A stretch of DNA of 64,000 bases. Source: Streptomyces dangxiongensis. Lineage in GTDB: Bacteria > Actinomycetota > Actinomycetes > Streptomycetales > Streptomycetaceae. Positions 1 through 64,000 of this stretch are shown in pieces. Numbering within the stretch: the stretch's first letter is position 1; every line of letters starts with the position of its first letter. A program made the translations under genes and the position numbers. Where the stretch lies: NCBI RefSeq assembly GCF_003675325.1, contig NZ_CP033073.1, positions 6,262,001 through 6,326,000 of the forward strand. The letters are read 5' to 3'. The notes under the pieces were generated by a model. It worked only from the letters and a program-made list of their open reading frames with translations. It was not told where the DNA came from and did not search any database.

Positions 1-1514
1 GCCGACCTCGCGGAGCTGGCCCCGCACGTCCAGGGCCTGGACGAACTCCGGGACGCGCTGGCCGACTTCACCCCCGAGGCCGTGGCCCCCGCCTGCGACC
101 TGGACGCCGGAGTCGTCCGCACCCTGGCCCGCGAACTGGCCGCCGCCCCGGCCGCCGCCGTCTACGCCCGCATCGGTAGCTGCACCGTCCCGCACGGCAC
201 CCTGGCGAGCTGGCTGGTCGACGTCCTCAACATCCTCACCGGCAACCTGGACCGCCCCGGCGGCGCCCTCTTCCCGCAGGCCGCCACCGACCGGACGCCG
301 CGCCCGGCGGGCCCCGGCCGCGGGTTCGCCCTCGGGCCGCTGGCACTCCCGGGTCGGGCGGCACCCGGAGGCCAAGGGCGAACTGCCCCTGTCGGCGCTC
401 GCGGAGGAGATCGACACGACGACCGGCACCGGCGAACCGGTCCGCGCGCTGATCGCCGTCGCCGCCAATCCGGTGCTCTCCGCGCCCGACGGCGACCGGC
501 TCGACAAGGCCCTGGCCTCCCTGGACTTCATGGTCAGCGTCGACCCGTACCTCAACGAGACCTCGCGCCACGCCCACGTCGTCCTGCCCCCGCCCCCGCC
601 CGCCCAGAGCCCGCACCACGACTTCGCCTTCAACACCCTCGCCGTCCGCAACCAGGTCCGCTACACCCGCCCGGCCGTCCCGCTGGAGCCCGGGCCGCAT
701 GGCCGAGAGCGAGATCCTGGCCCGCCTGGTCCTTGCGGTCTCCGGCATGCACGGCACGGACCCGGCCGCCGTCGACGCGATGGTCATCGACCAGACCCTC
801 GCCAAGGCGGTCGAGGACGAGTACGCGCCGGTGCACGGCCGGGACCCGCGCGCCCTCGCAGATCAGCTCACCGGCGACAACGGCCCCGAACGGCGGCTCG
901 ACATGATGCTGCGCCTCGGCCCGTACGGCGACGGCTTCGGCGCCCGGCCCGACGGGCTGAGCCTGGCCCGGCTGCTCGCCCACCCGCACGGCATCGACCT
1001 CGGTCCGCTGCGCCCCCGCCTGCCCCAGCCGCTCAGGACCCGCAGCGGCAGGATCGAGCTGCTGCCCGAGCCGATCGCCGGCGACCTGCCCCGGCTGCGC
1101 AGGGCCCTGCGCGAACGCCCCGCGGGACTCGTCCTCGTCGGCCGCCGCCACCTGCGCTCCAACAACAGTTGGATGCACAACGTGCCCGCCCTGACCGGCG
1201 GCAGCAACCGCTGCACCCTGCACATCCACCCCGAGGACGCCGCCCGGCTCGGCGTCCGGGACGGCGCAGGCGTGCGCGTCAAGGGCGCCGGGGGAGAGGT
1301 GGTGGCCCCCGCCGAGGTCACCGACGGCGTCCGGCCCGGGGTGGTGAGCCTGCCGCACGGCTGGGGCCACGACCGCCCCGGCACCCGGCTCGGTCACGCC
1401 TCCACCGTGCCCGGCGTCAACGTCAACCAGTTGCTCGACGGCAGCCTGCTCGACCCGCTGTCGGGCAACGCGGTGCTCAACGGCATCCCCGTCGAGGTCG
1501 TCGCACTGCTGTGA
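1..1514 (+). pseudogene. Molybdopterin-dependent oxidoreductase, C-terminal part, two frameshifts
   Basis: The sequence enters inside the gene and reads the back half of a formate dehydrogenase/nitrate reductase-like molybdopterin oxidoreductase. It shows a segment ending LNILTGNLDRPGGALFP, then the blocks NPVLS, DPYLNETSRHAHVVLPP and a C-terminal molydopterin-dinucleotide-binding part with RSNNSWMHNVP and VNVNQLLDG. These family blocks lie in three successive frames: frame 1 up to about 333, frame 2 from about 335 to 692, frame 3 from about 693 to the stop at 1512-1514. Both switches are cured by removing one G from a GGG run at 334-336 and 692-694, each inside the same string CGGGCCGC. Either the gene is decayed or these are systematic base-calling errors; the intact blocks on both sides favour errors or very recent mutation. 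The substrate cannot be told, and the start lies outside the window. Confidence 0.8.
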
Positions 1515-1572
1515 CCTGGACTTCTGCGCTTATTGCTCGCACGTCAACCACTTGTTAACGCCGAGTGAACGG

Positions 1573-1630
1573 ACCTAACGTCAACGCACCGCCGGCCCCC
1601 AGGTGGGATGTTCAAGGGCGAACGTTAGGT
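1573..1630. promoter_or_regulatory. Inverted repeat upstream of the CitMHS gene
   Basis: ACCTAACGT at 1573-1581 is the exact reverse complement of ACGTTAGGT at 1622-1630. The second arm ends 9 bp before the proposed transporter start. Two arms 40 bp apart immediately before a carboxylate transporter gene could be regulator sites. No regulator gene adjoins, so the link is inference. Confidence 0.4.
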
Positions 1631-1638
1631 ATCCATTC

Positions 1639-3102
1639 ATGCTGACCATCCTCGGCTTCGCCATGATCGCGACCTTCCTGGTCCTGATCATGCTGAAGAA
1701 GATGTCGCCGATCGCGGCGCTCGTGCTCGTACCCGCGCTGTTCTGCGTGTGCGTGGGCAAGGGCGCCAAGCTCGGCGACTACGTCATCGACGGCGTCACC
1801 AGCCTCGCCCCCACCGCGGCGATGCTCATGTTCGCGATCGTCTACTTCGGTGTGATGATCGACGTCGGCCTCTTCGACCCGGTCGTACGGGGCATTCTGA
1901 GGTTCTGCAAGGCCGACCCGCTGCGCATCGTCGTCGGTACCGCGGTCCTCGCCGCGATCGTCTCCCTGGACGGCGACGGCTCCACCACGTTCATGATCAC
2001 CGTGTCGGCGATGTACCCGCTGTACAAGCGACTGAAGATGTCCCTGGTCGTGATGACGGGCGTCGCCGCCATGGCCAACGGCGTGATGAACACGCTGCCC
2101 TGGGGCGGCCCCACCGCCCGGGCCGCCACCGCGCTCAAGGTCGACGCGAGCGACATCTTCGTGCCGATGATCCCGGCGCTGGCCGTGGGGCTGGCGTTCG
2201 TGTTCGCCCTGGCCTTCGTCCTCGGCCGCCGCGAGCGCAGGCGGCTCGGCGTGCTCACCCTGGACGAGGTCCTCGTGGAGGGGACCGAGACGGTCCTGGC
2301 CGGCGCGGGCAACGCCAACGGCGCGAAGACCCGCGGGGGTCCGGCCTCCGACATCGGCGCGAAGGGCGCCGGGGGTCCGGCTGCCGGCACCGGCGCGGAG
2401 AGCACCGGAGGTCCGGGCCCGGGTACGGACGCCGCTCCCGACGAGCCCGAGGACGACGGCCTTCAGGGGCTGGACCCGGAACGCCCCACCCTGCGCCCCC
2501 GGCTGTACTGGTTCAACGCGCTGCTCACGGTCGTCCTGCTCACCGCCATGATCATGGAATGGCTGCCGATCCCAGTGCTGTTCCTGCTCGGCGCGGCCCT
2601 CGCCCTGACCGTCAACTTCCCGCACATGCCGGACCAGAAGGCCCGCGTCGCCGCCCACGCCGAGAACGTCCTCAACGTCTCCGGCATGGTGTTCGCCGCC
2701 GCCGTCTTCACAGGCGTCCTCCAGGGCACCGGCATGGTCGACCACATGGCCGGATGGCTGGTCGACAACATCCCCGCCGGCATGGGCCCGCACATGGCCG
2801 CCGTCACCGGCGTGCTGAGCATCCCGCTCACGTACTTCATGTCCAACGACGGTTTCTACTTCGGCGTCCTGCCGGTGCTCGCCGAGGCCGGCCACGCGCA
2901 CGGCGTCTCCTCGCTGGAGATCGCCCGCGCCTCGATCATCGGGCAGCCCCTGCACATGTCCAGCCCGCTCGTCCCCGCCGTGTACGTCCTGGTCGGCATG
3001 GCCAAGGTCGAGTTCGGCGACCACACCCGGTTCGTGGTCAAGTGGGCCGCGCTCACCTCCCTGGTGGTGCTCGGCGCCGGCATCGTGTTCGGCATCGTCT
3101 GA
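1639..3102 (+). CDS. CitMHS-family citrate-metal symporter
   Basis: A 487-residue polytopic membrane protein of the CitMHS family, which imports citrate complexed with a divalent metal ion using the proton gradient. It shows the alternating long hydrophobic segments of the family. Conserved-looking stretches include the N-terminal MLTILGFAMIATFLVLIMLK, SLDGDGSTTFMITVSAMYPLY and NTLPWGGPTARAAT, and near the end YFMSNDGFYFGVLPVLAEAG. A hydrophilic Gly/Pro-rich loop at about residues 228-275 is longer than usual for the family; its core (about residues 228-263) is built from three 12-residue repeats. I chose ATG 1639 because it opens directly into the first membrane helix. A GTG at 1603 would add 12 residues of non-hydrophobic sequence overlapping the inverted repeat. 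It stands alone between the molybdoenzyme and the MFS remnant. The metal preference (Mg versus Ca/Fe) cannot be read from the sequence. Confidence 0.9.
   Translation: MLTILGFAMIATFLVLIMLKKMSPIAALVLVPALFCVCVGKGAKLGDYVIDGVTSLAPTAAMLMFAIVYFGVMIDVGLFDPVVRGILRFCKADPLRIVVGTAVLAAIVSLDGDGSTTFMITVSAMYPLYKRLKMSLVVMTGVAAMANGVMNTLPWGGPTARAATALKVDASDIFVPMIPALAVGLAFVFALAFVLGRRERRRLGVLTLDEVLVEGTETVLAGAGNANGAKTRGGPASDIGAKGAGGPAAGTGAESTGGPGPGTDAAPDEPEDDGLQGLDPERPTLRPRLYWFNALLTVVLLTAMIMEWLPIPVLFLLGAALALTVNFPHMPDQKARVAAHAENVLNVSGMVFAAAVFTGVLQGTGMVDHMAGWLVDNIPAGMGPHMAAVTGVLSIPLTYFMSNDGFYFGVLPVLAEAGHAHGVSSLEIARASIIGQPLHMSSPLVPAVYVLVGMAKVEFGDHTRFVVKWAALTSLVVLGAGIVFGIV
2320..2427 (+). repeat. Three in-frame 36-bp tandem repeats in the CitMHS loop
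   Basis: Units at 2320-2355, 2356-2391 and 2392-2427 each start GGCGCG and contain GGTCCGG. They encode GAKTRGGPASDI, GAKGAGGPAAGT and GAESTGGPGPGT. They sit in the central cytoplasmic loop, where copy number could vary without breaking the reading frame. Confidence 0.8.
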
Positions 3103-3125
3103 CCGCGGCGGGGGAGGTCGTGTCC

Positions 3126-3919
3126 ATGGGGTCCGGTGGGAACCGCGGCTGGCTGCCGCGCCTCGTCCTCGCCTTCGGCTGTGCGCAGGGGGCGGTGTCG
3201 ATGGCCCGGCCCGCCGTCTCCTACCGGGCCCTGGCATTGGGCGCCGACGAGCGGGCGGTCGGTGTCATCGCGGGCGTCTACGCCCTGCTGCCGCTGTTCG
3301 CGGCCGTACCGCTCGGCCGCCGCACCGACCACGGCCGCTGCGCGCCCCTGCTCCCGTCGGGCGTGGCCCTCATCGCCGGCGGCTGCGCGCTCAGCGGACT
3401 CGCCGGCTCGCTGTGGGCGATGGCCGTGTGGAGCGGGGTGATGGGCCTCGGCCACCTCTGCTTCGTGATCGGCGCCCAGTCGCTGGTGGCCCGCCGGTCC
3501 GCGCCGTACGAACAGGACCGCGACTTCGGCCACTTCACCGTCGGCGCCTCCCTCGGCCAGCTCGTCGGGCCCGTGGCCGCGGGCGCCCTCGTCGGCGGCC
3601 CCGACATGGCGCGCGGCAGTGCGCTCGCCCTCGTCACGGCGGGCGCGGGCGCGGCCGTCGCGTTCACGTCGCTGTGGCGCGTGGAGGACCGTACGGCCGT
3701 CACCTCCGGCCCGGGGCGGGGCGCACGCGTGCCGGTCACCGGCATCCTGCGCGCCGGGGCGTGCTGATGCTGGGGGCGTTGCTGCTGCTGTCGTCGGGCG
3801 TGGCACTGCGCTCGCCGGGCCGGCCGGAGGGAGCGTGCGGAGTGCGGGAGGGGTCGCCCGGACGGGTGAACGAGGTCCGGTCGGAGCGTCCGGGACTGCG
3901 CCGCACGAGCGACTTCTGA
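3126..3919 (+). pseudogene. MFS transporter remnant with internal deletion
   Basis: ATG 3126 has a good ribosome site (GGGGAGG at 3111-3117). The product reads as the N-terminal half of a 12-helix major facilitator protein: about six hydrophobic helices and the loop LGRRTDHGR typical between helices 2 and 3. It runs into a stop at 3765-3767 after 213 residues, where about 400 are expected. Directly at the stop, another frame continues with VLMLGALLLLSSGVALRSPG, which looks like the last helix and tail of the same family. The simplest reading is an out-of-frame deletion of roughly 180 codons near 3750-3765, which removed helices 7-11. The N-terminal piece may still be translated but should not transport. 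The tail frame stays open to 3919, though its last 25 residues look non-native. Substrate unknown. Confidence 0.7.
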
Positions 3920-3982
3920 CGGCGCGTCGGGCGTCGGTCCCGGCTCGCGCGGTGTGGATGGCGCAGAGTCCAGGCGAAAGAG

Positions 3983-4000
3983 CGATTTGTATGAAAATCG
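3983..4000. promoter_or_regulatory. Inverted repeat before the secreted-protein gene
   Basis: CGATTT (3983-3988) and AAATCG (3995-4000) form a short AT-rich inverted repeat about 20 bp before ATG 4021, just ahead of the ribosome site CGGAGGAAC. It could be an operator or part of the promoter; nothing more is visible. Confidence 0.3.
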
Positions 4001-4020
4001 TCTGACTCGGAGGAACATCC

Positions 4021-4683
4021 ATGCCCACCCTGAAACTCCCACGAAGCCTCGGCTCGCGCGCGGGCGCCACCGTCATTCTCTCCGCTCTCGCGGCATCCGG
4101 CGCGTCGTGGGTGGCGGCGCCGGCGGCGGTGGCCCAGGGGGAGAACGGCGACATCAGGATCCACCGCGTGGGCGTGCCCTTCGGGGTCTCGAAGGACGAT
4201 CCGGTGGTGTGCAGGTTCTACCTCGACGCCGTCAACTTCGACGTGCTGCCCACCATCGCCTACACCATCACACCGCAGCCCCCGCTGCCGACCTCGGCCA
4301 CCGTCGCCGGCACCATCCCGCTCGCCGGGGGCGCCGGTCATACCGACCCGCTCGGTCTGGCCGACGGTCAGTACAGGCTCACCTGGGTGGTGGCGGGCGC
4401 CCCCAAGGAGAAGGTCTTCCGGGTGCGGTGCAAGGACGAGCACCAGGAGGAGGGGCACGGGGGCCCGAACGGTCAGATCGCCGACGACCAGCACAATGAC
4501 GGTGCGTGGGGCAAGAGCGACCAGGGCGGCCCCAAGGGCGGTGTGCACGCGGGCGGCGGCGGACTCATCGACACGGCCGCCGCGTACTCCCCGGTGGCCG
4601 CCGCGGCCGTCGTGGGCCTGATCGCCGTCAGCGGTGTCGTGTACGTCCGGGTGGTCCGCCGGCGGCCCCATGGTGCCGCGTAG
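4021..4683 (+). CDS. Secreted, C-terminally membrane-anchored protein of unknown function
   Basis: A 220-residue protein that starts after an excellent ribosome site. It has a basic N-terminus, a hydrophobic stretch and an Ala-rich cleavage region (AAPAAVAQG), which reads as a Sec signal peptide ending near residue 39. The middle (about 40-140) looks like a small beta-rich extracellular domain with two cysteines (VVCRFY and RVRCKDE). A hydrophilic Gly/His/Asp linker follows. A final hydrophobic helix at about 186-208 with a basic tail VRRRPHG anchors it. There is no LPXTG or LAXTG motif before that helix, although the next gene is a sortase whose start overlaps this gene by 14 bp. The overlap argues for joint function. 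I do not recognise the family. Confidence 0.75.
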   Translation: MPTLKLPRSLGSRAGATVILSALAASGASWVAAPAAVAQGENGDIRIHRVGVPFGVSKDDPVVCRFYLDAVNFDVLPTIAYTITPQPPLPTSATVAGTIPLAGGAGHTDPLGLADGQYRLTWVVAGAPKEKVFRVRCKDEHQEEGHGGPNGQIADDQHNDGAWGKSDQGGPKGGVHAGGGGLIDTAAAYSPVAAAAVVGLIAVSGVVYVRVVRRRPHGAA

Positions 4684-5386
4684 GCGCCGACGCAGGCCCT
4701 GGTACCGCACCCGCGCCTACCGCCTGGCCAGGACGGCCGCGCTCGTGGTCGTCCTGGTGACGGTCGGCAACCGGTGCGGGCGGGACGGCGGCCCGGGCCT
4801 GCCCGGCCGGCCGGGCGGCCCGGACGCCGTGGCGGCCGCCGGCGCGGGCTCCACCCGGGCCGACGGACGGGGCCCCGGGCCGGACGACCCCGAGCCCTCC
4901 GTCACCGCGGGGCCCCCGCCGCGTCCGCTGCCCCGCTCCCGGCCGACATCCTTCCGGGTGCCCTCCCTGGGGATCGACGCCCCGGTCACCCCGCTCCGGC
5001 TGGACGCGAACCGGCGGCTGGAGACGCCGCCCGTCGACCGGCCCAAGCTGGTCGGCTGGTACCAGGGCGGCCCCACGCCGGGTGAGTCCGGCACCGCGGT
5101 CGCCGTCGGCCACCGCGACACCAGGATTGGACCCGCCGTGTTCTCGGGGCTCGCCCTGGTCCGGCCCGGCAAGCCCGTCGAGGTGCGGCGGGCGGACGGC
5201 CGCACCGCCGTCTACACCGTGGACCGCGTGCGGGTCTTCGACAAGAACGGCTTCCCCGACACGGAGGTCTACGGGCCCTCCGGGCGTCCGGAGCTGCGGA
5301 TCCTCACCTGCGGCGGCCTCTTCAGCCGGCGCACCGGCTACACCAGCAACGTGGTGGTCTTCGCCCACCTGACCGCGACGAAGTGA
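4670..5386 (+). CDS. Class E/F sortase
   Basis: A 238-residue membrane-anchored transpeptidase with a basic N-terminus, one hydrophobic helix ([12 protein letters not shown]), a long Gly/Pro/Arg linker and a C-terminal sortase domain. The catalytic set is visible: His in AVGHRDT, Cys in RILTCGG, and Arg just after it in [14 protein letters not shown]. Sortases join proteins bearing a C-terminal sorting signal to the cell wall; the short form with VGHRDT fits the actinobacterial E/F group. ATG 4670 overlaps the end of the upstream secreted-protein gene, so the two are probably translated together. That partner lacks a canonical sorting signal. A GTG at 4634 is possible but would overlap further. 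The only LAXTG protein in the window is ChpC at 44844-45602, which is usually served by other sortases. Confidence 0.88.
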
Positions 5387-5468
5387 CCGGCGGACCGGCC
5401 GCTACGGGTTCTCCGACCCTACCGGCCGGTCCATTCCGGTGACGTCCTTCGCGCCGGCGTCCTCGGCC

Positions 5469-5508
5469 GTGACGGCCCTCGCGGTGACGGCCCTCGCGGT
5501 GACGGCCC
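5469..5508 (+). repeat. 15-bp tandem repeat before the aldehyde dehydrogenase gene
   Basis: GTGACGGCCCTCGCG occurs at 5469-5483 and again at 5484-5498, followed by a partial third copy from 5499. It lies in the non-coding gap after the sortase gene and upstream of the 5544 operator. No function is evident. Confidence 0.6.
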
Positions 5509-5543
5509 CTGACGTCTGCGGACCGGGAATGTCTGGCGCTGGA

Positions 5544-5562
5544 AAACTATCACCGCTAGTTT
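5544..5562. promoter_or_regulatory. Candidate TetR operator, copy 1 (AAACTA-N7-TAGTTT)
   Basis: AAACTATCACCGCTAGTTT is a 19-bp palindrome with six-base arms around a 7-bp centre, located 38 bp before ATG 5601. A near copy lies at 8811-8829 beside the TetR gene at 8140-8784. The shared sequence and spacing suggest that this TetR controls the aldehyde/alcohol dehydrogenase genes. Confidence 0.6.
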
Positions 5563-5600
5563 GTGTGCCGGACGACGCGGACCCGCCGGGAGGAAGCAGC

Positions 5601-6989
5601 ATGAAGGCACACGACGCCCTGTACATCGACGGCGCCTGGCGCCCCGCGGACAGCGGGGACGTGATCGAGGTCGTGAACCCCGCCGACGAGCAGGTCATCG
5701 GCCGGGTCCCGGCGGGCGGGGCCCTGGACGTCGACACCGCCGTCCGGGCCGCGCGCGCCGCCCTGCCCGCCTGGGCGGCCACGCCCCCGGCCGAGCGGGC
5801 CGCACGCCTGGCCGCCCTCCGGGACGCCCTCGTGGCCCGCAAGGACGAGATCGCCGCGACGGTCACCGCCGAACTGGGCTCACCCCCGCAGTTCTCCCAG
5901 GCCGTGCACGCCGGTGTGCCGATCGCGGTCGCCGCCTCCTACGCCGAGCTGGCCGCCTCCCATCCCTTCGAGGAGCGCGTCGGCAACTCCACCGTCCTGC
6001 ACGAACCGGTCGGCGTGGTCGGCGCGATCACCCCCTGGAACTACCCTCTCCACCAGATCGTCGCCAAGGTCGCCCCCGCGCTCGCCGCGGGCTGCACGGT
6101 CGTCCTCAAGCCTGCCGAGGACACCCCGCTCACCGCCCAGTTGTTCGCCGAGGCGGTCGACGAGGCGGGCGTGCCCGCGGGCGTGTTCAACCTGGTCACC
6201 GGCTTCGGACCGGTCGCCGGACAGGCGCTCGCCGAGCACCCGGGCGTCGACCTGGTCTCCTTCACCGGCTCCACGGCGGTCGGCCGGCGGATCGGCGCGG
6301 TGGCCGGCGCGGCCGTGAAGAAGGTCGCCCTCGAACTGGGCGGCAAGTCCGCCAACGTCATCCTGCCGAGCGCCGACCTCGCCAAGGCCGTCAACGTCGG
6401 CGTGGCCAACGTGATGTCCAACTCCGGCCAGACGTGCAGCGCCTGGACCCGGATGCTGGTCCACCGCGACCGGTACGCGGAGGCCGTCGAGCTGGCCGCT
6501 GCCGCCGCCGCCAAGTACGGCGACCGCATCGGCCCGGTGGTCAGCGCCGGCCAGCGGGCGCGGGTGCGCGGCTACATCGAGAAGGGCATCGCCGAGGGTG
6601 CCCGCCTGGTCGCCGGCGGCCCCGAAGCGCCGCGGGAGAAGGGCTACTTCGTCAGCCCGACCGTCTTCGCCGACGTCACGCCGGAGATGGCCATCGCCCA
6701 GGAGGAGATCTTCGGCCCGGTCCTGTCGGTCCTGGGCTACGATGACGAGGACGACGCCCTGCGCATCGCCAACGGCACGGTGTACGGCCTCGCGGGTGCC
6801 GTCTGGGCCGCCGACGAGGCCGAGGCGGTGGCCTTCGCCCGCCGCATGGACACCGGCCAGGTCGACATCAACGGCGGCCGGTTCAACCCGCTCGCGCCCT
6901 TCGGGGGCTACAAGCAGTCCGGAGTCGGGCGGGAACTCGGCACGCACGGACTCGCGGAGTACCTCCAGACCAAATCCCTCCAGTTCTAA
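5601..6989 (+). CDS. NAD(P)-dependent aldehyde dehydrogenase
   Basis: A 462-residue enzyme of the aldehyde dehydrogenase superfamily, oxidising an aldehyde to its acid with NAD(P)+. It shows the nucleotide-binding segment [10 protein letters not shown] with the following VLKPAEDTP, the Gly-rich [11 protein letters not shown], the general-base glutamate in [10 protein letters not shown], the catalytic cysteine in [11 protein letters not shown], and the C-terminal [19 protein letters not shown] 5601 has GGGAGGA seven bases upstream and gives the usual family length. A Zn alcohol dehydrogenase gene follows 15 bp later. Together they could convert an alcohol to an acid, feeding the acyl-CoA enzymes nearby. 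The candidate operator at 5544 implies repression until an inducer appears. The specific substrate is not evident. Confidence 0.9.
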
Positions 6990-7004
6990 GGGAGTCCGAG
7001 ACCC

Positions 7005-8087
7005 ATGGCCGTACGAGCCGCCGTCCTGCCCGCCATCGGCGCACCGCTGGAGATCACCGGTATCGAGCTGCCCGACCCGGGCCCCGGACAGGTCCGCGTC
7101 CGCGTCGCCGCCGCCGGCGTCTGCCACTCCGACCTGTCGCTGGCGAACGGCACCGTGCGGGTGCCGGTCCCGGCCGTCCTCGGCCACGAGGGCGCCGGCA
7201 CGGTCGTCGCCGTCGGCGAGGGCGTCACCCACGTCGCGCCCGGCGCGTCCGTGGTCCTCAACTGGGCGCCGTCCTGCGGCACCTGCCACGCCTGCACGCT
7301 CGGCGAGGTATGGCTGTGCGCCAACGCCCTGAACGGCGCCGCGGACGTCCACGCCCGCACCGCCGACGGCACCGACCTCCACCCCGGCCTCAACGTCGCG
7401 GCGTTCGCCGAGGAGACGGTGGTCGCCGCGTCCTGCGTGCTGCCGCTGCCCGAGGGGGTGCCGTTGGTGGACGCCGCCCTCCTCGGGTGCGCCGTGCTCA
7501 CCGGGTACGGCGCCGTCCACCACTCGGCGAAGGTCCGGCCCGGTGAGACGGTCGCCGTGTTCGGCGTCGGCGGGGTCGGCCTCGCCACCCTCCAGTCGGC
7601 CCGCATCGCGGGTGCCTCCCGCATCGTCGCGGTCGACGTTTCCCCCGGCAAGGAGGAGCTGGCCCGCGCGGCCGGCGCCACGGACTACGTCCTCGCCTCC
7701 GGCACCACCGCGCGCGAGATCCACGCACTCACCGGCAAGCAGGGCGTCGACGTCTCCGTGGAGTGCGCGGGCCGCGCGGTCTCCATCCGGGCGGCCTGGG
7801 AGTCCACCCGCCGGGGCGGCCGTACGACGGTCGTCGGCATCGGCGGCAAGGACGAGCAGGTCACCTTCAACGCTCTGGAACTCTTCCGCTGGGGCCGCAC
7901 CCTGTCCGGCTGCGTCTACGGCAACAGCGATCCGGCCCGCGACCTCCCCGTCCTCGCCGCGCACGTACGCGAGGGCCGCCTGGACCTCTCCCGGCTGGTG
8001 ACCGAGCGGATCACCCTGGAGGGCATCCCGGCGGCCTTCGACAACATGCTGGCGGGCAAGGGGGGCCGGGCGCTGGTGGTGTTCTGA
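7005..8087 (+). CDS. Zinc-dependent alcohol dehydrogenase
   Basis: A 360-residue medium-chain alcohol dehydrogenase. The catalytic-zinc region is GVCHSD near residue 38 and LGHEGAG near 63. The structural-zinc cysteines are in CGTCHACTLGEVWLC near residues 91-105, and the Rossmann motif is VFGVGGVG near 186. The C-terminal part is full length. The gene starts 15 bp after the aldehyde dehydrogenase stop with GGGAG upstream of ATG 7005, so the two form an operon. The set of four structural cysteines places it with class III-like, long-chain or aryl alcohol dehydrogenases rather than the quinone-reductase branch. It is convergent with the TetR gene at 8140-8784. Confidence 0.9.
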   Translation: MAVRAAVLPAIGAPLEITGIELPDPGPGQVRVRVAAAGVCHSDLSLANGTVRVPVPAVLGHEGAGTVVAVGEGVTHVAPGASVVLNWAPSCGTCHACTLGEVWLCANALNGAADVHARTADGTDLHPGLNVAAFAEETVVAASCVLPLPEGVPLVDAALLGCAVLTGYGAVHHSAKVRPGETVAVFGVGGVGLATLQSARIAGASRIVAVDVSPGKEELARAAGATDYVLASGTTAREIHALTGKQGVDVSVECAGRAVSIRAAWESTRRGGRTTVVGIGGKDEQVTFNALELFRWGRTLSGCVYGNSDPARDLPVLAAHVREGRLDLSRLVTERITLEGIPAAFDNMLAGKGGRALVVF

Positions 8088-8112
8088 GGGACCCTGAGGG
8101 CCCCTGAGGGAC

Positions 8113-8136
8113 GTGGCCACCCGGGGCGGGGGCCAC
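8113..8136. terminator. Hairpin between convergent genes
   Basis: GTGGCC (8113-8118) pairs with GGCCAC (8131-8136), and the stem can extend inwards through CC/GG. It lies between the stops of the alcohol dehydrogenase and the TetR gene and could end both transcripts. The string CCCTGAGGG is repeated just before it. Confidence 0.45.
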
Positions 8137-8139
8137 CTC

Positions 8140-8784
8140 CTACGCGCCCTCCCGCACCTGCTGCCGGTACTGCTGCGCGAGCCCGTCCAGCAGCGCGGTG
8201 AGCCCCGTCTCGAACGCCCGCTCGTCGATCTTCTCCTGCTGATCGGCCAGGAGGTGGGCCTGGCCGAGGTGGGGGTAGTCGGCGGGGTCGTAGGCGCTGG
8301 CGTCGTCCACGAAGCCGCCGGCGAACGAACCGAGCGCCGAGCCCATGATGAAGTACCGCATCAGCGCGCCGATGGAGGTCGCCTGCGCGGGCGGCCAGCC
8401 CGCGTCGACCATCGCGCCGTAGACCGCGTCGGCCAGGCGCAGCGCGGCGGGGCGGCGGCCGGGGCCCCGGGCGAGGACCGGGACGATGTTCGGGTGGTCG
8501 CGCAGGGCGGACCGGTAGGAGACGGCCCAGTCGTGCAGCGCGGTCCGCCACTCCCGGCCGTCCTCGAACATCGACAGATCCACCAGCCCGCTCACCGAGT
8601 CCGCGACCGCCTCCAGGATCTCGTCCTTGGTGCGGAAGTGGTTGTACAGCGAGGGCCCGCTCACCCCCAGCTCGGCGGCGAGCCGGCGCGTGGAGACGGC
8701 CGCCAGGCCCTCCCGGTCCACGAGGTCTCGGGCCGTCTCGACGATCCGGTCGGTGCTGAGGAGGGGCTTGCGCGGTCGGGCCAT
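8140..8784 (-). CDS. TetR-family transcriptional regulator
   Basis: A 214-residue repressor-type protein. The N-terminal helix-turn-helix is TDRIVETARDLVDREGLAAV, then RRLAAELGVSGPSLYNHF around residues 27-45. The rest is the variable helical ligand domain. I use ATG 8784 (MARPRKP); an ATG at 8793 would add MCA. Neither has a Shine-Dalgarno, so the transcript may be leaderless. It is divergent from the acyl-CoA dehydrogenase gene. The palindrome at 8811-8829 between them, repeated at 5544-5562, is the likely autoregulatory operator. Neighbours suggest an acyl-CoA or related thioester ligand; that is inference. Confidence 0.88.
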   Translation of the reverse strand: MARPRKPLLSTDRIVETARDLVDREGLAAVSTRRLAAELGVSGPSLYNHFRTKDEILEAVADSVSGLVDLSMFEDGREWRTALHDWAVSYRSALRDHPNIVPVLARGPGRRPAALRLADAVYGAMVDAGWPPAQATSIGALMRYFIMGSALGSFAGGFVDDASAYDPADYPHLGQAHLLADQQEKIDERAFETGLTALLDGLAQQYRQQVREGA

Positions 8785-8810
8785 GGCGCACATAGTAGGG
8801 CTGCGATCAG

Positions 8811-8829
8811 AAACTAGCAGTGCTAATTT
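8811..8829. promoter_or_regulatory. Candidate TetR operator, copy 2 (AAACTA-N7-TAATTT)
   Basis: AAACTAGCAGTGCTAATTT lies in the divergent gap between the TetR gene and the acyl-CoA dehydrogenase gene. It has the same arm sequence and the same 7-bp centre as 5544-5562. A site here would block both divergent promoters. Confidence 0.6.
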
Positions 8830-8871
8830 AAATGTACGGATTTCAAGAACCATCTGGTGTGGGGTGATCTC

Positions 8872-10026
8872 GTGGTGAACCTGGGACTCGGCGAGGAGCA
8901 GACGGCCGTACGGCAGCTCGCCCGGGACTTCGTGGAGCGCGAGATCGCCCCGCACGTCGTCGCCTGGGACCGGGCCGAGGAGGTCGACCGGGGCATCGTG
9001 AAGAAGCTCGGCGAGCTGGGCTTCCTCGGCCTGACCGTCGACGAGGAGTACGGCGGCTCGGGCGGCGACCACCTGGCGTACTGCCTGGTCACGGAGGAGC
9101 TGGGCCGCGGTGACTCCTCGGTCCGCGGGATCGTGTCCGTCTCCCTCGGGCTCGTCGCCAAGACGATCGCCGCCTGGGGGAGCGAGGAGCACAAGCGGCG
9201 CTGGCTGCCCGGCCTCACCTCCGGCGCGTACGTCGGCTGCTTCGGCCTGACCGAGCCGGGCACCGGATCCGACGCGGGCAGCCTCACCACCCGGGCCGTC
9301 CGCGACGGCGGTGACTACGTCATCAACGGCACCAAGATGTTCATCACCAACGGCACCTGGGCCGACGTCGTCCTGCTCTTCGCCCGCTCCACCGACGCCC
9401 CCGGCCACAAGGGCGTCTCCGCCTTCCTCGTGCCCGCCGACACCCCCGGCCTGACCCGCCGCGCCATCCACGGCAAGCTCGGCCTGCGCGGCCAGGCCAC
9501 CGCCGAACTCGTCCTTCAGGACGTGCGCGTCCCCGCCTCCGCCCTGCTCGGCGAGGAGGGCAGGGGCTTCTCCGTCGCCATGTCCGCCCTCGCCAAGGGC
9601 CGGATGTCGGTGGCCGCGGGCTGCGTCGGCATCGCCCAGGCCGCACTGGACGCGGCCGTGCGGTACGCCGGTGAGCGCGAGCAGTTCGGCAAGCCGATCG
9701 CCCGCCACCAGCTCGTGCAGGAGCTGATCAGCGACATCGCCGTCGACGTGGACGCGGCCCGGCTGCTGACCTGGCGGGTCGCCGACCTGATCGACCGCGG
9801 CGAACCGTTCGCCGTCGAGTCCTCCAAGGCCAAGCTGTTCGCCTCCGAGGCGGCCGTCCGCGCCGCGAACAACGCCCTCCAGGTGTTCGGCGGCTACGGC
9901 TACACAGACGAGTACCCGGCCGGCAAACTGCTGCGCGACGCCCGCGTGATGACCCTCTACGAGGGCACCAGCCAGATCCAGAAGCTGCTCATCGGGCGTG
10001 CCCTGACCGGCGTCTCGGCGTTCTGA
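8872..10026 (+). CDS. Acyl-CoA dehydrogenase
   Basis: A 384-residue FAD enzyme that introduces the alpha-beta double bond in acyl-CoA, passing electrons to ETF. It shows the flavin/substrate signature GCFGLTEPGTGSDAGSL near residue 122, the second signature QVFGGYGYTDEYPAGKLLRD near 340, and the catalytic-base glutamate in LYEGTSQIQ. Length is typical of short/branched-chain ACADs. I chose GTG 8872 because GGGGTGA (8860-8866) sits at the correct distance. GTG 8857 would lie upstream of that site. It is divergent from the TetR gene with the candidate operator between them. The chain-length preference cannot be told. Confidence 0.9.
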   Translation: MVNLGLGEEQTAVRQLARDFVEREIAPHVVAWDRAEEVDRGIVKKLGELGFLGLTVDEEYGGSGGDHLAYCLVTEELGRGDSSVRGIVSVSLGLVAKTIAAWGSEEHKRRWLPGLTSGAYVGCFGLTEPGTGSDAGSLTTRAVRDGGDYVINGTKMFITNGTWADVVLLFARSTDAPGHKGVSAFLVPADTPGLTRRAIHGKLGLRGQATAELVLQDVRVPASALLGEEGRGFSVAMSALAKGRMSVAAGCVGIAQAALDAAVRYAGEREQFGKPIARHQLVQELISDIAVDVDAARLLTWRVADLIDRGEPFAVESSKAKLFASEAAVRAANNALQVFGGYGYTDEYPAGKLLRDARVMTLYEGTSQIQKLLIGRALTGVSAF

Positions 10027-10086
10027 GTACGTCCCTGAGTATCCCGGCGGATGTGGCGCGGGCCGCGTCCGCCGATGCTGTGTCCC

Positions 10087-10374
10087 ATGAGTGACACACC
10101 GGTCAAGCAGCACAGCACGGCCGCCTTCCACGGTCAGGCCGTCGCCTCGTTCGCCGTCGCCCTGGCGGCCACCGCCATCGGCGTCTACCGGCTGGACGCC
10201 GGCGCCTGGGTCCGCGGCTTCCTCGCGATCGCCGTTCTCTACCTCGTCACCTCCGCCTTCACCCTCGCCAAGGTCGTCCGGGACCGCCAGGAGGCCGGGT
10301 ACATCGTCAGCCGCGTCGACCAGGCCCGCCTGGAGAAGCTGCTCGCCGAACACGACCCCTTCGACAGGCCGTGA
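10087..10374 (+). CDS. YiaA/YiaB-family inner membrane protein
   Basis: A 95-residue protein with two hydrophobic helices (AVASFAVALAATAIGVYRL and GFLAIAVLYLVTSAFTLAK), followed by VRDRQEAGYIVSRVDQAR. The spacing of the two helices and the TLAKVVRDRQEA ending match the YiaA/YiaB two-helix domain. Function in the family is unknown. ATG 10087 gives the family's normal N-terminus (HGQAVASF). It lies alone between the acyl-CoA dehydrogenase and the next TetR gene. Confidence 0.8.
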   Translation: MSDTPVKQHSTAAFHGQAVASFAVALAATAIGVYRLDAGAWVRGFLAIAVLYLVTSAFTLAKVVRDRQEAGYIVSRVDQARLEKLLAEHDPFDRP

Positions 10375-10412
10375 CACCTCGACGGCCCCGGTGACCCGGC
10401 CGGGCGGCCATG

Positions 10413-10428
10413 CTAAGCGCCCGCTCAC
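10413..10428. promoter_or_regulatory. Candidate operator, imperfect CTAAGC palindrome
   Basis: CTAAGCGCCCGCTCAC at 10413-10428 matches the perfect site at 11599-11614 in its left arm and in the GCT core of its right arm. It lies 48 bp upstream of the TetR start at 10476, consistent with autoregulation. Confidence 0.4.
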
Positions 10429-10475
10429 CGTCGGCGGTATGGTGGTGCTCCTGTCACGAGAGGGGCGAACCAGCG

Positions 10476-11099
10476 ATGAGTACGGCGGAGGAGACGACCG
10501 GCGGCGAAGTGGAGCCGTGGGAAGAGGTCACCCCGGACGCGGCCCGGCGGCTGCTCGTCGCCGCCGTGGAGGCCTTCGCCGAGCGGGGCTACCACGCGAC
10601 GACGACCCGTGACATCGCGAGCCGCGCCGGCATGAGCCCGGCCGCGCTCTACATCCACTACAAGACCAAGGAAGAGCTGCTCCACCGGATCAGCCGGATC
10701 GGCCACGACAAGGCCCTCGACATCCTGCGCACGGCGGCCGGCCGCGAGGGCGGCGCGTCCGAGCGGCTGGCGGACGCGGTCAGCTCCTTCGTCCGCTGGC
10801 ACGCGGGCCGGCGGACCACCGCGCGGGTCGTGCAGTACGAACTCGACGCCCTCGGCCCCGACGCCCGCGCCGAGATCGTCGCGCTGCGCCGCCAGGTGGA
10901 CGCCGAGGTGCGCGGGATCATCGAGGACGGCGTGGCCTCGGGCGAGTTCGACGTGCTGGACGTGAAGGGCACCACCCTCGCCGTGCTGTCGCTGTGCATC
11001 GACGTGGCCCGGTGGTTCACCGTGAACGGCCCGCGCACCCCCGAGGAGGTCGGCGCGCTCTACGCCGACCTCGTGCTGCGCATGGTGGGGGCGAGGTAG
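10476..11099 (+). CDS. TetR-family transcriptional regulator
   Basis: A 207-residue TetR protein. The helix-turn-helix region is RRLLVAAVEAFAERGYHATT, then DIASRAGMSPAALYIHYKTK, near residues 25-65. The C-terminal domain is of the fatty-acid/CoA-responsive type by general look only. ATG 10476 has GAGAGGGG ten bases upstream. It is convergent with the MaoC-like gene. A perfect palindrome before that gene (11599) and a weaker copy before this one (10413) suggest that it controls both. Confidence 0.88.
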   Translation: MSTAEETTGGEVEPWEEVTPDAARRLLVAAVEAFAERGYHATTTRDIASRAGMSPAALYIHYKTKEELLHRISRIGHDKALDILRTAAGREGGASERLADAVSSFVRWHAGRRTTARVVQYELDALGPDARAEIVALRRQVDAEVRGIIEDGVASGEFDVLDVKGTTLAVLSLCIDVARWFTVNGPRTPEEVGALYADLVLRMVGAR

Positions 11100-11112
11100 C
11101 CCCCCTCCGGGC

Positions 11113-11574
11113 TCAGAGGTAGTACCGGGACACCGACTCCGCGACGCACACCGGCTTGTCGCCGCCCTCGCGCTCCACCGTGAAGGCGACCGTCACCTGC
11201 ACCCCGCCGGTGACGTCCTCCACGCCGGTGATCGTCCCGGTGGCGCGCAGCCGGGAGCCGACGGGCACCGGGGCGGGGAAGCGGACCTTGTTCGTCCCGT
11301 AGTTCACGCCCATCTTCACGCCCTCGACCCTGATGAGCTGCGGCCCGAACAGCGGCAGCAGCGACAGGGTGAGGTAGCCGTGGGCGATCGTGGTCCCGAA
11401 CGGCCCGCCCGCGGCCTTCTCCGGATCCACGTGGATCCACTGGTGGTCGCCGGTCGCCTCGGCGAACAGGTCGATCCGCTTCTGGTCGACCTCCAGCCAG
11501 TCGGTGTGGCCCAGTTGCTCGCCCACGGCCGCCTTCAGCTCGTCGGGGGAGGTGAAGGTCCTCGGTTCTGCCAT
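11113..11574 (-). CDS. MaoC-like (R)-enoyl-CoA hydratase
   Basis: A 153-residue single hot-dog-fold protein. The hydratase signature is FAEATGDHQWIHVDPEKA near residues 37-54, carrying the catalytic Asp and His, and it is followed by GPFGTTIAHGYLTLSLL. These enzymes hydrate trans-2-enoyl-CoA in fatty-acid oxidation or polyketide/PHA supply. Length equals the usual stand-alone R-hydratase. The start at 11574 is preceded by GAGAGGCCGGG on its strand. The palindrome at 11599-11614 sits just upstream, so it is probably repressed by the neighbouring TetR. Confidence 0.9.
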   Translation of the reverse strand: MAEPRTFTSPDELKAAVGEQLGHTDWLEVDQKRIDLFAEATGDHQWIHVDPEKAAGGPFGTTIAHGYLTLSLLPLFGPQLIRVEGVKMGVNYGTNKVRFPAPVPVGSRLRATGTITGVEDVTGGVQVTVAFTVEREGGDKPVCVAESVSRYYL

Positions 11575-11598
11575 GTTCCCGGCCTCTCGCTCGCGTCT

Positions 11599-11614
11599 CT
11601 AAGCAACTGCTTAG
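11599..11614. promoter_or_regulatory. Perfect CTAAGCA-N2-TGCTTAG operator
   Basis: CTAAGCAACTGCTTAG is a perfect 7+2+7 palindrome 24 bp upstream of the MaoC-like start and before soxR on the other strand. Its weaker relative at 10413-10428 precedes the TetR gene at 10476. Confidence 0.6.
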
Positions 11615-11679
11615 CATGGTCGGGTGGAAGGGCGATGTCAACGGACGGCCCGGCCGGCCGGGTGGGTAATCTCTGCGGA

Positions 11680-12138
11680 GTGCCCCAGATTCCGGAGAAG
11701 ATCCACGAGCTGACCGTCGGCCAGTTGTCCGCGCGCAGCGGCGCCGCGGTGTCCGCACTGCACTTCTACGAGGCCAAGGGCCTGATCTCCAGCAGGCGCA
11801 CCCCGGGCAACCAGCGCCGGTACAGCCGCGACACCCTGCGCCGGGTCGCGTTCGTCCGCGCGGCCCAGCGGGTCGGCATCCCCCTGGCCACGATCCGTGA
11901 GGTCCTGTCCGGGCTGCCGCAGGAGCGGACGCCGACCAGGGAGGACTGGGCACGCCTGTCGGAGGGGTGGCGCTCGGAACTGGAGGAGCGGATCCAGCAG
12001 CTGAACCGCCTGCGGGACCATCTGGCCGACTGCATCGGGTGTGGGTGCCTGTCCCTGGAGAACTGCGTCCTGTCCAACCCGGACGACGTCTTCGGCGACC
12101 GCCTGACGGGCTCCCGGCTGCTTCCCGAGGGCCGCTGA
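11680..12138 (+). CDS. soxR: Redox-sensing MerR-family activator SoxR
   Basis: A 152-residue MerR-type regulator with the N-terminal helix-turn-helix VGQLSARSGAAVSALHFYEA and the dimerising helix beyond it. The [2Fe-2S] ligand cluster is CIGCGCLSLENC near residues 121-132 (C-X2-C-X-C-X5-C), the defining feature of SoxR. In Streptomyces, SoxR responds to redox-active metabolites and controls a few oxidoreductase and export genes. GTG 11680 gives the usual MPQIPEKIHELTVGQL N-terminus but has no spaced ribosome site. ATG 11635, behind GGAAGGG, would add 15 residues and is a real alternative. I see no SoxR-like palindrome next to the gene. Confidence 0.93.
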   Translation: MPQIPEKIHELTVGQLSARSGAAVSALHFYEAKGLISSRRTPGNQRRYSRDTLRRVAFVRAAQRVGIPLATIREVLSGLPQERTPTREDWARLSEGWRSELEERIQQLNRLRDHLADCIGCGCLSLENCVLSNPDDVFGDRLTGSRLLPEGR

Positions 12139-12229
12139 CCACGCCCCGCCCGAGCGCGACCTCGCCGTACGCCCCGAACTCCGCGCCCTGCCCAGGGCAA
12201 GCGCCGGGTGCACCCGCGCCCCGGCCGAA

Positions 12230-12480
12230 GGCGAGCGCCGGGCGCGCCCCTGCCGGGACAGCGCCGCCGCGACCAACCGGGCGTCGGAGTCCGCCTGTCG
12301 GCCGTCCGGCAGGAACAGGGGGTCCTCCAGGCCGAAGCGGGCGGCCAGGCCCCAGCCGCCGGTCAGCCGGAGCACCGGCCAGGTGCCGCCCTACTCGCCG
12401 TGCAGCAGCACCGGGCGGCCGTGTGCCGTGCCCGGCTCGGTCACGATGGTGCCGGACGCCGCCGACAGCGGTCGCGCCGT
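12230..12480 (-). pseudogene. Remnant of a BKACE (DUF849) beta-keto acid cleavage enzyme
   Basis: On the minus strand one frame reads RETARPLSAASGTIVTEPGT, then RPVLLHGE, then an in-frame TAG (12391-12393), and then GTWPVLRLTGGWGLAARFGL followed by EDPLFLPDGRQADSDARLV. The GLED...LPDG...LV pattern is the C-terminal end of DUF849/BKACE proteins. No upstream frame continues into the rest of the roughly 280-residue enzyme; only a short piece MPHLF in another frame (about 12490-12510) may belong to it. A nonsense codon and a missing N-terminus mark it as a dead fragment. It fills the gap between soxR and the zinc-ribbon gene. Confidence 0.6.
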
Positions 12481-12573
12481 CTCGCGGAAGAGAAGAGGTG
12501 CGGCATCCCCTGCGCACCCCCGCACCGGGTGCCGGCCCGCCGCTCGGGCCGCGCCCGGTGATCCCGCCACCGC

Positions 12574-13176
12574 TCAGGCCGACATGAGCAGGCGCTCCCG
12601 CCTGGCGTACTCCAGGGCCCGCGACGTGAGTACGGGCCGCGGCACGAGGATGCCGCAGTCCGCGCAGACCGGGCCGGAGGACGGCTCGTGGTCCAGGCCG
12701 TACCTCCAGACCAGGCGTTCCCCGTCGCACACCGGGCACGACGAGCCCGGTGCCCGCTCCAGCGCGGCGATCAGCCGGCGCAGCACCACCGCCAGCGACT
12801 CGCCGGGGTGGACCCGCGGGTCGTCGCACCAGGCGACCCCGAAGCCGCCCCAGGTCAGCCGGTGCCAGTCGTCGACACTGCCCGGCCGGCGCAACCCGTC
12901 GTGCTTCTCCTTCCTGCGCCGCTCCGTGAAGTCGGTCTCGTAGGCGAGCCAGACGTCACGGGCGTCCTCCAGCTCCTCCAGCGCGGCCACGAGCCGCGCC
13001 GGATCGGGGGAGCGGTCCTCCGGGCCGAAGCCCGCCCGGGAGCACAGATGGTCCCAGGTCGCTCGATGCCCGTAAGGGGCGAACTTCTCGAGGCACTTGC
13101 GCAGTGAGTACCGCCGCAGCGCCAGGTCACAGCGCGGATCGCGTACTTGTCTCGCCAGACTCCGGAAACCTGCCAT
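12574..13176 (-). CDS. Conserved hypothetical protein with a C-terminal zinc ribbon
   Basis: A 200-residue basic, soluble protein with no signal or membrane helix. Its C-terminal third carries CPVC (near residue 146) and CADC (near residue 171) about 25 residues apart, a typical zinc-ribbon pair. The N-terminal part is helical and charged (LEELEDARDVWLAYETDF, ERRRKEKHDGL). ATG 13176 is preceded by CAGGACG and by GGAGG somewhat further away. I do not recognise the family. It is divergent from the secreted acylase gene across a 208-bp gap. Confidence 0.7.
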   Translation of the reverse strand: MAGFRSLARQVRDPRCDLALRRYSLRKCLEKFAPYGHRATWDHLCSRAGFGPEDRSPDPARLVAALEELEDARDVWLAYETDFTERRRKEKHDGLRRPGSVDDWHRLTWGGFGVAWCDDPRVHPGESLAVVLRRLIAALERAPGSSCPVCDGERLVWRYGLDHEPSSGPVCADCGILVPRPVLTSRALEYARRERLLMSA

Positions 13177-13384
13177 CGTCCTGCACCTCCGTCACACCTG
13201 CACCTGCACTTCGGTCACTTCGGCGTCGTCGCACGGACGTCGCCGAATAGACGTATCGACAGGCGATTCGGCTCCATCTCTTCTCCGGTTCTCCTTGCGG
13301 ACTCCCGAAAGTGACGCATGTTCACCTTTGAACGTGGGGATACCGCCGGTAACGTTCGGCCACCACCTGTCGCTAGGAGCCGCC

Positions 13385-16174
13385 ATGCCACGGCGAAGTC
13401 CACGTACTGCCCCTGACAGACTGAGAACGTCCCGACGTCTTCCCGGGTTCCTGAAGACCGCGTCCGTATGCGTCCTCGTCGCCGGTCTCCTCGCTCCCTT
13501 CACTCGCACAGCGGCGGCGGCGGTCGACGCGACCGCCCCGAACGACTACTGCGGCGGCCAGTGTTCGGACATCGTGCCGCCCGGCGAGAACGGCAACGCG
13601 ACCCTCGCCCAGATCCTGCTCAACCAGGCCTTCGGCACCCAGCCGTCGCACGCCGAGGACCAGCTCGGCCCCTACGCCGGCCTGGCCACCGGCTACAAGG
13701 GACTGACCGACGCCACGATCAACACCTTCTTCAACGACGCCTCGTTCGGCGTCCCGTCCGGCCAGGTCGCCTCCACCGAGAAGCCGGCCGGCCGCGGCGA
13801 CGTGACGATCGTGCGCGACAAGAAGTCCGGCGTGCCGCACATCACCGGCACCACCCGGTACGGCACCGAGTTCGGCGCCGGTTACGCGGCGGGCGAGGAC
13901 CGGCTGTGGCTGATGGACGTCTTCCGGCACGTGGGCCGCGGCCGGCTGACCTCTTTCGCGGGTGGCGCCGCCGCCAACCAGGGCCTGGAGCAGCAGTTCT
14001 ACCGCGACGCGCCCTACACCGAGGCCGACCTCCAGGCGCAGATCGACAACGCGGTGGCGAAGAACGGCGCCCGCGGCCGGCAGGCCCTCGACGACGTCAA
14101 CGCCTACCTCGCCGGGATCAACGCCTACATAGACGCCTCCGACAGCGGCCGTTACTTCCCCGGCGAGTACGTCCTTACCGGTCACAAGGACTCGATCACC
14201 AACGCCGGCACGATCGACCACTTCAAGGTCACCGACATGGTGGCCCTCGCCTCCGTCATCGGCTCGCTGTTCGGCTCCGGCGGGGGCGGCGAGGTGAACA
14301 ACGCCCGGTCCCTGCTCGCCGCCCAGGCCAGATACGGCGTCGAGCAGGGCACCCGGGTCTGGGAGTCCTTCCGCGAGCGCAACGACCCCGAGGCCGCCCT
14401 CACCGTCCACGACGGCCGCAGCTTCCCGTACGCCGCCAAGCCCGCCGACGCCCAGGGCCAGGCCCTGCCCGACACCGGCTCGGTGACCCAGGAACCGCTC
14501 GTGTACGACCGCACGGGCAGCGCGGCCACGGCGAGCGCCCGGAAGATGTCCGCCACGGCCGCCGGGGCGACGCTCGGCTCGGCCCGGCGGGGCATGTCCA
14601 ACGCCCTCGTGGTGAGCGGCGAGCACACCGCCGGCGGCCACCCGATCGCCGTCTTCGGCCCGCAGACCGGCTACTTCGCCCCGCAGTTGCTCATGCTCCA
14701 GGAGATCCAGGGGCCGGGCATCAGCGCCCGCGGCGCGTCCTTCGCGGGGCTGAGCATGTACGTGGAACTCGGCCGCGGCCAGGACTACTCCTGGAGCGCC
14801 ACCACGTCCGGCCAGGACATCATCGACACCTACGCCGTCGAGCTGTGCCAGGACGACTACCACTACCTGTACCACGGCACCTGCACCGCCATGGACAAGG
14901 TCGAGCAGAAGAACGCCTGGTCGCCGACGGTGGCCGACGGCACGGCCGCGGGGTCGTACACCATGCGCGCGTGGCGCACGAAGTACGGTCCGGTGGCGTA
15001 CCGGGCGGCCGTCGGCGGCAAGAAGGTCGCCTACACCACCCTGCGCTCCTCCTACCTGCACGAGGCCGACTCGATCATCGGTTTCCAGATGCTCAACGAC
15101 CCCGACTACGTCAAGGGGCCCCAGGACTTCCAGAGCGCCGCGCAGCACATCAACTTCACCTTCAACTGGTTCTACGCCGACTCACGGCACACCGCCTACT
15201 ACAACAGCGGTGACAACCCGGTCCGGGCGGACGGCGTCGACGCGGAGTTCCCCGTCTGGGGCCGGCCGGCGTACGAGTGGCGGAACTGGGACCCGGCCAC
15301 CAACACGGCCGACTACACCCCGGCCTCCGCGCACCCCAACTCCATGGACCAGGACTACTACATCTCCTGGAACAACAAGCAGGCCGAGGAGTACACGACC
15401 GCGTCCTGGGGTGACGGCTCCGTGCACCGCGGCGACCTGCTGGACGACCGCGTCAAGAAGCTCGTCGCGGCCGGCGGGGTGACCCGTACGAAACTGGTGC
15501 AGGCCATGGCCGACGCGGGCCTCGCCGACCTGCGCGCCGAGGACGTGCTGCCCGAGCTGCTGAAGGTGGTCGACTCCGCGCCGGTGACCGACCCCACGGC
15601 CGCCGCGGCGGTGGGCAAGCTCAAGGCCTGGGTGGCCGCGGGCGCCAAGCGCACCGAGACGTCGGCCGGTTCGAAGACGTACGCCGACGCCGACGCGATC
15701 CGCGTCCTGGACGCCTGGTGGCCGCTGCTGGTGAAGGCGGAGTTCGAGCCGGGACTCGGCCCCGACCTGTACACCGCGATCACCGGCAGCCTGCCGGTCG
15801 ACGAGGCGCCGTCCGCCGGTCACGGTCCGACCGGCTCGCACGCCGGAAGCTCCTTCCAGTACGGATGGTGGAGCTATGTCGACAAGGACATCCGCGCGGT
15901 GCTCGGCGAGTCCGTGCGGGGCGGCCTGGCGCACACGTACTGCGGCGGCGGCAGCCTCGGCGCGTGCCGGGACACCCTGCTCGGCACGTTGAAGCAGGCG
16001 GCCGGCCTGACCGCCGCGCAGGTCTACCCGGGCGACGACCAGTGCTCGGCCGGGGACCAGTGGTGCGCCGACTCGATCACCCAGCGCACCCTGGGCGGTA
16101 TCAAGCACGGCAGGATCAGTTGGCAGAACCGGCCGACGTTCCAGCAGGTCGTGGAGTACACCTCGCACCGCTGA
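13385..16174 (+). CDS. Secreted penicillin-acylase-family amidase
   Basis: A 929-residue N-terminal-nucleophile hydrolase precursor. A signal peptide with an arginine-rich start and the core FLKTASVCVLVAGLLAPF ends near TAAAA (about residue 45). The alpha-chain region includes RDKKSGVPHITGTTRYG and YAAGEDRLWLMD. The autocatalytic junction GMSNALVVSGEHTAGGHP puts the nucleophilic Ser near residue 405, as the first residue of the beta chain. Family members cleave amide-linked acyl chains from beta-lactams, acyl-homoserine lactones or lipopeptides; which one cannot be told. Length fits the larger actinobacterial secreted forms. ATG 13385 has GGAG eight bases upstream. Confidence 0.9.
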   Translation: MPRRSPRTAPDRLRTSRRLPGFLKTASVCVLVAGLLAPFTRTAAAAVDATAPNDYCGGQCSDIVPPGENGNATLAQILLNQAFGTQPSHAEDQLGPYAGLATGYKGLTDATINTFFNDASFGVPSGQVASTEKPAGRGDVTIVRDKKSGVPHITGTTRYGTEFGAGYAAGEDRLWLMDVFRHVGRGRLTSFAGGAAANQGLEQQFYRDAPYTEADLQAQIDNAVAKNGARGRQALDDVNAYLAGINAYIDASDSGRYFPGEYVLTGHKDSITNAGTIDHFKVTDMVALASVIGSLFGSGGGGEVNNARSLLAAQARYGVEQGTRVWESFRERNDPEAALTVHDGRSFPYAAKPADAQGQALPDTGSVTQEPLVYDRTGSAATASARKMSATAAGATLGSARRGMSNALVVSGEHTAGGHPIAVFGPQTGYFAPQLLMLQEIQGPGISARGASFAGLSMYVELGRGQDYSWSATTSGQDIIDTYAVELCQDDYHYLYHGTCTAMDKVEQKNAWSPTVADGTAAGSYTMRAWRTKYGPVAYRAAVGGKKVAYTTLRSSYLHEADSIIGFQMLNDPDYVKGPQDFQSAAQHINFTFNWFYADSRHTAYYNSGDNPVRADGVDAEFPVWGRPAYEWRNWDPATNTADYTPASAHPNSMDQDYYISWNNKQAEEYTTASWGDGSVHRGDLLDDRVKKLVAAGGVTRTKLVQAMADAGLADLRAEDVLPELLKVVDSAPVTDPTAAAAVGKLKAWVAAGAKRTETSAGSKTYADADAIRVLDAWWPLLVKAEFEPGLGPDLYTAITGSLPVDEAPSAGHGPTGSHAGSSFQYGWWSYVDKDIRAVLGESVRGGLAHTYCGGGSLGACRDTLLGTLKQAAGLTAAQVYPGDDQCSAGDQWCADSITQRTLGGIKHGRISWQNRPTFQQVVEYTSHR

Positions 16175-16192
16175 GATGACACGGGCGGCGGG

Positions 16193-17485
16193 TCAGCCGA
16201 TGCGGCCCGCCGCCATCACCAGCCGGGCCAGTTCGGGGTGCACGATGTCGCTGTGCGCCCCGGTCGGCGCGCCCCCGCGCCGCACCACGGACGCCGCGTC
16301 GACGTTCACGCACCCCGACGCGGGCAGCGCACCGCTCAGGGCCGCCGCCAGGTCCAGCCGGGCGGTGCCCGGCACCCCCTGCACCCCGTCGTGGCCGAGG
16401 GCGCCCCACCGCGGGCCCAGTACGGCCGCGATCTCGCTGCCCACGCAGGAACGGTCGTCCCCGGCCAGCCGGGAGGCCAGCGGGTAGAACGTGCCGAGAG
16501 CCGCGTCGAAGTGCGAGTAGCAGCAGACCAGGGGACCGTCGACGCGCCGCTGCCGGTCCCTGAGCGCCCCCGCCCGGTCCGGGGCGTGCGGCAACCGGGC
16601 CGTGAACGCGTAGTGCGAGAAGGCACCTTGGAGCAGGGTCACGGACTTGACCGTGTCCACCCCCTCGGGCAGCCCGCGCAGCGCGAACGCCACCAGCCGG
16701 CCGCCGAAGCTGTGCCCGACCAGATGCACCCGCACCCCGGGCGCCACCGCGGCCAGCCGCCCGAGCAGCGGCCCCAGCCCCCGCTCGCCGACCGTCCCGG
16801 CCCGCCCCTTCATCTGGTGGTACGTGAGCTGCCGCAGCAGTTCCTTCGCGCCGTCCCACGGGTTCGGCAGGCTGAACCGCGCGGTGCCTCCCGCCGCGTC
16901 CAGCGCGTCCAGCGCCTCGGCGAACTGCTCGCACGCGGCCACCGGATCGCCGCCGGACACGGCCGGTTCACCGGCCTCGTCCGTGTCGGCGGCGCACGCC
17001 GGCTCCCCGTCCGCCAGCGACCGCGCCAGCCGGCCGAACTCCGTCAGCCCCCCGGCGCCGCCCGGCCGTTCGTCGAGCATCCCGGCCAGCCGGTCCACCA
17101 CCGCCGCCCGGCCCGGGAACGTCTCCGACAGCGCGCGCCGGGTGCCCTCGTCCAGTCCCCGGCGCGGTGCCGCCGCCACGGCCGCCACGGATCCCGGGAA
17201 GTCCGGGACCGGCTCGTCGCTGAACCGCATCGACGGCCAGATCACGCCGGCGTACCCGAGCCGGGCCTTCGGCGCGAGCCGTGGGAACGGGGCGAGGAAG
17301 CGGCGGTACAGCGCGGTCGCGCCCGAACGGTCGTTGTTCCAGCCGTGCGAGAAGACGACCAGGTCACGTACGCCGTGCTCGGTGACCTGCGCCAGCAGCC
17401 GGTCGCGTTCCAAGGCGTCGCCGTCCCCGTCCGCGTCGAAGGTCAGCTCCCAGTAGGGAGTCACGTTCGTCCCAGGATCCGTCAT
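16193..17485 (-). CDS. Alpha/beta-hydrolase fold protein (lipase-like)
   Basis: A 430-residue protein with an N-terminal strand-turn typical of alpha/beta hydrolases (LVVFSHGWNND near residue 42) and a nucleophile elbow VHLVGHSFGGRLVAFALRG near residue 255, so Ser is the likely nucleophile. A His near the C-terminus (GAHSDIVHPELARLV) may complete the triad. No signal peptide or membrane helix is seen, so it is probably cytoplasmic. ATG 17485 follows GAGGGAGCC. Upstream in-frame codons as far as 17557 look non-native. Substrate unknown. It converges with the acylase gene and is followed upstream by the NamZ-like gene on the same strand. Confidence 0.8.
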   Translation of the reverse strand: MTDPGTNVTPYWELTFDADGDGDALERDRLLAQVTEHGVRDLVVFSHGWNNDRSGATALYRRFLAPFPRLAPKARLGYAGVIWPSMRFSDEPVPDFPGSVAAVAAAPRRGLDEGTRRALSETFPGRAAVVDRLAGMLDERPGGAGGLTEFGRLARSLADGEPACAADTDEAGEPAVSGGDPVAACEQFAEALDALDAAGGTARFSLPNPWDGAKELLRQLTYHQMKGRAGTVGERGLGPLLGRLAAVAPGVRVHLVGHSFGGRLVAFALRGLPEGVDTVKSVTLLQGAFSHYAFTARLPHAPDRAGALRDRQRRVDGPLVCCYSHFDAALGTFYPLASRLAGDDRSCVGSEIAAVLGPRWGALGHDGVQGVPGTARLDLAAALSGALPASGCVNVDAASVVRRGGAPTGAHSDIVHPELARLVMAAGRIG

Positions 17486-17567
17486 GCCAGGCTCCCTCGT
17501 CCCCCGAGCACGGTGTGCTGCGCCCGTATCGTCCTGCGGGGACGAGGGGTTGGCCATACGGCGCGGC

Positions 17568-18890
17568 TCACTTGTAGAGGAGATATTTCCGCCGGGTCCG
17601 CCGGAACGCGGCCAGTTCGTCCTGCCAGGCGCCCGTCACCTCGTCGGTGCCGGCGCCCGCGTCGATCATCGTGCGCACCCGGGCGGAACCGGTCAGTTTG
17701 TCGATCCAGTCGTCGGACCGCCAGGCGAAGCCGTCCCAGACCTGCCGGGCGGTCACGAGCAGCGCGATCCCGGTGCGTACGGGGTCGTAGGCGGCCCGGT
17801 CGGTCACATGGATCTGCACCCCGCCGACCGTCCTGCCCTGGAACTTGGAGAACGTGGGCGTGAAGTACGCCTCCCGGAACCGCACGCCCGGCAGCCCGAG
17901 CCCGTTCACGGCGGCGGCCCAGCGCCCGTCGACGCCCTCGGCGCCGAGGAGTTCGAACGGCCGGGTCGTGCCGCGGCCCTCGGAGAGGTTGGTGCCCTCG
18001 AACATGCAGGTGCCGGAGTACACCAACGCCGTGTCCGGGGTCGGCATGTTCGGGCTCGGCGGCACCCAGGGCAGGCCGCAGTCGTCGTAGAACGCCTCGC
18101 GCCGCCAGCCCGACATGCGGACGGTCTCCAGGCCGACGGGCGTGGCGAGGAACTCCCCGTTGAACAGGCGGGCCAGCTCCGCGACGGTCATCCCGTGGGC
18201 CTGCGCGACCGGCTGCCGGCCGACGAAGGTGGCGAACTCCCGGTGCAGGACCGGCCCCAGGGCCTCGCGGCCGGTCACCGGGTTCGGGCGGTCCAGGACG
18301 ACGAGGCGCAGGCCGGCGAGCTGGGCCGCCTCCATGCAGTCGTACAGGGTCCAGACGTACGTGTAGAACCGCGCGCCGACGTCCTGGATGTCGAAGACGA
18401 CCGTGTCGACGCCGGAGGCGGTGAAGACGTCGGCGAGCGCCCGGCCGCTCCTGAGGTAGGTGTCGTAGACCGGGAGGCCGGTCGCGGGGTCGTCGTGGCG
18501 CCCCTCGGAACCGCCCGCCTGCGCGGTGCCCCTGAAGCCGTGTTCCGGGCCGAAGACCGCGGTCAGCGCGACACGGGGGTCGGCGTGCAGGACGTCGACG
18601 ATGTGATCGGCGTCCCGGGTGATGCCGGTGGGGTTGGTGACGACGCCGACGCGCCGGCCCTCCAGCAGGGCGTACCCGTCGGCCGCGAGTCTCTCGAAGC
18701 CGGTGCGCACGGGCTCGCCGCGCCGGGACCCGCCGGGGGCGGTCGCGCGTTCGCCGGGCCCGGACCTGCCGGAGACGGCCGCGGGTCCGCCGGGGCGGGG
18801 CCGGACGGTCGCGGGGTCGTCGTGCCGGGGTGCGGCGGGAACGGCCGCCACCGCGGCCGATCCGAGCAGGTTCCGTCGGGACAGGTGCAT
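17568..18890 (-). CDS. Secreted DUF1343 exo-beta-N-acetylmuramidase (NamZ-like)
   Basis: A 440-residue protein. The start MHLSRRNLLGSAAVAAVPAA looks like a twin-arginine signal, followed by a Pro/Gly/Arg linker to about residue 60. The domain has the family blocks RVGVVTNPTGI, VFGPEHGFRG, GLPVYDTY, VFDIQDVGARFYTY, PSPNMPTPDTALVYSGTC and FEGTNLSEGRGTTRPFE, all characteristic of DUF1343/NamZ enzymes. These release N-acetylmuramic acid from the non-reducing ends of peptidoglycan fragments, so a wall-recycling role outside the membrane is likely. ATG 18890 has GGAGG nine bases upstream; extension to 18989 is non-native. Divergent from the SDR operon. Confidence 0.88.
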   Translation of the reverse strand: MHLSRRNLLGSAAVAAVPAAPRHDDPATVRPRPGGPAAVSGRSGPGERATAPGGSRRGEPVRTGFERLAADGYALLEGRRVGVVTNPTGITRDADHIVDVLHADPRVALTAVFGPEHGFRGTAQAGGSEGRHDDPATGLPVYDTYLRSGRALADVFTASGVDTVVFDIQDVGARFYTYVWTLYDCMEAAQLAGLRLVVLDRPNPVTGREALGPVLHREFATFVGRQPVAQAHGMTVAELARLFNGEFLATPVGLETVRMSGWRREAFYDDCGLPWVPPSPNMPTPDTALVYSGTCMFEGTNLSEGRGTTRPFELLGAEGVDGRWAAAVNGLGLPGVRFREAYFTPTFSKFQGRTVGGVQIHVTDRAAYDPVRTGIALLVTARQVWDGFAWRSDDWIDKLTGSARVRTMIDAGAGTDEVTGAWQDELAAFRRTRRKYLLYK

Positions 18891-18991
18891 GGGCTGGCCT
18901 CCGTGGGGATGGAAGGTACCGGCGGGTCCGTGGTCGCTCGCGGTTCCCCGCGTGGTTCGAGAGTGGCGCAGCCACCCTTTCCCTGACACAT

Positions 18992-19009
18992 ACCGACTGG
19001 TTAGTCTGT
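18992..19009. promoter_or_regulatory. Candidate TetR operator, ACCGAC copy 1
   Basis: ACCGACTGGTTAGTCTGT is an imperfect 18-bp palindrome 45 bp before the SDR start. Read with its flank it shares CATACCGAC-GGT with the site at 28286-28303 (opposite strand). A TetR gene at the end of the downstream operon (21514) is the likely binder. Confidence 0.55.
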
Positions 19010-19054
19010 CCGCAGGAGCCGCGCGCCGCGCGAAGGTCGTGTCGAAGGAGACCG

Positions 19055-19828
19055 ATGGTGGAAGCCGTGCAGGATGCCGGAGTGATCGTCACCGGAGCGG
19101 GCGGTGGGATCGGGGCCGCGCTGGCCCGGCGGTTCGCCGCCGAGGGCGCCCGGGTCGTGGTCAACGACCTGGACGCCGGTAAGGCCGAGGCCGTGGCCGA
19201 GGAGATCGGCGGGATCGCCGTGCCCGGCGACGCCTCCACGGTCGTCGGCCCGGCCCGGGACGCGCTCGGCGGCACGGTCGACGTCTACTGCGCCAACGCC
19301 GGGGTCGCCTTCGAGGACGGCGACCTCGGCGGCACCCTGGACGAGTACTCCTGGGCGACGTCCTGGGACGTCAACCTGATGGCCCACGTCCGCGCGGCCC
19401 ACGCCCTGCTGCCGGACTGGCTGGAGCGGGGCGGCGGCCGGTTCGTGTCCACCGTCTCCGCCGCCGGCCTGCTGACGATGATCGGCGCGCCCTCCTACAG
19501 TGTGACCAAGCACGGCGCCCACGCCTTCGCCGAGTGGCTGTCGCTGACGTACCGCCACCGGGGGATCAAGGTGCACGCCATCTGCCCGCAGGGCGTCCGC
19601 ACCGACATGCTGTCCGCCACCGGCAGCGCGGGCGACCTGGTGCTCCGGCCCACCGCGATCGAACCGCAGGACGTGGCCGAGGCGCTGTTCCGGGGCATCG
19701 AGGAGGACCGCTTCCTGATCCTGCCGCACCCCGAGGTCGCCGGCTTCTACCAGGCGCGGGCCGAGGACCCCGACCGCTGGCTCGCGACCATGAACCACAT
19801 CCAGCAGAAGTGGGAGGCCGGCCGGTGA
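19055..19828 (+). CDS. Short-chain dehydrogenase/reductase
   Basis: A 257-residue SDR with the cofactor motif TGAGGGIGAALARRF near residue 12, CANAGV near 80, and the catalytic set of a Ser in TVSAAGLL and YSVTKHG (Tyr/Lys) near residues 140-155. The downstream segment AICPQGVRTDML is also typical. It probably oxidises or reduces a hydroxy/keto group with NAD(P)(H). ATG 19055 follows GAAGGAG. The stop overlaps the start of the acyl-CoA ligase gene as GTGA, so they are translationally coupled. Context suggests fatty or alicyclic acid degradation. Confidence 0.9.
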   Translation: MVEAVQDAGVIVTGAGGGIGAALARRFAAEGARVVVNDLDAGKAEAVAEEIGGIAVPGDASTVVGPARDALGGTVDVYCANAGVAFEDGDLGGTLDEYSWATSWDVNLMAHVRAAHALLPDWLERGGGRFVSTVSAAGLLTMIGAPSYSVTKHGAHAFAEWLSLTYRHRGIKVHAICPQGVRTDMLSATGSAGDLVLRPTAIEPQDVAEALFRGIEEDRFLILPHPEVAGFYQARAEDPDRWLATMNHIQQKWEAGR

Positions 19829-21486
19829 CCCTCTCCCGCTACGCCGCCCGCCCCTGGCTCGCGCTGCTCGACGAGGCCCAGCGCGCCCCGGTCACCCCCG
19901 CCGACTCGCTCGTGCACGCGCTGCGCGAGGCCGTGGCCGCGGCCCCGGACCGCGCCTTCCTCGCCTACTTCGACGCCCGCCTGAGCTACCGCGAGGCCGA
20001 CGAGCTGAGCGACGGTGTCGCCGCCCACCTCGCCGCCCGCGGCCTGGCCCGCGGCGACCGGGTGGCCGTCCTCCTCCAGAACTCCCCGCACTTCGTGCTC
20101 GCGGTCCTCGGCGCCTGGAAGGCGGGCGCGACCGTCGTCCCCGTCAACCCCATGTACAAGGCGGGCGAGGTGGGGCACGTCCTGCGGGACGGTGAGGTGA
20201 CCGCGCTGATCTGCTCCGACCGGGCCTGGGAGTCGTACCTGCGCCGGACGGCCGCCGGCTCGCCGGTGCGGATCGTCCTCACCGCGTGCGAGCGGGACTT
20301 CCAGACGCGCGACGACCCGCGCGTCCTGTCCTTCGAGCGGCTGCCCCCGGCCGCGGACGCCGACGACCTGGTCACCGTGGCCCGGCAGGGCGGCCCCGCC
20401 CCCGCGGACCGCGCGCCGCACCCGGACGACATCGCGTTGATCAGCTACACCTCGGGCACCAGCGGCGCACCCAAGGGCGCCACCAACACGCACGCCAACA
20501 TCATGCACAACGCCGAGCGGCAGGCCACCGGGCTCGACCTGCCCCAGCCGCCCGTCTACCACGCCCTCGCACCGCTGTTCCACATCACCGGCATGGTCTG
20601 CCAGTTCGGCGCCTGCCTGAACAGTGCGGGCACCCTGGTCCTCACCTACCGTTTCGAGCCCGGCGTCGTCCTGGAGGCCTTCGCCGAGCACCGCCCGCAC
20701 TACACGGTCGGCCCCTCCACCGCCTACATGGCGCTCGCCGCCCACCCCGACGTCACCCGCGAGCACTTCGCCTCCTTCACCAACATCTCCTCCGGCGGCG
20801 CCCCGGTGCCGCCGGCCCTGGTGGAACGGTTCCGCGAGCGCTTCGGGCCGTACATCCGCGTCGGCTACGGCCTCACCGAGTGCACCGCCCCCTGTGCCTC
20901 CGTCCCGCCCGGCCTGGAGGCACCCGTGGACCCGGTCTCCGGGACGCTGTCCGTCGGCCTGCCCGGCGCGGACACGGTGGTGCGCATCCTGGACGAGCAG
21001 GGCGAGGAGGTGCCCTTCGGCGAACAGGGCGAGATCGTCGTGCGCGGCCCCCAGGTGGTCCCCGGGTACTGGCGGCGCCCCGAGGCCACCGCCGAGACCT
21101 TCCCCGGCGGCGAGCTGCGCACCGGCGACATCGGGTTCATGGACGAACAGGGCTGGCTCTACGTCGTCGACCGCAAGAAGGACATGATCAACGCCTCGGG
21201 CTTCAAGGTGTGGCCGCGCGAGGTCGAGGACGTGCTGTACACCCATCCGGCGGTGCGCGAGGCGGCCGTCGTCGGCGTCCCCGACGGGTACCGTGGCGAG
21301 ACCGTCAAGGCCTATATCAGCCTGCGTCCGGGAGCCGAGGCGGACCCGGACGAACTCGCGGGGTACTGCAAGGAGAGACTGGCCGCCTACAAGTATCCGC
21401 GGCAGGTGGAGATCCTGCCCGAACTGCCCAAGACGGCGAGTGGGAAGATCCTCCGTCGGGAACTGCGTTCCCGCACCGACGACTAG
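19825..21486 (+). CDS. Acyl-CoA synthetase (AMP-forming)
   Basis: A 553-residue adenylate-forming ligase that activates a carboxylic acid with ATP and CoA. It shows the phosphate loop YTSGTSGAPKGATNTHAN near residue 210, YGLTECTAP near 350, the hinge/ribose-binding segment RTGDIGFMDEQGWLYVVDRK near 432, and the catalytic-lysine end PKTASGKILRREL. Start GTG 19825 overlaps the SDR stop and has GGGAGG upstream. Family length is normal. Medium- or long-chain acids are most likely, given the SDR, ACAD and TetR context. Confidence 0.92.
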   Translation: MTLSRYAARPWLALLDEAQRAPVTPADSLVHALREAVAAAPDRAFLAYFDARLSYREADELSDGVAAHLAARGLARGDRVAVLLQNSPHFVLAVLGAWKAGATVVPVNPMYKAGEVGHVLRDGEVTALICSDRAWESYLRRTAAGSPVRIVLTACERDFQTRDDPRVLSFERLPPAADADDLVTVARQGGPAPADRAPHPDDIALISYTSGTSGAPKGATNTHANIMHNAERQATGLDLPQPPVYHALAPLFHITGMVCQFGACLNSAGTLVLTYRFEPGVVLEAFAEHRPHYTVGPSTAYMALAAHPDVTREHFASFTNISSGGAPVPPALVERFRERFGPYIRVGYGLTECTAPCASVPPGLEAPVDPVSGTLSVGLPGADTVVRILDEQGEEVPFGEQGEIVVRGPQVVPGYWRRPEATAETFPGGELRTGDIGFMDEQGWLYVVDRKKDMINASGFKVWPREVEDVLYTHPAVREAAVVGVPDGYRGETVKAYISLRPGAEADPDELAGYCKERLAAYKYPRQVEILPELPKTASGKILRRELRSRTDD

Positions 21487-21513
21487 CAGCAGACCGGAAG
21501 GCAGGTGGCGGCA

Positions 21514-22107
21514 GTGCCCAGGACGACGGACGGAGACGGTACGCCCGTCCCGCAGCGGCTGCTGGCCGCCGCCACCCGGCTCTTCGCCGAGCGCGGTTAC
21601 GACCGCACCTCCGTGCAGGAGATCGTGGAGGCGGCCGGCGTCACCAAGGGCGCGCTGTACCACTACTTCGGCTCCAAGGACGACCTGCTGCACGAGGTGT
21701 ACGCACGCGTGCTGCGCCTCCAGCAGGAGCGGCTGGACCACTTCGCGGGCCTGGACGCGCCCGTGGAGACGCGGCTCAGGGACGCGGCCGCCGACGTGGT
21801 CGTCACCACGATCGACAACCTCGACGACGCGATGATCTTCTTCCGCTCCATGCACCACCTGAGCCCGGAGAAGAACAAGCAGGTCCGCGCCGAGCGCCGG
21901 CGCTACCACGAGCGGTTCCGCGCGCTCGTCGAGGAGGGCCAGAAGGCGGGGGTCTTCTCCACCGCGACCCCGGCCGACCTGGTGGTGGACTACCACTTCG
22001 GCTCCGTCCACCACCTGTCGACGTGGTACCGCCCGGGCGGCCCCCTCACCCCCCAGGAGGTCGCCGACCACCTCGCCGACCTCCTGCTGCGCGCACTGCG
22101 CCCCTGA
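21514..22107 (+). CDS. TetR-family regulator of the acyl-CoA operon
   Basis: A 197-residue TetR protein. The helix-turn-helix is QRLLAAATRLFAERGYDRTS, then IVEAAGVTKGALYHYFGSKD, near residues 13-52. The C-terminal domain includes FFRSMHHLSPEKNKQVRAER and VVDYHFGSVHHLSTWY. It is the last gene after the SDR and acyl-CoA ligase. The ACCGAC palindromes at 18992 and 28286 fit binding by this protein, which would link this operon to the ACAD/phosphotransferase pair. GTG 21514 is preferred (AGGTGG upstream); GTG 21505 would add three residues. The ligand is probably an acyl-CoA, by analogy. Confidence 0.88.
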   Translation: MPRTTDGDGTPVPQRLLAAATRLFAERGYDRTSVQEIVEAAGVTKGALYHYFGSKDDLLHEVYARVLRLQQERLDHFAGLDAPVETRLRDAAADVVVTTIDNLDDAMIFFRSMHHLSPEKNKQVRAERRRYHERFRALVEEGQKAGVFSTATPADLVVDYHFGSVHHLSTWYRPGGPLTPQEVADHLADLLLRALRP

Positions 22108-22145
22108 GGCCACTCGTTCGGAAGGCCTCAGGACGGCCCCGCCGC

Positions 22146-22388
22146 CTAGTCGATGATCTCCCGGAAGAACAGGACGGCCGTGGCGGCCGTGCCGCTGCCC
22201 ACGCTCACCGCCACGGGCCACACGTCGCCGGCCAGCGCCGCCAGGACGGTGGCCCCGATGCCGGCCAGCGCGGCCAGCAGGAACACCATGGCGGCGCGCT
22301 GCGTCAGCAGCGGCCCGGCCCGCTCCGGCCGCGGCCGGTCCCGCTCGGGCGACGGCCGGCCGGCCGGGGGCACCCCGGTGCTCCTCAC
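22146..22388 (-). CDS. Small two-helix membrane protein
   Basis: An 80-residue protein with a charged Pro/Arg-rich N-terminus and two hydrophobic helices (AAMVFLLAALAGIGATVLAAL and WPVAVSVGSGTAATAVLFF). GTG 22388 overlaps the stop of the PLP decarboxylase gene as GTGA, so it is likely cotranslated with it. No family recognised. Convergent with the TetR gene. Confidence 0.65.
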   Translation of the reverse strand: MRSTGVPPAGRPSPERDRPRPERAGPLLTQRAAMVFLLAALAGIGATVLAALAGDVWPVAVSVGSGTAATAVLFFREIID

Positions 22389-23746
22389 CGCGCGTCGCCG
22401 GCCCGGACGGGCACCGGGTCCTGGGACAGCGGGTCCACGCCGTCCTGCTCCGAGAGCTGCCACGGGTCCTGCGCCGGACGGACGACGGTGAACGCGACGC
22501 CGCCGTCCGCGTCCGTCCGGACCCCGTACACGGCGGGTTCGGGCAGGCTGTTGTACCTGAACGGCGTGGAGAAGTAGTAGGCACCGGTGTCCGGCACCAC
22601 CACGAGGTCGCCCGGCTCCAGCGCGGGCAGCGCGCGGTCGCGGGCCAGCAGGTCACCGGCGAAGCAGGCGGGGCCCGCGATGTCCTGGCGCACGGGCCGC
22701 CCCCGCTTGGCCGTGCCGGACGGATCGTGCGCCTCGATCCGCAGCGGCCAGGCGTCCGGACTGAACACGGTCCGGGTGGCGACCTGGACACCGGCGTGGG
22801 TCACCGCGATCGGCCGGCCCCCCGCACTCTTGGTGTACTCGACGTACGCGGCCATGAAACCGTTCTTGGCCAGGAGGGACCGGCCGAACTCGGTGACGAC
22901 CGCGTACCCGCCCTCGAAGAGCCGCGGCGCGTGCGCCCTGAGCTGCTCGACGTACATCCCGAAGGTGGGGGTGACCTCGTCGTCGGCGAAGTTGACGGGA
23001 AGCCCGCCGCCGATGTCGATGCCCGCGATCCTGCCCTCCCCGAACGCGGCCGTCACCTGGTCGGCGAACTCCACCGCCTGCGCCACCCCGCGGGCCATCA
23101 GGTCCAGGGGGCACCCCTGGGACCCGGTGTGCGTGTGCACCCAGCTCAGCCACGGGTACGTGTCGAACGCCCGCATCAGCCGCTCCCGGTTGCCCGGATC
23201 CGTCAGCGGGACACCGAATTTGGAGGTGCTCGTGGCGGTGCTCATCGCGGCGATGGCACCCCCGCCGACCTGGCAGTTCAGGCGCACCCCGATCCGCGAC
23301 GCCGGAACACGGCCGCCGAGCAGCCCGTCGATCCGCTCCAGCTCCTGGAAGCTGTCCGCGTTGACGGCCACGCCCAGCTCCAGCGCCCGCTCCAGCTCCG
23401 CCCGGGTCTTGGCGGGGGAGTCGAAGACGATCCGCTCGGCCGGGAACCCGGCCGCCAGCGCCCGGGCCAGCTCACCCGCGGTCGCGACCTCGCAGCCCAT
23501 GCCGTGCCCCGCCAGTTCCGCCAGGACGGGCACCAGGCAGTTGGCCTTCGCGGCGAACGTGTGCAGGACGCCGCGGACCTCGGGGGAGCCGGGGAAGGCG
23601 TCGTGCAGGGCCCGGACGGTGGCCGCGACACCGTCGAGGTCGACGAAGGCGGCCAGCAGGGACTGCTCCGGGTCCAGCAGCCTCCGCCGCACGGCCTCCT
23701 GGAGAACCCGTTCGCGACGTACGGCGTCGAGGGGCACAGCGGTCAT
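22385..23746 (-). CDS. Type III PLP-dependent decarboxylase (LysA/ornithine-decarboxylase-like)
   Basis: A 453-residue alanine-racemase-fold decarboxylase. The PLP-lysine segment is HTFAAKANCLVPVLAELAG near residue 63. GCEVATAGELARAL, VHTHTGSQGC, IDIGGGLPV, PACFAGDLLARDRAL and the phosphate/active-site tail GAYYFSTPFRYNSLPEPAVY follow the diaminopimelate decarboxylase order. Since a biosynthetic LysA usually sits elsewhere, this may be a paralogue acting on another amino acid; it is not assignable from sequence. The neighbouring upstream gene on the same strand is a PucR-type regulator, and a small membrane protein overlaps its end. Confidence 0.88.
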   Translation of the reverse strand: MTAVPLDAVRRERVLQEAVRRRLLDPEQSLLAAFVDLDGVAATVRALHDAFPGSPEVRGVLHTFAAKANCLVPVLAELAGHGMGCEVATAGELARALAAGFPAERIVFDSPAKTRAELERALELGVAVNADSFQELERIDGLLGGRVPASRIGVRLNCQVGGGAIAAMSTATSTSKFGVPLTDPGNRERLMRAFDTYPWLSWVHTHTGSQGCPLDLMARGVAQAVEFADQVTAAFGEGRIAGIDIGGGLPVNFADDEVTPTFGMYVEQLRAHAPRLFEGGYAVVTEFGRSLLAKNGFMAAYVEYTKSAGGRPIAVTHAGVQVATRTVFSPDAWPLRIEAHDPSGTAKRGRPVRQDIAGPACFAGDLLARDRALPALEPGDLVVVPDTGAYYFSTPFRYNSLPEPAVYGVRTDADGGVAFTVVRPAQDPWQLSEQDGVDPLSQDPVPVRAGDAR

Positions 23747-23973
23747 GATGAACCTTCCGGTGTGGACGAGGCGGCCGGGGCCGATTCCCCGGGCGTGGTT
23801 CCAGGTTGCGGGCCGTGTACCCGTGCCGTCATCGTCGGTTCCTCAAAGGCCCACCCCCCGCGCCGGCGGCCGGACCGGGTGGCCGGCCCCGGCCGGCCGC
23901 GCCGTTGTGCGCGGCGACGAGGACGGCGCCCCGGGTTGGTGCGGGCGCACGAAACACGACCGCGGGCACGCCC

Positions 23974-25644
23974 TCACGACCCGGGCCCCGCCTCCCCGTC
24001 CGGATCCCCGAGGCGCAGTTGCAGTTGCGCCAGCAGACGGGCGTCCGGACTGCCGAGATCCAGGTCCGAGACGGCGGTGATCCGGCCCAGCCGGTACCGC
24101 AGGCTGTTGGGGTGGACCGAGAGGGCGTGCGCCGCCGCGGACACGTCACCGAAGTGGTCGAGGTAGGCCCGCAGCGACCTCACCAGGTGGCCTCCGCCCG
24201 GTCCGGCGTCGGACGCGGCCAGCCGCGCCACCGAGGTCCCCGGCGGCAGCTCCAGGTCCCGCAGCGCCTCCAGCACCCGGAGCACGCCGATCGTGTCGGC
24301 CACGTCCGCCACCCGGGCGACGCTGCGCGCGCCCCCGGTCCGGACGAGCGCCTTCAGAGCCTGCTCGGCGCTCCGGCGCGACTCGGCGGCCCGCGCCAGC
24401 GCCGGCACCACCTCACCCAGTCCGACCCGCAGCGGCGCGCCCGTCGTGGCCGACAACCGGTCGGCCAGCGACGTCCCCAGCCTCGTCACCTGCTCACGGG
24501 CCCCCTCCGCGTCCTGGTCCAGCGCGGACACCAGCACCAGGGCCCTGCCGCCGGCCGGCACCACCACGATCCGGTGGCCGAGCGCCGCGCAGTGCAGGGC
24601 GAGCGGACCGAACAGCCGCGACGGATCGTCGGGCGCGGCCTGTGCGGACGTGCCCGCACCGAGGCCCACCGCCAGCACGGCGCAGGGCTCCTGCGCCGGC
24701 AGCGACGCCCGCGCGGCCAGCACCTCGGCCGAGCCGCGCTCCTCCAGCAGCGCCCGCGCCGCGTCCTCCACCAGCCGGCTGTCCGCGCCGCGCGTGCGGT
24801 GGTGCAGCAGATGGGCGGCGGCCTCCCGGGACGCCGCGCGCAGGGCCTCCGACGCGTTCGGGGACAGGGGCCGGCCGCCGACCGCGGCCACCCAGACGGA
24901 CCCCAGCACCTCGCTGCCCGCGCGGACGGCGCACACCAGGCGTTCGGGGTTGTCGCCCTGCGCCCTGCGGTGCAGCACGTCGTCCGCCGTCCACAGGGCA
25001 CGGAAGAAGCCGGCGTCCCGCATGGCGGCCACGCGCCAGGGGGGAACGCGCCGTCCGAGGATGGTCAGCCGGCGCATCTCGTCCACGTTCTCCTCGGTCG
25101 AGGAGAAGGCCAGCACCCGGGACTCGGTGTCCTCGATGGTCACCGAACCGCCGACCAGCGCGGCCACCGCGTCGGCCAGCGCGTCCAGGTCCCCCAGGGC
25201 CGGCCCGGGGGCCGCGGACAACGGCGCGGCCCCGGCCGCGGCCAGCCCGGCCCGCAGCACCACGACCAGCTCGTCCCACCGGTACCAGGTGCGGAAGAAC
25301 ACCGCCGTACCGGCCTCCCGGGCCGCCGCCCGCAGGGCACCGGCGGCACCCTCGGGGCGGTCCGGGCCGAAGACCACCCCGGCGGCCCCGGCGTCGCCGG
25401 CCCGGCGCAGGACGTCCACCGCCTGGGGCGAGCCGGCACCGACACCGACCGCCAGCACCAGCTCCCGCGGCCGGATCGCGGGATCCAGCACGTCCAGTAC
25501 GGCGACACCGCCGACGGCGACGGCCAGCCCGCCCGGGGCCGTGTCCAGCTCCAGGGCCCCCGGCCCCACCACCGACAGCAAACGCTCCAGGGTCACCTTG
25601 CTCTCCGCCACGCCCCACCCCGGCTGCTCCCGCGAATCGGCCAC
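23974..25644 (-). CDS. PucR/CdaR-type transcriptional regulator
   Basis: A 556-residue protein. The N-terminal part (VTLERLLSVVGPGALEL onwards) is a PucR-type sensor domain. A middle GAF-like/GGDEF-like region follows. The C-terminal DNA-binding PucR helix-turn-helix is seen in TIGVLRVLEALRDLEL and LRAYLDHFGDVSAAAHALSV, then HPNSLRYRLGRI, near residues 460-540, the most conserved family block. Such proteins respond to small molecules in purine, amino-acid or polyamine use. GTG 25644 follows GGGGGAAGC. It lies upstream of the PLP decarboxylase on the same strand with a 227-bp gap, so it could control that gene. That link is inference. Confidence 0.88.
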   Translation of the reverse strand: MADSREQPGWGVAESKVTLERLLSVVGPGALELDTAPGGLAVAVGGVAVLDVLDPAIRPRELVLAVGVGAGSPQAVDVLRRAGDAGAAGVVFGPDRPEGAAGALRAAAREAGTAVFFRTWYRWDELVVVLRAGLAAAGAAPLSAAPGPALGDLDALADAVAALVGGSVTIEDTESRVLAFSSTEENVDEMRRLTILGRRVPPWRVAAMRDAGFFRALWTADDVLHRRAQGDNPERLVCAVRAGSEVLGSVWVAAVGGRPLSPNASEALRAASREAAAHLLHHRTRGADSRLVEDAARALLEERGSAEVLAARASLPAQEPCAVLAVGLGAGTSAQAAPDDPSRLFGPLALHCAALGHRIVVVPAGGRALVLVSALDQDAEGAREQVTRLGTSLADRLSATTGAPLRVGLGEVVPALARAAESRRSAEQALKALVRTGGARSVARVADVADTIGVLRVLEALRDLELPPGTSVARLAASDAGPGGGHLVRSLRAYLDHFGDVSAAAHALSVHPNSLRYRLGRITAVSDLDLGSPDARLLAQLQLRLGDPDGEAGPGS

Positions 25645-26002
25645 GCTTCCCCCTCGCCCCCTCGCCCCACCGCCCGGCCGTCCCCGGCCGCGTCCGGAAC
25701 AGGTACGACACCACAGCCCGCGCCCGCACTCAACAGCGCACGGAAACACACGGAGCGCCGCCGGTGGGGGCAGCGGGGGAGAACGCGGCGGAGAAGTCCT
25801 ACGGCTGTCGCGGGGCGGGGCCGGGGGGAGGGGGTGTGGGGCAGGGAAGGCCGGCCGGTGACCGATACCGGCGTGAAGGAAAGGCCCCGCCGGTGCGGGG
25901 CCGTGGAGGGGCCGGCCCTGCGTGCGGTGCGGGCGGACAGACGCGTGGCCGGTGCGGCAGGGTCCGGCGGCGGGCCGGAAGGTGGCCGCAGCGGCCGGGG
26001 CG
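25645..26002. other. Non-coding gap between PucR-type gene and ACAD gene
   Basis: A 358-bp stretch without a credible gene on either strand. It holds the promoter region of the PucR-type regulator near 25650-25800 and a terminator hairpin at 25883-25902. The remaining sequence is GC-rich with purine-rich tracts (GGGGAGAACGCGGCGGAG, GGGGGGAGGGGGTG). Nothing else is recognisable. Confidence 0.6.
25883..25902. terminator. Hairpin terminator downstream of the ACAD gene
   Basis: GGCCCCGC (25883-25890), loop CGGT, then GCGGGGCC (25895-25902) make a perfect 8-bp GC stem. On the minus strand a T-containing stretch (TTTCCTTC) follows, so it fits termination after the ACAD gene ending at 26003. Confidence 0.7.
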
Positions 26003-27217
26003 TCAGCTGTACTTCTTCAGTTCCCTGCGGGCCAGCGACCGCTGGTGCACCTCGTCCGGGCCGTCGGCGAGCATCAGGGTGCGGGCGCTCGCGTACAGCT
26101 CGGCCAGCGGAAGGTCCTGGCTCACCCCGCCCGCGCCGTGCAGTTGGATCGCGCGGTCGAGGATGCCGACCACCGCGCGCGGGGTGGCGATCTTGATGGC
26201 CTGGATCTCCGTGTGGGCGCCCCGGTTGCCGACGGTGTCCATCAGCCAGGCCGTCTTCAGCACCAGCAGCCGTAGCTGCTCGACGGTGACCCGGGCGTCG
26301 GCGATCCAGTTCTGCACCACCCCCTGCTGGGCCAGCGTCTTGCCGAACGCGGTACGGGACACGGCCCGCCGGCACATCAGCTCGATCGCCCGCTCGGCCA
26401 TCCCGATCAGCCGCATGCAGTGGTGGATCCGGCCGGGGCCGAGCCGGGCCTGGGCGATGGCGAAGCCACCGCCCTCCTCGCCGACCAGGTTGGCCACCGG
26501 TACGCGCGCGTGGTCGAAGACGACCTCGGCGTGGCCGCCGTGGGAGTGGTCCTCGTACCCGAACACCCGCATGGCGCGCCGCACGGTGACGCCCGGCGTG
26601 TCGCGCGGGACCAGGACCATGGACTGCTGGCGGCGGATGTCCGCCCCGTCCGGGTCGGTCTTGCCCATGACGATGAAGACGGCGCAGTCCGGGTTCATCG
26701 CCCCGGAGATGTACCACTTGCGGCCGGTGATGACGTACTCGTCGCCGTCCCGCTCGATGTGCGTGGTGATGTTCGTGGCGTCGGAGGAGGCCACCTCCGG
26801 CTCGGTCATCGCGAACGCCGAGCGGATCTCACCGGCGAGCAGCGGCTCCAGCCACTGCTTCTTCTGCTCCGCGCTGCCGAACTGCGCCAGCACCTCCATG
26901 TTGCCGGTGTCGGGCGCGGCGCAGTTCGTCGCGGTGGGCGCGAGGTGCGGGGAGCGGCCGGTGATCTCGGCGAGCGGCGCGTACTGGAGGTTGGTCAGCC
27001 CGGCACCGTACTCGGTGTCCGGCAGGAACAGGTTCCACAGGCCCTGCCTGCGGGCCTCGGCCTTCAGCTCCTCGACCACGGCCGGGGTGTCCCAGGGGGA
27101 CGCCAGCCCGGCCCGCTGCTCCTCGGCCACGGCCTCGGCCGGGTGGACGTACTCGTCCATGAAGGCGAGGAGCCTGGCGCGCAGCTCCTCGGTGCGCGCG
27201 TCGAACGCGAAGTCCAT
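26003..27217 (-). CDS. Acyl-CoA dehydrogenase (ACAD10/11-like)
   Basis: A 404-residue acyl-CoA dehydrogenase. Signatures include AFAMTEPEVASSDATNITTH near residue 140, RKWYISGAMNPD, FGYEDHSHGGHAEVVFD and RTAFGKTLAQQG. The C-terminus QLHGAGGVSQDLPLAELYAS, then ARTLMLADGPDEVHQRSLAR, has the Asp-Gly-Pro variant instead of the Glu-Gly-Thr seen in the ACAD at 8872. ATG 27217 lies 5 bp after the phosphotransferase stop, so the two are cotranscribed. In animals a fused ACAD plus kinase-like domain (ACAD10/11) breaks down 4-hydroxy acids; here the two parts are separate adjacent genes. The ACCGAC operator at 28286 likely governs both. Confidence 0.9.
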   Translation of the reverse strand: MDFAFDARTEELRARLLAFMDEYVHPAEAVAEEQRAGLASPWDTPAVVEELKAEARRQGLWNLFLPDTEYGAGLTNLQYAPLAEITGRSPHLAPTATNCAAPDTGNMEVLAQFGSAEQKKQWLEPLLAGEIRSAFAMTEPEVASSDATNITTHIERDGDEYVITGRKWYISGAMNPDCAVFIVMGKTDPDGADIRRQQSMVLVPRDTPGVTVRRAMRVFGYEDHSHGGHAEVVFDHARVPVANLVGEEGGGFAIAQARLGPGRIHHCMRLIGMAERAIELMCRRAVSRTAFGKTLAQQGVVQNWIADARVTVEQLRLLVLKTAWLMDTVGNRGAHTEIQAIKIATPRAVVGILDRAIQLHGAGGVSQDLPLAELYASARTLMLADGPDEVHQRSLARRELKKYS

Positions 27218-27222
27218 ACCGG

Positions 27223-28245
27223 TCAGCCTTCCTGAAGAGTGGTCAGTCCGTGGTCGATGAAGACGGGGACGAGTTCGCCGATGCGGTCGAAGCCGCGGCC
27301 GACCGTCTGGCCCAGCGTGTACCGGTAGTGGATGCCCTCCAGGATCACGGCGAGCTTGAACCAGGCGAACGCCGTGTACCAGGAGACGGCGGAGACGTCG
27401 CGCCCCGAGCGCGCGGCGTACCGCTCGATCAGCTCCCGCGGGGACGGGTGTCCGGGCGCCTCGGCGGTGGTGGAGACGGGGGACTGCGGCATGCCGAGCG
27501 GCCGGCTGTACATCACCAGCAGGCCCAGGTCGGTCAGCGGGTCCCCGAGTGTGGACATCTCCCAGTCGAGGATCGCCCTGATCCGGTCGTCGTCGCCGAT
27601 CAGGACGTTGTCCAGGCGGTAGTCGCCGTGGACGACGGCCGGGGCGGGGGAGGCGGGCAGCGCCCGCCCGAGGGCGGCGTGCAGCTCGTCGATGCCGGGC
27701 AGGTCGCGGTTGCGGGAGGCGTCGAGCTGCTTGCCCCAGCGGCGTAGCTGCCGGTCCAGGAAGCCCTCCGGGCGCCCGAAATCGGCGAGGCCGACCTCGG
27801 CGGGGTCCACCGCGTGCAGCTCGACCAGTGTGTCCACGAGGGACAGCACCGCGTCGCGGGTGCGTTCGGCGCCGAGCGGGGCGAGCTGCTGGGCGGTGCG
27901 GTACGGGGTGCCCTCGACGAACTCCATGACGTAGAACGGCGCGCCCAGCACGTCCTCGTCCTCGCACAGCAGCACCGGTCGCGGCACCGGCACCCGGGTG
28001 GGGTGCAGGGCGCTGATCACCCGGTGCTCGCGCCGCATGTCGTGCGCGGTGGCCAGCACGTGGCCGAGCGGGGGCCGGCGTACGACCCAGCGCGAGGCGC
28101 CGTCGGAGAGCGCGTAGGTGAGGTTCGACCGTCCGCCCTCGATCAGCCGGCCGGTCAGGGGGCCGCTGACCAGACCGGGGCGCTCGCGGTCGAGCAGGAC
28201 GCGCAGCCGGTCCAGGTCGAGTCCGGGCGGGTGGTCGGCGCTCAT
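27223..28245 (-). CDS. Aminoglycoside-phosphotransferase-fold kinase (ACAD10/11 N-terminal-like)
   Basis: A 340-residue kinase-fold protein. It has a nucleotide-binding start LIEGGRSNLTYAL near residue 27, the catalytic loop VVHGDYRLDNVLIG near 203-216, and the metal-binding ILDWEMSTLGDPLTDLG near 225. Despite the fold name, such proteins next to ACADs probably phosphorylate hydroxyacyl-CoA intermediates rather than antibiotics. ATG 28245 is preceded by AGGAG at a good distance. It heads the two-gene operon with the ACAD. The upstream DUF202 gene on the same strand ends at 28255, only 9 bp away, so the operator and promoter lie within that gene's 3' end. Confidence 0.88.
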   Translation of the reverse strand: MSADHPPGLDLDRLRVLLDRERPGLVSGPLTGRLIEGGRSNLTYALSDGASRWVVRRPPLGHVLATAHDMRREHRVISALHPTRVPVPRPVLLCEDEDVLGAPFYVMEFVEGTPYRTAQQLAPLGAERTRDAVLSLVDTLVELHAVDPAEVGLADFGRPEGFLDRQLRRWGKQLDASRNRDLPGIDELHAALGRALPASPAPAVVHGDYRLDNVLIGDDDRIRAILDWEMSTLGDPLTDLGLLVMYSRPLGMPQSPVSTTAEAPGHPSPRELIERYAARSGRDVSAVSWYTAFAWFKLAVILEGIHYRYTLGQTVGRGFDRIGELVPVFIDHGLTTLQEG

Positions 28246-28254
28246 ACATCACTC

Positions 28255-28734
28255 CTACGAACGGGTGAACACGTCCCGACTCATGATGCCGACCGGTCGG
28301 TATGTCGTCCAGTGCGGGGGCCGAACCTGACGAGAAACGTGACCGGAGCCACCCGCCGGCGCTCCGTGCGCTGATCCGAACGCCGGAGCCCAGCGGGCGG
28401 GACCGAGCACCAGCACGGCCGCGCACACCGCCGTCGCCACCGCGCACAGCACCGCCGCCGCCGCGTGGCGGGGGGCGAGCGCGGGCGGCGGGGTGCCGAC
28501 GGACAGCGCGCGGATGCGCTGGTGGGCGACCCACAGAAAGGCCAGCCACAGCCCGCAGCACACCGCGCACACGACGACCGCGCCGGCCGGGGCGCCGTCG
28601 TGCAGCGCGGACTTCACGGCGAACACGGCGGCCACGGCGGCCGACAGCGTCGTACGCCGCCAGGCCAGCCGGGTGCGCTCGGGCTGAAGCCCCGGATCCC
28701 GGCCCGCCGGATCCGACCCCGCGGCAGCCGTCAC
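28255..28734 (-). CDS. DUF202-family membrane protein (second of pair)
   Basis: A 159-residue protein with the DUF202 opening PERTRLAWRRTTLSAAVAAV near residue 17, followed by three hydrophobic helices (about 28-48, 52-72 and 93-112). GTG 28734 overlaps the stop of the other DUF202 gene as GTGA. The last 50 residues after the third helix are hydrophilic and do not look family-like. They are encoded by the same DNA that carries the ACCGAC operator (28286-28303). The native stop may have been lost, or the promoter evolved inside the gene. Confidence 0.78.
   Translation of the reverse strand: MTAAAGSDPAGRDPGLQPERTRLAWRRTTLSAAVAAVFAVKSALHDGAPAGAVVVCAVCCGLWLAFLWVAHQRIRALSVGTPPPALAPRHAAAAVLCAVATAVCAAVLVLGPARWAPAFGSAHGAPAGGSGHVSRQVRPPHWTTYRPVGIMSRDVFTRS
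28286..28303. promoter_or_regulatory. Candidate TetR operator, ACCGAC copy 2
   Basis: ATGCCGACCGGTCGGTAT is an 18-bp palindrome with one mismatched pair. It lies 41 bp upstream of the phosphotransferase start. On the minus strand it reads ATACCGACCGG, matching the 18992 site. It overlaps the coding end of the DUF202 gene. Confidence 0.6.
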
Positions 28735-29123
28735 GCCTCCCACCTGACCAGCACCACCACGACCATCGCCACGGCCACCACCGCGACGACCAGGCTCAGC
28801 AGCGCCGGGAACCGGGACGCGGGCAGGTCCTCGCCGCGCCGCATCGCCCGCTCGCAGCGCACCCAGTGGTTCACCGCCCGCAGCGAGCACAGCACGCCGG
28901 CGCCCAGCAACGCGAGCGCGAGCCCGGCCCGCCACGCCCAGCGCAGGTCCGGCAGGAACTGGTCCACCGCGAATCCGCCGCCGATCAGCGCGAGCGCGGT
29001 CCGCAGCCAGGCGAGGAAGGTGCGCTCGTTGGCCAGCGAGAACCGGTAGTCGGGCGTGCCGCCCTCGTTCCGCACCTGCTCCGGCGCGAACCACAGCCGG
29101 ACGTTCCGTACGAACTCGATCAC
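28731..29123 (-). CDS. DUF202/YidH-family membrane protein (first of pair)
   Basis: A 130-residue protein. The segment RFSLANERTFLAWLRTALAL near residue 28 is the diagnostic DUF202 signature, followed by helices at about 40-55, 68-85 and 108-125. It belongs to the YidH-like group. The two DUF202 genes overlap by 4 bp and probably form a membrane complex. The family's function is unknown. The Nudix gene lies upstream on the same strand with a short gap. Confidence 0.87.
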   Translation of the reverse strand: MIEFVRNVRLWFAPEQVRNEGGTPDYRFSLANERTFLAWLRTALALIGGGFAVDQFLPDLRWAWRAGLALALLGAGVLCSLRAVNHWVRCERAMRRGEDLPASRFPALLSLVVAVVAVAMVVVVLVRWEA

Positions 29124-29144
29124 GTGACCGACCCTACCGGCGGC

Positions 29145-29660
29145 TCACCGGCCCGCCCGGAACGCCGTCAGGCGCTCGTACGCCGCGAGCCCGTCCGGCA
29201 CCCACTCCCACTCGGTCAGCCGCCGACCGACCTCCTCCTCGGTGAGGAAGGCGTGCCACTGGACCTCCTCCGCCTGGGGCCGCACCGGCAGCTCGCAGCG
29301 CGCCTCGTACACCGCCGACCACCAGCTCTTGCCGGCGCCGTCGTCGTACAGGAACGTGAACAGGTGGGCCGGCCGCGGCAGTCCGCTGACGCCCAGCTCC
29401 TCCTCGGCCTCGCGCAGCGCCGCCGCGTCGTAGGACTCGCCCGCGCCGACGACCCCGCCGACGAACATGTCGTACAGGGACGGGAACACCAGCTTGGTGG
29501 CCGTGCGCCGGTGCACGAAGAGCCGGCCGGCCGCGTCCCGGGCCTGGATGAACACACAGCGGTGACGCAGTCCGCGGGCGTACGCCTCGCCGCGCGGGCA
29601 CCGGGCGACGACCCGGTCGTGCTCGTCGACGATGTCGAGGATCTCGTCAGCAGGGTTCAT
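29145..29660 (-). CDS. Nudix hydrolase, isopentenyl-diphosphate-isomerase-like (YfcD type)
   Basis: A 171-residue Nudix protein. The box GGVVGAGESYDAAALREAEE followed by ELGV (near residues 67-90) matches GX5EX7REUXEEXGU. The N-terminal ILDIVDEHDRVVARCPRGEA and the FIQARDAAGRLFVHRRTATK segment resemble the YfcD/IPP-isomerase-like subgroup, whose substrates are nucleoside diphosphate derivatives of uncertain identity. ATG 29660 opens the family N-terminus. It is cytoplasmic, with no signal or helix. Confidence 0.87.
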   Translation of the reverse strand: MNPADEILDIVDEHDRVVARCPRGEAYARGLRHRCVFIQARDAAGRLFVHRRTATKLVFPSLYDMFVGGVVGAGESYDAAALREAEEELGVSGLPRPAHLFTFLYDDGAGKSWWSAVYEARCELPVRPQAEEVQWHAFLTEEEVGRRLTEWEWVPDGLAAYERLTAFRAGR

Positions 29661-29686
29661 GCCGCCATCCAAGCAGGACGGCGCGC

Positions 29687-30583
29687 TCAGCGGCGCTGGA
29701 GGTCCCGGGCCGGCGGCTCCGCCCGCGTGGCGCCGCACGGCATCGCCGGGTGCATACCCAGCAGCACGATGCCCGTGACCACGGCCGCGAGCCCGGCCGC
29801 CTCCCAGGCGAGCGCCCCGGTGTCGGTGCGCAGCCGGTCACCGAGGAAGCCCACCCCGCACAGGATCCCGGCGAGCGGCTCGGCCGCGGTCAGCGCGGGC
29901 AGCGACATGCGCAGGGGGGCCGTCTCGAACGCGCTCTGCACCAGGACGAGCCCGGTGATCCCGCACGCCAGCACGCCGTACGGCTGCCAGCCCGTGAACA
30001 GCTCGGTGAGGCCGCCGTCGCCGAAGCGCGTGCCGCTCACCCGGGTCAGCGCGTCCTGGATGCCGTACAGCAGGCCGGCGGCGGTGGCCAGCAGCACCGG
30101 GCCCCAGCTCAGCCGGGAGCGCTTGGCGTACGCCGTCAGGATCAGCGCCACGCCGACCACGGCCCCGATGATCAGCCAGTGCCGCAGCGGATCGGCGACC
30201 GCCGTGCCGGCGCGCGGCTCGCCCGCCACGAGGAACGCGCTCACACCGCCCGCGAGCAGCAGCAGCCCGGCCCACCCCTGACGGCCGAGGGACTGTCCGG
30301 TCCGGAGCCGGGAGAAGGCCAGGGCGAACAGCAGGTTGGTCGCGAGCAGCGGCTCGACCAGCGAGATCTCGCCCTTGCCGAGGGCGACCGCGCCCAGCAC
30401 CATGCCGGCCACCATCAGGCCGAGGCCGCCCAGCCAGCGGGGCATCCGCATCAGGTCGAGCAGTAGCCGGAAGGACAGGAAGTCGCTGAGCGGCGCCTGC
30501 TGCGCCGCGTTCTGCTGGAGTACGAATCCGAAGCCCAGACAGCAGGCCGCGCTCACGGCGAGCACGAGAACCAGAACCGACAC
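29687..30583 (-). CDS. DMT-superfamily (EamA-like) transporter
   Basis: A 298-residue protein with about ten hydrophobic helices in two five-helix halves, the drug/metabolite transporter layout. The first helix is VSVLVLVLAVSAACCLGFGF. GTG 30583 has GAGG at a good distance, and earlier in-frame codons are non-native. Substrate unknown. Such proteins export small metabolites or act as scaffold permeases. It lies on the minus strand behind a 369-bp gap that separates it from the TPR-like gene. Confidence 0.8.
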   Translation of the reverse strand: MSVLVLVLAVSAACCLGFGFVLQQNAAQQAPLSDFLSFRLLLDLMRMPRWLGGLGLMVAGMVLGAVALGKGEISLVEPLLATNLLFALAFSRLRTGQSLGRQGWAGLLLLAGGVSAFLVAGEPRAGTAVADPLRHWLIIGAVVGVALILTAYAKRSRLSWGPVLLATAAGLLYGIQDALTRVSGTRFGDGGLTELFTGWQPYGVLACGITGLVLVQSAFETAPLRMSLPALTAAEPLAGILCGVGFLGDRLRTDTGALAWEAAGLAAVVTGIVLLGMHPAMPCGATRAEPPARDLQRR

Positions 30584-30952
30584 GCTGTGTACCTCATCAT
30601 CCGGCCGGACCACGGGCGCGTAGTGGCCGACTGTAGCGTTCCCGGGGCGGCATGCCCCGGAAGCACCCGAAACCGGGCAGTTGACTCGCCATGGTCCGGT
30701 GTCGGGCCGTCCGGCGCCATGGTGCACGCCACATCGGGCCGGGCACCGGTTCCGCACAGCCCGTGGCATACGCCACAGGGAATCCAGCCGGGCGCGGCGG
30801 CGGACCCCGGCCACCTGCGCCGGTTACTCCAAGTTCCGTTCTGGGCAAGGCTGTTGAAGCGTGGAGCACCGGGGTTCCGCTTGACGCAAGCCGTGGCTGC
30901 GGGTTTGCTGTGCGTGATCGGTTGATGGCAGCCCGAAACAGGAAGTCCCGCG
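30584..30952. other. Non-coding gap upstream of the DMT transporter
   Basis: 369 bp of divergent intergenic DNA. It includes an imperfect hairpin with arms TTCCCGGGGC and GCCCCGGAA at about 30639-30662, and likely promoters for the DMT gene and the gene at 30953. No credible gene, tRNA or repeat is visible. Confidence 0.55.
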
Positions 30953-31966
30953 GTGCCCCCTCTCCCGCCTGCGCCCGGCCTGCGCCGGGCCCCCACGGAC
31001 GCGTCCGGCGACCCCGCCGGGGACGCCGCCGGCGCCTTTGACGGGCCCCTCGGCGACGCCCCACTCCGCACGCCCTTCGACGAGGCCCTCGGCGACACCG
31101 CGCTCCGCACCGCCCGGACCGCGCTGGCGCAGGGCCGCCGGCAGGCCGCCCGCTCCCTGTTGATCCACACCGGCGACGACTGGGACCGCCGCGGCCACCG
31201 CCTCACCGTCCTCGCCCGAGATCCAGGCGCCGCCGTCCGGGCCGGTGACTGGCTGGCCGCCGAGCCCCGGTCCGCCGACGCCGCCACCCTGCTCGCCCTG
31301 GCCCTGGTCCACCGCGTCCTGCGCGGCAGGGACGACGCAGACCGGGCCCGCGAGGCCTGCGACACGGCCGCCGCGCTCGCGCCGGCCGACCCGACCCCCT
31401 GGCTCGGCCGGCTGCTGCTGGCCCGCGCCCTCGGACCCGAACGCGAGCTGCTCGGGACCTTCACCGAGCTGCGCCGCCGCCACCCCGAGCACCACCACGC
31501 CCACCACCTGCTGATCGCCCGCCTCGCCGAACGGCCCGCGGGCGGCCGGGCCGAGGTGCACGAGGTGTACGACGTCGCCGAGCTGGCCGCCGCCGAGGCC
31601 CCCGCCGACTCCCCGCTCGCCGTGCTGCCCGTCGTCGCCTACGCCGAGCGGTACCGGGTGCTGGCCGCCACCGGCCTCGCCCCCGCCGACCCGGCCGCCT
31701 CCGGACACTGGTCCGGCCCGCGGGCCCGCCGCATCCTGCGCGCCTGCTTCGACTGGTGGCTGGAGTGGGAGCACGACGACCACCCGCGCCGCCACCTCGA
31801 CCTCAACCACCTCGCCCTCGCCCTGTCCTGCGCCGGCCGCCCGGCCGAGGCGGCGGCCCTCTTCAGGCGCATCGGCCGGCACGCCACCCCGGCGCCCTGG
31901 TCCTACGTCCACCGCGACCCCTGGACGGCCTTCCGCGCGGCTCGCGGTCACGCGCTCGGCCGGTGA
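30953..31966 (+). CDS. Alpha-helical repeat (TPR-like) hypothetical protein
   Basis: A 337-residue soluble, Ala/Leu/Arg-rich protein made of paired helices: AARSLLIHTGDDWDRRGHRL, then AATLLALALVHRVLRG, and later HLDLNHLALALSCAGRPAEA. It looks like a tetratricopeptide-like scaffold. The N-terminal 40 residues are Pro/Gly-rich. Two motifs stand out: the His cluster HPEHHHAHHLLIA near residue 179, and FDWWLEWEHDDHPRRH near residue 265, a possible metal site. GTG 30953 follows AGGAAG. Function not recognised. Confidence 0.7.
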   Translation: MPPLPPAPGLRRAPTDASGDPAGDAAGAFDGPLGDAPLRTPFDEALGDTALRTARTALAQGRRQAARSLLIHTGDDWDRRGHRLTVLARDPGAAVRAGDWLAAEPRSADAATLLALALVHRVLRGRDDADRAREACDTAAALAPADPTPWLGRLLLARALGPERELLGTFTELRRRHPEHHHAHHLLIARLAERPAGGRAEVHEVYDVAELAAAEAPADSPLAVLPVVAYAERYRVLAATGLAPADPAASGHWSGPRARRILRACFDWWLEWEHDDHPRRHLDLNHLALALSCAGRPAEAAALFRRIGRHATPAPWSYVHRDPWTAFRAARGHALGR

Positions 31967-32118
31967 GGAGCAGGGTTCCAGCCGACCACAGGGCTTGTCG
32001 CCGTACCGGCTCGCCGCCCGTCGCCGTACGGGGCTCGCGCCGCCCGTGCGCGGGAGAAGATGACGAAAGTCTGACCGGTGACCCGGATCCCTGGCCCCGC
32101 GGGGCCGCGAGTGCTCGA

Positions 32119-32856
32119 ATGGGCGACGTGAACCCTGACCAATCCGAGGAGCGGGCCGGCCGGCCGGTCGGCCGCCGCATCTTCCTCGGCACCCTCGGCC
32201 TCGGCGCGCTCGGCGTCCTCGGCGCGCCCGTGCTGCAACGCGGTACGGAAGGCTTCCTCGGCGACATCGCCGGCAAGGACCCCACGGGCCTGACCGGGCT
32301 GCTGCCCAACGGCGGCGGATTCCGGTACTACTCCGTCGCCGCCTCCGTCCCGCACCCGAGCCCCACGGCCTACCGCCTCACCGTCGACGGCCTGGTCGAC
32401 CGGCCGCACAGCTACACCCTCGCCGAACTGCGCGCCCTGCCGCAGACGCGGCTGGTCAAGGACGTCCAGTGCGTCACCGGCTGGCGGGTCCCCGGCACCC
32501 CCTTCGAAGGCGTCCGCCTCTCCCGGCTGCTGGACGCCGCCGGCGTCCACCCCTCCGCCAGGGCCCTCCGCTTCACCTGCTTCGACGGCACCTACACCGA
32601 GAGCCTCACCCTCGCCCAGGCCCGCCGCCCGGACGTCCTGGCCGCCCTGCGCATGCAGGACCACGACCTCGGCCACGACCACGGCGGCCCCGTCCGCCTC
32701 TACGTGGCGCCCATGTACTTCTACAAATCGGCCAAGTGGCTCTCCGGCATCACGGTCACCGACCGCGTCCGGCCCGGCTACTGGGAGGACCTCGGCTACG
32801 ACGTCGACGCCTGGGTGGGCCGTTCGAACGGACGCACCGATGCGCCCACCGGCTGA
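32119..32856 (+). CDS. Tat-exported molybdopterin-dependent oxidoreductase (YedY/sulfite-oxidase fold)
   Basis: A 245-residue sulfite-oxidase-fold molybdoenzyme. The start GRRIFLGTLGLGALGVLGAP is a twin-arginine-like signal near residue 18. The core has the molybdenum-ligand cysteine in LVKDVQCVTGWRVPGTPFEG near residue 113, then RFTCFDGTYTESLTL and PMYFYKSAKWLSGI. The next gene overlaps its 3' end by 17 bp and encodes a cytochrome b561-type membrane protein, the usual electron partner (YedZ-like role). The pair probably reduces an external substrate such as an oxidised methionine or sulfoxide; not proven. Confidence 0.9.
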   Translation: MGDVNPDQSEERAGRPVGRRIFLGTLGLGALGVLGAPVLQRGTEGFLGDIAGKDPTGLTGLLPNGGGFRYYSVAASVPHPSPTAYRLTVDGLVDRPHSYTLAELRALPQTRLVKDVQCVTGWRVPGTPFEGVRLSRLLDAAGVHPSARALRFTCFDGTYTESLTLAQARRPDVLAALRMQDHDLGHDHGGPVRLYVAPMYFYKSAKWLSGITVTDRVRPGYWEDLGYDVDAWVGRSNGRTDAPTG

Positions 32857-33466
32857 CACCCCGGCGCCGCCGGGCACCCGCGTGCACCGCTTCGCCCCGG
32901 CCGAACGCTGGGTGCACCGGGGTACGGCCGCGCTGATGGGCCTGTGCGTGCTGACGGCCGCCGTCCTCTACGTACCGCCGCTGGCGATCCTGGTCGGCCG
33001 CCGCGAACTGGTCGTCCGCGTCCACGAGTGCGCGGGCCTCGCCCTGCCGGCCCCGGTCCTGCTGGGTCTCGCCTCCCGCGCCTTCCGCACCGATCTGCGG
33101 TTCCTCAACCGCTTCGGCCCGCACGACCGGCTCTGGCTGAGCGCCGCTCTGCGCCGCGTCACCGCGCCCGCCTCGCGCCCGGCCGGCAAGTTCAACGCCG
33201 GGCAGAAGATCTACGCCGCCTGGATCGCCGGCGCCACCCTCGTCATGCTCGGCACCGGGCTGATGATGTGGTTCACCCACCTCACCCCGCTGATGTGGCG
33301 CACGTCGGCCACCTTCGTGCACGACTGGCTGGCCCTGACGATCGGCGTCGTCCTGGCCGGCCACATCGGCAAGGCCCTGGGCGACCCGGAAGCGCGCAAG
33401 GGACTGCGCACGGGGACGGTGAGCGAGGAGTGGGCCCGTCAGGAGCACCCTCTGTGGCGCCCCTGA
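32840..33466 (+). CDS. Cytochrome b561-domain membrane subunit
   Basis: A 208-residue membrane protein with about four helices and paired histidines typical of b-type haem ligands (WVHRGTAAL, VRVHECAGLALP, FVHDWLALTIG, LAGHIGKALG). The layout matches the formate-dehydrogenase-gamma/cytochrome b561 family. ATG 32840 lies inside the end of the upstream molybdoenzyme, so they are translationally coupled and form a complex at the cytoplasmic membrane. Confidence 0.88.
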   Translation: MRPPADTPAPPGTRVHRFAPAERWVHRGTAALMGLCVLTAAVLYVPPLAILVGRRELVVRVHECAGLALPAPVLLGLASRAFRTDLRFLNRFGPHDRLWLSAALRRVTAPASRPAGKFNAGQKIYAAWIAGATLVMLGTGLMMWFTHLTPLMWRTSATFVHDWLALTIGVVLAGHIGKALGDPEARKGLRTGTVSEEWARQEHPLWRP

Positions 33467-33509
33467 CCGGCCCGGCCCGCCCGCTCACCGCCCCGCCCGG
33501 CAAGGACGG

Positions 33510-34907
33510 CTAGACCACGAGGGACAGCAGCAGCACCAGACCGCCCCCGACCACCGAGATGATCGTCTCCATCACCGACCACGTCTTGACGGTCTGTCCG
33601 ACGCTCAGCCCGAAGTACTCCTTCACCAGCCAGAAACCGGCGTCGTTGACCTGGCTGAAGAAGAGCGAGCCCGCGCCGATGGCGAGGACCAGGAGGGCCG
33701 TGTGCGTGGTCGACATGTCGGCCGCCAGCGGCGCGACCAGGCCGGCCGCCGAGACCGTCGCCACCGTCGCCGAGCCGGTCGCCAGCCGGATCGCCACGGC
33801 GATCAGCCAGGCCAGCAGCAGCGCGGGTATCGACCAGTACTTGGAGACGTCCAGGATCATCTGGCCCACCCCGGAGTCGATCAGGGTCTGCTTGAAGCCG
33901 CCACCCGCACCGACGATCAGCAGGATGCCGGCGATGGGCATGAGGCCGCTCTCGACGGTCTGCCGCAAACGGTCCCTGGTGAACCCGGCCGGCCGGCCCA
34001 GCGTGAAGAAGCCGACGAGCACCGCGGCGAGGAGAGCGATCAGCGGCGAGCCGACCACGTCGAAGACTCGCTGGGTCCTGTCCGTGGTGTCGTCCACGAC
34101 GATGTCCACCAGCGCCTTGGCCAGCATCAGCACCACCGGCAGCAGCACGGTCGCGAGGGTCGCGCCGAAACCGGGGCGGCGCTCCAGCTCTTCCGACGTG
34201 CGCTGCGGCAGCATCCGGTCCGGAGCCGGTACGTCCACCCAGCGGGCCGCGACCTTCGAGAACAGCGGACCGGCGATGATCACGGTCGGGACGGCGACGA
34301 GGATGCCGAACGCCAGGGTCACGCCCACGTTGGCGTGCAGCGCGTCGATCGCGACCAGCGGGCCGGGGTGCGGCGGGATCAGGCCGTGCATCACGGACAG
34401 ACCGGCCAGCGCCGGGATGCCGATGCGCATCAGGGAGTAGTTGCCGCGCCTGGCGACCATCAGCACGACCGGGATCAGCAGCACGATGCCGACCTCGAAG
34501 AACAGGGGCAGACCGATCACCGAGGCGATCAGCACCATCGCCCAGGGCATCGCGCGCCCGCCCGCCCGGGCGAGGATCGTGTCGACGATCTGGTCGGCAC
34601 CGCCGGAGTCGGCGAGCAGTTTGCCCAGGATCGCCCCGAGCGCGATCAGGACGCCGACGCCGGCCACGGTGGCACCGAGCCCGGTGGTGAAGCTGGTGAT
34701 GGCCTTGTCGAGCGGCGCTCCGGCGACCGCCCCGAGCACCAGCGACCCGACGGTCAGGGCCAGGAACGCATGGAGCTTGAACTTGGTGATGAGCAGGACG
34801 ATCACGGCGATGCCCACCAGGACGGCGATGCCAAGCTGGGCGTGTCCGGCGGAGGTGATCGGCGGAGGCGTGTCCGCTGCCAGCATCTCGACGCTGAGTC
34901 TGGTCAC
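33510..34907 (-). CDS. GntP-family gluconate permease
   Basis: A 465-residue gluconate:proton symporter of the GntP family, with about 12-14 hydrophobic helices. Family blocks include GKLLADSGGADQIVDTIL near residue 93, FFEVGIVLLIPVV, GLIPPHPGPLVA, GGGFKQTLIDSGVG and ATGSATVATVSAAGLVAP. GTG 34907 follows AAGGGAA. Gluconokinase lies upstream on the same strand and the GntR regulator is divergent, forming a gluconate operon. Confidence 0.92.
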   Translation of the reverse strand: MTRLSVEMLAADTPPPITSAGHAQLGIAVLVGIAVIVLLITKFKLHAFLALTVGSLVLGAVAGAPLDKAITSFTTGLGATVAGVGVLIALGAILGKLLADSGGADQIVDTILARAGGRAMPWAMVLIASVIGLPLFFEVGIVLLIPVVLMVARRGNYSLMRIGIPALAGLSVMHGLIPPHPGPLVAIDALHANVGVTLAFGILVAVPTVIIAGPLFSKVAARWVDVPAPDRMLPQRTSEELERRPGFGATLATVLLPVVLMLAKALVDIVVDDTTDRTQRVFDVVGSPLIALLAAVLVGFFTLGRPAGFTRDRLRQTVESGLMPIAGILLIVGAGGGFKQTLIDSGVGQMILDVSKYWSIPALLLAWLIAVAIRLATGSATVATVSAAGLVAPLAADMSTTHTALLVLAIGAGSLFFSQVNDAGFWLVKEYFGLSVGQTVKTWSVMETIISVVGGGLVLLLSLVV

Positions 34908-34957
34908 GGGGGTTCCCTTGCGGTTACGGAAAAGGGTTCGGGGGCTGGGCGGACGGA

Positions 34958-35476
34958 CTAGGCCGATGCGGCGGGAAGGGCGTCCAGCGCCCGCACGGCG
35001 CGCTCGGTGATCTCCTGCGGGCTGCCGGCGACGTCCACGGCGACCCCGGGCTCGTCCGGTTCCAGCGGCTGGAGGGCCGCGAACTGGGAGTCCAGCAGCG
35101 CGGTGGGCATGAAGTGGCCCTGGCGTCCGGACATGCGCTCCTCGATCAGCCGCCGGTCGCCGGTGAGGTGCAGGAACACGATCCCGGGGGCCACGGCCCC
35201 GAGCCGGTCGCGGTACGACCGCTTCAGCGCGGAGCTGCTGACGACTCCGCCCAGCCCGGCCCGGCCGTGCGCCCAGTGCCCGATGGCTTCCAGCCACGGC
35301 CACCGGTCGGCGTCCTCGAGAGGGATCCCGGCCGACATCCTGTCGATGTTGGCCTGCGGGTGGAAGTCGTCACCCTCGGCGTACGGGACGCCCAGCCGCG
35401 CGGCGAGCAGAGGACCGATCGTGGTCTTGCCCGTCCCCGCGACGCCCATCACGACGACGACCTGGGGGCTTCGCAT
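34958..35476 (-). CDS. gntK: Gluconokinase
   Basis: A 172-residue P-loop kinase. VVVVMGVAGTGKTTIGPLLA near residue 6 is the Walker A. EGDDFHPQANIDRMSAGIPL, DADRWPWLEAI, SSSALKRSYRDRL and the lid GRQGHFMPTALLDSQFAALQ are gluconokinase hallmarks. It phosphorylates gluconate to 6-phosphogluconate. ATG 35476 has GAGG a few bases upstream; upstream in-frame codons to 35626 include the operator region and are unlikely to be coding. Confidence 0.93.
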   Translation of the reverse strand: MRSPQVVVVMGVAGTGKTTIGPLLAARLGVPYAEGDDFHPQANIDRMSAGIPLEDADRWPWLEAIGHWAHGRAGLGGVVSSSALKRSYRDRLGAVAPGIVFLHLTGDRRLIEERMSGRQGHFMPTALLDSQFAALQPLEPDEPGVAVDVAGSPQEITERAVRALDALPAASA

Positions 35477-35571
35477 CACTGCCTCGCTGTCTTCCTCGAC
35501 ATCCGACGCCACTGCGGCGTCGCCACACTGAAACCCATTAGGTACGACGAATTCAAGACTGTGTGACATAT

Positions 35572-35582
35572 AAGTCTGACTT
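35572..35582. promoter_or_regulatory. Candidate GntR operator in the gluconate divergent gap
   Basis: AAGTCTGACTT is a perfect 11-bp palindrome in the 140-bp gap between gluconokinase and GntR. A wider inverted pair, GTACGAC (35542-35548) and GTCGTAC (35602-35608), flanks it. Both fit FadR-type GntR sites, which are short palindromes with a one-base centre. Confidence 0.5.
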
Positions 35583-35616
35583 TTCGTCTCTGTGATCCAG
35601 GTCGTACGCTGAGTGC

Positions 35617-36318
35617 ATGAGCACACCGGGCCGGGGCCTGCACGGCCGTGTACTGGACACTCTCGGCCCCGCGATCACGGCGGGCGAGTACCCGCCGGGC
35701 AGTGTGCTGCGCACCGACGAACTCGCACAGCACTTCGAGGTGTCACGCTCCGTGATGCGCGAGGCGGTCCGCGTCCTGGAGTCCATGCACCTGGTCGCGT
35801 CCCGCCGCCGGGTCGGCGTGACGGTCCGCCCGAAGGCCGAGTGGAACGTCTACGACCCCCAGGTCATCCGCTGGCGCCTCGCGGGCGCCGACCGCCCGCA
35901 CCAGCTCCGCTCCCTGACCGTGCTGCGCTCCGCCGTCGAACCCGTCGCCGCGGGCCTCGCCGCCCGGCACGCCACGGCAGCGCAGTGCGCCGAACTCACC
36001 GAGTGCGCCCTCGGCATGGTGGCCAACTCGCGCGGCCACAGGCTGGACCGGTACCTGGTCCACGACGTCGCCTTCCACCGGGTGGTGCTCACCGCGTCCG
36101 GCAACGAGATGTTCGCCCGCCTCGGCGACGTCGTCGCGGAGGTGCTGGCTGGGCGTACCCATCACGAGGTCATGTTCGAGGACCCCGACCCGGCGGCCGT
36201 CACCCTGCACGTACAGGTCGCGGAGGCGGTCCGTGCGGGCGACGCTGTCCGCGCCGAGGAGCTGACCAGGCAGATCACCGTGGGCGCCCTCGAGGAACTG
36301 GACATCCTGGCGCCCTGA
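35617..36318 (+). CDS. gntR: FadR-type GntR regulator of gluconate use
   Basis: A 233-residue GntR protein. The N-terminal winged helix-turn-helix is LRTDELAQHFEVSRSVMREA, then VRVLESMHLV, near residues 31-60. The FCD ligand domain carries metal-binding histidines in YLVHDVAFHRVV and LHVQVAEAV. Divergent from gluconokinase and gluconate permease, it matches the gluconate-responsive GntR described in Streptomyces (S. coelicolor SCO1678 by position). Binding of gluconate or 6-phosphogluconate likely relieves repression. Confidence 0.9.
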   Translation: MSTPGRGLHGRVLDTLGPAITAGEYPPGSVLRTDELAQHFEVSRSVMREAVRVLESMHLVASRRRVGVTVRPKAEWNVYDPQVIRWRLAGADRPHQLRSLTVLRSAVEPVAAGLAARHATAAQCAELTECALGMVANSRGHRLDRYLVHDVAFHRVVLTASGNEMFARLGDVVAEVLAGRTHHEVMFEDPDPAAVTLHVQVAEAVRAGDAVRAEELTRQITVGALEELDILAP

Positions 36319-36395
36319 GACGCGCCCCCGGCGGGGAACTGCGGGTCGCGGCGACGCGTCCGGGCCCGCGAACGGCACAGTCGCCCCCCGGCCGG

Positions 36396-36773
36396 CTACT
36401 CGTCCGGAAAGTCGCCGTCCACGTACACCCACGCCCCGTCCACCCGCTCGAACCTGCTGCGCTCCAGCAGCGAGCCGCCCCGGTAGGAGGCGCGGAAGGT
36501 CACCGTGCCCGTCGTGTGGAACGCCGACCCGTCGGTGGAGCCGAGGACCTCCAGGCCCGTCCACCGCGTCCCCGGATCGAGGTCGAGCCGTTCCGGCCGG
36601 GTCCGGGGGTGCCAGGTGCGCAGCAGATACCCCGCGTCCCCCCGCACGAACGCGCTGTACCGCGACCGCATCAGCAGTTCGGCCGTCGGCGCGGCGGCCG
36701 GGCCGGAGTGGAAGCGGCCGCAGCAGGCGTCGTAGGACCGGGGGAGCCCGCAGGGGCACGTGCGCGAGGTCAT
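36396..36773 (-). CDS. YchJ-family (SEC-C related) protein
   Basis: A 125-residue protein starting CPCGLPRSYDACCGRFHSG (Cys-rich, SEC-C-like zinc site near residues 6-18). RSRYSAFVRGDAGYLLRTWH and TVTFRASYRGG follow the YchJ/UPF0225 pattern. Function unknown; probably a metal-bound cytoplasmic protein. I use ATG 36773; ATG 36782 would add MWA. Neither has a clear ribosome site. Confidence 0.87.
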   Translation of the reverse strand: MTSRTCPCGLPRSYDACCGRFHSGPAAAPTAELLMRSRYSAFVRGDAGYLLRTWHPRTRPERLDLDPGTRWTGLEVLGSTDGSAFHTTGTVTFRASYRGGSLLERSRFERVDGAWVYVDGDFPDE

Positions 36774-36884
36774 GGCCCACATTGTGCCCGCGGCCGGGAC
36801 GCGTCCGCCCGCGCGGGGGTGCACAGTGGAAGGGGCCCCAGCGGCGTCCCACCGGCCGCGGCGCGCAGGGAGGAGAGACGGACC

Positions 36885-37199
36885 ATGACCCGCCCACTGA
36901 GCAGCCGTCCTCCCGCCGTCCGGGAGTGGCGGCTGAACCTGTACCTCTCCGAGCGCGATCCGGACACCACGGCCAGGATCGTCCTGGACACCGGCGACGG
37001 CGTCCTGGAGTGCCGTGCGGAGGCCCGCCGCAACCCCTACGACCCGGCGATGCCGGACATCGGCGACGAACTCGCCGCCGGCCGCGCCCTCATCGCCATG
37101 GGGCGCACGCTGCTGCGCGCCGCCGACGGCGACATGAGGGCGACGGGAGCCGCCGACACGGACGCCGCCCTGGCGCCGCTCTGGCTGACCCGCGAGTGA
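36885..37199 (+). CDS. DUF1876 (dsRBD-like fold) protein
   Basis: A 104-residue protein. The order VREWRLNLYLSERD, TTARIVLDTGDGVLECRAEA, RRNPYDPAMPDIGDELAAGR and LLRAADGDM matches DUF1876, a common small actinobacterial family with a double-stranded-RNA-binding-domain-like fold and no known role. ATG 36885 has a strong GGGAGGAGAG. It is the last chromosomal gene before the integrative element. Confidence 0.87.
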   Translation: MTRPLSSRPPAVREWRLNLYLSERDPDTTARIVLDTGDGVLECRAEARRNPYDPAMPDIGDELAAGRALIAMGRTLLRAADGDMRATGAADTDAALAPLWLTRE

Positions 37200-37233
37200 C
37201 GAGGGGCCCGCACCGGGCCGGGACAACGCGAAA

Positions 37234-37254
37234 GGCCCCCGCATCGCGGGGGCC
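37234..37254 (-). terminator. Original tRNA-Leu terminator, now stranded at the left end
   Basis: GGCCCCCGC (37234-37242), loop ATC, then GCGGGGGCC (37246-37254): a 9-bp perfect stem. On the minus strand it is followed by TTTCGCG. It sits 3 bp outside the left direct repeat, where the tRNA-Leu gene would have continued before insertion, and so looks like the tRNA's native terminator. It also lies after the DUF1876 stop and could serve that gene. Confidence 0.7.
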
Positions 37255-37256
37255 CT

Positions 37257-37282
37257 GCTGGTGTCCGAGGGGGGACTTGAAC
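37257..37282. other. attL (26-bp direct repeat of the tRNA 3' end)
   Basis: The string GCTGGTGTCCGAGGGG followed by GGACTTGAAC is identical to 42579-42604 and diverges immediately inwards. The DNA to its right keeps only loose tRNA-like similarity (GGGCACCAGCTCACTAG); the T-arm partner strand is mismatched, so it is not a second tRNA. Confidence 0.85.
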
Positions 37283-37359
37283 TCTCCACTCGGGCACCAG
37301 CTCACTAGTTAGCTGACCTGGGAAAACGTACCCTCCGAGACCCCTTCGAGGTCGTGAGG

Positions 37360-37431
37360 GTTGGTCATCCTCACCTGCTGTTTCTGCCCGTTCCTGGCCG
37401 CTGTTGGTCATGCGTTGGTCACGTGGCCAAC
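37360..37431 (+). repeat. Left arm-type repeats (GTTGGTCA)
   Basis: GTTGGTCA occurs at 37360-37367, 37403-37410 and 37414-37421. The last copy is part of the imperfect palindrome GTTGGTCACGTGGCCAAC (37414-37431). The same word occurs at the right end (42512 and 42524). Repeats of this kind flanking attachment sites are usually integrase/excisionase arm sites. Confidence 0.7.
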
Positions 37432-37451
37432 CAGGGCTGAGCAGTAGAGAA

Positions 37452-37493
37452 GCCCCGCCCATGCGCCACGGGGGAGAGACGCACGGACGGGGC
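37452..37493 (-). terminator. Terminator of the cargo operon
   Basis: Arms GCCCCGCCCATGCG (37452-37465) and CGCACGGACGGGGC (37480-37493) pair at 12 of 14 positions with a 14-base loop. On the minus strand TTCTCTACT follows. It lies just past the stop of the last cargo gene (37508). A smaller hairpin GACCGC/GCGGTC overlaps that stop. Confidence 0.6.
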
Positions 37494-37507
37494 GGCCAAG
37501 GGACCGC

Positions 37508-38452
37508 TCAGGCGGTCAGGCCGGGGTCGAAGTACCCCGGCGTTCGGAACAGGCCCATGAAGGTGCCGGGGCCGTGCCGTTCGTCCAGCCACGTTCCCAG
37601 CGCCGACGCGTCGCCGCTGATCATGGCCGCGAGAAGGCGCACGTCGCACTCGCTCTCTTCCCCAGGGGCGAACTCCTCAAGGAAGTGCGTGTACCGGCGA
37701 TTGACGCCCTTCTCGTAGCCGCTGAGGGCCTCCGCGTATCGCGTCTGCTCTTCGCTTTCCGGCACGGCCACCACGCGCCCGGCGTCCTCCTCCGTCAGAT
37801 TTCCCGTCACGTCCCGGAACGCCAGCACGCCGAGAACGTCTGAGGGCTCCGTCACGCCGAACCGTTCTGCCGTCTGCCGGGTGATGGAGCGCGCCTCTTT
37901 GTCGCACGCGCCCTCCATGACGATTCCGAGGTTCCGCGTGTGGTGGCTTCCGCGTTGGTCGGCAGCCGAGTAGGACTGTCCACTTGTGCGGCGGTAGTTG
38001 ATTCCGTACTGAGTGCGGACGGGCACCCCCGCCACTTCCACGTACCGCCGACGCGACCCGTAGTGAAGGCAGTCATGCGCGTACGCGCGCAGTAGATCGA
38101 GAAGGGCCAGCGCGGGCCGCTCTGGATTCCGGCGTTCCATGGGCCCGTACATGGTGATGATCGCCACCATTTGAAGGTGCCGGTACCCCTGGTCCGGGTG
38201 GTGGAAGCCACCGAAGGCACCGACCCGCGAGGATTCGCAACCGACCAACACGCGATCAAGCGGCAGTATCTTCGTTAGCCCGTACCCGGCGTACCTGCGC
38301 TTGGCGTTCTCGACGCCCGCATGGAATTGCGTGGTGTCGATTCCGTCTGCCGCCCACCGGCTGAGCATTTCCGACAACGGCCGGAACACATGGGCGGCGT
38401 GCTTTCCCGTGAGCGGGGACGCGTCGGCACGCATCGCCGCCAGTGCCGCCAT
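37508..38452 (-). CDS. Element cargo protein of unknown function
   Basis: A 314-residue soluble protein. Notable motifs are a possible metal or catalytic site LRAYAHDCLHYGSRRRYVEV near residue 150, preceded by VGCESSRVGAFGGFHHPDQG near 90, and NYRRTSGQSYSAADQRGSHH near 180. The C-terminal third is acidic (SGYEKGVNRRYTHFLEEFAP, GEESECD). I start at ATG 38452, after the Nudix stop, with TAAGGCA before it. An open frame continues back to ATG 38572 inside the Nudix gene. No membrane helix or signal. I do not recognise the family. Its position as the last gene of the operon with the Nudix protein suggests a joint function. It could be an effector, a metabolic enzyme or a defence component. Confidence 0.7.
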   Translation of the reverse strand: MAALAAMRADASPLTGKHAAHVFRPLSEMLSRWAADGIDTTQFHAGVENAKRRYAGYGLTKILPLDRVLVGCESSRVGAFGGFHHPDQGYRHLQMVAIITMYGPMERRNPERPALALLDLLRAYAHDCLHYGSRRRYVEVAGVPVRTQYGINYRRTSGQSYSAADQRGSHHTRNLGIVMEGACDKEARSITRQTAERFGVTEPSDVLGVLAFRDVTGNLTEEDAGRVVAVPESEEQTRYAEALSGYEKGVNRRYTHFLEEFAPGEESECDVRLLAAMISGDASALGTWLDERHGPGTFMGLFRTPGYFDPGLTA

Positions 38453-38493
38453 TGCCTTAGCCCCGGTTACGGATTCGTTCGGGGCGAGTTCCG

Positions 38494-38949
38494 TTAAGTC
38501 GCCGTGCCCGCCTTGATGAGCTGAATGTGAGACTCCTGCATCCCCTCCGGGAGCGCGTCCGGGCTGAACCATTCCGCCTCCAGAATCTCGAAGCTGTCGA
38601 GCTTGAGAGTTCCACCCACGTGAAGCGCTTCGTACGCGATTTCCACGCGGAGCTTGTAGCCACTGGTCACCTGAACCAGTCGCCCCGGAACGACTTCAAG
38701 GCCGGTTTCTTCCCGAACCTCTCGAACGATGGTATTCGGGAATTCCTCGCTCTTGATTGCGTAGCCGGTCGGGAACCCCCATGGCCGGTCTGCGGGCCAC
38801 ATTCGGTGCTTGAGGAGCAGGACTTCCCCCGCCTCGTTCCGCACGACGCCCGTCACGCCAATCATAAATTTGGCGTGCGCGAACCATAGGACGCGCCATT
38901 GTAGAGGGCCGCGAATGAGTTTCCACACTCGGGCAATGATTCGCTTCAT
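38494..38949 (-). CDS. Element-encoded Nudix hydrolase
   Basis: A 151-residue Nudix protein. The box GYAIKSEEFPNTIVREVREE followed by TGLEV (near residues 65-89) is a perfect GX5EX7REUXEEXGU. The N-terminus is unusual: a basic amphipathic start MKRIIARVWKLIRGPLQWRV, which may touch the membrane, leads into FAHAKFMIGVTGVVRNEAGE. ATG 38949 follows GAAAGGG; GTG 38955 is an alternative. Nudix genes are recurrent in Streptomyces AICEs, where a role in clearing a nucleotide signal has been proposed. It is the third gene of the cargo operon; the 41-bp gap to the last gene suggests cotranscription. Confidence 0.88.
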   Translation of the reverse strand: MKRIIARVWKLIRGPLQWRVLWFAHAKFMIGVTGVVRNEAGEVLLLKHRMWPADRPWGFPTGYAIKSEEFPNTIVREVREETGLEVVPGRLVQVTSGYKLRVEIAYEALHVGGTLKLDSFEILEAEWFSPDALPEGMQESHIQLIKAGTAT

Positions 38950-39021
38950 ACGCACCCTTTCAATAGGGCAAGCGCGTCGGCGCTTGCGGTGCCAGGCTCA
39001 ACCTATGCCGTGGGGTGCGGG

Positions 39022-39243
39022 TCACGCGTCCTTTTGCCGGGCCCAACGCTCACACGGGAAGGGGCATGGGGGCAGGGAGTTGGGCGGGAACGCAATCACG
39101 CCGGACGCAGGGTCAAGGGTGCCGCCGTACTCCTCCCACCAGCCGTCCCCTGCGGGCCGCTCGGAGCCCTCAACCAGGCTGACCACCTCGGGGGCCGGTA
39201 AGGCGCTCAGGCGAGCACCGGCCCGCTTCGCGGGGGTCGTCAC
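39022..39243 (-). CDS. Small element protein, second gene of cargo operon
   Basis: A 73-residue protein with no signal or membrane helix. It has an aromatic/acidic middle (GDGWWEEYGGTLDPASG) and a Cys-containing end (PPCPFPCERWARQKD). GTG 39243 overlaps the stop of the first cargo gene as GTGA, so the pair is translationally coupled, which is the main evidence that it is a real gene. Family not recognised. Confidence 0.6.
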   Translation of the reverse strand: MTTPAKRAGARLSALPAPEVVSLVEGSERPAGDGWWEEYGGTLDPASGVIAFPPNSLPPCPFPCERWARQKDA

Positions 39244-39482
39244 GCCTCACCGCCGGTCAGCCGCTTGTACTGCTCATCCTGGCCCCACGCCTCGGTGCAA
39301 AGGTGCTGCCAGGAAGGGCCGTCGACCGTCTGAGCCAGTCCGGCCGCTTCTTCGCCGTACTGCTCCCTGAGCGCTTCCGCAGAGAACGGTGCGGTTGCGT
39401 ACCAGTGCCGCGCGCCGTCACTGGCAGGTGCCGACTCAAGCGGCTTCCACCCTTCCGGCAGTCTGGCTGTAGCTTTGGGCAC
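39240..39482 (-). CDS. Small element protein, first gene of cargo operon
   Basis: An 80-residue acidic protein (GWKPLESAPASDGARHWYAT, then APFSAEALREQYGEEAAGLA, WQHLCTEAWGQDEQYKRL), probably helical. GTG 39482 with AAGGGG upstream is preferred. The frame is open to ATG 39584, which has no ribosome site and whose first 34 residues look unlike coding sequence. A GTTGAC half-site (39487-39492) lies just before this start. Function not recognised. Confidence 0.6.
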   Translation of the reverse strand: MPKATARLPEGWKPLESAPASDGARHWYATAPFSAEALREQYGEEAAGLAQTVDGPSWQHLCTEAWGQDEQYKRLTGGEA

Positions 39483-39590
39483 TGTCGTCAACCCCTTGAT
39501 GGTTGGTGGCCACGCCCCCGGACGTTCGCCCGTCGCGGGGGTCTTCCGTTGCGTCTGTCCACTCAACCGATTCCGCGCATACATGGGGCA

Positions 39591-39629
39591 GTTGACCAGC
39601 GTTGACTACGATGGCGGTCAACAGTCAAC
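39591..39629. promoter_or_regulatory. GTTGAC operator cluster between cargo operon and XRE-TPR gene
   Basis: GTTGAC at 39591 and 39601, then its complement GTCAAC at 39617 and 39624, form two face-to-face pairs within 39 bp. A fifth copy lies at 39487-39492. The cluster ends 12 bp before the XRE-TPR start. The arrangement points to cooperative binding by the adjacent XRE protein and divergent control of both transcripts. TTGACC/TACGAT here could also be promoter boxes. Confidence 0.65.
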
Positions 39630-39641
39630 GGGAGCTGCACC

Positions 39642-40802
39642 ATGATCGACTTCGGGTCTGAGGTACGGACGGCACTCAAGGCACAGGGGAAGAGCCTGAG
39701 AGGTGCAGCAAAGGAACTCCATTACGACGTTGCCTATCTGAGCCGGGTACTCAACGGGAAGCAAGCCCCCTCTTCCGAGTTGACGCAAGCCATTAACGAA
39801 TACCTCGGTCTAGCCCTGGAAGTAGAAGACAGCGGCACTCATGACGATGAGATGGACGCTTGGGAATTGGCTCGACGCGCTCAGGCAAGCGACGTAGGGA
39901 ATGCCACCCTTGAGCGCCTAGAGCGCGCCTTTGATGGCCTGGCCATGGCCTACCCCAAAGCCAAGCCGGAAGACTTGCTGAGGCAGGTACGCAAACACTC
40001 TGCCTATGTCGGAAAATTACTCGATGGCCAGAAGACCCTTTCACAACATCGTCGGTTGCTGGTCGTCGGGGGTTGGCTGTCTCTGCTCGGGGCAACGGCC
40101 CATATCGACCTTATGCAAGACGATGCCGCTACGGCTCTTCTAGAGACAGCCGCAACGCTTGCCAGGGAAGCCGGACACCGCGAGATTGAGGCATGGTGCT
40201 ATGAGACCGAGGCTTGGCGGGTCCTTACCGATGGGGATTATGTCCAAGCCGTTGACCTCTCCCGAGCCGCGCAGGAGATAGCTCCCGCTGAGGGCTCCGC
40301 AATCATTCAGGCCACAGCACAAGAGGGCCGAGCCAGCGCACGGCTAGGAAACGGGAAAGAGACCTACTCGGCCGTTGAACGGGTACAGGCTCTCTCTGCG
40401 GCAATCGGTTCCCCCGATACGCCAGAGCACCATTACCGCTATGACCCTGGAAAGGCTCTATCGTATACGGCTACGACACTCGCATGGCTCGGGGATTCAG
40501 CGGCCGAACCGTACGCCAGGGAAGTAATCAAGAAACTGAGCCCGAGTGACGATGTAAGTCAGTGGCCACGACGTGTAGCTTCCGCAAATATCGATCTTGC
40601 TTTGGTTCTTCTCAAGGCAGACCGGCTCGACGAAGCCTGCGATTCGGTACAGAAAGCCATTCTGTCCGGGAGAGTCGTCCCCTCAAATCATTGGCGTGCA
40701 CTGGAAGTCGTTAAGGCTGTCGAGGCTCGACAACTCCCGGAGAGTGCAGACCTGCGGGAGGCATACCAGGGCCTCAAGTCGATTGGGAAGAAAAAGGGAT
40801 AA
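39642..40802 (+). CDS. XRE-family regulator with TPR domain
   Basis: A 386-residue protein. The N-terminal helix-turn-helix is SLRGAAKELHYDVAYLSRVL, then NGKQAPSSELTQAINEYLGL, near residues 18-60. A long helical-repeat region follows (AATALLETAATLAREAGHRE, VQAVDLSRAAQEIAPAEGSA, ALVLLKADRLDEACDSVQKA), typical of TPR. Such HTH-TPR proteins in Streptomyces elements and biosynthetic clusters often sense a peptide or small ligand. ATG 39642 follows GGGAGC. GC content is clearly lower than in the flanking chromosome. It faces the cargo operon across the GTTGAC cluster, so it likely controls that operon and itself. RRNPP-type signalling is a possibility, not shown. Confidence 0.85.
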   Translation: MIDFGSEVRTALKAQGKSLRGAAKELHYDVAYLSRVLNGKQAPSSELTQAINEYLGLALEVEDSGTHDDEMDAWELARRAQASDVGNATLERLERAFDGLAMAYPKAKPEDLLRQVRKHSAYVGKLLDGQKTLSQHRRLLVVGGWLSLLGATAHIDLMQDDAATALLETAATLAREAGHREIEAWCYETEAWRVLTDGDYVQAVDLSRAAQEIAPAEGSAIIQATAQEGRASARLGNGKETYSAVERVQALSAAIGSPDTPEHHYRYDPGKALSYTATTLAWLGDSAAEPYAREVIKKLSPSDDVSQWPRRVASANIDLALVLLKADRLDEACDSVQKAILSGRVVPSNHWRALEVVKAVEARQLPESADLREAYQGLKSIGKKKG

Positions 40803-40807
40803 CAACG

Positions 40808-41203
40808 ATTCGACACCGGCAGATCGACTTCAAGAAGGCGGGCGACCAGTTCCGCGCCGCCCGGCCGGCCGACCCTGAGCAGCAGGTCACGCAGGAGGCA
40901 GAGGGTGAGGCGCTGCGGTGGCTGCTGGGCTCCGAGGGCGTCTCGGATGCCTACCTGGCCTTCCTGGCGGAGGCGTACGTCAGGGCCGTCTCACGGGCCG
41001 TACCCAACGTCACCGCGCACCTGGCCGAACTAACCAACAAGCGTCCCGAAACGATCCGAGGCCACCTCAAGGAAGCCCGGAAACGGGACCTGCTGACCAC
41101 GGTGCCCGGCAAGGCCGGGGGTCAGCTCACCACCAAGGCAAAGGGGATCGCGACAGGCGAGTACCTCGACAAGATCACTGATCACCTCATGGGTAACGAC
41201 TAG
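40808..41203 (+). CDS. wHTH-like protein before the integrase, no standard start codon
   Basis: A 131-residue frame ending at TAG 41203, 18 bp before the integrase. The C-terminal half holds a helix-turn-helix-like segment, VTAHLAELTNKRPETIRGHL, then KEARKRDLL, followed by GKAGGQLTTKAKG, resembling a winged HTH. Downstream of the XRE-TPR stop the frame has no ATG, GTG or TTG until inside the conserved part. An ATT at 40808 sits nine bases after AAGGGA and could be a rare start; otherwise the gene lost its 5' end when it was joined to the XRE-TPR gene. Its position fits an excisionase/recombination-directionality role. Family not recognised. Confidence 0.6.
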   Translation: MRHRQIDFKKAGDQFRAARPADPEQQVTQEAEGEALRWLLGSEGVSDAYLAFLAEAYVRAVSRAVPNVTAHLAELTNKRPETIRGHLKEARKRDLLTTVPGKAGGQLTTKAKGIATGEYLDKITDHLMGND

Positions 41204-41220
41204 AAAGGCAACCCACCCAC

Positions 41221-42492
41221 GTGACAAAGCGCGGTAACGGGCTCGGGGGGACTCCGGTGGAGATCCCGCGTAAGGGCAGACCGAACACCTGGGGCGTGCG
41301 CACCCCACTCCACTTCGACAAGGCGCAGGGCAAGAGGATCCGTTACTGGATCGGTCGGGAGTACACGACCAAGACCGCAGCAGAGAAGGCACTGCGGGAG
41401 TGGCACAGCAACTACGAGGCGGGCAAGATCGCGGCCCGCTCGGACATGAAGCTGGGTGACTGGCTGGACAAGTGGCTGTCGAATCATCGAAAGGAGGGAA
41501 CGACCGTGGCCGGGTACGAAACGAAGATCCGTCTTCACATAAAGCCGCACATCGGTGGCGTGAAGCTGTGCGAGGTCACTGACGACATGCTTGATGATCT
41601 GTACCGGCTGCTGGAGACGGCTCCGTGCGCGACCAACAAGGGCAAGCCGCTCGGAGCGAAGAGCGTCCGGCACGTGCACAACATCCTCTCCGGCGCTCTT
41701 GGGGCTGCTGTGCCGAAGCTGATCCCGGCCAACCCTGCGGCGACGGCGCACCCGCCCACGGCGCGGGAGATACGGGCGCAGGAACAGAAGTACCCCACGG
41801 TGGACGACGGTCAGACGGCCCGCTTCCTGGGCTCGGTTTGGGAGCCGCGCGGTAACCGGGTCTGTGATGGCGGCCTGACGCATCACTGTCTTCGGGATGC
41901 TCCGCTGTGGACGGTCTACGCGGCGACCGGTGTCCGACGCAGTGAGGCCCTGGGGATGAAGTGGTCTCTCATCCGCTGGGATGAAGGGGCCATCGAACTG
42001 GGATGGGTCGTGGTGGAGGAGGGGAACACATACCGGCTGCGGAAGCTGACCAAGGATGGCGACGACAATGCCGTCATCTATGTGGATCAGTCTGTGATGA
42101 ACGTCCTGAAGTGGCAGAAGCAGCGCCAGGACGACGAAAGGGCACGGCTCGACTCTGCCTGGGTCGATCATGACCTTGTGTTCGCCCGGGATGGGTTCAA
42201 GCTCTACCGGGGCGAGGCAGGGGGCCCGCAGGACCCCGAGAAGGTCTCGGCACGGTGGCGCACGCTGCGGAACCGTCTCCACCTGCCCGATGACTTCCGT
42301 ATCCACGACTGGAGGCACAGCAAGGTCACGAACGATCTGGAGGCCGGAGAGAACCCGGTAGAGGTCTCCGCCAACGTCCGGCACCACTCGCCGGGCTACA
42401 CCATGGCAAAGTACGGCCACTCTCGTAAGGACGGGGCCCGCCGACTGGCCGCCTCCGGTGCGGGCCGACTCGGCCTGTCATCCCTGGTCTGA
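41221..42492 (+). CDS. int: Tyrosine-recombinase integrase
   Basis: A 423-residue site-specific recombinase. N-terminal DNA-arm and SAM-like core-binding regions are RYWIGREYTTKTAAEKALRE and KLGDWLDKWLSNHRKEGTTV. The catalytic domain shows Arg in AATGVRRSEALGMKW near residue 241, the box HDWRHSKVTNDL near residue 362 (Arg again), and the His/Tyr end VRHHSPGYTMAKYGHS near residue 386 with the nucleophilic Tyr in KYGH. GTG 41221 has GAAAGG upstream. It ends 89 bp from the tRNA-Leu CCA end, with two GTTGGTCAC repeats between. It should catalyse insertion into and excision from the tRNA gene. Confidence 0.95.
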   Translation: MTKRGNGLGGTPVEIPRKGRPNTWGVRTPLHFDKAQGKRIRYWIGREYTTKTAAEKALREWHSNYEAGKIAARSDMKLGDWLDKWLSNHRKEGTTVAGYETKIRLHIKPHIGGVKLCEVTDDMLDDLYRLLETAPCATNKGKPLGAKSVRHVHNILSGALGAAVPKLIPANPAATAHPPTAREIRAQEQKYPTVDDGQTARFLGSVWEPRGNRVCDGGLTHHCLRDAPLWTVYAATGVRRSEALGMKWSLIRWDEGAIELGWVVVEEGNTYRLRKLTKDGDDNAVIYVDQSVMNVLKWQKQRQDDERARLDSAWVDHDLVFARDGFKLYRGEAGGPQDPEKVSARWRTLRNRLHLPDDFRIHDWRHSKVTNDLEAGENPVEVSANVRHHSPGYTMAKYGHSRKDGARRLAASGAGRLGLSSLV

Positions 42493-42511
42493 CCTGGGGA
42501 TTCTCCAGGCT

Positions 42512-42532
42512 GTTGGTCACGTGGTTGGTCAC
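42512..42532 (+). repeat. Right arm-type repeats (GTTGGTCAC)
   Basis: GTTGGTCAC at 42512-42520 and 42524-42532, a 12-bp spacing, lie between the integrase stop and attR. They match the left-end copies at 37360, 37403 and 37414. Confidence 0.7.
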
Positions 42533-42555
42533 GCCACAGTCCTGGAAAGCAGAAA

Positions 42556-42574
42556 ACCCCACGTGAAGTGGGGT
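42556..42574 (-). terminator. Element-supplied replacement terminator for tRNA-Leu
   Basis: ACCCCAC (42556-42562), loop GTGAA, GTGGGGT (42568-42574). On the minus strand the stem is followed by TTTTCTGC, and it begins 7 bp after the tRNA CCA end. In the opposite direction it may also stop the integrase transcript. Confidence 0.7.
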
Positions 42575-42578
42575 CTCA

Positions 42579-42604
42579 GCTGGTGTCCGAGGGGGGACTT
42601 GAAC
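42579..42604. other. attR (26-bp direct repeat within tRNA-Leu 3' end)
   Basis: Identical to 37257-37282. It covers the tRNA acceptor 3' strand, CCA, and the loop-side and 3' strand of the T arm, a usual integration target for tyrosine integrases. Confidence 0.85.
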
Positions 42605-42668
42605 CCCCACGCCCGATAAAGGGCACTAGCACCTCAAGCTAGCGCGTCTGCCATTCCGCCACCCGGAC
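42581..42668 (-). tRNA. tRNA-Leu (anticodon GAG)
   Basis: An 88-nt class II tRNA including an encoded CCA at 42581-42583. The acceptor stem GTCCGGG pairs with CTCGGAC (one G-T). The anticodon loop TTGAGGT sits in stem CTAGC/GCTAG, giving anticodon GAG, which reads CUC and CUU. It has a long variable arm (GCCCTTTATCGGGC) as expected for leucine, and the T arm GGGGGTTCAAGTCCCCC. Its 3' part is the element attachment site. Confidence 0.97.
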
Positions 42669-42893
42669 AAGGTGTCTGTCGTACGAGATCTCCCATTCGA
42701 CGGGGTTTTCCTCGCGGCGACGAAGGAAACATTACCAGGCTTTCCGGGGTGGCCGATCACCCCCTTCCCCGGCGGAGCCCCGGGCGGCCGCCGCGTGAAC
42801 GGCGTGTGACGGGCCCGGCCCCGTCTTGGGCCCGGGGCGCGCCCGGAGAGAGGATGAGAGGAACCACCAGCAGTGACAGCGGGAGGAAGCAGC

Positions 42894-44219
42894 GTGAGCG
42901 AGACGGACACGGCCAAGGGCGTCACCGGTGAGGACGAGGTCGTGGACCTCTGCCGCGAGCTGATCCGGTTCGACACCAGCAACTACGGCGACCACTCCGG
43001 GCCCGGCGAGCGAAAGGCCGCCGAGTGGGTCGCGGAGAAGCTCGCCGAGGTCGGGCTGGAGCCGAAGATCTACGAGTCACACCCCGGCCGCGCCTCCACG
43101 GTGGCCCGCATCGAGGGCGAGGACCCGTCCCGGCCCGCGCTGCTGATCCACGGCCACCTCGACGTCGTACCGGCCAACGCCGACGACTGGACCCACCACC
43201 CCTTCTCCGGCGAGATCGCCGACGGGTGCGTGTGGGGGCGCGGGGGCGTCGACATGAAGGACATGGACGCCATGACGCTGGCGGTCGTGCGGGACCGGCT
43301 GCGCAGCGGGCGCCGGCCGCCGCGGGACATCGTGGTCGCCTTCCTCGCCGACGAGGAGGCGGGCGGCACGTACGGCGCCCGCTACCTGGTCGACCACCAC
43401 CCCGAGCTGTTCGAGGGCGTCACCGAGGCGATCAGCGAGGTCGGCGGCTTCTCCTTCACCGTGAACGAGCAGCGCCGGCTCTATCTGATCCAGACGGCCG
43501 AGAAGGGCATGCACTGGATGAAGCTGACCGTGGCCGGGACCGCCGGGCACGGGTCGATGATCCACCGCGACAACGCGATCACCGAGCTGTCCGAGGCCGT
43601 CGCCCGCGTCGGCCGGCACAAGTTCCCGGTGCGCGTCACCAAGACCACCCGGGCCTTCCTCGACGAGCTGGGCGACGCGCTCGGCACCGAGCTGGACCCG
43701 GAGGACATGGAGTCCACCCTCGCCAGGCTCGGCGGCATCGCCAAGCTGATCGGCGCGACCCTGAGCAACACCGCCAACCCCACCCAGCTCAACGCCGGCT
43801 ACAAGGTCAACGTCATCCCGGGCGAGGCCACCGCGCACATCGACGGCCGGTTCCTGCCCGGCCACGAGGAGGAGTTCCTGAGCGACCTCGACCGGCTGCT
43901 CGGGCCGCACGTCCGCCGCGAGGACGTGCACGCCGACAAGGCGGTCGAGACCGGTTTCGACGGCGCCCTGGTGGAGGCCATGCAGTCCGCGCTGCTCGCC
44001 GAGGACCGCACGGCCAAGGCCATCCCCTACATGCTCTCCGGCGGCACCGACGCCAAGTCCTTCGACGACCTGGGCATCCGCGGCTTCGGCTTCGCACCCC
44101 TGAAGCTTCCCCCGGAGCTGGACTTCGCGGGTATGTTCCACGGCGTGGACGAGCGGGTGCCGGTGGACGGGCTGCAGTTCGGCGTGCGCGTGCTCGACCG
44201 GTTCATCGACGCGTCGTGA
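42894..44219 (+). CDS. M20-family metallopeptidase (dipeptidase-like)
   Basis: A 441-residue zinc peptidase. The first metal motif is ALLIHGHLDVVPA near residue 84 (His, then catalytic Asp). VWGRGGVDMKDMDA (bridging Asp) and the catalytic Glu in AFLADEEAGGTYGARYL follow. The dimerisation lid has GTAGHGSM. GTG 42894 has GGGAGGA upstream. It hydrolyses dipeptides or acyl-amino acids in the cytoplasm. The gene is core chromosome, immediately to the right of the tRNA. Confidence 0.92.
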   Translation: MSETDTAKGVTGEDEVVDLCRELIRFDTSNYGDHSGPGERKAAEWVAEKLAEVGLEPKIYESHPGRASTVARIEGEDPSRPALLIHGHLDVVPANADDWTHHPFSGEIADGCVWGRGGVDMKDMDAMTLAVVRDRLRSGRRPPRDIVVAFLADEEAGGTYGARYLVDHHPELFEGVTEAISEVGGFSFTVNEQRRLYLIQTAEKGMHWMKLTVAGTAGHGSMIHRDNAITELSEAVARVGRHKFPVRVTKTTRAFLDELGDALGTELDPEDMESTLARLGGIAKLIGATLSNTANPTQLNAGYKVNVIPGEATAHIDGRFLPGHEEEFLSDLDRLLGPHVRREDVHADKAVETGFDGALVEAMQSALLAEDRTAKAIPYMLSGGTDAKSFDDLGIRGFGFAPLKLPPELDFAGMFHGVDERVPVDGLQFGVRVLDRFIDAS

Positions 44220-44229
44220 GGCGCCGCAC

Positions 44230-44295
44230 CCGGGCAGCCACCCGGCGACCACCGGGCAGGCGTCCGGGCAGCCACCCGGGCGACCGGGCAGGCGG
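44230..44295 (+). repeat. Degenerate 32-34-bp tandem repeat before chpH
   Basis: CCGGGCAGCCACCCGG at 44230-44245 and 44264-44279 heads two units of 34 and 32 bp, followed by decayed CGGGCRG words to about 44327. It is non-coding and sits between the peptidase and chpH. Confidence 0.6.
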
Positions 44296-44446
44296 CCGGG
44301 CGGCCGTACGAGGTCGCAATCGGGCAGTCGTGCGAGATCGCCTGAGAGGGTGAATGCGACGATAGGTTCGTAGCTTCATCAGTCCCTCCTCGTTACCGCT
44401 GATGTGATCCCGCACCTTGGGGTCGCACTGTCAACTAGGAGGAACA

Positions 44447-44680
44447 ATGATCAAGAAGATCGTCGCCGCCGCGGCTGCCACCGGTGGGCTGGTTCTCGCG
44501 GGCGCGGGCCTTGCTGTCGCCGACGCCGGTGCCCAGGGTGCCGCCGTGAATTCCCCGGGTGTGGTCTCCGGCAACGTCATCCAGGTGCCCGTGCACGTCC
44601 CGGTGAACGTGTGCGGCAACACGATCGACGTGATCGGGCTCCTGAACCCCGCCTTCGGCAACGCCTGCGTCAACAAGTGA
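44447..44680 (+). CDS. chpH: Short chaplin ChpH
   Basis: A 77-residue secreted amyloid-forming protein of the aerial-hypha surface. A signal peptide (MIKKIVAAAAATGGLVLAGA) is cleaved after about residue 26. The single chaplin domain is SPGVVSGNVIQVPVHVPVNV, then CGNTIDVIGLLNP, then GNAC, with the two cysteines that form one disulfide. ATG 44447 follows a near-perfect AGGAGGAAC. Position beside chpC matches the S. coelicolor chpC-chpH pair. Chaplins coat aerial hyphae and lower surface tension. Expression normally depends on the bld cascade, but no specific box was identified. Confidence 0.94.
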   Translation: MIKKIVAAAAATGGLVLAGAGLAVADAGAQGAAVNSPGVVSGNVIQVPVHVPVNVCGNTIDVIGLLNPAFGNACVNK

Positions 44681-44843
44681 GGCCGGCTCCCCGAGGGACA
44701 TCCGCCCCGAGGGGGCCTCTTTCCTGAGCCGTCGGCCCCGGAGCGCGCGCCATGCGCTCCGGGGCCGACCGGTCTCTCCGGCCGGCCGGCCGTTCCGGTC
44801 CCGGCCGGTCCGTCACAGCATCGAAGGCAGGGGGGAAACCAGC

Positions 44844-45602
44844 ATGCGACAGAGCACGCGCAAAGGCCTGATGACCATGGCCGCCGCGACCGGTGTGATC
44901 GCCGCCGCGGGCGGCTACGCACACGCCGACTCGGCCGCCACGGGCGCCGCCGCCGGCTCACCCGGCGTACTGTCCGGCAACACGGTGCAGGCGCCGGTGC
45001 ACGCGCCGGTGAACATCTGCGGCAACACGGTGAACGTCGTCGGGCTCCTCAACCCGGCGGCGGGCAACGCCTGCGCCCAGCACGGCGGCACGTCGGCGGA
45101 CCACCACAGCGGCTCCGGCGGCTCCGGCCGTTCCGGCGGCTCGCACGCGGGCGGCGGGAGCGGCGGCTCGCCGGGCGTCGGCTCCGGCAACACCGTGCAG
45201 GTGCCGGTCGACGTCCCGGTGAACGTGTGCGGCGACAGCGTCGACGTCGTCGGGGCCGGCAACGCCACGGCGGGCGACGACTGCGGCACCGGCGGCGGGC
45301 ACTCCGCGCAGCCGCCGGGCGGCGGGCACGGCAACCCGCCCGCGAAGCCGGCCCATCCCGGTCACCCGGGCCGTCCCGGTCACCCGGTTCAGCCGGGTCA
45401 CCCTGGTGATTCCGGTCACTCCGCCCACCGGGAGACCCCGAGGCATCAGGCGCAGTGGACGGGCAGCTCCGGCCGGCCCCTGACCACCGCCCAGCTCGCC
45501 CACACCGGCAACGGCGTGCCGCTCGGCGTCACGCTGCCGGCCACCGGGGGAGCGCTCATCGCGGGCGCCCTGCTCTACCGCAAGGCGCGGTCCGCGGCGT
45601 AA
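44844..45602 (+). CDS. chpC: Long, sortase-anchored chaplin ChpC
   Basis: A 252-residue protein with a signal peptide (to about residue 29, YAHADSA) and two chaplin domains: GSPGVLSGNTVQAPVHAPVN with CGNTVNVVGLLNP, and GSPGVGSGNTVQVPVDVPVN with CGDSVDVVGAGN. A Gly/Ser/His linker separates them, and a Pro/Gly/His-rich spacer of repeated HPGHPGRPG type follows. The C-terminal sorting signal is LAHTG (LAXTG), then a hydrophobic helix and a basic tail RKARSAA, so a class E sortase should attach it to peptidoglycan. The second domain is more diverged (GNATAGDDCG). ATG 44844 follows GGGGGGAAA. Confidence 0.94.
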   Translation: MRQSTRKGLMTMAAATGVIAAAGGYAHADSAATGAAAGSPGVLSGNTVQAPVHAPVNICGNTVNVVGLLNPAAGNACAQHGGTSADHHSGSGGSGRSGGSHAGGGSGGSPGVGSGNTVQVPVDVPVNVCGDSVDVVGAGNATAGDDCGTGGGHSAQPPGGGHGNPPAKPAHPGHPGRPGHPVQPGHPGDSGHSAHRETPRHQAQWTGSSGRPLTTAQLAHTGNGVPLGVTLPATGGALIAGALLYRKARSAA

Positions 45603-45715
45603 CGGACACACCCGGTACTGAAGGCGGTACGGCCCCACGGCAGGGCGGTACCGCCCGGGAAAACGGAGCGGGCCCTGCCATGCCGGCGGGGCCCGCTCCG
45701 TTCAGTCGTCCCGCG

Positions 45716-45904
45716 TCACCACGTGGCACGCACCTGGCGGATGATCCGCCGGCGCAACCGCACCCTGCGGCTGCCGTCGCGCAGCAGGCTCAGTCGGTCC
45801 AACTCCCAGTGTCCGTACTCGGCATGGTCCGTCAGCAGACGTGTCGCCTCCTTGCGGGAGACCCCGCGAGGCACGTACACGTCGACAAATTCGTATTCCG
45901 GCAT
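45716..45904 (-). CDS. DUF5703-family small protein
   Basis: A 62-residue protein with EYEFVDVYVPRGVSRKEATR, then LLTDHAEYGHWELDRL, and a basic end RRVRLRRRIIRQVRATW. The pattern matches DUF5703, a short actinobacterial family without known function. ATG 45904 is used. Divergent from the gene at 45952, 47 bp away. Confidence 0.8.
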   Translation of the reverse strand: MPEYEFVDVYVPRGVSRKEATRLLTDHAEYGHWELDRLSLLRDGSRRVRLRRRIIRQVRATW

Positions 45905-45951
45905 CGCATCTATTGTGCGGGCTGGTGCCCGGTACGGATAGCGTCTGCACT

Positions 45952-46659
45952 ATGTCTGATGCTGCGCAGCCCACCGCTGCCGAGGTACGCGCCGCCGCCG
46001 AGGCGGTCAAGACCGCGCTCGACCGCCATCTGGCTGCGGTCGAACGCCGGTCGGGGGAGGACGACCCGGCCGTCTCCGAGGCGTTCAACCAGCTGGCCGC
46101 TGCCGCCGAGGTGTACGACGAGCTGCTCTACGACCGCTTCGACGAGGTCACGCCCTTCGAGATCCCCGGTGCGGAGGACACCCTGCCGCCGTACGCCGGA
46201 CCCGATGAACCGAACGCGATCAGCGTGCTGATCCGCCGCGACTACACCGTGGCGGAACCCCAGCGGCTGGTCGCCCAGGCCCAGCGGATCGAGGCGGCGG
46301 AGTACGACGACGGTGTGAACGACGACGAGGCCGCCCGCTCCGTCCCCGGAGCGCTGGGCATCCTCTTCGGCGAGTTCGAACCGGACGAGATCGCCTCCCG
46401 GCACAAGGAGTTCGGCCTGGAGGAGGGCGACTCCACGCTGTGGGTCACCGCGGCGGAGGAACCACCCGAGGCCGGGGAGTGGCTGGAGGCGCCGTTCGAG
46501 CACTTCGACCCGCAGCAGGTGGTGTGCCGTTTCGACGTGAGCGCGGTGTTCGACGACGAGGCCCCCGACATCGAGGACGACGACATCGACTTCGTCGAGG
46601 AGGGCCCCGAGGACCACGACGACGGCGACGAGCTGGAGCCGCTCGACGCCGGGAAGTGA
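45952..46659 (+). CDS. Acidic conserved hypothetical protein
   Basis: A 235-residue soluble protein, strongly acidic at the C-terminus (DIEDDDIDFVEEGPEDHDDG). The N-terminal half is helical (AAEAVKTALDRHLAAVERRS). The middle (NAISVLIRRDYTVAEPQRLV) is mixed alpha/beta. No Shine-Dalgarno precedes ATG 45952, so a leaderless transcript is likely. Family not recognised. It is convergent with the RecD2-like gene. Confidence 0.75.
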   Translation: MSDAAQPTAAEVRAAAEAVKTALDRHLAAVERRSGEDDPAVSEAFNQLAAAAEVYDELLYDRFDEVTPFEIPGAEDTLPPYAGPDEPNAISVLIRRDYTVAEPQRLVAQAQRIEAAEYDDGVNDDEAARSVPGALGILFGEFEPDEIASRHKEFGLEEGDSTLWVTAAEEPPEAGEWLEAPFEHFDPQQVVCRFDVSAVFDDEAPDIEDDDIDFVEEGPEDHDDGDELEPLDAGK

Positions 46660-46672
46660 GCGGGGCGGCGGC

Positions 46673-46731
46673 GCCGTGGAGGGCTGGGCTCCCTACGGCG
46701 CCGCCGGTTCACGCCGCCGTGGAGGGCTGGG
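46673..46731 (+). repeat. Direct repeat in a convergent gap
   Basis: GCCGTGGAGGGCTGGG occurs at 46673-46688 and 46716-46731 in the 153-bp gap after the acidic-protein gene. No function evident. Confidence 0.5.
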
Positions 46732-46812
46732 CCGTGGGCTGGCCCTCGTCGGCGCAACCGGTTCCCACCGCCGTCTCTGCGCGCCCGCGCCCCGGACCCG
46801 GCGGGCGGGCGG

Positions 46813-49410
46813 TCAGGGCGTCGGGGTCTGCGTCCGCAGCAGGGCCCCCAGGCGGGTCGTGCGCGGTCTGGCGGGGATCTCCGCGACCGCCTTCGGCAGT
46901 GCCTGGTCCACGCCGTGCACCACGGACAGGTGCCGGTCCGCCCGCCCGAACGCCGTGTACACCCACGGTCTGCTGAGAGCCTGCGCCGCGTCGCCGGGCA
47001 GCACCACGACCGCCGCCGGCCAGCGCGCGCCCACCGCCTGGTGCGCGGTCAGCGCCCAGCCGTGCCGCACTTCGCTCTCCACCCGCTCCCGCGCCACGAC
47101 GACGGGAGCGCCCGCGCACGACAGGTGCAGCCCGTCGGCGTCGGCCTTCACCACCACGCCCGGCACCGTACGGCCCGGCGCGGGGGAGTGGGCGACCCGG
47201 TCACCGGGGTCGAAGCCGCCGAACCGGCCGGGGCCGGGATTGAGCCGTTCCTTCAGCGCGGAGTTCAGGGCGCGGGTGCCCGCGGCGCCTCCGTGGCCCG
47301 GGGTGATCACCACGGTCTGGTCGGCCGGCACGCCGATCGCCCGCGGCACCGAGTCCGCGACGAGCTGCACGGTCCGGTGCACGGCCTCGCCGGCGTCCCG
47401 TGCCGGCACGATCACGACCTCCTTGCCCGGGGCGGCGACCTGGTTCAGCTCGCCGACCGCGATGCCGGAGACCAGCTCCCCGACCGGACCCGGGTCCGGC
47501 ACCCGGGACACGGTCTGCGGGCAGACGCGGGCCGCGAGCAGGTCCGCGAAGACCCGGCCCGGACCGGCCGACCACAGCACCGCCGGGTCGCCGCTCAGCA
47601 CCAGCCGGGCCCCGTCGGGCAGCGACTCCACCAGCATCGCGGCGGCCTCCACATCGAGCTGGGGCGCGTCCAGCACGATGAGCAGGTCGAGTTCCAGGGC
47701 GCCCTCCGCGTCCCGGCCGGGCCCCTCGGCGCCGGACAGCAGACCGGCGACCGTGCCCACTCCCCGCTCCGCGGGGTCGCCGCCCAGCAGCGCGGCGAGA
47801 CGCCGGCGGCCGTCGGGCGTGTGGCAGGCGGCGAAGGCCCGCAGACCCGCGGCGCGGGCGGCACCGAGCAGCGCGGCCGGTTCGGCGCGGGCCGCCTCCC
47901 CACCGGTGTGCAGCACCAGGCCGTGCCCGGCGACCGCGCGGGCCAGCTCGGCCGCACCGCCGGAGACCTCGGAGGCGACCGTCCCCCAGGGCTGACCGGG
48001 CTCCGGCGCCGGGGAGCTGACCAGCCGGGCCAGGCCGTCGGCGAGGCTCTCCTCGGCCAGTGCGTAGCGCTCCAGGCCGACCAGGACGCGGACCGGCCGC
48101 TCCTGCTCCTCGTCGGTGTCCTGGGGCTCGGGGACGCCGGTCTCCTCCAGGGCGTCCTGGAACACCAGGGCCTCGCCCTCGGCGAGCGCGCTCTGCACCG
48201 CCGCGTCCGGGTCCGGCACCGCCTGGCGGGCCAGCGCCGCGGTGAGCGTGGGCAGTTCCAGGGCGGTGTGCCCGGCCAGGGCCGCCTGTTCCAGCAGCCA
48301 GGCGGTCACCGCGCGGCCGCGCCGCTGGTCGTCGGGGCCGCAGTCGGCGCCGAGCAGTGCCCGCGCGAACCCGTCGGCCTGCTCCGGCCGGACGCCGCCG
48401 ACCCGGAGCAGTTGCCAGGGGTCCTCCCGCAGCGTGGTGCCGGCGTTCTCGCCGATGGCCGCGGCGACCTGCGGGGCCAGGCCGTCGGGCGCGCCGCCCT
48501 CGGTCAGCACCCGGCGCACGGCCTCCACCGCCTCCGGGGCGGGGGCGCTGGGCGCGACCACGGCCGGGGTGGGCTGGGGCCTGCGCACGGGCTCCGGTGC
48601 GGGGCGGCGCGGCGCCGGTGCGGGCTCCGCGAACACCGCGGCCACCGGCTTCTCACCGCTCTCGACGGCCCGCACCGCCGCGAGCAGGTCGGCCGCCTTG
48701 CCGCTGAGCTTGGCGCCGGCGGCGACCGGGCCCCCCTTCTTGGCCCTGCGCCGCTCGATCCGCTCCCGCTCGATCCGCTGCGCAGCCAACTCGGCCGCCG
48801 CCTCGGACACACCACCCACACCGGCACCCTCGACACCGCCGACACCGGCCCCCGTCGCGGCCTCCGCGCCGCTCTCGGTTCCGGGTGCCATGGGCGTGTC
48901 CGTGCCGGCCTCTGCGCCGACTCCGGCAGAGGCTGTTGCCCTGCCCGCGGCTTCCGCGCCGCCCGGTGAGCCGGCCTCCGCGGGCGTTTCCGCGCTGCCC
49001 GCCGTCTCCGCGCCGCCCGGAGCACCGGACTCCGCCGTGCCCCCCGCTGGGTCCTCGGAACCAGCGGCGGCCCCGGCCTGCGCACGACCCGCCGCAACGA
49101 GGCCCTCCACGGCGCCCGGTCCCTCCGCGCCCCCGGCGCTCTCCCCGCTGCCCGCGCTGTTCCGGCCCTCGGCGTCCTCGGCGCCACCCGGGACCTCCGC
49201 GTCCTCGGCGCCCACCGCGCTGTCCTGGTCCTCCGCGTCTCCGACGCTCCCGGTGTCGCCCCGGCCCCCCGCGTCCCCGGCGCCCCCCGTGCCGTCCCGG
49301 CCGTCCGGGTGGCCCGTGCTGTCGGGGTCCCCTGTGCTCCCGGTCCGGGTGGCCCCCGTGTCCGGTGTCCCCGGCCCGGCTTTCTCCGTGGTCTCCGGCT
49401 CGGTGCTCAC
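46813..49410 (-). CDS. RecD2-like helicase-fold protein with degenerate ATPase motifs
   Basis: An 865-residue protein. Residues 1 to about 230 are low-complexity (Gly/Ala/Asp/Glu/Thr/Pro repeats). A helix-hairpin-helix-like region with GENAGTTLREDPWQLLRVGG follows near 330. The helicase body keeps the order of RecD2 motifs but not the residues: Walker A is LHTGGEAARAEP (near 500) with no GKT; motif II is LLIVLDAPQLD (near 580) instead of DE; motif III is RLVLSGDPAVLWSAGPGRV with the Gln lost; motif V is ALTAHQAVGARWPAAVVV (near 785); motif VI is VYTAFGRADRHL (near 818). It probably does not hydrolyse ATP and may act as a DNA-binding or scaffold protein. GTG 49410 overlaps the aldo/keto reductase stop. 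Confidence 0.82.
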   Translation of the reverse strand: MSTEPETTEKAGPGTPDTGATRTGSTGDPDSTGHPDGRDGTGGAGDAGGRGDTGSVGDAEDQDSAVGAEDAEVPGGAEDAEGRNSAGSGESAGGAEGPGAVEGLVAAGRAQAGAAAGSEDPAGGTAESGAPGGAETAGSAETPAEAGSPGGAEAAGRATASAGVGAEAGTDTPMAPGTESGAEAATGAGVGGVEGAGVGGVSEAAAELAAQRIERERIERRRAKKGGPVAAGAKLSGKAADLLAAVRAVESGEKPVAAVFAEPAPAPRRPAPEPVRRPQPTPAVVAPSAPAPEAVEAVRRVLTEGGAPDGLAPQVAAAIGENAGTTLREDPWQLLRVGGVRPEQADGFARALLGADCGPDDQRRGRAVTAWLLEQAALAGHTALELPTLTAALARQAVPDPDAAVQSALAEGEALVFQDALEETGVPEPQDTDEEQERPVRVLVGLERYALAEESLADGLARLVSSPAPEPGQPWGTVASEVSGGAAELARAVAGHGLVLHTGGEAARAEPAALLGAARAAGLRAFAACHTPDGRRRLAALLGGDPAERGVGTVAGLLSGAEGPGRDAEGALELDLLIVLDAPQLDVEAAAMLVESLPDGARLVLSGDPAVLWSAGPGRVFADLLAARVCPQTVSRVPDPGPVGELVSGIAVGELNQVAAPGKEVVIVPARDAGEAVHRTVQLVADSVPRAIGVPADQTVVITPGHGGAAGTRALNSALKERLNPGPGRFGGFDPGDRVAHSPAPGRTVPGVVVKADADGLHLSCAGAPVVVARERVESEVRHGWALTAHQAVGARWPAAVVVLPGDAAQALSRPWVYTAFGRADRHLSVVHGVDQALPKAVAEIPARPRTTRLGALLRTQTPTP

Positions 49411-50390
49411 AGCGTGCTCCAGTCGTGATCGGGATAGCGGTGCACGGGCGCCGACACATCGTCCAGCGCCCGGCAGATCTCGTCAGGAAGACTAAGGGTC
49501 TCCACTGACAACGCCGCCGCGAGCTGCCGCGCGTTGCGCGCGCCGACGATAGGCGCGGCCACGCCGGGCCGGTCGCGGATCCAGGCGAGGGCCACCTGGA
49601 GCGGGGTGACGGCGAGCCCGTCCGCGGCCGTCGTCACCGCGTCCACGATGCGGGTCGCCGTGTCGTCGAGGTACGGCTCGACGAACGGCGCCAGATGCTC
49701 GGAGGCACCGCGCGAGTCCTGCGGCGTGGTGTGCCGGTACTTTCCGGTCAGCACGCCCCGGCCGAGCGGGGAGGAAGGCAGCAGGCCGACGCCGAGGTCG
49801 AGCGCGGCGGGCAGCACCTCGCGCTCCACGCCCCGCTGGAGCAGTGAGTACTCCATCTGCGTGCTGGCCAGCCGGGTGCGCGTGCCCGGCGCCGCGAGCT
49901 GCCAGGTGGCCGCCTTGGCCAACTGCCAGCCGCAGAAGTTGGACACCCCGGCGTACCGGGCCCGGCCGCTGCTCACCGCGAGGTCAAGGGCCTGGAGGGT
50001 CTCCTCCAGCGGGGTGTCGGGGTCGTAGGCGTGGACGTGCCACAGGTCGACGTACTCCGTGCCCAGGCGGGACAGGGAGGCGTCGAGCGCGGCGAGCAGA
50101 TGGCCGCGGGAGCCGTCGTGACGGCGGTCGGGGTCGGGGACGCTGCCCGCCTTGGTGGAGATGACCAGGTCACGGCGCGCGACCAGTCCCTCCATGAGCT
50201 GCCCGAGCAGGTACTCCGCCTCCCCGTCGCCGTACACGTCCGCCGTGTCGACGAGGGTGCCGCCGGCCTCCCAGAACGCCTTCAGCATGGCCGCGGCGTC
50301 GTGCTCGTCGGTGCCCCGGCCCCAGGTGAGGGTGCCGAGTCCGATCCGGGACACGCGAAGGCCGGTCCGGCCGAGATGCCTCTGCTCCAT
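49407..50390 (-). CDS. Aldo/keto reductase
   Basis: A 327-residue NADPH-dependent oxidoreductase. The catalytic tetrad is visible: Asp and Tyr in LVDTADVYGDGEAE near residue 46, Lys in LVISTKAGS, and His in DLWHVHAYD near residue 120. The cofactor-binding end is PIVGARNARQLAAAL. ATG 50390 is used; the frame is open upstream but non-native. The RecD2-like gene starts within its stop codon, so the two are cotranscribed. Substrate unknown. Confidence 0.92.
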   Translation of the reverse strand: MEQRHLGRTGLRVSRIGLGTLTWGRGTDEHDAAAMLKAFWEAGGTLVDTADVYGDGEAEYLLGQLMEGLVARRDLVISTKAGSVPDPDRRHDGSRGHLLAALDASLSRLGTEYVDLWHVHAYDPDTPLEETLQALDLAVSSGRARYAGVSNFCGWQLAKAATWQLAAPGTRTRLASTQMEYSLLQRGVEREVLPAALDLGVGLLPSSPLGRGVLTGKYRHTTPQDSRGASEHLAPFVEPYLDDTATRIVDAVTTAADGLAVTPLQVALAWIRDRPGVAAPIVGARNARQLAAALSVETLSLPDEICRALDDVSAPVHRYPDHDWSTL

Positions 50391-50659
50391 GTCCGCGAGA
50401 TTACTGGCCGCACCCGCTGCCGTGGGTTGCCTGTGGATAACGTGCTCGGCCCCGCGCGAACGGCCTGGTCGCGCCCGGCGTGGGGGGACCCGGCCGCCCA
50501 ACGGCGGGACGCCCCGGCCGCCCCGCCGCCGACGCCCCGCCCGGTGCGCGCACCGGGCGGGCCACCCGCCTGTCCCCTGCCACGCCCTGCCCCCGGCGCC
50601 GGGCCCCGCGCTAAGGTCTGCGCCACAGGGACGTTACTCATCGGTAAGGGGAATCGCGC

Positions 50660-51715
50660 ATGCAGCTCGGGATCAACCTCGGCTACTGGGGTGCCGGAAT
50701 GGACGGCGACAATCTGGCCGTCGCGCAGGAGGCCGACCGGCTGGGCTACTCCGTGTGCTGGGCCGCCGAGGCGTACGGCTCCGACGCGGCGACGGTGCTC
50801 AGCTGGGTCGCCGCGCAGACCGAGCGCATCGACGTCGGCTCGGCCATCTTCCAGATCCCGGCCCGCCAGCCCGCGATGACCGCGATGACCGCGGCCACGC
50901 TGGACTCGCTGTCGGGCGGCCGGTTCCGGCTCGGCCTCGGCGTCTCGGGTCCCCAGGTCTCCGAGGGCTGGTACGGCGTCAAGTTCGACAAGCCGCTGGC
51001 CCGCACCCGCGAGTACGTGGAGATCGTCCGCCGGGCGATGACCCGCGAGCGGCTGACGTACGAGGGCGAGCACTGGACGCTGCCGCTGCCCGGCGGCCCA
51101 GGCAAGCCGATCAAGCTGACCGTGCACCCGCAGCGCGAGCACATCCCGCTGTACATCGCCGCGATCGGCCCGAAGAACCTGGAGCAGACCGGCGAGATCG
51201 CCGACGGCGCCCTGCTGATCTTCCCCTCCGCCGAGCACCTGGAGGAGACCACCGTCAAGTACCTGCGCGCGGGCCGGGAGAAGGCGGGCCTGACCCTCGA
51301 CGGGTTCGACGTGTGCCCGACCCTGCCGATCGCCCTCGGCGACGACAAGGACGTGTCCCGGCTCGCCGACACCTTCCGCCCGTACACCGCGCTCTACGTC
51401 GGCGGCATGGGCAGCGCGAAGCAGAACTTCTACAACCAGCTCGCCCAGCGCATGGGATACGAGAAGGAGGCGGCGGAGATCCAGCGGAAGTACCTGTCCG
51501 GGGACAAGCAGGGCGCCGCCGCCGCGGTCCCGCAGGACCTCGTCGACAACACCACGCTGCTCGGTTCCGTCGACCGCATCGCCGACCGGATGAAGGCCTA
51601 CGCCGCCGCCGGGGTCACCACCCTCAGCCTGGCCCCGGCCGGCTTCACGCTGGACGAGCGGCTCGCGTCCCTGCGGGCCGGCAGCGAGGCCCTGGAGCGG
51701 GCCGGGCTCGCGTAG
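50660..51715 (+). CDS. LLM-class F420-dependent oxidoreductase
   Basis: A 351-residue luciferase-like TIM-barrel protein. MQLGINLGYWGAGMDGDNLA, then LSGGRFRLGLGVSGPQVSEG and PLYIAAIGPKNLEQTGEIAD match the actinobacterial LLM F420 group. It probably reduces or oxidises an unsaturated or carbonyl substrate with F420. ATG 50660 follows GGTAAGGGG. It stands alone behind a 269-bp gap. Confidence 0.9.
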   Translation: MQLGINLGYWGAGMDGDNLAVAQEADRLGYSVCWAAEAYGSDAATVLSWVAAQTERIDVGSAIFQIPARQPAMTAMTAATLDSLSGGRFRLGLGVSGPQVSEGWYGVKFDKPLARTREYVEIVRRAMTRERLTYEGEHWTLPLPGGPGKPIKLTVHPQREHIPLYIAAIGPKNLEQTGEIADGALLIFPSAEHLEETTVKYLRAGREKAGLTLDGFDVCPTLPIALGDDKDVSRLADTFRPYTALYVGGMGSAKQNFYNQLAQRMGYEKEAAEIQRKYLSGDKQGAAAAVPQDLVDNTTLLGSVDRIADRMKAYAAAGVTTLSLAPAGFTLDERLASLRAGSEALERAGLA

Positions 51716-51726
51716 GAGAAGTCCAG

Positions 51727-51767
51727 CGGCCGTGGTGGGGGCTCGGGGGTCTTCCCCGCCACGGCCG
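51727..51767. terminator. Hairpin between convergent LLM and corA genes
   Basis: CGGCCGTGGTGGGG (51727-51740) pairs with CCCCGCCACGGCCG (51754-51767) except for one T-G position, leaving a 13-base loop. It lies just after the oxidoreductase stop and before the CorA stop, so it can serve both. Confidence 0.7.
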
Positions 51768-51882
51768 TCACCCGGAACAACGCGCCCGGCGCCGCGCGGT
51801 TACGACGTGCGCGGTCATTCCTCCGGCCGATCCGGTCCGCACCCTTGTCCGGCGTCGGTGCCGCCCACGACGGGCTCCGGCC

Positions 51883-52893
51883 TCACAGCCAGCCACGCCG
51901 CTTGAACAGCCGGTACAGCAGCACCTCCAGCACCGCCATCACCGCGATCACCGCCGGGTACGACCACCCCCAGTGCAGCTCCGGCATGTGGTCGAAGTTC
52001 ATGCCGTAGACACCCGCGATCATCGTCGGGACCGCGGCCATCGCCGCCCACGCGGAGATCTTCCGCATGTCGTCGTTCTGCCGCACGCTCATCTGCGCCA
52101 GATGAGCCGACAGGATGTCCGACACCAGCCGGTCCAGGGCCTCCACGGACTCGTTCACGCGCGTGAGGTGGTCGCCCACGTCCCGGAAGAACGGCCGCGC
52201 CTTGTCGTGCACGAACGGCACCCCGCCGCCGCCGCCGACCGGGCCGTTGCCGGACAGCCGGGACAGCGGCAGCGCCAGCGGCCCGGTGGCCCGCCGGAAC
52301 TCCAGGACCTGCCGCTTGAAGGTGTAGATCCGGGACGCGATGTTGCGCGACCCGCCGATGTCCGGCCGGAACACCTCCGCCTCCAGCTCGTCCAGGTCGG
52401 TCTGCAGCTCCGTCGCCACCTCCAGATAGTGGTCGACGGTGGCGTCCGCGATCGCGTACAGCACGGCGGTGGGACCCTTGTCGAGCAGCTTGGGCTCCTC
52501 CTCCAGCCGGTGCCGCACGGCGGCCAGCGGCGCGCCCTCGCCGTGCCGTACGGTCACCGCGAAGCAGTCACCGATGAAGATCATCACCTCGCCGGCCGAG
52601 ACGGCGTCGCTCCGGGGCTCGTACACGACCGGTTTCAGCACCAGGAACAGCGAGTCGTCGTACACCTCCAGCTTGGGCCGCTGGTGGGCCTTGAGGGCGT
52701 CCTCCACGGCCAGCGGATGCAGTCCGAACTCCCTGGTGACCAGGTCGAACTCCCGCTCGGAGGGTTCGTGCAGCCCGATCCACACGAAGCCCCCCGCCGC
52801 CCTCGCCTCGGCGAGCGCGTCGGACAGGTCCTCCGGGCCCTCGGTACGGTGCCCCTGTCGGTAGATGGCGCAGTCCACGATCACGCGGCGCAT
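51883..52893 (-). CDS. corA: CorA-family magnesium/cobalt transporter
   Basis: A 336-residue channel protein with a long cytoplasmic helical N-terminal domain and two C-terminal helices. The diagnostic loop GVYGMNFDHMPEL follows helix 1 (near residue 296). ATG 52893 directly abuts the ribosome-like GGGAGA, so GTG 52884 (IVDCAIYRQG) may be the true start. It imports Mg2+ across the cytoplasmic membrane. Confidence 0.92.
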   Translation of the reverse strand: MRRVIVDCAIYRQGHRTEGPEDLSDALAEARAAGGFVWIGLHEPSEREFDLVTREFGLHPLAVEDALKAHQRPKLEVYDDSLFLVLKPVVYEPRSDAVSAGEVMIFIGDCFAVTVRHGEGAPLAAVRHRLEEEPKLLDKGPTAVLYAIADATVDHYLEVATELQTDLDELEAEVFRPDIGGSRNIASRIYTFKRQVLEFRRATGPLALPLSRLSGNGPVGGGGGVPFVHDKARPFFRDVGDHLTRVNESVEALDRLVSDILSAHLAQMSVRQNDDMRKISAWAAMAAVPTMIAGVYGMNFDHMPELHWGWSYPAVIAVMAVLEVLLYRLFKRRGWL

Positions 52894-52903
52894 TCTCCCT
52901 TCG

Positions 52904-52929
52904 GCCGATCATCGGCACATCACGTGATG
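52904..52929. promoter_or_regulatory. Two adjacent palindromes between corA and the phosphomutase gene
   Basis: GCCGATCATCGGC (52904-52916) and CATCACGTGATG (52918-52929) are perfect palindromes filling most of the 53-bp divergent gap. A -10-like TACCCT (52934-52939) lies seven bases before ATG 52947, so the phosphomutase mRNA may be leaderless. Confidence 0.45.
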
Positions 52930-52946
52930 CGCCTACCCTGGTCCGC

Positions 52947-53633
52947 ATGCCCACGCTGATCCTCGTAAGGCACGGACGTTCCACCGCCAACACCTCAGGT
53001 CTCCTCGCCGGCTGGACGCCCGGCGTCGCGCTGGACGAGCGCGGCACCGCGCAGGCCGCCGCGCTGCCCGGACGGCTGGCCGGCCTGCCGCTCTCCGAAG
53101 TGGTCGTCAGCCCGCTCCAACGCTGCCAGGAGACCGTGCGGCCGCTGCTGGCGGCCCGCCCGGAGCTGCACGCCCACACCGACGAACGGATCGGTGAGTG
53201 CCACTACGGCGACTGGACCGGCCGCAAGCTCGCCGAGCTGACGGACGAGCCGCTGATGGAGGTCGTCCAGGCCCATCCGTCCGCCGCCGCCTTCCCCGGC
53301 GGTGAGTCGATGCGGGCCATGCAGACCCGCGCCGCCGAGGCCGTACGCGAGTGGAACGCGCGCGTGGAGCGCGATCACGGCGCCGACGCCGTCTACCTCA
53401 TGTGCTCCCACGGCGACATCATCAAGTCGCTCGTCGCGGACGCCCTCGGGCTCCATCTCGACCTCTTCCAGCGGGTCTCCGTGGAGCCGTGCTCCGTCAC
53501 CGCGATCCGCTACACCCGCCTGCGGCCGTACCTCGTCCGCCTCGGCGACACCGGGGATTTCGCTTCGCTCGCCCCGCGCGAGGAACCCGGCGAGGGCGAC
53601 GCACCGGTCGGGGGTGGTGCGGGCGCACCGTGA
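52947..53633 (+). CDS. Histidine-phosphatase-superfamily phosphomutase (MSMEG_4193-like)
   Basis: A 228-residue protein. The catalytic motif LILVRHGRSTAN is at residue 4, with the second His in YLMCSHGDIIKSLVADALG near residue 150 and the Glu in IGECHYGDWTG. It matches the mycobacterial MSMEG_4193-type family. Its exact substrate is not known. It lies upstream of the DUF3090 and SCO1664-family genes, which together form a conserved actinobacterial block leading to mshC. Confidence 0.88.
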   Translation: MPTLILVRHGRSTANTSGLLAGWTPGVALDERGTAQAAALPGRLAGLPLSEVVVSPLQRCQETVRPLLAARPELHAHTDERIGECHYGDWTGRKLAELTDEPLMEVVQAHPSAAAFPGGESMRAMQTRAAEAVREWNARVERDHGADAVYLMCSHGDIIKSLVADALGLHLDLFQRVSVEPCSVTAIRYTRLRPYLVRLGDTGDFASLAPREEPGEGDAPVGGGAGAP

Positions 53634-53737
53634 TCGTCGGCCGCAGTAGGGTGAAGCGGTCCGCACGGCCGCGCATCCCGACAGCCGTGAACCCGCATGG
53701 CCCGCACCGCACCTCTCGAATTCAATGGAGACAGGAC

Positions 53738-54328
53738 GTGTCCCGTCAGGTGTTCCTCTACGACCAGCCGGACCGCTTCGTGGCCGGCACGGTCGGACTG
53801 CCCGGGCGCCGTACGTTCTTCCTCCAGGCCACCGCAGGCCCCCGGGTGACCAGCGTGGTCCTGGAGAAGACCCAGGTCGCCGCGCTCGCCGAGCGCATGG
53901 ACGAACTGCTCGACGAGGTCGTACGGCGCAGTGGCGGCAGCGCCGCCGTGCCCGCCATGGCGCCCTCGGAGATCACCGACACCGCCCCGCTGGCGAGCCC
54001 CGTCGAGGAGGAGTTCCGCGTCGGCACCATGGCGCTGGCCTGGGACGGTGAGGACCAGCGCATGATCGTCGAGGCGCAGGCGCTGGTCGAGCTGGAGGCC
54101 GACACCGAGGAGGACCTCGCCGAGGCCGAGGAGCGGCTGCTCCAGGACGAGGAGAACGGGCCCCCGATGCTGCGGGTCCGGCTGACCGGCGCGCAGGCCC
54201 GGGCCTTCGCCAAGCGCGCCCTCGACGTCGTCAACGCCGGGCGGCCGCCGTGCCCGCTGTGCAGCCTCCCGCTCGACCCGGAAGGACACGTATGTCCGCG
54301 CCAGAACGGATACCGCCGCGGAGCGTGA
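53738..54328 (+). CDS. DUF3090-family protein
   Basis: A 196-residue protein. QVFLYDQPDRFVAGTVGLPG near the start, MALAWDGEDQRMIVEAQAL in the middle, and a C-terminal zinc ribbon CPLCSLPLDPEGHVCPRQNG match DUF3090. Function unknown. GTG 53738 follows GGAGACAGGAC. The next gene starts within its last 37 bp. Confidence 0.88.
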   Translation: MSRQVFLYDQPDRFVAGTVGLPGRRTFFLQATAGPRVTSVVLEKTQVAALAERMDELLDEVVRRSGGSAAVPAMAPSEITDTAPLASPVEEEFRVGTMALAWDGEDQRMIVEAQALVELEADTEEDLAEAEERLLQDEENGPPMLRVRLTGAQARAFAKRALDVVNAGRPPCPLCSLPLDPEGHVCPRQNGYRRGA

Positions 54329-55116
54329 CGGCGGACCCGAACCCCGCCGAGCTGCTCGCGCGCGGTGAGCTGACCGTGCGCGGGCGGATCCGCGAGGCGT
54401 CCAACGCGGCGCTGTTCTGCACGGTCGCCCTGGACGGCCGGCAGGCCTCCTGCGTGTACAAGCCGGTGGCGGGGGAGCGGCCCCTGTGGGACTTCCCCGA
54501 CGGCCACCTCGCGGGCCGCGAGGTGGCCGCCTACGAGGTCTCCGAGGCCACCGGCTGGGGGCTCGTGCCGCCGACCGTGCTGCGCGACGGGCCGTACGGC
54601 GAGGGCATGTGCCAGCTCTGGATCGACGTCAGCCCGGAGGCGGAGCTGCTCGCCCTGGTCGACGGCGAGGAGCCGGAGCCGGGCTGGAAGGCGATCGGGT
54701 TCGCCGAGGTCGGCGAGGGACGCACCGCGCTGCTGGTGCACGCCGACGACGAGCGGCTGCGCCGGCTCGCCGTCCTCGACGCGGTGATCAACAACGCCGA
54801 CCGCAAGGGCGGCCATCTGCTGCCCACCGCCGACGGCCGGCTCTACGGCATCGACCACGGTGTCACCTTCAACGTCGAGAACAAGCTGCGCACGCTGCTG
54901 TGGGGCTGGGCGGGGGAACCCCTGACCCCCGAGGCCGTCGGCGTCCTCAAGGGCCTGCGGGACGCCCTGGACGGGCCGCTGGGCGAGCGACTGGGCGGGC
55001 TGGTCACGGACGCCGAGACGGACGCCACGCGCGCGCGGGTCGACGCGCTGCTCGCCTCGGGCCTGCACCCGGAGCCGAACGGGGAGTGGCCGGCGATTCC
55101 CTGGCCACCGGTGTGA
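54292..55116 (+). CDS. SCO1664-family protein (kinase-like fold)
   Basis: A 274-residue protein of the family named after S. coelicolor SCO1664. The lysine segment SCVYKPVAGERPLWDFPDG, GREVAAYEVSEATGWGLVP, VLDAVINNADRKGGHLL (catalytic-loop-like, with Asp) and LYGIDHGVTFNVENKLR (metal-binding Asp) resemble phosphatidylinositol-kinase-like folds. ATG 54292 has GGAAGG and overlaps the DUF3090 gene. Probably in one operon with it. Confidence 0.88.
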   Translation: MSAPERIPPRSVTADPNPAELLARGELTVRGRIREASNAALFCTVALDGRQASCVYKPVAGERPLWDFPDGHLAGREVAAYEVSEATGWGLVPPTVLRDGPYGEGMCQLWIDVSPEAELLALVDGEEPEPGWKAIGFAEVGEGRTALLVHADDERLRRLAVLDAVINNADRKGGHLLPTADGRLYGIDHGVTFNVENKLRTLLWGWAGEPLTPEAVGVLKGLRDALDGPLGERLGGLVTDAETDATRARVDALLASGLHPEPNGEWPAIPWPPV

Positions 55117-55230
55117 GGGCCGCGACCGTGGGTGTCAGCACACGCGGCGCCGAGATGCAAGAACGCAGAACCGGCCGTCCGGCCTGATCCCGTTCGTACG
55201 CGCAGCTCGGCGCCGGTTAGGCTCATGTAC

Positions 55231-56460
55231 ATGCATGCCTGGCCCGCTTCCGAGGTCCCCGCCCTGCCTGGTCAGGGCCGCGACCTGAGGATCCACGACA
55301 CCGCGACCGGCGGTCCGGTCACCCTCGACCCCGGTCCTGTCGCCCGAATCTATGTCTGCGGCATCACCCCGTACGACGCGACCCACATGGGTCACGCGGC
55401 GACCTACAACGCGTTCGACCTCGTCCAGCGCGTGTGGCTCGACACCAAGCGGCAGGTCCACTACGTCCAGAACGTCACCGACGTCGACGATCCGCTGCTG
55501 GAGCGCGCGGAGCGGGACGGCGTCGACTGGGTCGCCCTCGCCGAGAAGGAGACGGCCCTCTTCCGCGAGGACATGACCGCGCTGCGGATGCTCCCGCCGC
55601 GGCACTACATAGGCGCCGTGGAGGCGATACCGGGCATCGTCCCGCTGGTGGAGCGGCTGCGCGACCTCGGCGCGGCCTACGAGCTGGACGGCGACGTCTA
55701 CTTCTCCGTCGAGTCCGACCCGCACTTCGGCACGGTCTCCCACCTGGACGCCGCCGCCATGCGGCTGCTGTCCGCCGAGCGCGGCGGCGACCCGGACCGT
55801 CCGGGCAAGAAGAACCCGCTGGACCCGATGCTGTGGTCGGCGGCCCGGCCCGGCGAGCCGAGCTGGGACGGCGGCACCCTCGGCCGGGGCCGGCCCGGCT
55901 GGCACATCGAGTGCGTGGCCATCGCCCTCGACCACCTCGGCATGGGCTTCGACGTCCAGGGCGGCGGCTCCGACCTGGCCTTCCCGCACCACGAGATGGG
56001 CGCCTCGCACGCCCAGGTGCTCACCGGCGCGTTCCCGATGGCCCGCGCGTACGTGCACGCCGGCATGGTCGCCCTGGACGGCGAGAAGATGTCCAAGTCC
56101 AAGGGCAACCTGGTCTTCGTCTCCCGGCTGCGCCGCGACGGCGTCGACCCGGCGGCGATCCGGCTCTCGCTGCTGGCCCACCACTACCGTGCCGACTGGG
56201 AGTGGACCGACCAGGTCCTCCAGGACGCCGTGGCCCGGCTCGGCCGCTGGCGCGCCGCCGTCTCCCGGCCCGACGGACCGTCCGCCGAGGCGCTCGTGGA
56301 GGAGATCCGCGCGGCACTGGCCGACGATCTGGACGCGCCGGCCGCGCTCGCCGCGGTGGACCGCTGGGCGGCCCGGCAGGAGCGGGAGGGCGGCACCGAC
56401 ACCGGAGCCCCCGGCCTGGCCTCCCGCGCCGTCGACGCCCTGCTGGGAGTGGCCCTCTAG
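55231..56460 (+). CDS. mshC: Mycothiol ligase MshC (cysteine:GlcN-Ins ligase)
   Basis: A 409-residue class I aminoacyl-tRNA-synthetase-like enzyme. It joins cysteine to glucosaminyl-inositol in mycothiol synthesis, using ATP. The zinc-binding and HIGH-like site is [17 protein letters not shown] near residue 40; [38 protein letters not shown] and the KMSKS loop [11 protein letters not shown] near 288 follow. ATG 55231 lies seven bases after the -10-like TAGGCT (55218-55223), so the transcript is probably leaderless. ATG 55225 would overlap the promoter. Confidence 0.95.
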
Positions 56461-56467
56461 CAGGACG

Positions 56468-56518
56468 CACGACGGAGAGGGGCGGTACGCGTCGCGCGTA
56501 CCGCCCCTCTCCGTCGTG
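56468..56518. terminator. Perfect 24-bp hairpin between mshC and the PAC2 gene
   Basis: Arms at 56468-56491 and 56495-56518 are exact reverse complements with the three-base loop TCG. It lies between the convergent stops of mshC (56460) and the PAC2 gene (56533). This is a bidirectional intrinsic terminator of exceptional length. Confidence 0.85.
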
Positions 56519-56532
56519 TCCGGTCCTCGTGC

Positions 56533-57525
56533 TCAGTCCTCGGCGGAGTCGCCCTTGTCCTGGTCGTCGCCCTCGGCGGCGTCGGGCCTGGGCGGCTTCG
56601 GCGGGCGGGTCCGGCCGCCCGGGCCGTCCCGCAGGTACGAGCCGCCCTCCCCGCCCTCCGCGGTGGCGTGACCGCCCGACGGGCCGACGTCCCGGCGCCG
56701 CAGGTACCGCTCGAACTCGCGGGCGATCGCCTCGCCCGACGCCTCCGGCAGCTCCGCGGTGTCCCGGGCCTCCTCCAGCGTCTGGACGTACTCGGCGACC
56801 TCGCTGTCCTCGGCGGCGAGCTGGTCCACGCCCACCTGCCAGGCCCGCGCGTCCTCGGGCAGCTCACCCAGCGGGAGCCGCACGTCGAGCAGGTCCTCCA
56901 GACGGTTGAGGAGCGCCAGCGTGGCCTTCGGGTTGGGCGGCTGGGAGACGTAGTGCGGCACGGCCGCCCACAGCGACACCGCCGGGACACCGGCGTGCGC
57001 GCACGCCTCCTGGAGGACGCCGACGATGCCCGTCGGGCCCTCGTACTTGGTCTCCTCCAGATCCATCCGCCGGGCCAGGTCCGGGTCGGACGTGACCCCG
57101 CTGACCGGCACCGGCCGCGTGTGCGGGGTGTCCCCGAGCAGGGCGCCCATGATGACCACCAGCTCCACGCCCAGCTCGTGCGCGAAGCCGAGCAGTTCGT
57201 TGCAGAACGAGCGCCAGCGCATCGACGGTTCGATCCCGCGCACCAGCACCAAATCCCGCGGCTTGTCGCCGCCGACGCGGACCACCGACAGCCTGGTCGT
57301 CGGCCACGTGATCTTTCGCACACCGCCGTCCATGAACACCGTGGGGCGGTTCACCTGGAAGTCGTAGTAGTCCTCGGCGTCCAGCGCCGCGAACACCTCG
57401 CCCTTCCATTCGCGTTCCAGATGCGCGACCGCCGTGGAGGCGGCGTCACCGGCGTCGTTCCAGCCCTCGAACGCGGCCACCATGACTGGGTCGATCAGCT
57501 CGGGAACCCCCTCCAGCTCGATCAC
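56533..57525 (-). CDS. PAC2-family (proteasome-assembly-chaperone-like) protein
   Basis: A 330-residue protein. MIELEGVPELIDPVMVAAFE, then GWNDAGDAASTAV and ADDKPRDL-like VRVGGDKPRDLVLVRGIEPS, VVIMGALLGDTPHTRPVPVS and YVSQPPNPKATLALLNRLED match the PAC2 fold. The C-terminal 50 residues are charged and Gly-rich. The role in actinobacteria is unknown. The helper name comes from eukaryotic 20S proteasome assembly, and Streptomyces does have a 20S proteasome. ATG 57525 is used. Confidence 0.9.
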   Translation of the reverse strand: MIELEGVPELIDPVMVAAFEGWNDAGDAASTAVAHLEREWKGEVFAALDAEDYYDFQVNRPTVFMDGGVRKITWPTTRLSVVRVGGDKPRDLVLVRGIEPSMRWRSFCNELLGFAHELGVELVVIMGALLGDTPHTRPVPVSGVTSDPDLARRMDLEETKYEGPTGIVGVLQEACAHAGVPAVSLWAAVPHYVSQPPNPKATLALLNRLEDLLDVRLPLGELPEDARAWQVGVDQLAAEDSEVAEYVQTLEEARDTAELPEASGEAIAREFERYLRRRDVGPSGGHATAEGGEGGSYLRDGPGGRTRPPKPPRPDAAEGDDQDKGDSAED

Positions 57526-57670
57526 CCAGTGCCTCCTTCCGACGTGCCCTCGCTTGACTCACCAACCTTACGGCGTCCGGCGGGGGCGCCCGCAGCCCCC
57601 TCGCACGGGGGAGTGAACGGATCACTGCCCCGTTCCCGGGCCCGGAACACCCCCGGTCAGCACGCGGAAA

Positions 57671-57698
57671 GGGCGGCCCCACCGGTGTGGGGCCGCCC
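57671..57698 (-). terminator. Hairpin terminator downstream of glpD
   Basis: GGGCGGCCCCAC (57671-57682), loop CGGT, GTGGGGCCGCCC (57687-57698), a perfect 12-bp stem followed on the minus strand by TTTCCGCG. It ends the glpFKD transcript. Confidence 0.85.
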
Positions 57699-57712
57699 TC
57701 GCGCGTACGGGC

Positions 57713-59329
57713 CTACTTCCGGTCGAGCAGGTCCTGGACCTTCGTGCGGACCTCGTCCGTGGCCAGGCCGCGGATGGTCAGCGTGGTCCGGCGGCGCAGC
57801 ACGTCGTCCTGCGTCTCGGCCCACTCGTGGTCGCGGGCCCAGACGACCTGCGCCCAGATCTCCGGGGCGTCGGGGTGGACGCGCTCGGCCAGCTCCGGGC
57901 TCTCGTTCGCCAGGCGGGCGATGTCGAAGGCCAGGGAGCCGTAGTGGGTGGCCAGGTGCCGGGCGGTGTCGGCGGCCATGCGCGGGCCGGGTGCCGGGTT
58001 GTCCACCAGCAGGCGGTGGGCGACCGCGCGCGGGTTGGCGACACCGGGCAGCGGCAGCCTCTTCGGCAGCGAGGAGATCGGCTCGAAGTCGTCACCGAGC
58101 GGGTGGCCCGGCAGCGCCTCCAGCTTCTTCATGATCGTACGGCCGATGTGGCGGAACGTCGTCCACTTGCCGCCCGCGACGGACAGCATGCCGCCCCGGC
58201 CCTCGGTCACCACGGTCTCGCGCTTGGCCTTGGCGGTGTCGCCGGGGCCGCCCGGCAGCACCCGCAGACCGGCGAACGCGTACGTCATGAGGTCGCGCTG
58301 GAGCTGCTGGTCCCGGACGGAGAACGCGGCCTCGTCCAGGATCTGGGCTATGTCCTTCTCGGTGACGGCCACGTCCGCCGGGTCGCCCTCGTACGCCTCG
58401 TCGGTGGTGCCGAGCAGCAGCATGTCCTCCCAGGGGAGGGCGAAGGTGATGCGGTACTTGTCGATCGGGGTCGCGAGCGCGGCCTTCCACGGGGAGGTGC
58501 GCTTCAGGACCAGGTGCGCGCCCTTCGACAGGCGGATGGACGGGGCCGCGTTCGGGTCCTCCAGCTTGCGCAGGTGGTCGACCCAGGGGCCGGTCGCGTT
58601 CAGCACCAGGCGGGCGTTGACCCCGAACTCGTCACCGGTGGTCCGGTCCTTCAGCTCGGCGCCGGTGACCCGGCCCCGGGTGAAGCGCAGCCCGGTCACC
58701 TCGGCGTGGTTCAGGACGACCGCGCCGGCCTCGACGGCCGCGCGGACCGTCATCAGCGCCATGCGGGCGTCGTTCATCTGGTCGTCGCCGTACACGGCCA
58801 CGGCCTTGAGGTTCTCGGTGCGCAGCTCCGGCACGTCCTGCGCCGCCCTGGCGGGCGAGAGCAGGTGGCCGACGCCGTCGCCGAACGCGGAGAGCGCGGA
58901 GTAGGCGAAGACGCCCGCGCCGAGCTTCGCCGCGCCGTGCGGCCCGCCCTTGTACACGGGGAGGTAGAAGGTGAGCGGGTTCGCCAGGTGGGGGGCCACC
59001 TGGCGGGAGACCGCACGGCGCTCGAAGTGGTTCTCCGCCACCAGCTTCACCGCGCCGGTCTGGAGGTAGCGCAGACCGCCGTGGAGCAGCTTGGAGGAGG
59101 CGGAGGAGGTGGCGCCGGCGAAGTCGCCGGCGTCGACCAGCGCCACCCTGAGACCGGACTGCGCGGCGTGCCAGGCGGTGGAGATGCCCAGGATGCCGCC
59201 GCCGATCACAAGAAGGTCGTACGACGCCTTGGCGAGCTGCTCCCTGGTCTCGGCGCGGCTCGGGTTGGAGCCGGAGGCCGGGTGCGTCCCCAGGGCAGGC
59301 ACGGACTTCAGGGTGGACTGACTGGTCAT
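57713..59329 (-). CDS. glpD: Aerobic glycerol-3-phosphate dehydrogenase
   Basis: A 538-residue FAD enzyme oxidising glycerol 3-phosphate to dihydroxyacetone phosphate and passing electrons to the respiratory chain. The dinucleotide motif is LLVIGGGILGISTAWHAA near residue 40. SSASSKLLHGGLRYLQTGAV, LVLNATGPWVDHL and GGKWTTFRHIGRTIM follow. The C-terminal domain (EIWAQVVWARDHEWAETQDD) is present. ATG 59329 has GAGGAG upstream. Last gene of the glycerol operon. Confidence 0.95.
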   Translation of the reverse strand: MTSQSTLKSVPALGTHPASGSNPSRAETREQLAKASYDLLVIGGGILGISTAWHAAQSGLRVALVDAGDFAGATSSASSKLLHGGLRYLQTGAVKLVAENHFERRAVSRQVAPHLANPLTFYLPVYKGGPHGAAKLGAGVFAYSALSAFGDGVGHLLSPARAAQDVPELRTENLKAVAVYGDDQMNDARMALMTVRAAVEAGAVVLNHAEVTGLRFTRGRVTGAELKDRTTGDEFGVNARLVLNATGPWVDHLRKLEDPNAAPSIRLSKGAHLVLKRTSPWKAALATPIDKYRITFALPWEDMLLLGTTDEAYEGDPADVAVTEKDIAQILDEAAFSVRDQQLQRDLMTYAFAGLRVLPGGPGDTAKAKRETVVTEGRGGMLSVAGGKWTTFRHIGRTIMKKLEALPGHPLGDDFEPISSLPKRLPLPGVANPRAVAHRLLVDNPAPGPRMAADTARHLATHYGSLAFDIARLANESPELAERVHPDAPEIWAQVVWARDHEWAETQDDVLRRRTTLTIRGLATDEVRTKVQDLLDRK

Positions 59330-59376
59330 GTCGGGTACTTACTCCTCGTCAGAGCTGACTGAGCCGGGGGAACCGC

Positions 59377-60915
<1,539 letters not shown>

Positions 60916-60987
60916 TGTGTGCTCCCTGAAGGGTCCGTGGTGGTGGGGCTGTACGTACGGCGCGTGCGCGAAGTCTCGGGGGGCTTC

Positions 60988-61782
60988 CTAGGCGAATGCG
61001 ACGTTGTAGATGCCTGCGGCGATCGCGGCGCCGATCAGCGGACCGACCACCGGGATCCAGGCGTAGCTCCAGTCGGAACCGCCCTTGTTGGGCAGCGGCA
61101 GGAGGGCGTGCACGATGCGCGGACCCAGGTCACGGGCCGGGTTGATGGCGTAGCCCGTCGGGCCGCCGAGGGAGAGACCGATCGACACGACCACGAGCGC
61201 GGTGATCAGTCCGCCGAGGACGCCGAGGCCGTTGCCCTTGTCGTTCAGGCCCTGGGTGAGGACCGCGAGGATCAGTACGACGGTGCCGATGATCTCCGTG
61301 GCCAGGTTCTGCGCCACGTTCCGGATCTCCGGACCGGTGGAGAAGATGCCGAGGACCGGGCCGGCGCCCTTCTCCCGGGCCTCCACGGCCTTGGCGGAGG
61401 TGGCCTGCGCGCCCGGACCGCCGACGATCTCCTTGTCGGTCAGGTGTGCCTGGAACTGTCCGTAGTAGGCGACCCACACCAGGGCCGCACCGATCACGGC
61501 GCCGAGCAGCTGGCCGGCGAAGTAGGTCGGGACGTTGCTCCAGTCGCTGTCCTTGATGGCCAGGGCGACGGTGACGGCCGGGTTGAGATGGGCGCCGGAC
61601 AGTGGTCCGGAGATGTACACGGCCGTCATGACGGCGAAGCCCCACCCGAAGGCGATGGCGAGCCAACCGGCGTTACGGGCCTTGGAGGCCTTCAGCGTGA
61701 CAGCGGCGCAGACGCCGCCGCCGAGCAGGATGAGTATGGCGGTACCGATGGTCTCGCCGATGAAGATGTCGGAGCTGGACAC
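60988..61782 (-). CDS. glpF: Glycerol uptake facilitator (aquaglyceroporin)
   Basis: A 264-residue MIP-family channel with six hydrophobic helices and the two pore motifs, [13 protein letters not shown] near residue 65 and [14 protein letters not shown] near 210 (the Asp after NPAR marks the glycerol-permeable type). First gene of the structural operon, behind a 341-bp leader that follows gylR. Confidence 0.95.
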
Positions 61783-62123
61783 CCGCGACTCCTTTGTCCT
61801 TCGTCCAGGGGTAGCCGGACCCCGGTTCCCGCCGGGGGTCTGGCGCCCTCAGGGGGTGAGAGCTGGCCGGCCTCTGGCGTTGTCACACTCTAGCGCGTAT
61901 TGCCGGTAGGTGTTCGACAATGCCGACCGATGGACGGGAGTCTTGCTTCGGCGTTACGCGTGCGTCAAGAGTTCTGTTATCGAAAGCAGGATCGTTATTG
62001 ATCGCTGCGACTTATCGATCATCGGCTACGGGCGTACGTTTCGATCCTATTTGTCCATCTCAGGGTAGGTCGACAGCCGGAACGTCGCCCGACGTCCCGG
62101 TCGTTCCGTACCCGGGTCCCTGC
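61783..62123. promoter_or_regulatory. glpF leader and promoter region
   Basis: A 341-bp gap between gylR and glpF on the minus strand. It contains the candidate GylR site at 61912-61928, AT-richer DNA around 61960-62050 (TTATCGAAAGCAGG, TTATTGATCG, ATCGATCATC) that probably holds promoters, and CTAGAGTGTGACAACG nearer to glpF. No gene or clear riboswitch is seen. Confidence 0.6.
61912..61928. promoter_or_regulatory. Candidate GylR operator, glpF side
   Basis: GTTCGACAATGCCGACC matches 15 of 17 bases of the perfect palindrome at 62943-62959 upstream of gylR. It lies 130 bp upstream of the glpF start, in a position to repress the structural operon. Confidence 0.65.
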
Positions 62124-62888
62124 TCAGAACCGTCCGGCGCCCAGATCGCGGGAGACCGCGCGGGCGCAGTCCCGCACCGCCGCGATCAGCTCCGGACGCA
62201 GCTCGCCCTCCCGGCACAGCCGTTCCACGGCCCCGGTGATGCCGACCGCGCCCACGGGCATGCGGCGCCGGTCGTGGATGGGGGCGGCGAGCGAGGCCAC
62301 CCCCTCCCAGGTCTCCTCCACGTCGGCCGCGTACCCACGCGCGCGCGTGACGTCAAGGAGGTGCTCGAAGTCGCCCGGGTCGCACACCGTGCGGTCCGTG
62401 AACGCCTTGCGGTCGGCCTCCAGCGCCTCGCTGTGCGCCACCGGGTCGTACGCCGACAGCACCTTGCCCAGCGCCGTGGAGTGCAGCGGCTGCATCGCCC
62501 CGATCTCCAGCACCTGCCGGCTGTCGTCGGGCCGGAAGACGTGGTGCACGATCAGGACGCCCTGCTGGTGCAGGACGCCCAGGTACACGCTCTCGCCGCT
62601 GGAGCGGGCCAGGTCGTCGGCCCACACCAGGGCCCGGGCGCGCAGTTCGTGCACGTCCAGGTAGGTGGTGCCGAGGCGCAGCAGCTCCGCGCCTAGCTGG
62701 TAGCGCCCGGAGGCGTCGTCCTGTTCCACGAAGCCCTCCTGCTGGAGGGTGCGCAGGATGCCGTGGGCGGTGCCCTTGGCGAGACCCAGCGACGAGGCGA
62801 TGTCCGAGAGGCCGAGCCGCCGCTCGCCGCCCGCGAGCAGCCGCAGCATCGCGGCCGCCCGTTCGAGCGACTGGATGTTCCGTGCCAT
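62124..62888 (-). CDS. gylR: IclR-family glycerol operon regulator GylR
   Basis: A 254-residue IclR-type repressor. The N-terminal winged helix-turn-helix is LSDIASSLGLAKGTAHGILR, then TLQQEGFVEQD, near residues 28-58. The effector domain includes STALGKVLSAYDP, RGYAADVEETWEGVASLAAP and PVGAVGITGAVERLC. Length equals the known Streptomyces GylR. ATG 62888 gives the conserved MARNIQSLERAAAMLRLL. The ligand is glycerol 3-phosphate in S. coelicolor. It sits directly upstream of glpF and divergent from metH. Confidence 0.96.
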   Translation of the reverse strand: MARNIQSLERAAAMLRLLAGGERRLGLSDIASSLGLAKGTAHGILRTLQQEGFVEQDDASGRYQLGAELLRLGTTYLDVHELRARALVWADDLARSSGESVYLGVLHQQGVLIVHHVFRPDDSRQVLEIGAMQPLHSTALGKVLSAYDPVAHSEALEADRKAFTDRTVCDPGDFEHLLDVTRARGYAADVEETWEGVASLAAPIHDRRRMPVGAVGITGAVERLCREGELRPELIAAVRDCARAVSRDLGAGRF

Positions 62889-62942
62889 CCCCGTCCTGCC
62901 TCCGTCCCCTTCGACTGCCGTCGGCGCCATGCCCAATCCGCC

Positions 62943-62959
62943 GTTCGGCAATGCCGAAC
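62943..62959. promoter_or_regulatory. Candidate GylR operator, gylR side
   Basis: GTTCGGCAATGCCGAAC is a perfect 7+3+7 palindrome 55 bp upstream of the gylR start, with a near copy at 61912-61928. It indicates autoregulation. Confidence 0.7.
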
Positions 62960-63091
62960 ACTACCGGTCCTTGCCGATCTCCCGCCAATGGTCGGACGAC
63001 ACCTGTTACACACCGGCGGCCCCCGGCCGGACGCGTCCGTTCCGTGGACGCAGGTGCCCATCCAAGCCCACTCCCGGCTACTCTGGCGCCG

Positions 63092-63122
63092 TGCGGCAAC
63101 CCTGCCTGCCGGGGGAACCGCA
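63092..63122 (+). promoter_or_regulatory. Structured leader hairpin before metH
   Basis: TGCGG (63092-63096) pairs with CCGCA (63118-63122), and CCC/GGG inside gives a second helix. A -10-like TACTCT (63079-63084) puts it near the 5' end of the mRNA, 35 bp before the metH start. I cannot match it to a named riboswitch class. It may be a regulatory leader or an incidental GC hairpin. Confidence 0.35.
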
Positions 63123-63157
63123 TAGCCGACAGCCGTCGCAGCCCAGGGAGCCCCTTC

Positions 63158-64000
63158 ATGGCCTCGTTGCCCACGTCCCCTTCCGCCGACAGCCGGACCC
63201 GGGTGTCCGCGCTCCGCGAGGCACTCGCCACCCGTGTGGTGGTCGCCGACGGAGCCATGGGCACCATGCTCCAGGCCCAGGACCCCACACTCGAGGACTT
63301 CGAGAACCTCGAGGGCTGCAACGAGATCCTCAACGTCACCCGCCCCGACATCGTCCGCTCCGTCCACGAGGCGTACTTCTCCGTGGGCGTCGACTGCGTC
63401 GAGACCAACACCTTCGGGGCCAACCACGCGGCCATGGCGGAGTACGACATCCCCGACCGCGTGCACGAGCTGTCCGAGGCCGGCGCCCGCATCGCCCGCG
63501 AGGTCGCAGACAGGTACTGGGCCGAGGACGGCCGCCGGCGCTGGGTCCTCGGCTCCATCGGCCCCGGCACCAAGCTGCCCACCCTCGGCCACATCGGCTT
63601 CGCGACGATCCGGGACGGCTTCCAGGCGAACGCCGAGGGTCTGCTCGCGGGCGGCGCCGACGCCCTGATCGTCGAGACCACCCAGGACCTGCTCCAGACC
63701 AAGGCCTCCGTCCTCGGCGCGCGCGGCGCCATGGAGCGGCTCGGCCTGGAGGTCCCGCTGCTCGTCTCGATGGCCTTCGAGACCACCGGCACCATGCTGC
63801 TGGGCTCCGAGATCGGCGCCGCCCTCACCGCGCTGGAGCCGCTCGGCATCGACATGATCGGCCTGAACTGCTCGACCGGCCCGGCCGAGATGAGCGAGCA
63901 CCTGCGCTACCTCACCCGGAACTCCCGCATCCCGCTGCTGTGCATGCCCAACGCCGGGCTGCCCATCCTCACCAAGGACGGCGCCCACTTCCCGCTCGGC
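63158..64000 (+). CDS. metH: Cobalamin-dependent methionine synthase, N-terminal part
   Basis: The first 281 residues of MetH, cut by the window edge. The homocysteine-binding domain is seen: VVVADGAMGTMLQAQDPTLE, LNVTRPDIVRSVHEAYFSVG, DCVETNTFGAN (first zinc-ligand region), LIVETTQDLLQTKASVLGAR and IGLNCSTGPAEMSEHLRYL. ATG 63158 follows AGGGAG. MetH methylates homocysteine using methyltetrahydrofolate and B12. Confidence 0.95.
   Translation, partial: MASLPTSPSADSRTRVSALREALATRVVVADGAMGTMLQAQDPTLEDFENLEGCNEILNVTRPDIVRSVHEAYFSVGVDCVETNTFGANHAAMAEYDIPDRVHELSEAGARIAREVADRYWAEDGRRRWVLGSIGPGTKLPTLGHIGFATIRDGFQANAEGLLAGGADALIVETTQDLLQTKASVLGARGAMERLGLEVPLLVSMAFETTGTMLLGSEIGAALTALEPLGIDMIGLNCSTGPAEMSEHLRYLTRNSRIPLLCMPNAGLPILTKDGAHFPLG

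Follow-up and report, generated by a model that had tools for sequence, protein, structure and literature searches.

What manner of element is the short insert that sits beside a tRNA-Leu(GAG) gene in Streptomyces dangxiongensis, and where did it come from? Positions given below are those of the window, that is, the whole 64-kb stretch of DNA that was analysed, in which the element covers 37257..42604, about 5.3 kb (Table 1). A sequence-only reading had listed an integrase, a divergent regulator, two small proteins, a Nudix hydrolase and an unrecognised protein, with no visible replication or transfer genes, and had left the origin of the element between a stripped AICE, a satellite and a defence or signalling island. 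That inventory stands: Pfam and open reading frame analysis recover the same genes, and in a Pfam scan none of the seven proteins shows a Rep or TraB-type domain.

The element combines a tyrosine integrase, placed at a tRNA with flanking repeats, and a specific attachment site. The 26-bp core (GCTGGTGTCCGAGGGGGGACTTGAAC) is found by repeat search in two identical copies, at 37257-37282 and 42579-42604, and the insert between these perfect repeats measures 5.3 kb. Its tRNA is the only one in the 64-kb window (ARAGORN), and Rfam, run over 37000-42800 at E<=1, returned nothing besides it. Five of the seven plus-strand copies of TTGGTCA, the presumed arm motif, present in the 64 kb lie at 37361, 37404, 37415, 42513 and 42525. 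Relatives agree with the insertion deduced earlier from repeats, arm motifs and integrase. The tRNA site is empty in all four relatives with strongly matching flanks. Three of these are collinear (G016, G020, G003), with terminator, a single core copy and tRNA contiguous; in the fourth (G033, locus L099), where the site is also empty, the upstream flank is elsewhere and inverted. Hairpins adjoin the tRNA at the corresponding place in L096-L098. Insertion at the 3' end of the tRNA gene has duplicated the core and left the tRNA intact. The other tRNA-Leu(GAG) of the same genome harbours a second, decayed island.

Table 1. Features of the element and of its insertion site, in window positions.
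Feature	Position	Strand	Remarks
Chromosomal tRNA-Leu terminator	37234..37254		Cut off from tRNA by the element; from sequence
Left att core, 26 bp	37257..37282		Repeat; single core copy in empty sites
Left att arm	37283..37432		TTGGTCA at 37361, 37404, 37415
Conserved hairpin, likely terminator of leftward operon	37452..37493		81 nt fold, z -5.58
354-aa protein, putative metalloenzyme	37508..38572	-	HDxxH...E motif; start codon uncertain
Nudix hydrolase, 153 aa	38494..38955	-	PF00293
73-aa protein (p73)	39022..39243	-	Relatives in L020, L025, L130
ORF, up to 114 aa	39240..39584	-	Start uncertain
Putative operator	39591..39629		GTTGAC at 39591, 39601; GTCAAC at 39617, 39624
XRE-TPR (NsdA-family) regulator, 386 aa	39642..40802	+	Pfam, NF053720; 91% identical in L020
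Probable deletion/recombination junction	40803..40816		XRE-TPR stop meets HTH gene interior
5'-truncated remnant of 217-aa HTH gene	40808..41203	+	Without standard start codon
Tyrosine integrase, 423 aa	41221..42492	+	PF00589; 95% identical to L130
Right att arm	42493..42578		TTGGTCA at 42513, 42525; element-supplied terminator hairpin 42557-42573
Right att core	42579..42604		Overlaps tRNA 3' end; repeat
tRNA-Leu(GAG)	42581..42668	-	Intact after insertion

The integrase passes the Pfam model PF00589 (42.5 bits, cutoff 27.1) and, with a dN/dS of 0.07, does not look long dead. Among 18 fetched loci with related integrases, all share integrase-side similarity of some extent, and in 12 the left end is 74-93% identical. 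Sequence comparison places the integrase, the attachment ends and a truncated HTH gene within a family of tRNA-Leu(GAG) islands. Four bounded, full-size members of this family (L130, L132, L134 and L136, with integrases 95, 94, 91 and 83% identical to the window copy) measure 10.9-11.4 kb and share the order of their capsid, primase-like, Lsr2-like and excisionase-like genes, their core also encoding an HTH protein. The capsid of L130 matches phrog_267 (E 6e-45) and PF25209 (32.3 bits, cutoff 27); that of a further locus, L020 of S. capoamus, matches phrog_267 at E 1e-44. DUF3987/primase-like genes are found in both, an excisionase-like gene in L020, and tblastn retrieves replication and excision homologues in L132, L134 and L136. 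A small-terminase-like gene is present in two of the four (L130, L134). The S. capoamus locus provides the link, for there the island core (capsid 95%, primase-like 89% and excisionase-like 86% identical to L130) adjoins a cassette of the window type, 77-97% identical (XRE-TPR 91%, p73 77%, Nudix 97%, 354-aa protein 88%).

A probable scar of the change is still visible in the window. A frame at 40808-41203, overlooked in the sequence-only reading, has no ATG, GTG or TTG start and matches phrog_11473 (E 1.4e-25). DNA similarity to L130 starts at 40817, and everything from the XRE-TPR stop to roughly the 90th codon of the HTH gene is absent, while in L020 a convergent primase-like gene comes after the XRE-TPR gene. 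Searched with L130 queries, the window element gave a best E of 0.29 for the excisionase and 0.36 for the primase, so that excision and replication genes were not found in it. A deletion or recombination event would have brought the XRE-TPR stop up against the HTH gene, inside its reading frame near codon 90, and taken out the excision, replication and capsid genes; the element should then be stuck unless an excisionase is supplied from elsewhere. The S. dangxiongensis genome gave no capsid match at E<=1e-20 and no primase-like match at E<=1e-60; an excisionase query also found no match there, a result which, run without a positive control, is uninformative.

The window element therefore probably arose by internal deletion from a phage-satellite-like island of Streptomyces. 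Among the origins proposed earlier the satellite is favoured, because the full-size islands, whose integrases are 83-95% identical to the window copy, possess capsid, primase-like and excisionase-like genes, and because S. capoamus has the window cargo beside a capsid-island core. Another view of the capsid islands must be weighed: instead of satellites they may be remnants of domesticated prophages, or host devices built around a capsid, the window element being a further step of decay. They show one clear head gene, with a terminase-like gene in some; one locus (L185) retains just the capsid and a neighbour, and the decayed second island of the same genome points the same way. It also tells against the satellite reading that the excisionase-like, capsid, Lsr2-like and primase-like genes are found together in 10 of the 15 satellite-type capsid loci compared and not in the rest, which besides L185 are L180, L186 and L189, with no excisionase match, and L181, on a short contig. 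We nevertheless think the remnant view unlikely. A search of 392 genomes gave 14 capsid matches at 73-100% identity, in 13 genomes, and 16 at 30-35%, with none between, a gap to prophage-type capsids measured here by identity values. Purifying selection acts on the capsid: five genes, compared in ten pairs, give dN/dS 0.065-0.129. The gene order stays the same although the integrase is of more than one type, the four bounded capsid islands at tRNA-Leu keep to 10.9-11.4 kb, and the islands have primase-like and excisionase-like genes of their own, all of which argues against remnants. Descent of the window element from a conjugative element that lost rep and tra, with the Nudix protein as a Pif-like conjugal immunity factor and the XRE-TPR protein as an NsdA-like AICE regulator, is very improbable: tRNA site and tyrosine integrase fit, and Nudix genes, XRE/NsdA-like genes and an mdp-nud-xre cluster are on record in AICEs (PMC3218068), but no Rep or TraB domain was found in the element or in ten of the 19 L130 ORFs, the closest bounded relatives have capsid and primase-like genes, and the 354-aa protein has no HD-phosphohydrolase match, as it has no Pfam match at all.

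What would the deletion have spared? The regulator contains HTH_3 (30.8 bits, cutoff 23) and TPR_12 slightly below its cutoff (29.5 bits against 30.1), and passes the NsdA-family model NF053720 (114.7 bits against 75). It would bind the double GTTGAC/GTCAAC palindrome of the putative operator, a stretch in which one base differs among the window, L020 and L025, and so repress the divergent four-gene operon, until a signal that its TPR part may sense brings derepression. In this operon, the ORF of up to 114 aa finds part of its sequence again in L130 (41% over 71 aa) and in L020 (39% over 44 aa), the DNA of p73 matches the phiBT1 gene 25.2/25.3 region at 70% identity, and the hairpin at 37452..37493 is shared with phiC31-like phages.

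The cargo further comprises the Nudix hydrolase (PF00293, 58.6 bits, cutoff 21.1) and the 354-aa protein. The Nudix box, judged by eye, we take to be intact. The 354-aa protein displays weak similarity to the zincin fold, with HDxxH in place of the HExxH of zincin metallopeptidases, and the HDxxH...E motif is near-invariant. Searched by sequence against solved structures it gave a single match, at E 0.77, and its first model found nothing in a viral fold library at E<=0.001; five stretches in viral contigs fitted a pattern, none of which encoded a relative. Of 392 genomes, 20 have its gene, S. dangxiongensis among them, two of the 20 with fragments only. A reading of the cargo as core genes was rejected on this count. 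With empty sites present in relatives and the cargo accessory, neither condition that would have overturned the sequence-only reading is borne out. The 354-aa gene has the Nudix gene as its immediate upstream neighbour in 38 of 42 loci, and 36 of the 42 have no nearby match to any satellite query gene; the cassette is therefore not tied to satellites. That the cargo is a functional module, once proposed by inference, gains indirect support from this linkage and from dN/dS values of 0.06-0.09 for XRE-TPR, Nudix and integrase.

As for its role, the two proteins, once derepressed, may act jointly, most likely hampering an incoming phage or a rival element. Defence is a guess. With defence models, the window Nudix protein matches PDC-S07 (E 4e-6) and the XRE-TPR protein HTH_VI and RmrA at E 0.02-0.04 only; among ten accessory proteins of relatives, PADLOC relates the L130 Nudix to PDC-S07 (E 9e-12) and an L184 protein to a mad2-like methyltransferase (E 5e-15), the remaining matches being to HTH-type models. 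An ImmA-like peptidase is one that cleaves a regulator. The 354-aa protein may, at somewhat less than even chances, be a peptidase of this kind with a zincin fold, or one that cuts a phage protein, the Nudix enzyme supplying or removing a nucleotide signal. We rather doubt that the cargo is a remnant with no present function: in the related L025 cassette the XRE-TPR gene is broken and most of the core is gone, and some relatives of the 354-aa gene are broken or fragmentary, but dN/dS against L020 is 0.09 for XRE-TPR, 0.06 for Nudix, 0.21 for p73 and 0.19 for the 354-aa gene, and the putative operator is conserved. Compact and widely shared, the Nudix/354-aa pair is open to phage-defence testing.

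Returning to the phage-satellite-like islands, we find a capsid protein encoded in about 11 kb of Streptomyces DNA without the rest of the head. Portal, protease, connectors and large terminase were absent from ten of the 19 L130 ORFs scanned; L132, L134 and L136 were judged in this respect by ORF size only, the largest ORF outside core, regulator and integrase in the four bounded islands being 232 aa (ORF caller). The small-terminase-like gene, whose family is labelled 'minor tail' in PHROGs, is matched in five of the 15 capsid loci (L130, L134, L181, L184, L186) and, used as a query against phage records, in none of these. A phiC31-like helper sharing cos ends was considered and rejected: the ends of phiBT1 and RemusLoopin, 140 bases from the start and 60 from the finish of each, match nothing inside any island, the sole match being one 16-mer outside the L134 element. 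Full-size relatives might be packaged by taking from a helper phage the other components of head and tail. We suggest, with considerable reservation, that Streptomyces carry an undescribed class of satellites of about 11 kb, with one capsid gene (in some also a small-terminase-like gene), primase-like and Lsr2-like genes and no portal or large terminase, which would therefore depend on helper parts to form hybrid particles; they would exchange integrases and left-end XRE cassettes, the window element being a natural deletion that kept its integrase and a host-protecting Nudix/HDxxH cassette. Such satellites, equipped with a capsid gene yet having neither portal nor large terminase, would be a variant not seen before, and would offer a direct test of a satellite capsid working with the portal and tail of a helper. 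No earlier description of capsid-only Streptomyces satellites was found in the open-access library searched, PMC10690885, PMC6092414, PMC11389934 and PMC10803314 included, a comparison outside which stand the predicted Actinomycetota PICIs of PMC10690885.

How does all this compare with known systems? AICEs such as pSAM2 share tRNA insertion, tyrosine integrase, Nudix gene and NsdA-like regulator with the window element; Nudix genes are frequent in them, and 11 of 16 Frankia AICEs have XRE genes, including those for NsdA-like proteins of 281-441 aa (PMC3218068). They differ by the Rep and TraB domains, not found in the element or in the scanned L130 proteins. PICMIs are very small islands too, PICMI115 having 6110 bp, but excise and replicate by means of three core proteins, of which functions the window element retains the integrase only (PMC10803314). 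With PICIs and other phage satellites the element has in common its own attachment site and integrase, whereas excision, replication and packaging genes are missing from it; its full-size relatives resemble PICIs in their excisionase-like and primase-like genes, in their divergent regulator and in having accessory genes at one end, but encode a major capsid protein (PMC6092414). That protein they share with cf-PICIs, as some do a small-terminase-like gene, unlike them having no evident protease, portal, connectors or large terminase (PMC10690885). MiniFlayer and MulchRoom are satellites from Streptomyces that likewise bring a capsid gene of their own; they encode a portal and a large terminase as well but are short of key replication genes, whereas the full-size islands are chromosomal, have a primase-like gene, and the capsid is their only head gene, with a terminase-like gene in some (PMC10690885). 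The 5-kb island would itself mark a stage at which a phage-satellite-like family decays. If they are satellites, the full-size islands take a position between classical PICIs, with no capsid gene, and cf-PICIs, with a whole head.

Insertion of the element at tRNA-Leu(GAG) is real. The sequence-only reading had argued for it from the flanking repeats, arm sites and integrase, and it is borne out by the identity of these repeats and by the tRNA sites of relatives, where that reading proposed to look for an empty site. With the left flank as a query against 100 genomes, its own included, strong matches (E<=1e-92) were found in four relatives, and all four regions were fetched. Three of them (L096, L097 and L098) have terminator, a single copy of the repeated core and tRNA contiguous. 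L099, the fourth, also has an empty tRNA site, but its upstream flank lies elsewhere, inverted. The seven element proteins gave no match in any of these regions at E<=1e-3. In the genomes of the first three (G016, G020 and G003), about 4.2 kb separate the tRNA terminator from the gene upstream, a stretch missing beside the element (window 37200-37230); in G016 it holds ORFs of 575, 410 and 376 aa, and G020 has a 90% identical stretch. The other tRNA-Leu(GAG) of the genome hosts a decayed island (L061, G000:C2:1290086-1304385), which the same core bounds with one mismatch at left; besides transposase-like ORFs and a gene of XRE type, it contains part of an integrase (36% over 80 aa).

Ends of the element and its tRNA site (window coordinates)
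Feature	Position	Strand
Flanking repeats, 26 bp, identical	37257-37282 and 42579-42604	
tRNA-Leu(GAG)	42581-42668	minus
Element-supplied terminator, now serving the intact window tRNA	42557-42573	
Chromosomal terminator, remaining at left of the element	37234-37254	

The genes for the XRE-TPR regulator and the tyrosine integrase point rightward, as does the HTH remnant between them; those for p114, p73, a Nudix protein and a 354-aa protein point leftward. Of the seven plus-strand copies of TTGGTCA in the window, three lie close to the left end of the element and two close to its right end. Between the XRE-TPR and p114 genes, a stretch (39591-39629) where a single base differs among the window, L020 (Streptomyces capoamus) and L025 (S. 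olivaceoviridis) contains two GTTGAC and two GTCAAC half-sites, a putative operator at which binding may occur. The Nudix and 354-aa frames have 79 nt in common (38494-38572); at the Nudix stop most relatives have CTG, TTA, GTA or TTG in the 354-aa frame, and its start codon is therefore uncertain. Rare TTA codons lie in the 354-aa gene (codon 26), p73 (15) and XRE-TPR (126), all within 37508-40802; these genes may depend on bldA. Three 354-aa loci (L047:8966-9421, L052:7073-7552 and L053) share a further neighbour, cluster 28 (151-159 aa), SLOG-like by eye.

Integrase DNA matches (E<=1e-30) occur in 35 of 392 genus genomes, this one included. Among 18 regions fetched from 17 genomes, 17 have tRNA-Leu(GAG) beside the integrase, L147 lacking both tRNA and core; the left end (37257-37432) is 74-93% conserved in 12, the other six being cut contigs or without left end. 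Two-core bounds, obtained for 11 islands, give sizes of 5.9-11.9 kb, and since seven of these have no capsid match, the site hosts varied islands.

Four islands of 10.9-11.4 kb (L130, L132, L134 and L136), with integrases 95, 94, 91 and 83% identical to that of the window, share the order HTH, capsid (301-303 aa), a 114-121-aa neighbour, Lsr2-like and primase-like genes. In L130, phrog_267 (E 6e-45) and PF25209 were hit by the capsid, and DUF3987 by the primase-like protein, which hit primase phrogs less strongly; its Lsr2-like protein passes PF23359, with a BRCT match slightly under cutoff. For a 113-aa protein the match is to Terminase_7 (33.3 bits, cutoff 27), while PHROGs labels the family of this protein minor tail. 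Its distant relatives (27-29% identity) in L190 and L191, presumed ordinary prophages, lie about 5 kb before the capsid, just upstream of frames known here by length (540-588 aa), where a small terminase would lie. Neither portal nor large terminase was found, by family in 10 of 19 L130 ORFs and by ORF size in the other islands. By their gene content, the full-size islands are putative satellites. Capsid dN/dS is 0.065-0.129 across ten pairs. Over the 392 genomes, the capsid gave 14 matches at 73-100%, spread over 13 genomes, and another 16 at 30-35%, none in the genome studied here at E<=1e-20.

The window element is probably best explained as a core-deleted derivative of such a phage-satellite-like island. 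The apparent missing link between core genes and cargo is L020, where core genes, with a different integrase and an excisionase-like 54-aa protein related to one in L130, are followed by the cargo cassette; the primase-like gene converges on its XRE-TPR gene. Identity to the window is 91% for XRE-TPR, 77% for p73, 97% for Nudix and 88% for the 354-aa protein; two small genes between p73 and Nudix are missing in the window. There, XRE-TPR stops at 40802, and directly afterwards, from 40817, the DNA is again similar to that of L130, at a point inside the HTH gene near codon 90; the HTH protein match begins at residue 83. Besides HTH and integrase the element has no core trace, the best other match being to a terminase query (E 0.025). 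A second core-poor copy, L025, retains Nudix and 354-aa genes; its XRE-TPR gene is broken, and next to it lie part of an integrase and what may be part of a primase.

Fifteen loci that carry a capsid of the satellite type were compared: L020, L130, L132, L134, L136 and L180-L189. Ten of them combine matches to the excisionase-like, capsid, Lsr2-like and primase-like genes; in L187, one of the ten, the last two reach just 35-36%. The excisionase gave no match in L180, L186 and L189, the contig of L181 is 4.3 kb long, and a terminase-like gene is matched in five. Incomplete loci such as L185, where capsid and its neighbour are the sole matches, slightly lower our confidence in the core-deletion explanation, which stays reasonably likely. 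At least two further integrase types accompany the core genes; outside tRNA-Leu, direct-repeat bounds (15-22-mers) are tentative and were kept out of the evidence. An accessory gene of one capsid island (L184:5440-6069) matches PADLOC mad2, a methyltransferase (E 5e-15).

Finally, a 42-bp hairpin 3' of the operon (37452-37493) is also found in phiC31-like phages, in viral contigs of 40-41 kb and in capsid island L187. Of 42 loci with the 354-aa gene, four have it close to that gene (L020, where a related form follows the gene, L022, L024 and L025; at most two mismatches in a 17-base core). The genome has the exact core once and three further places with two mismatches, against two for the reversed control. 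Conservation of the loop suggests that it may be more than a plain terminator. The p73 region has 70% DNA identity to genes 25.2/25.3 of phiBT1. Rather than proving a helper, the hairpin and p73 matches show parts that the element shares with phages.
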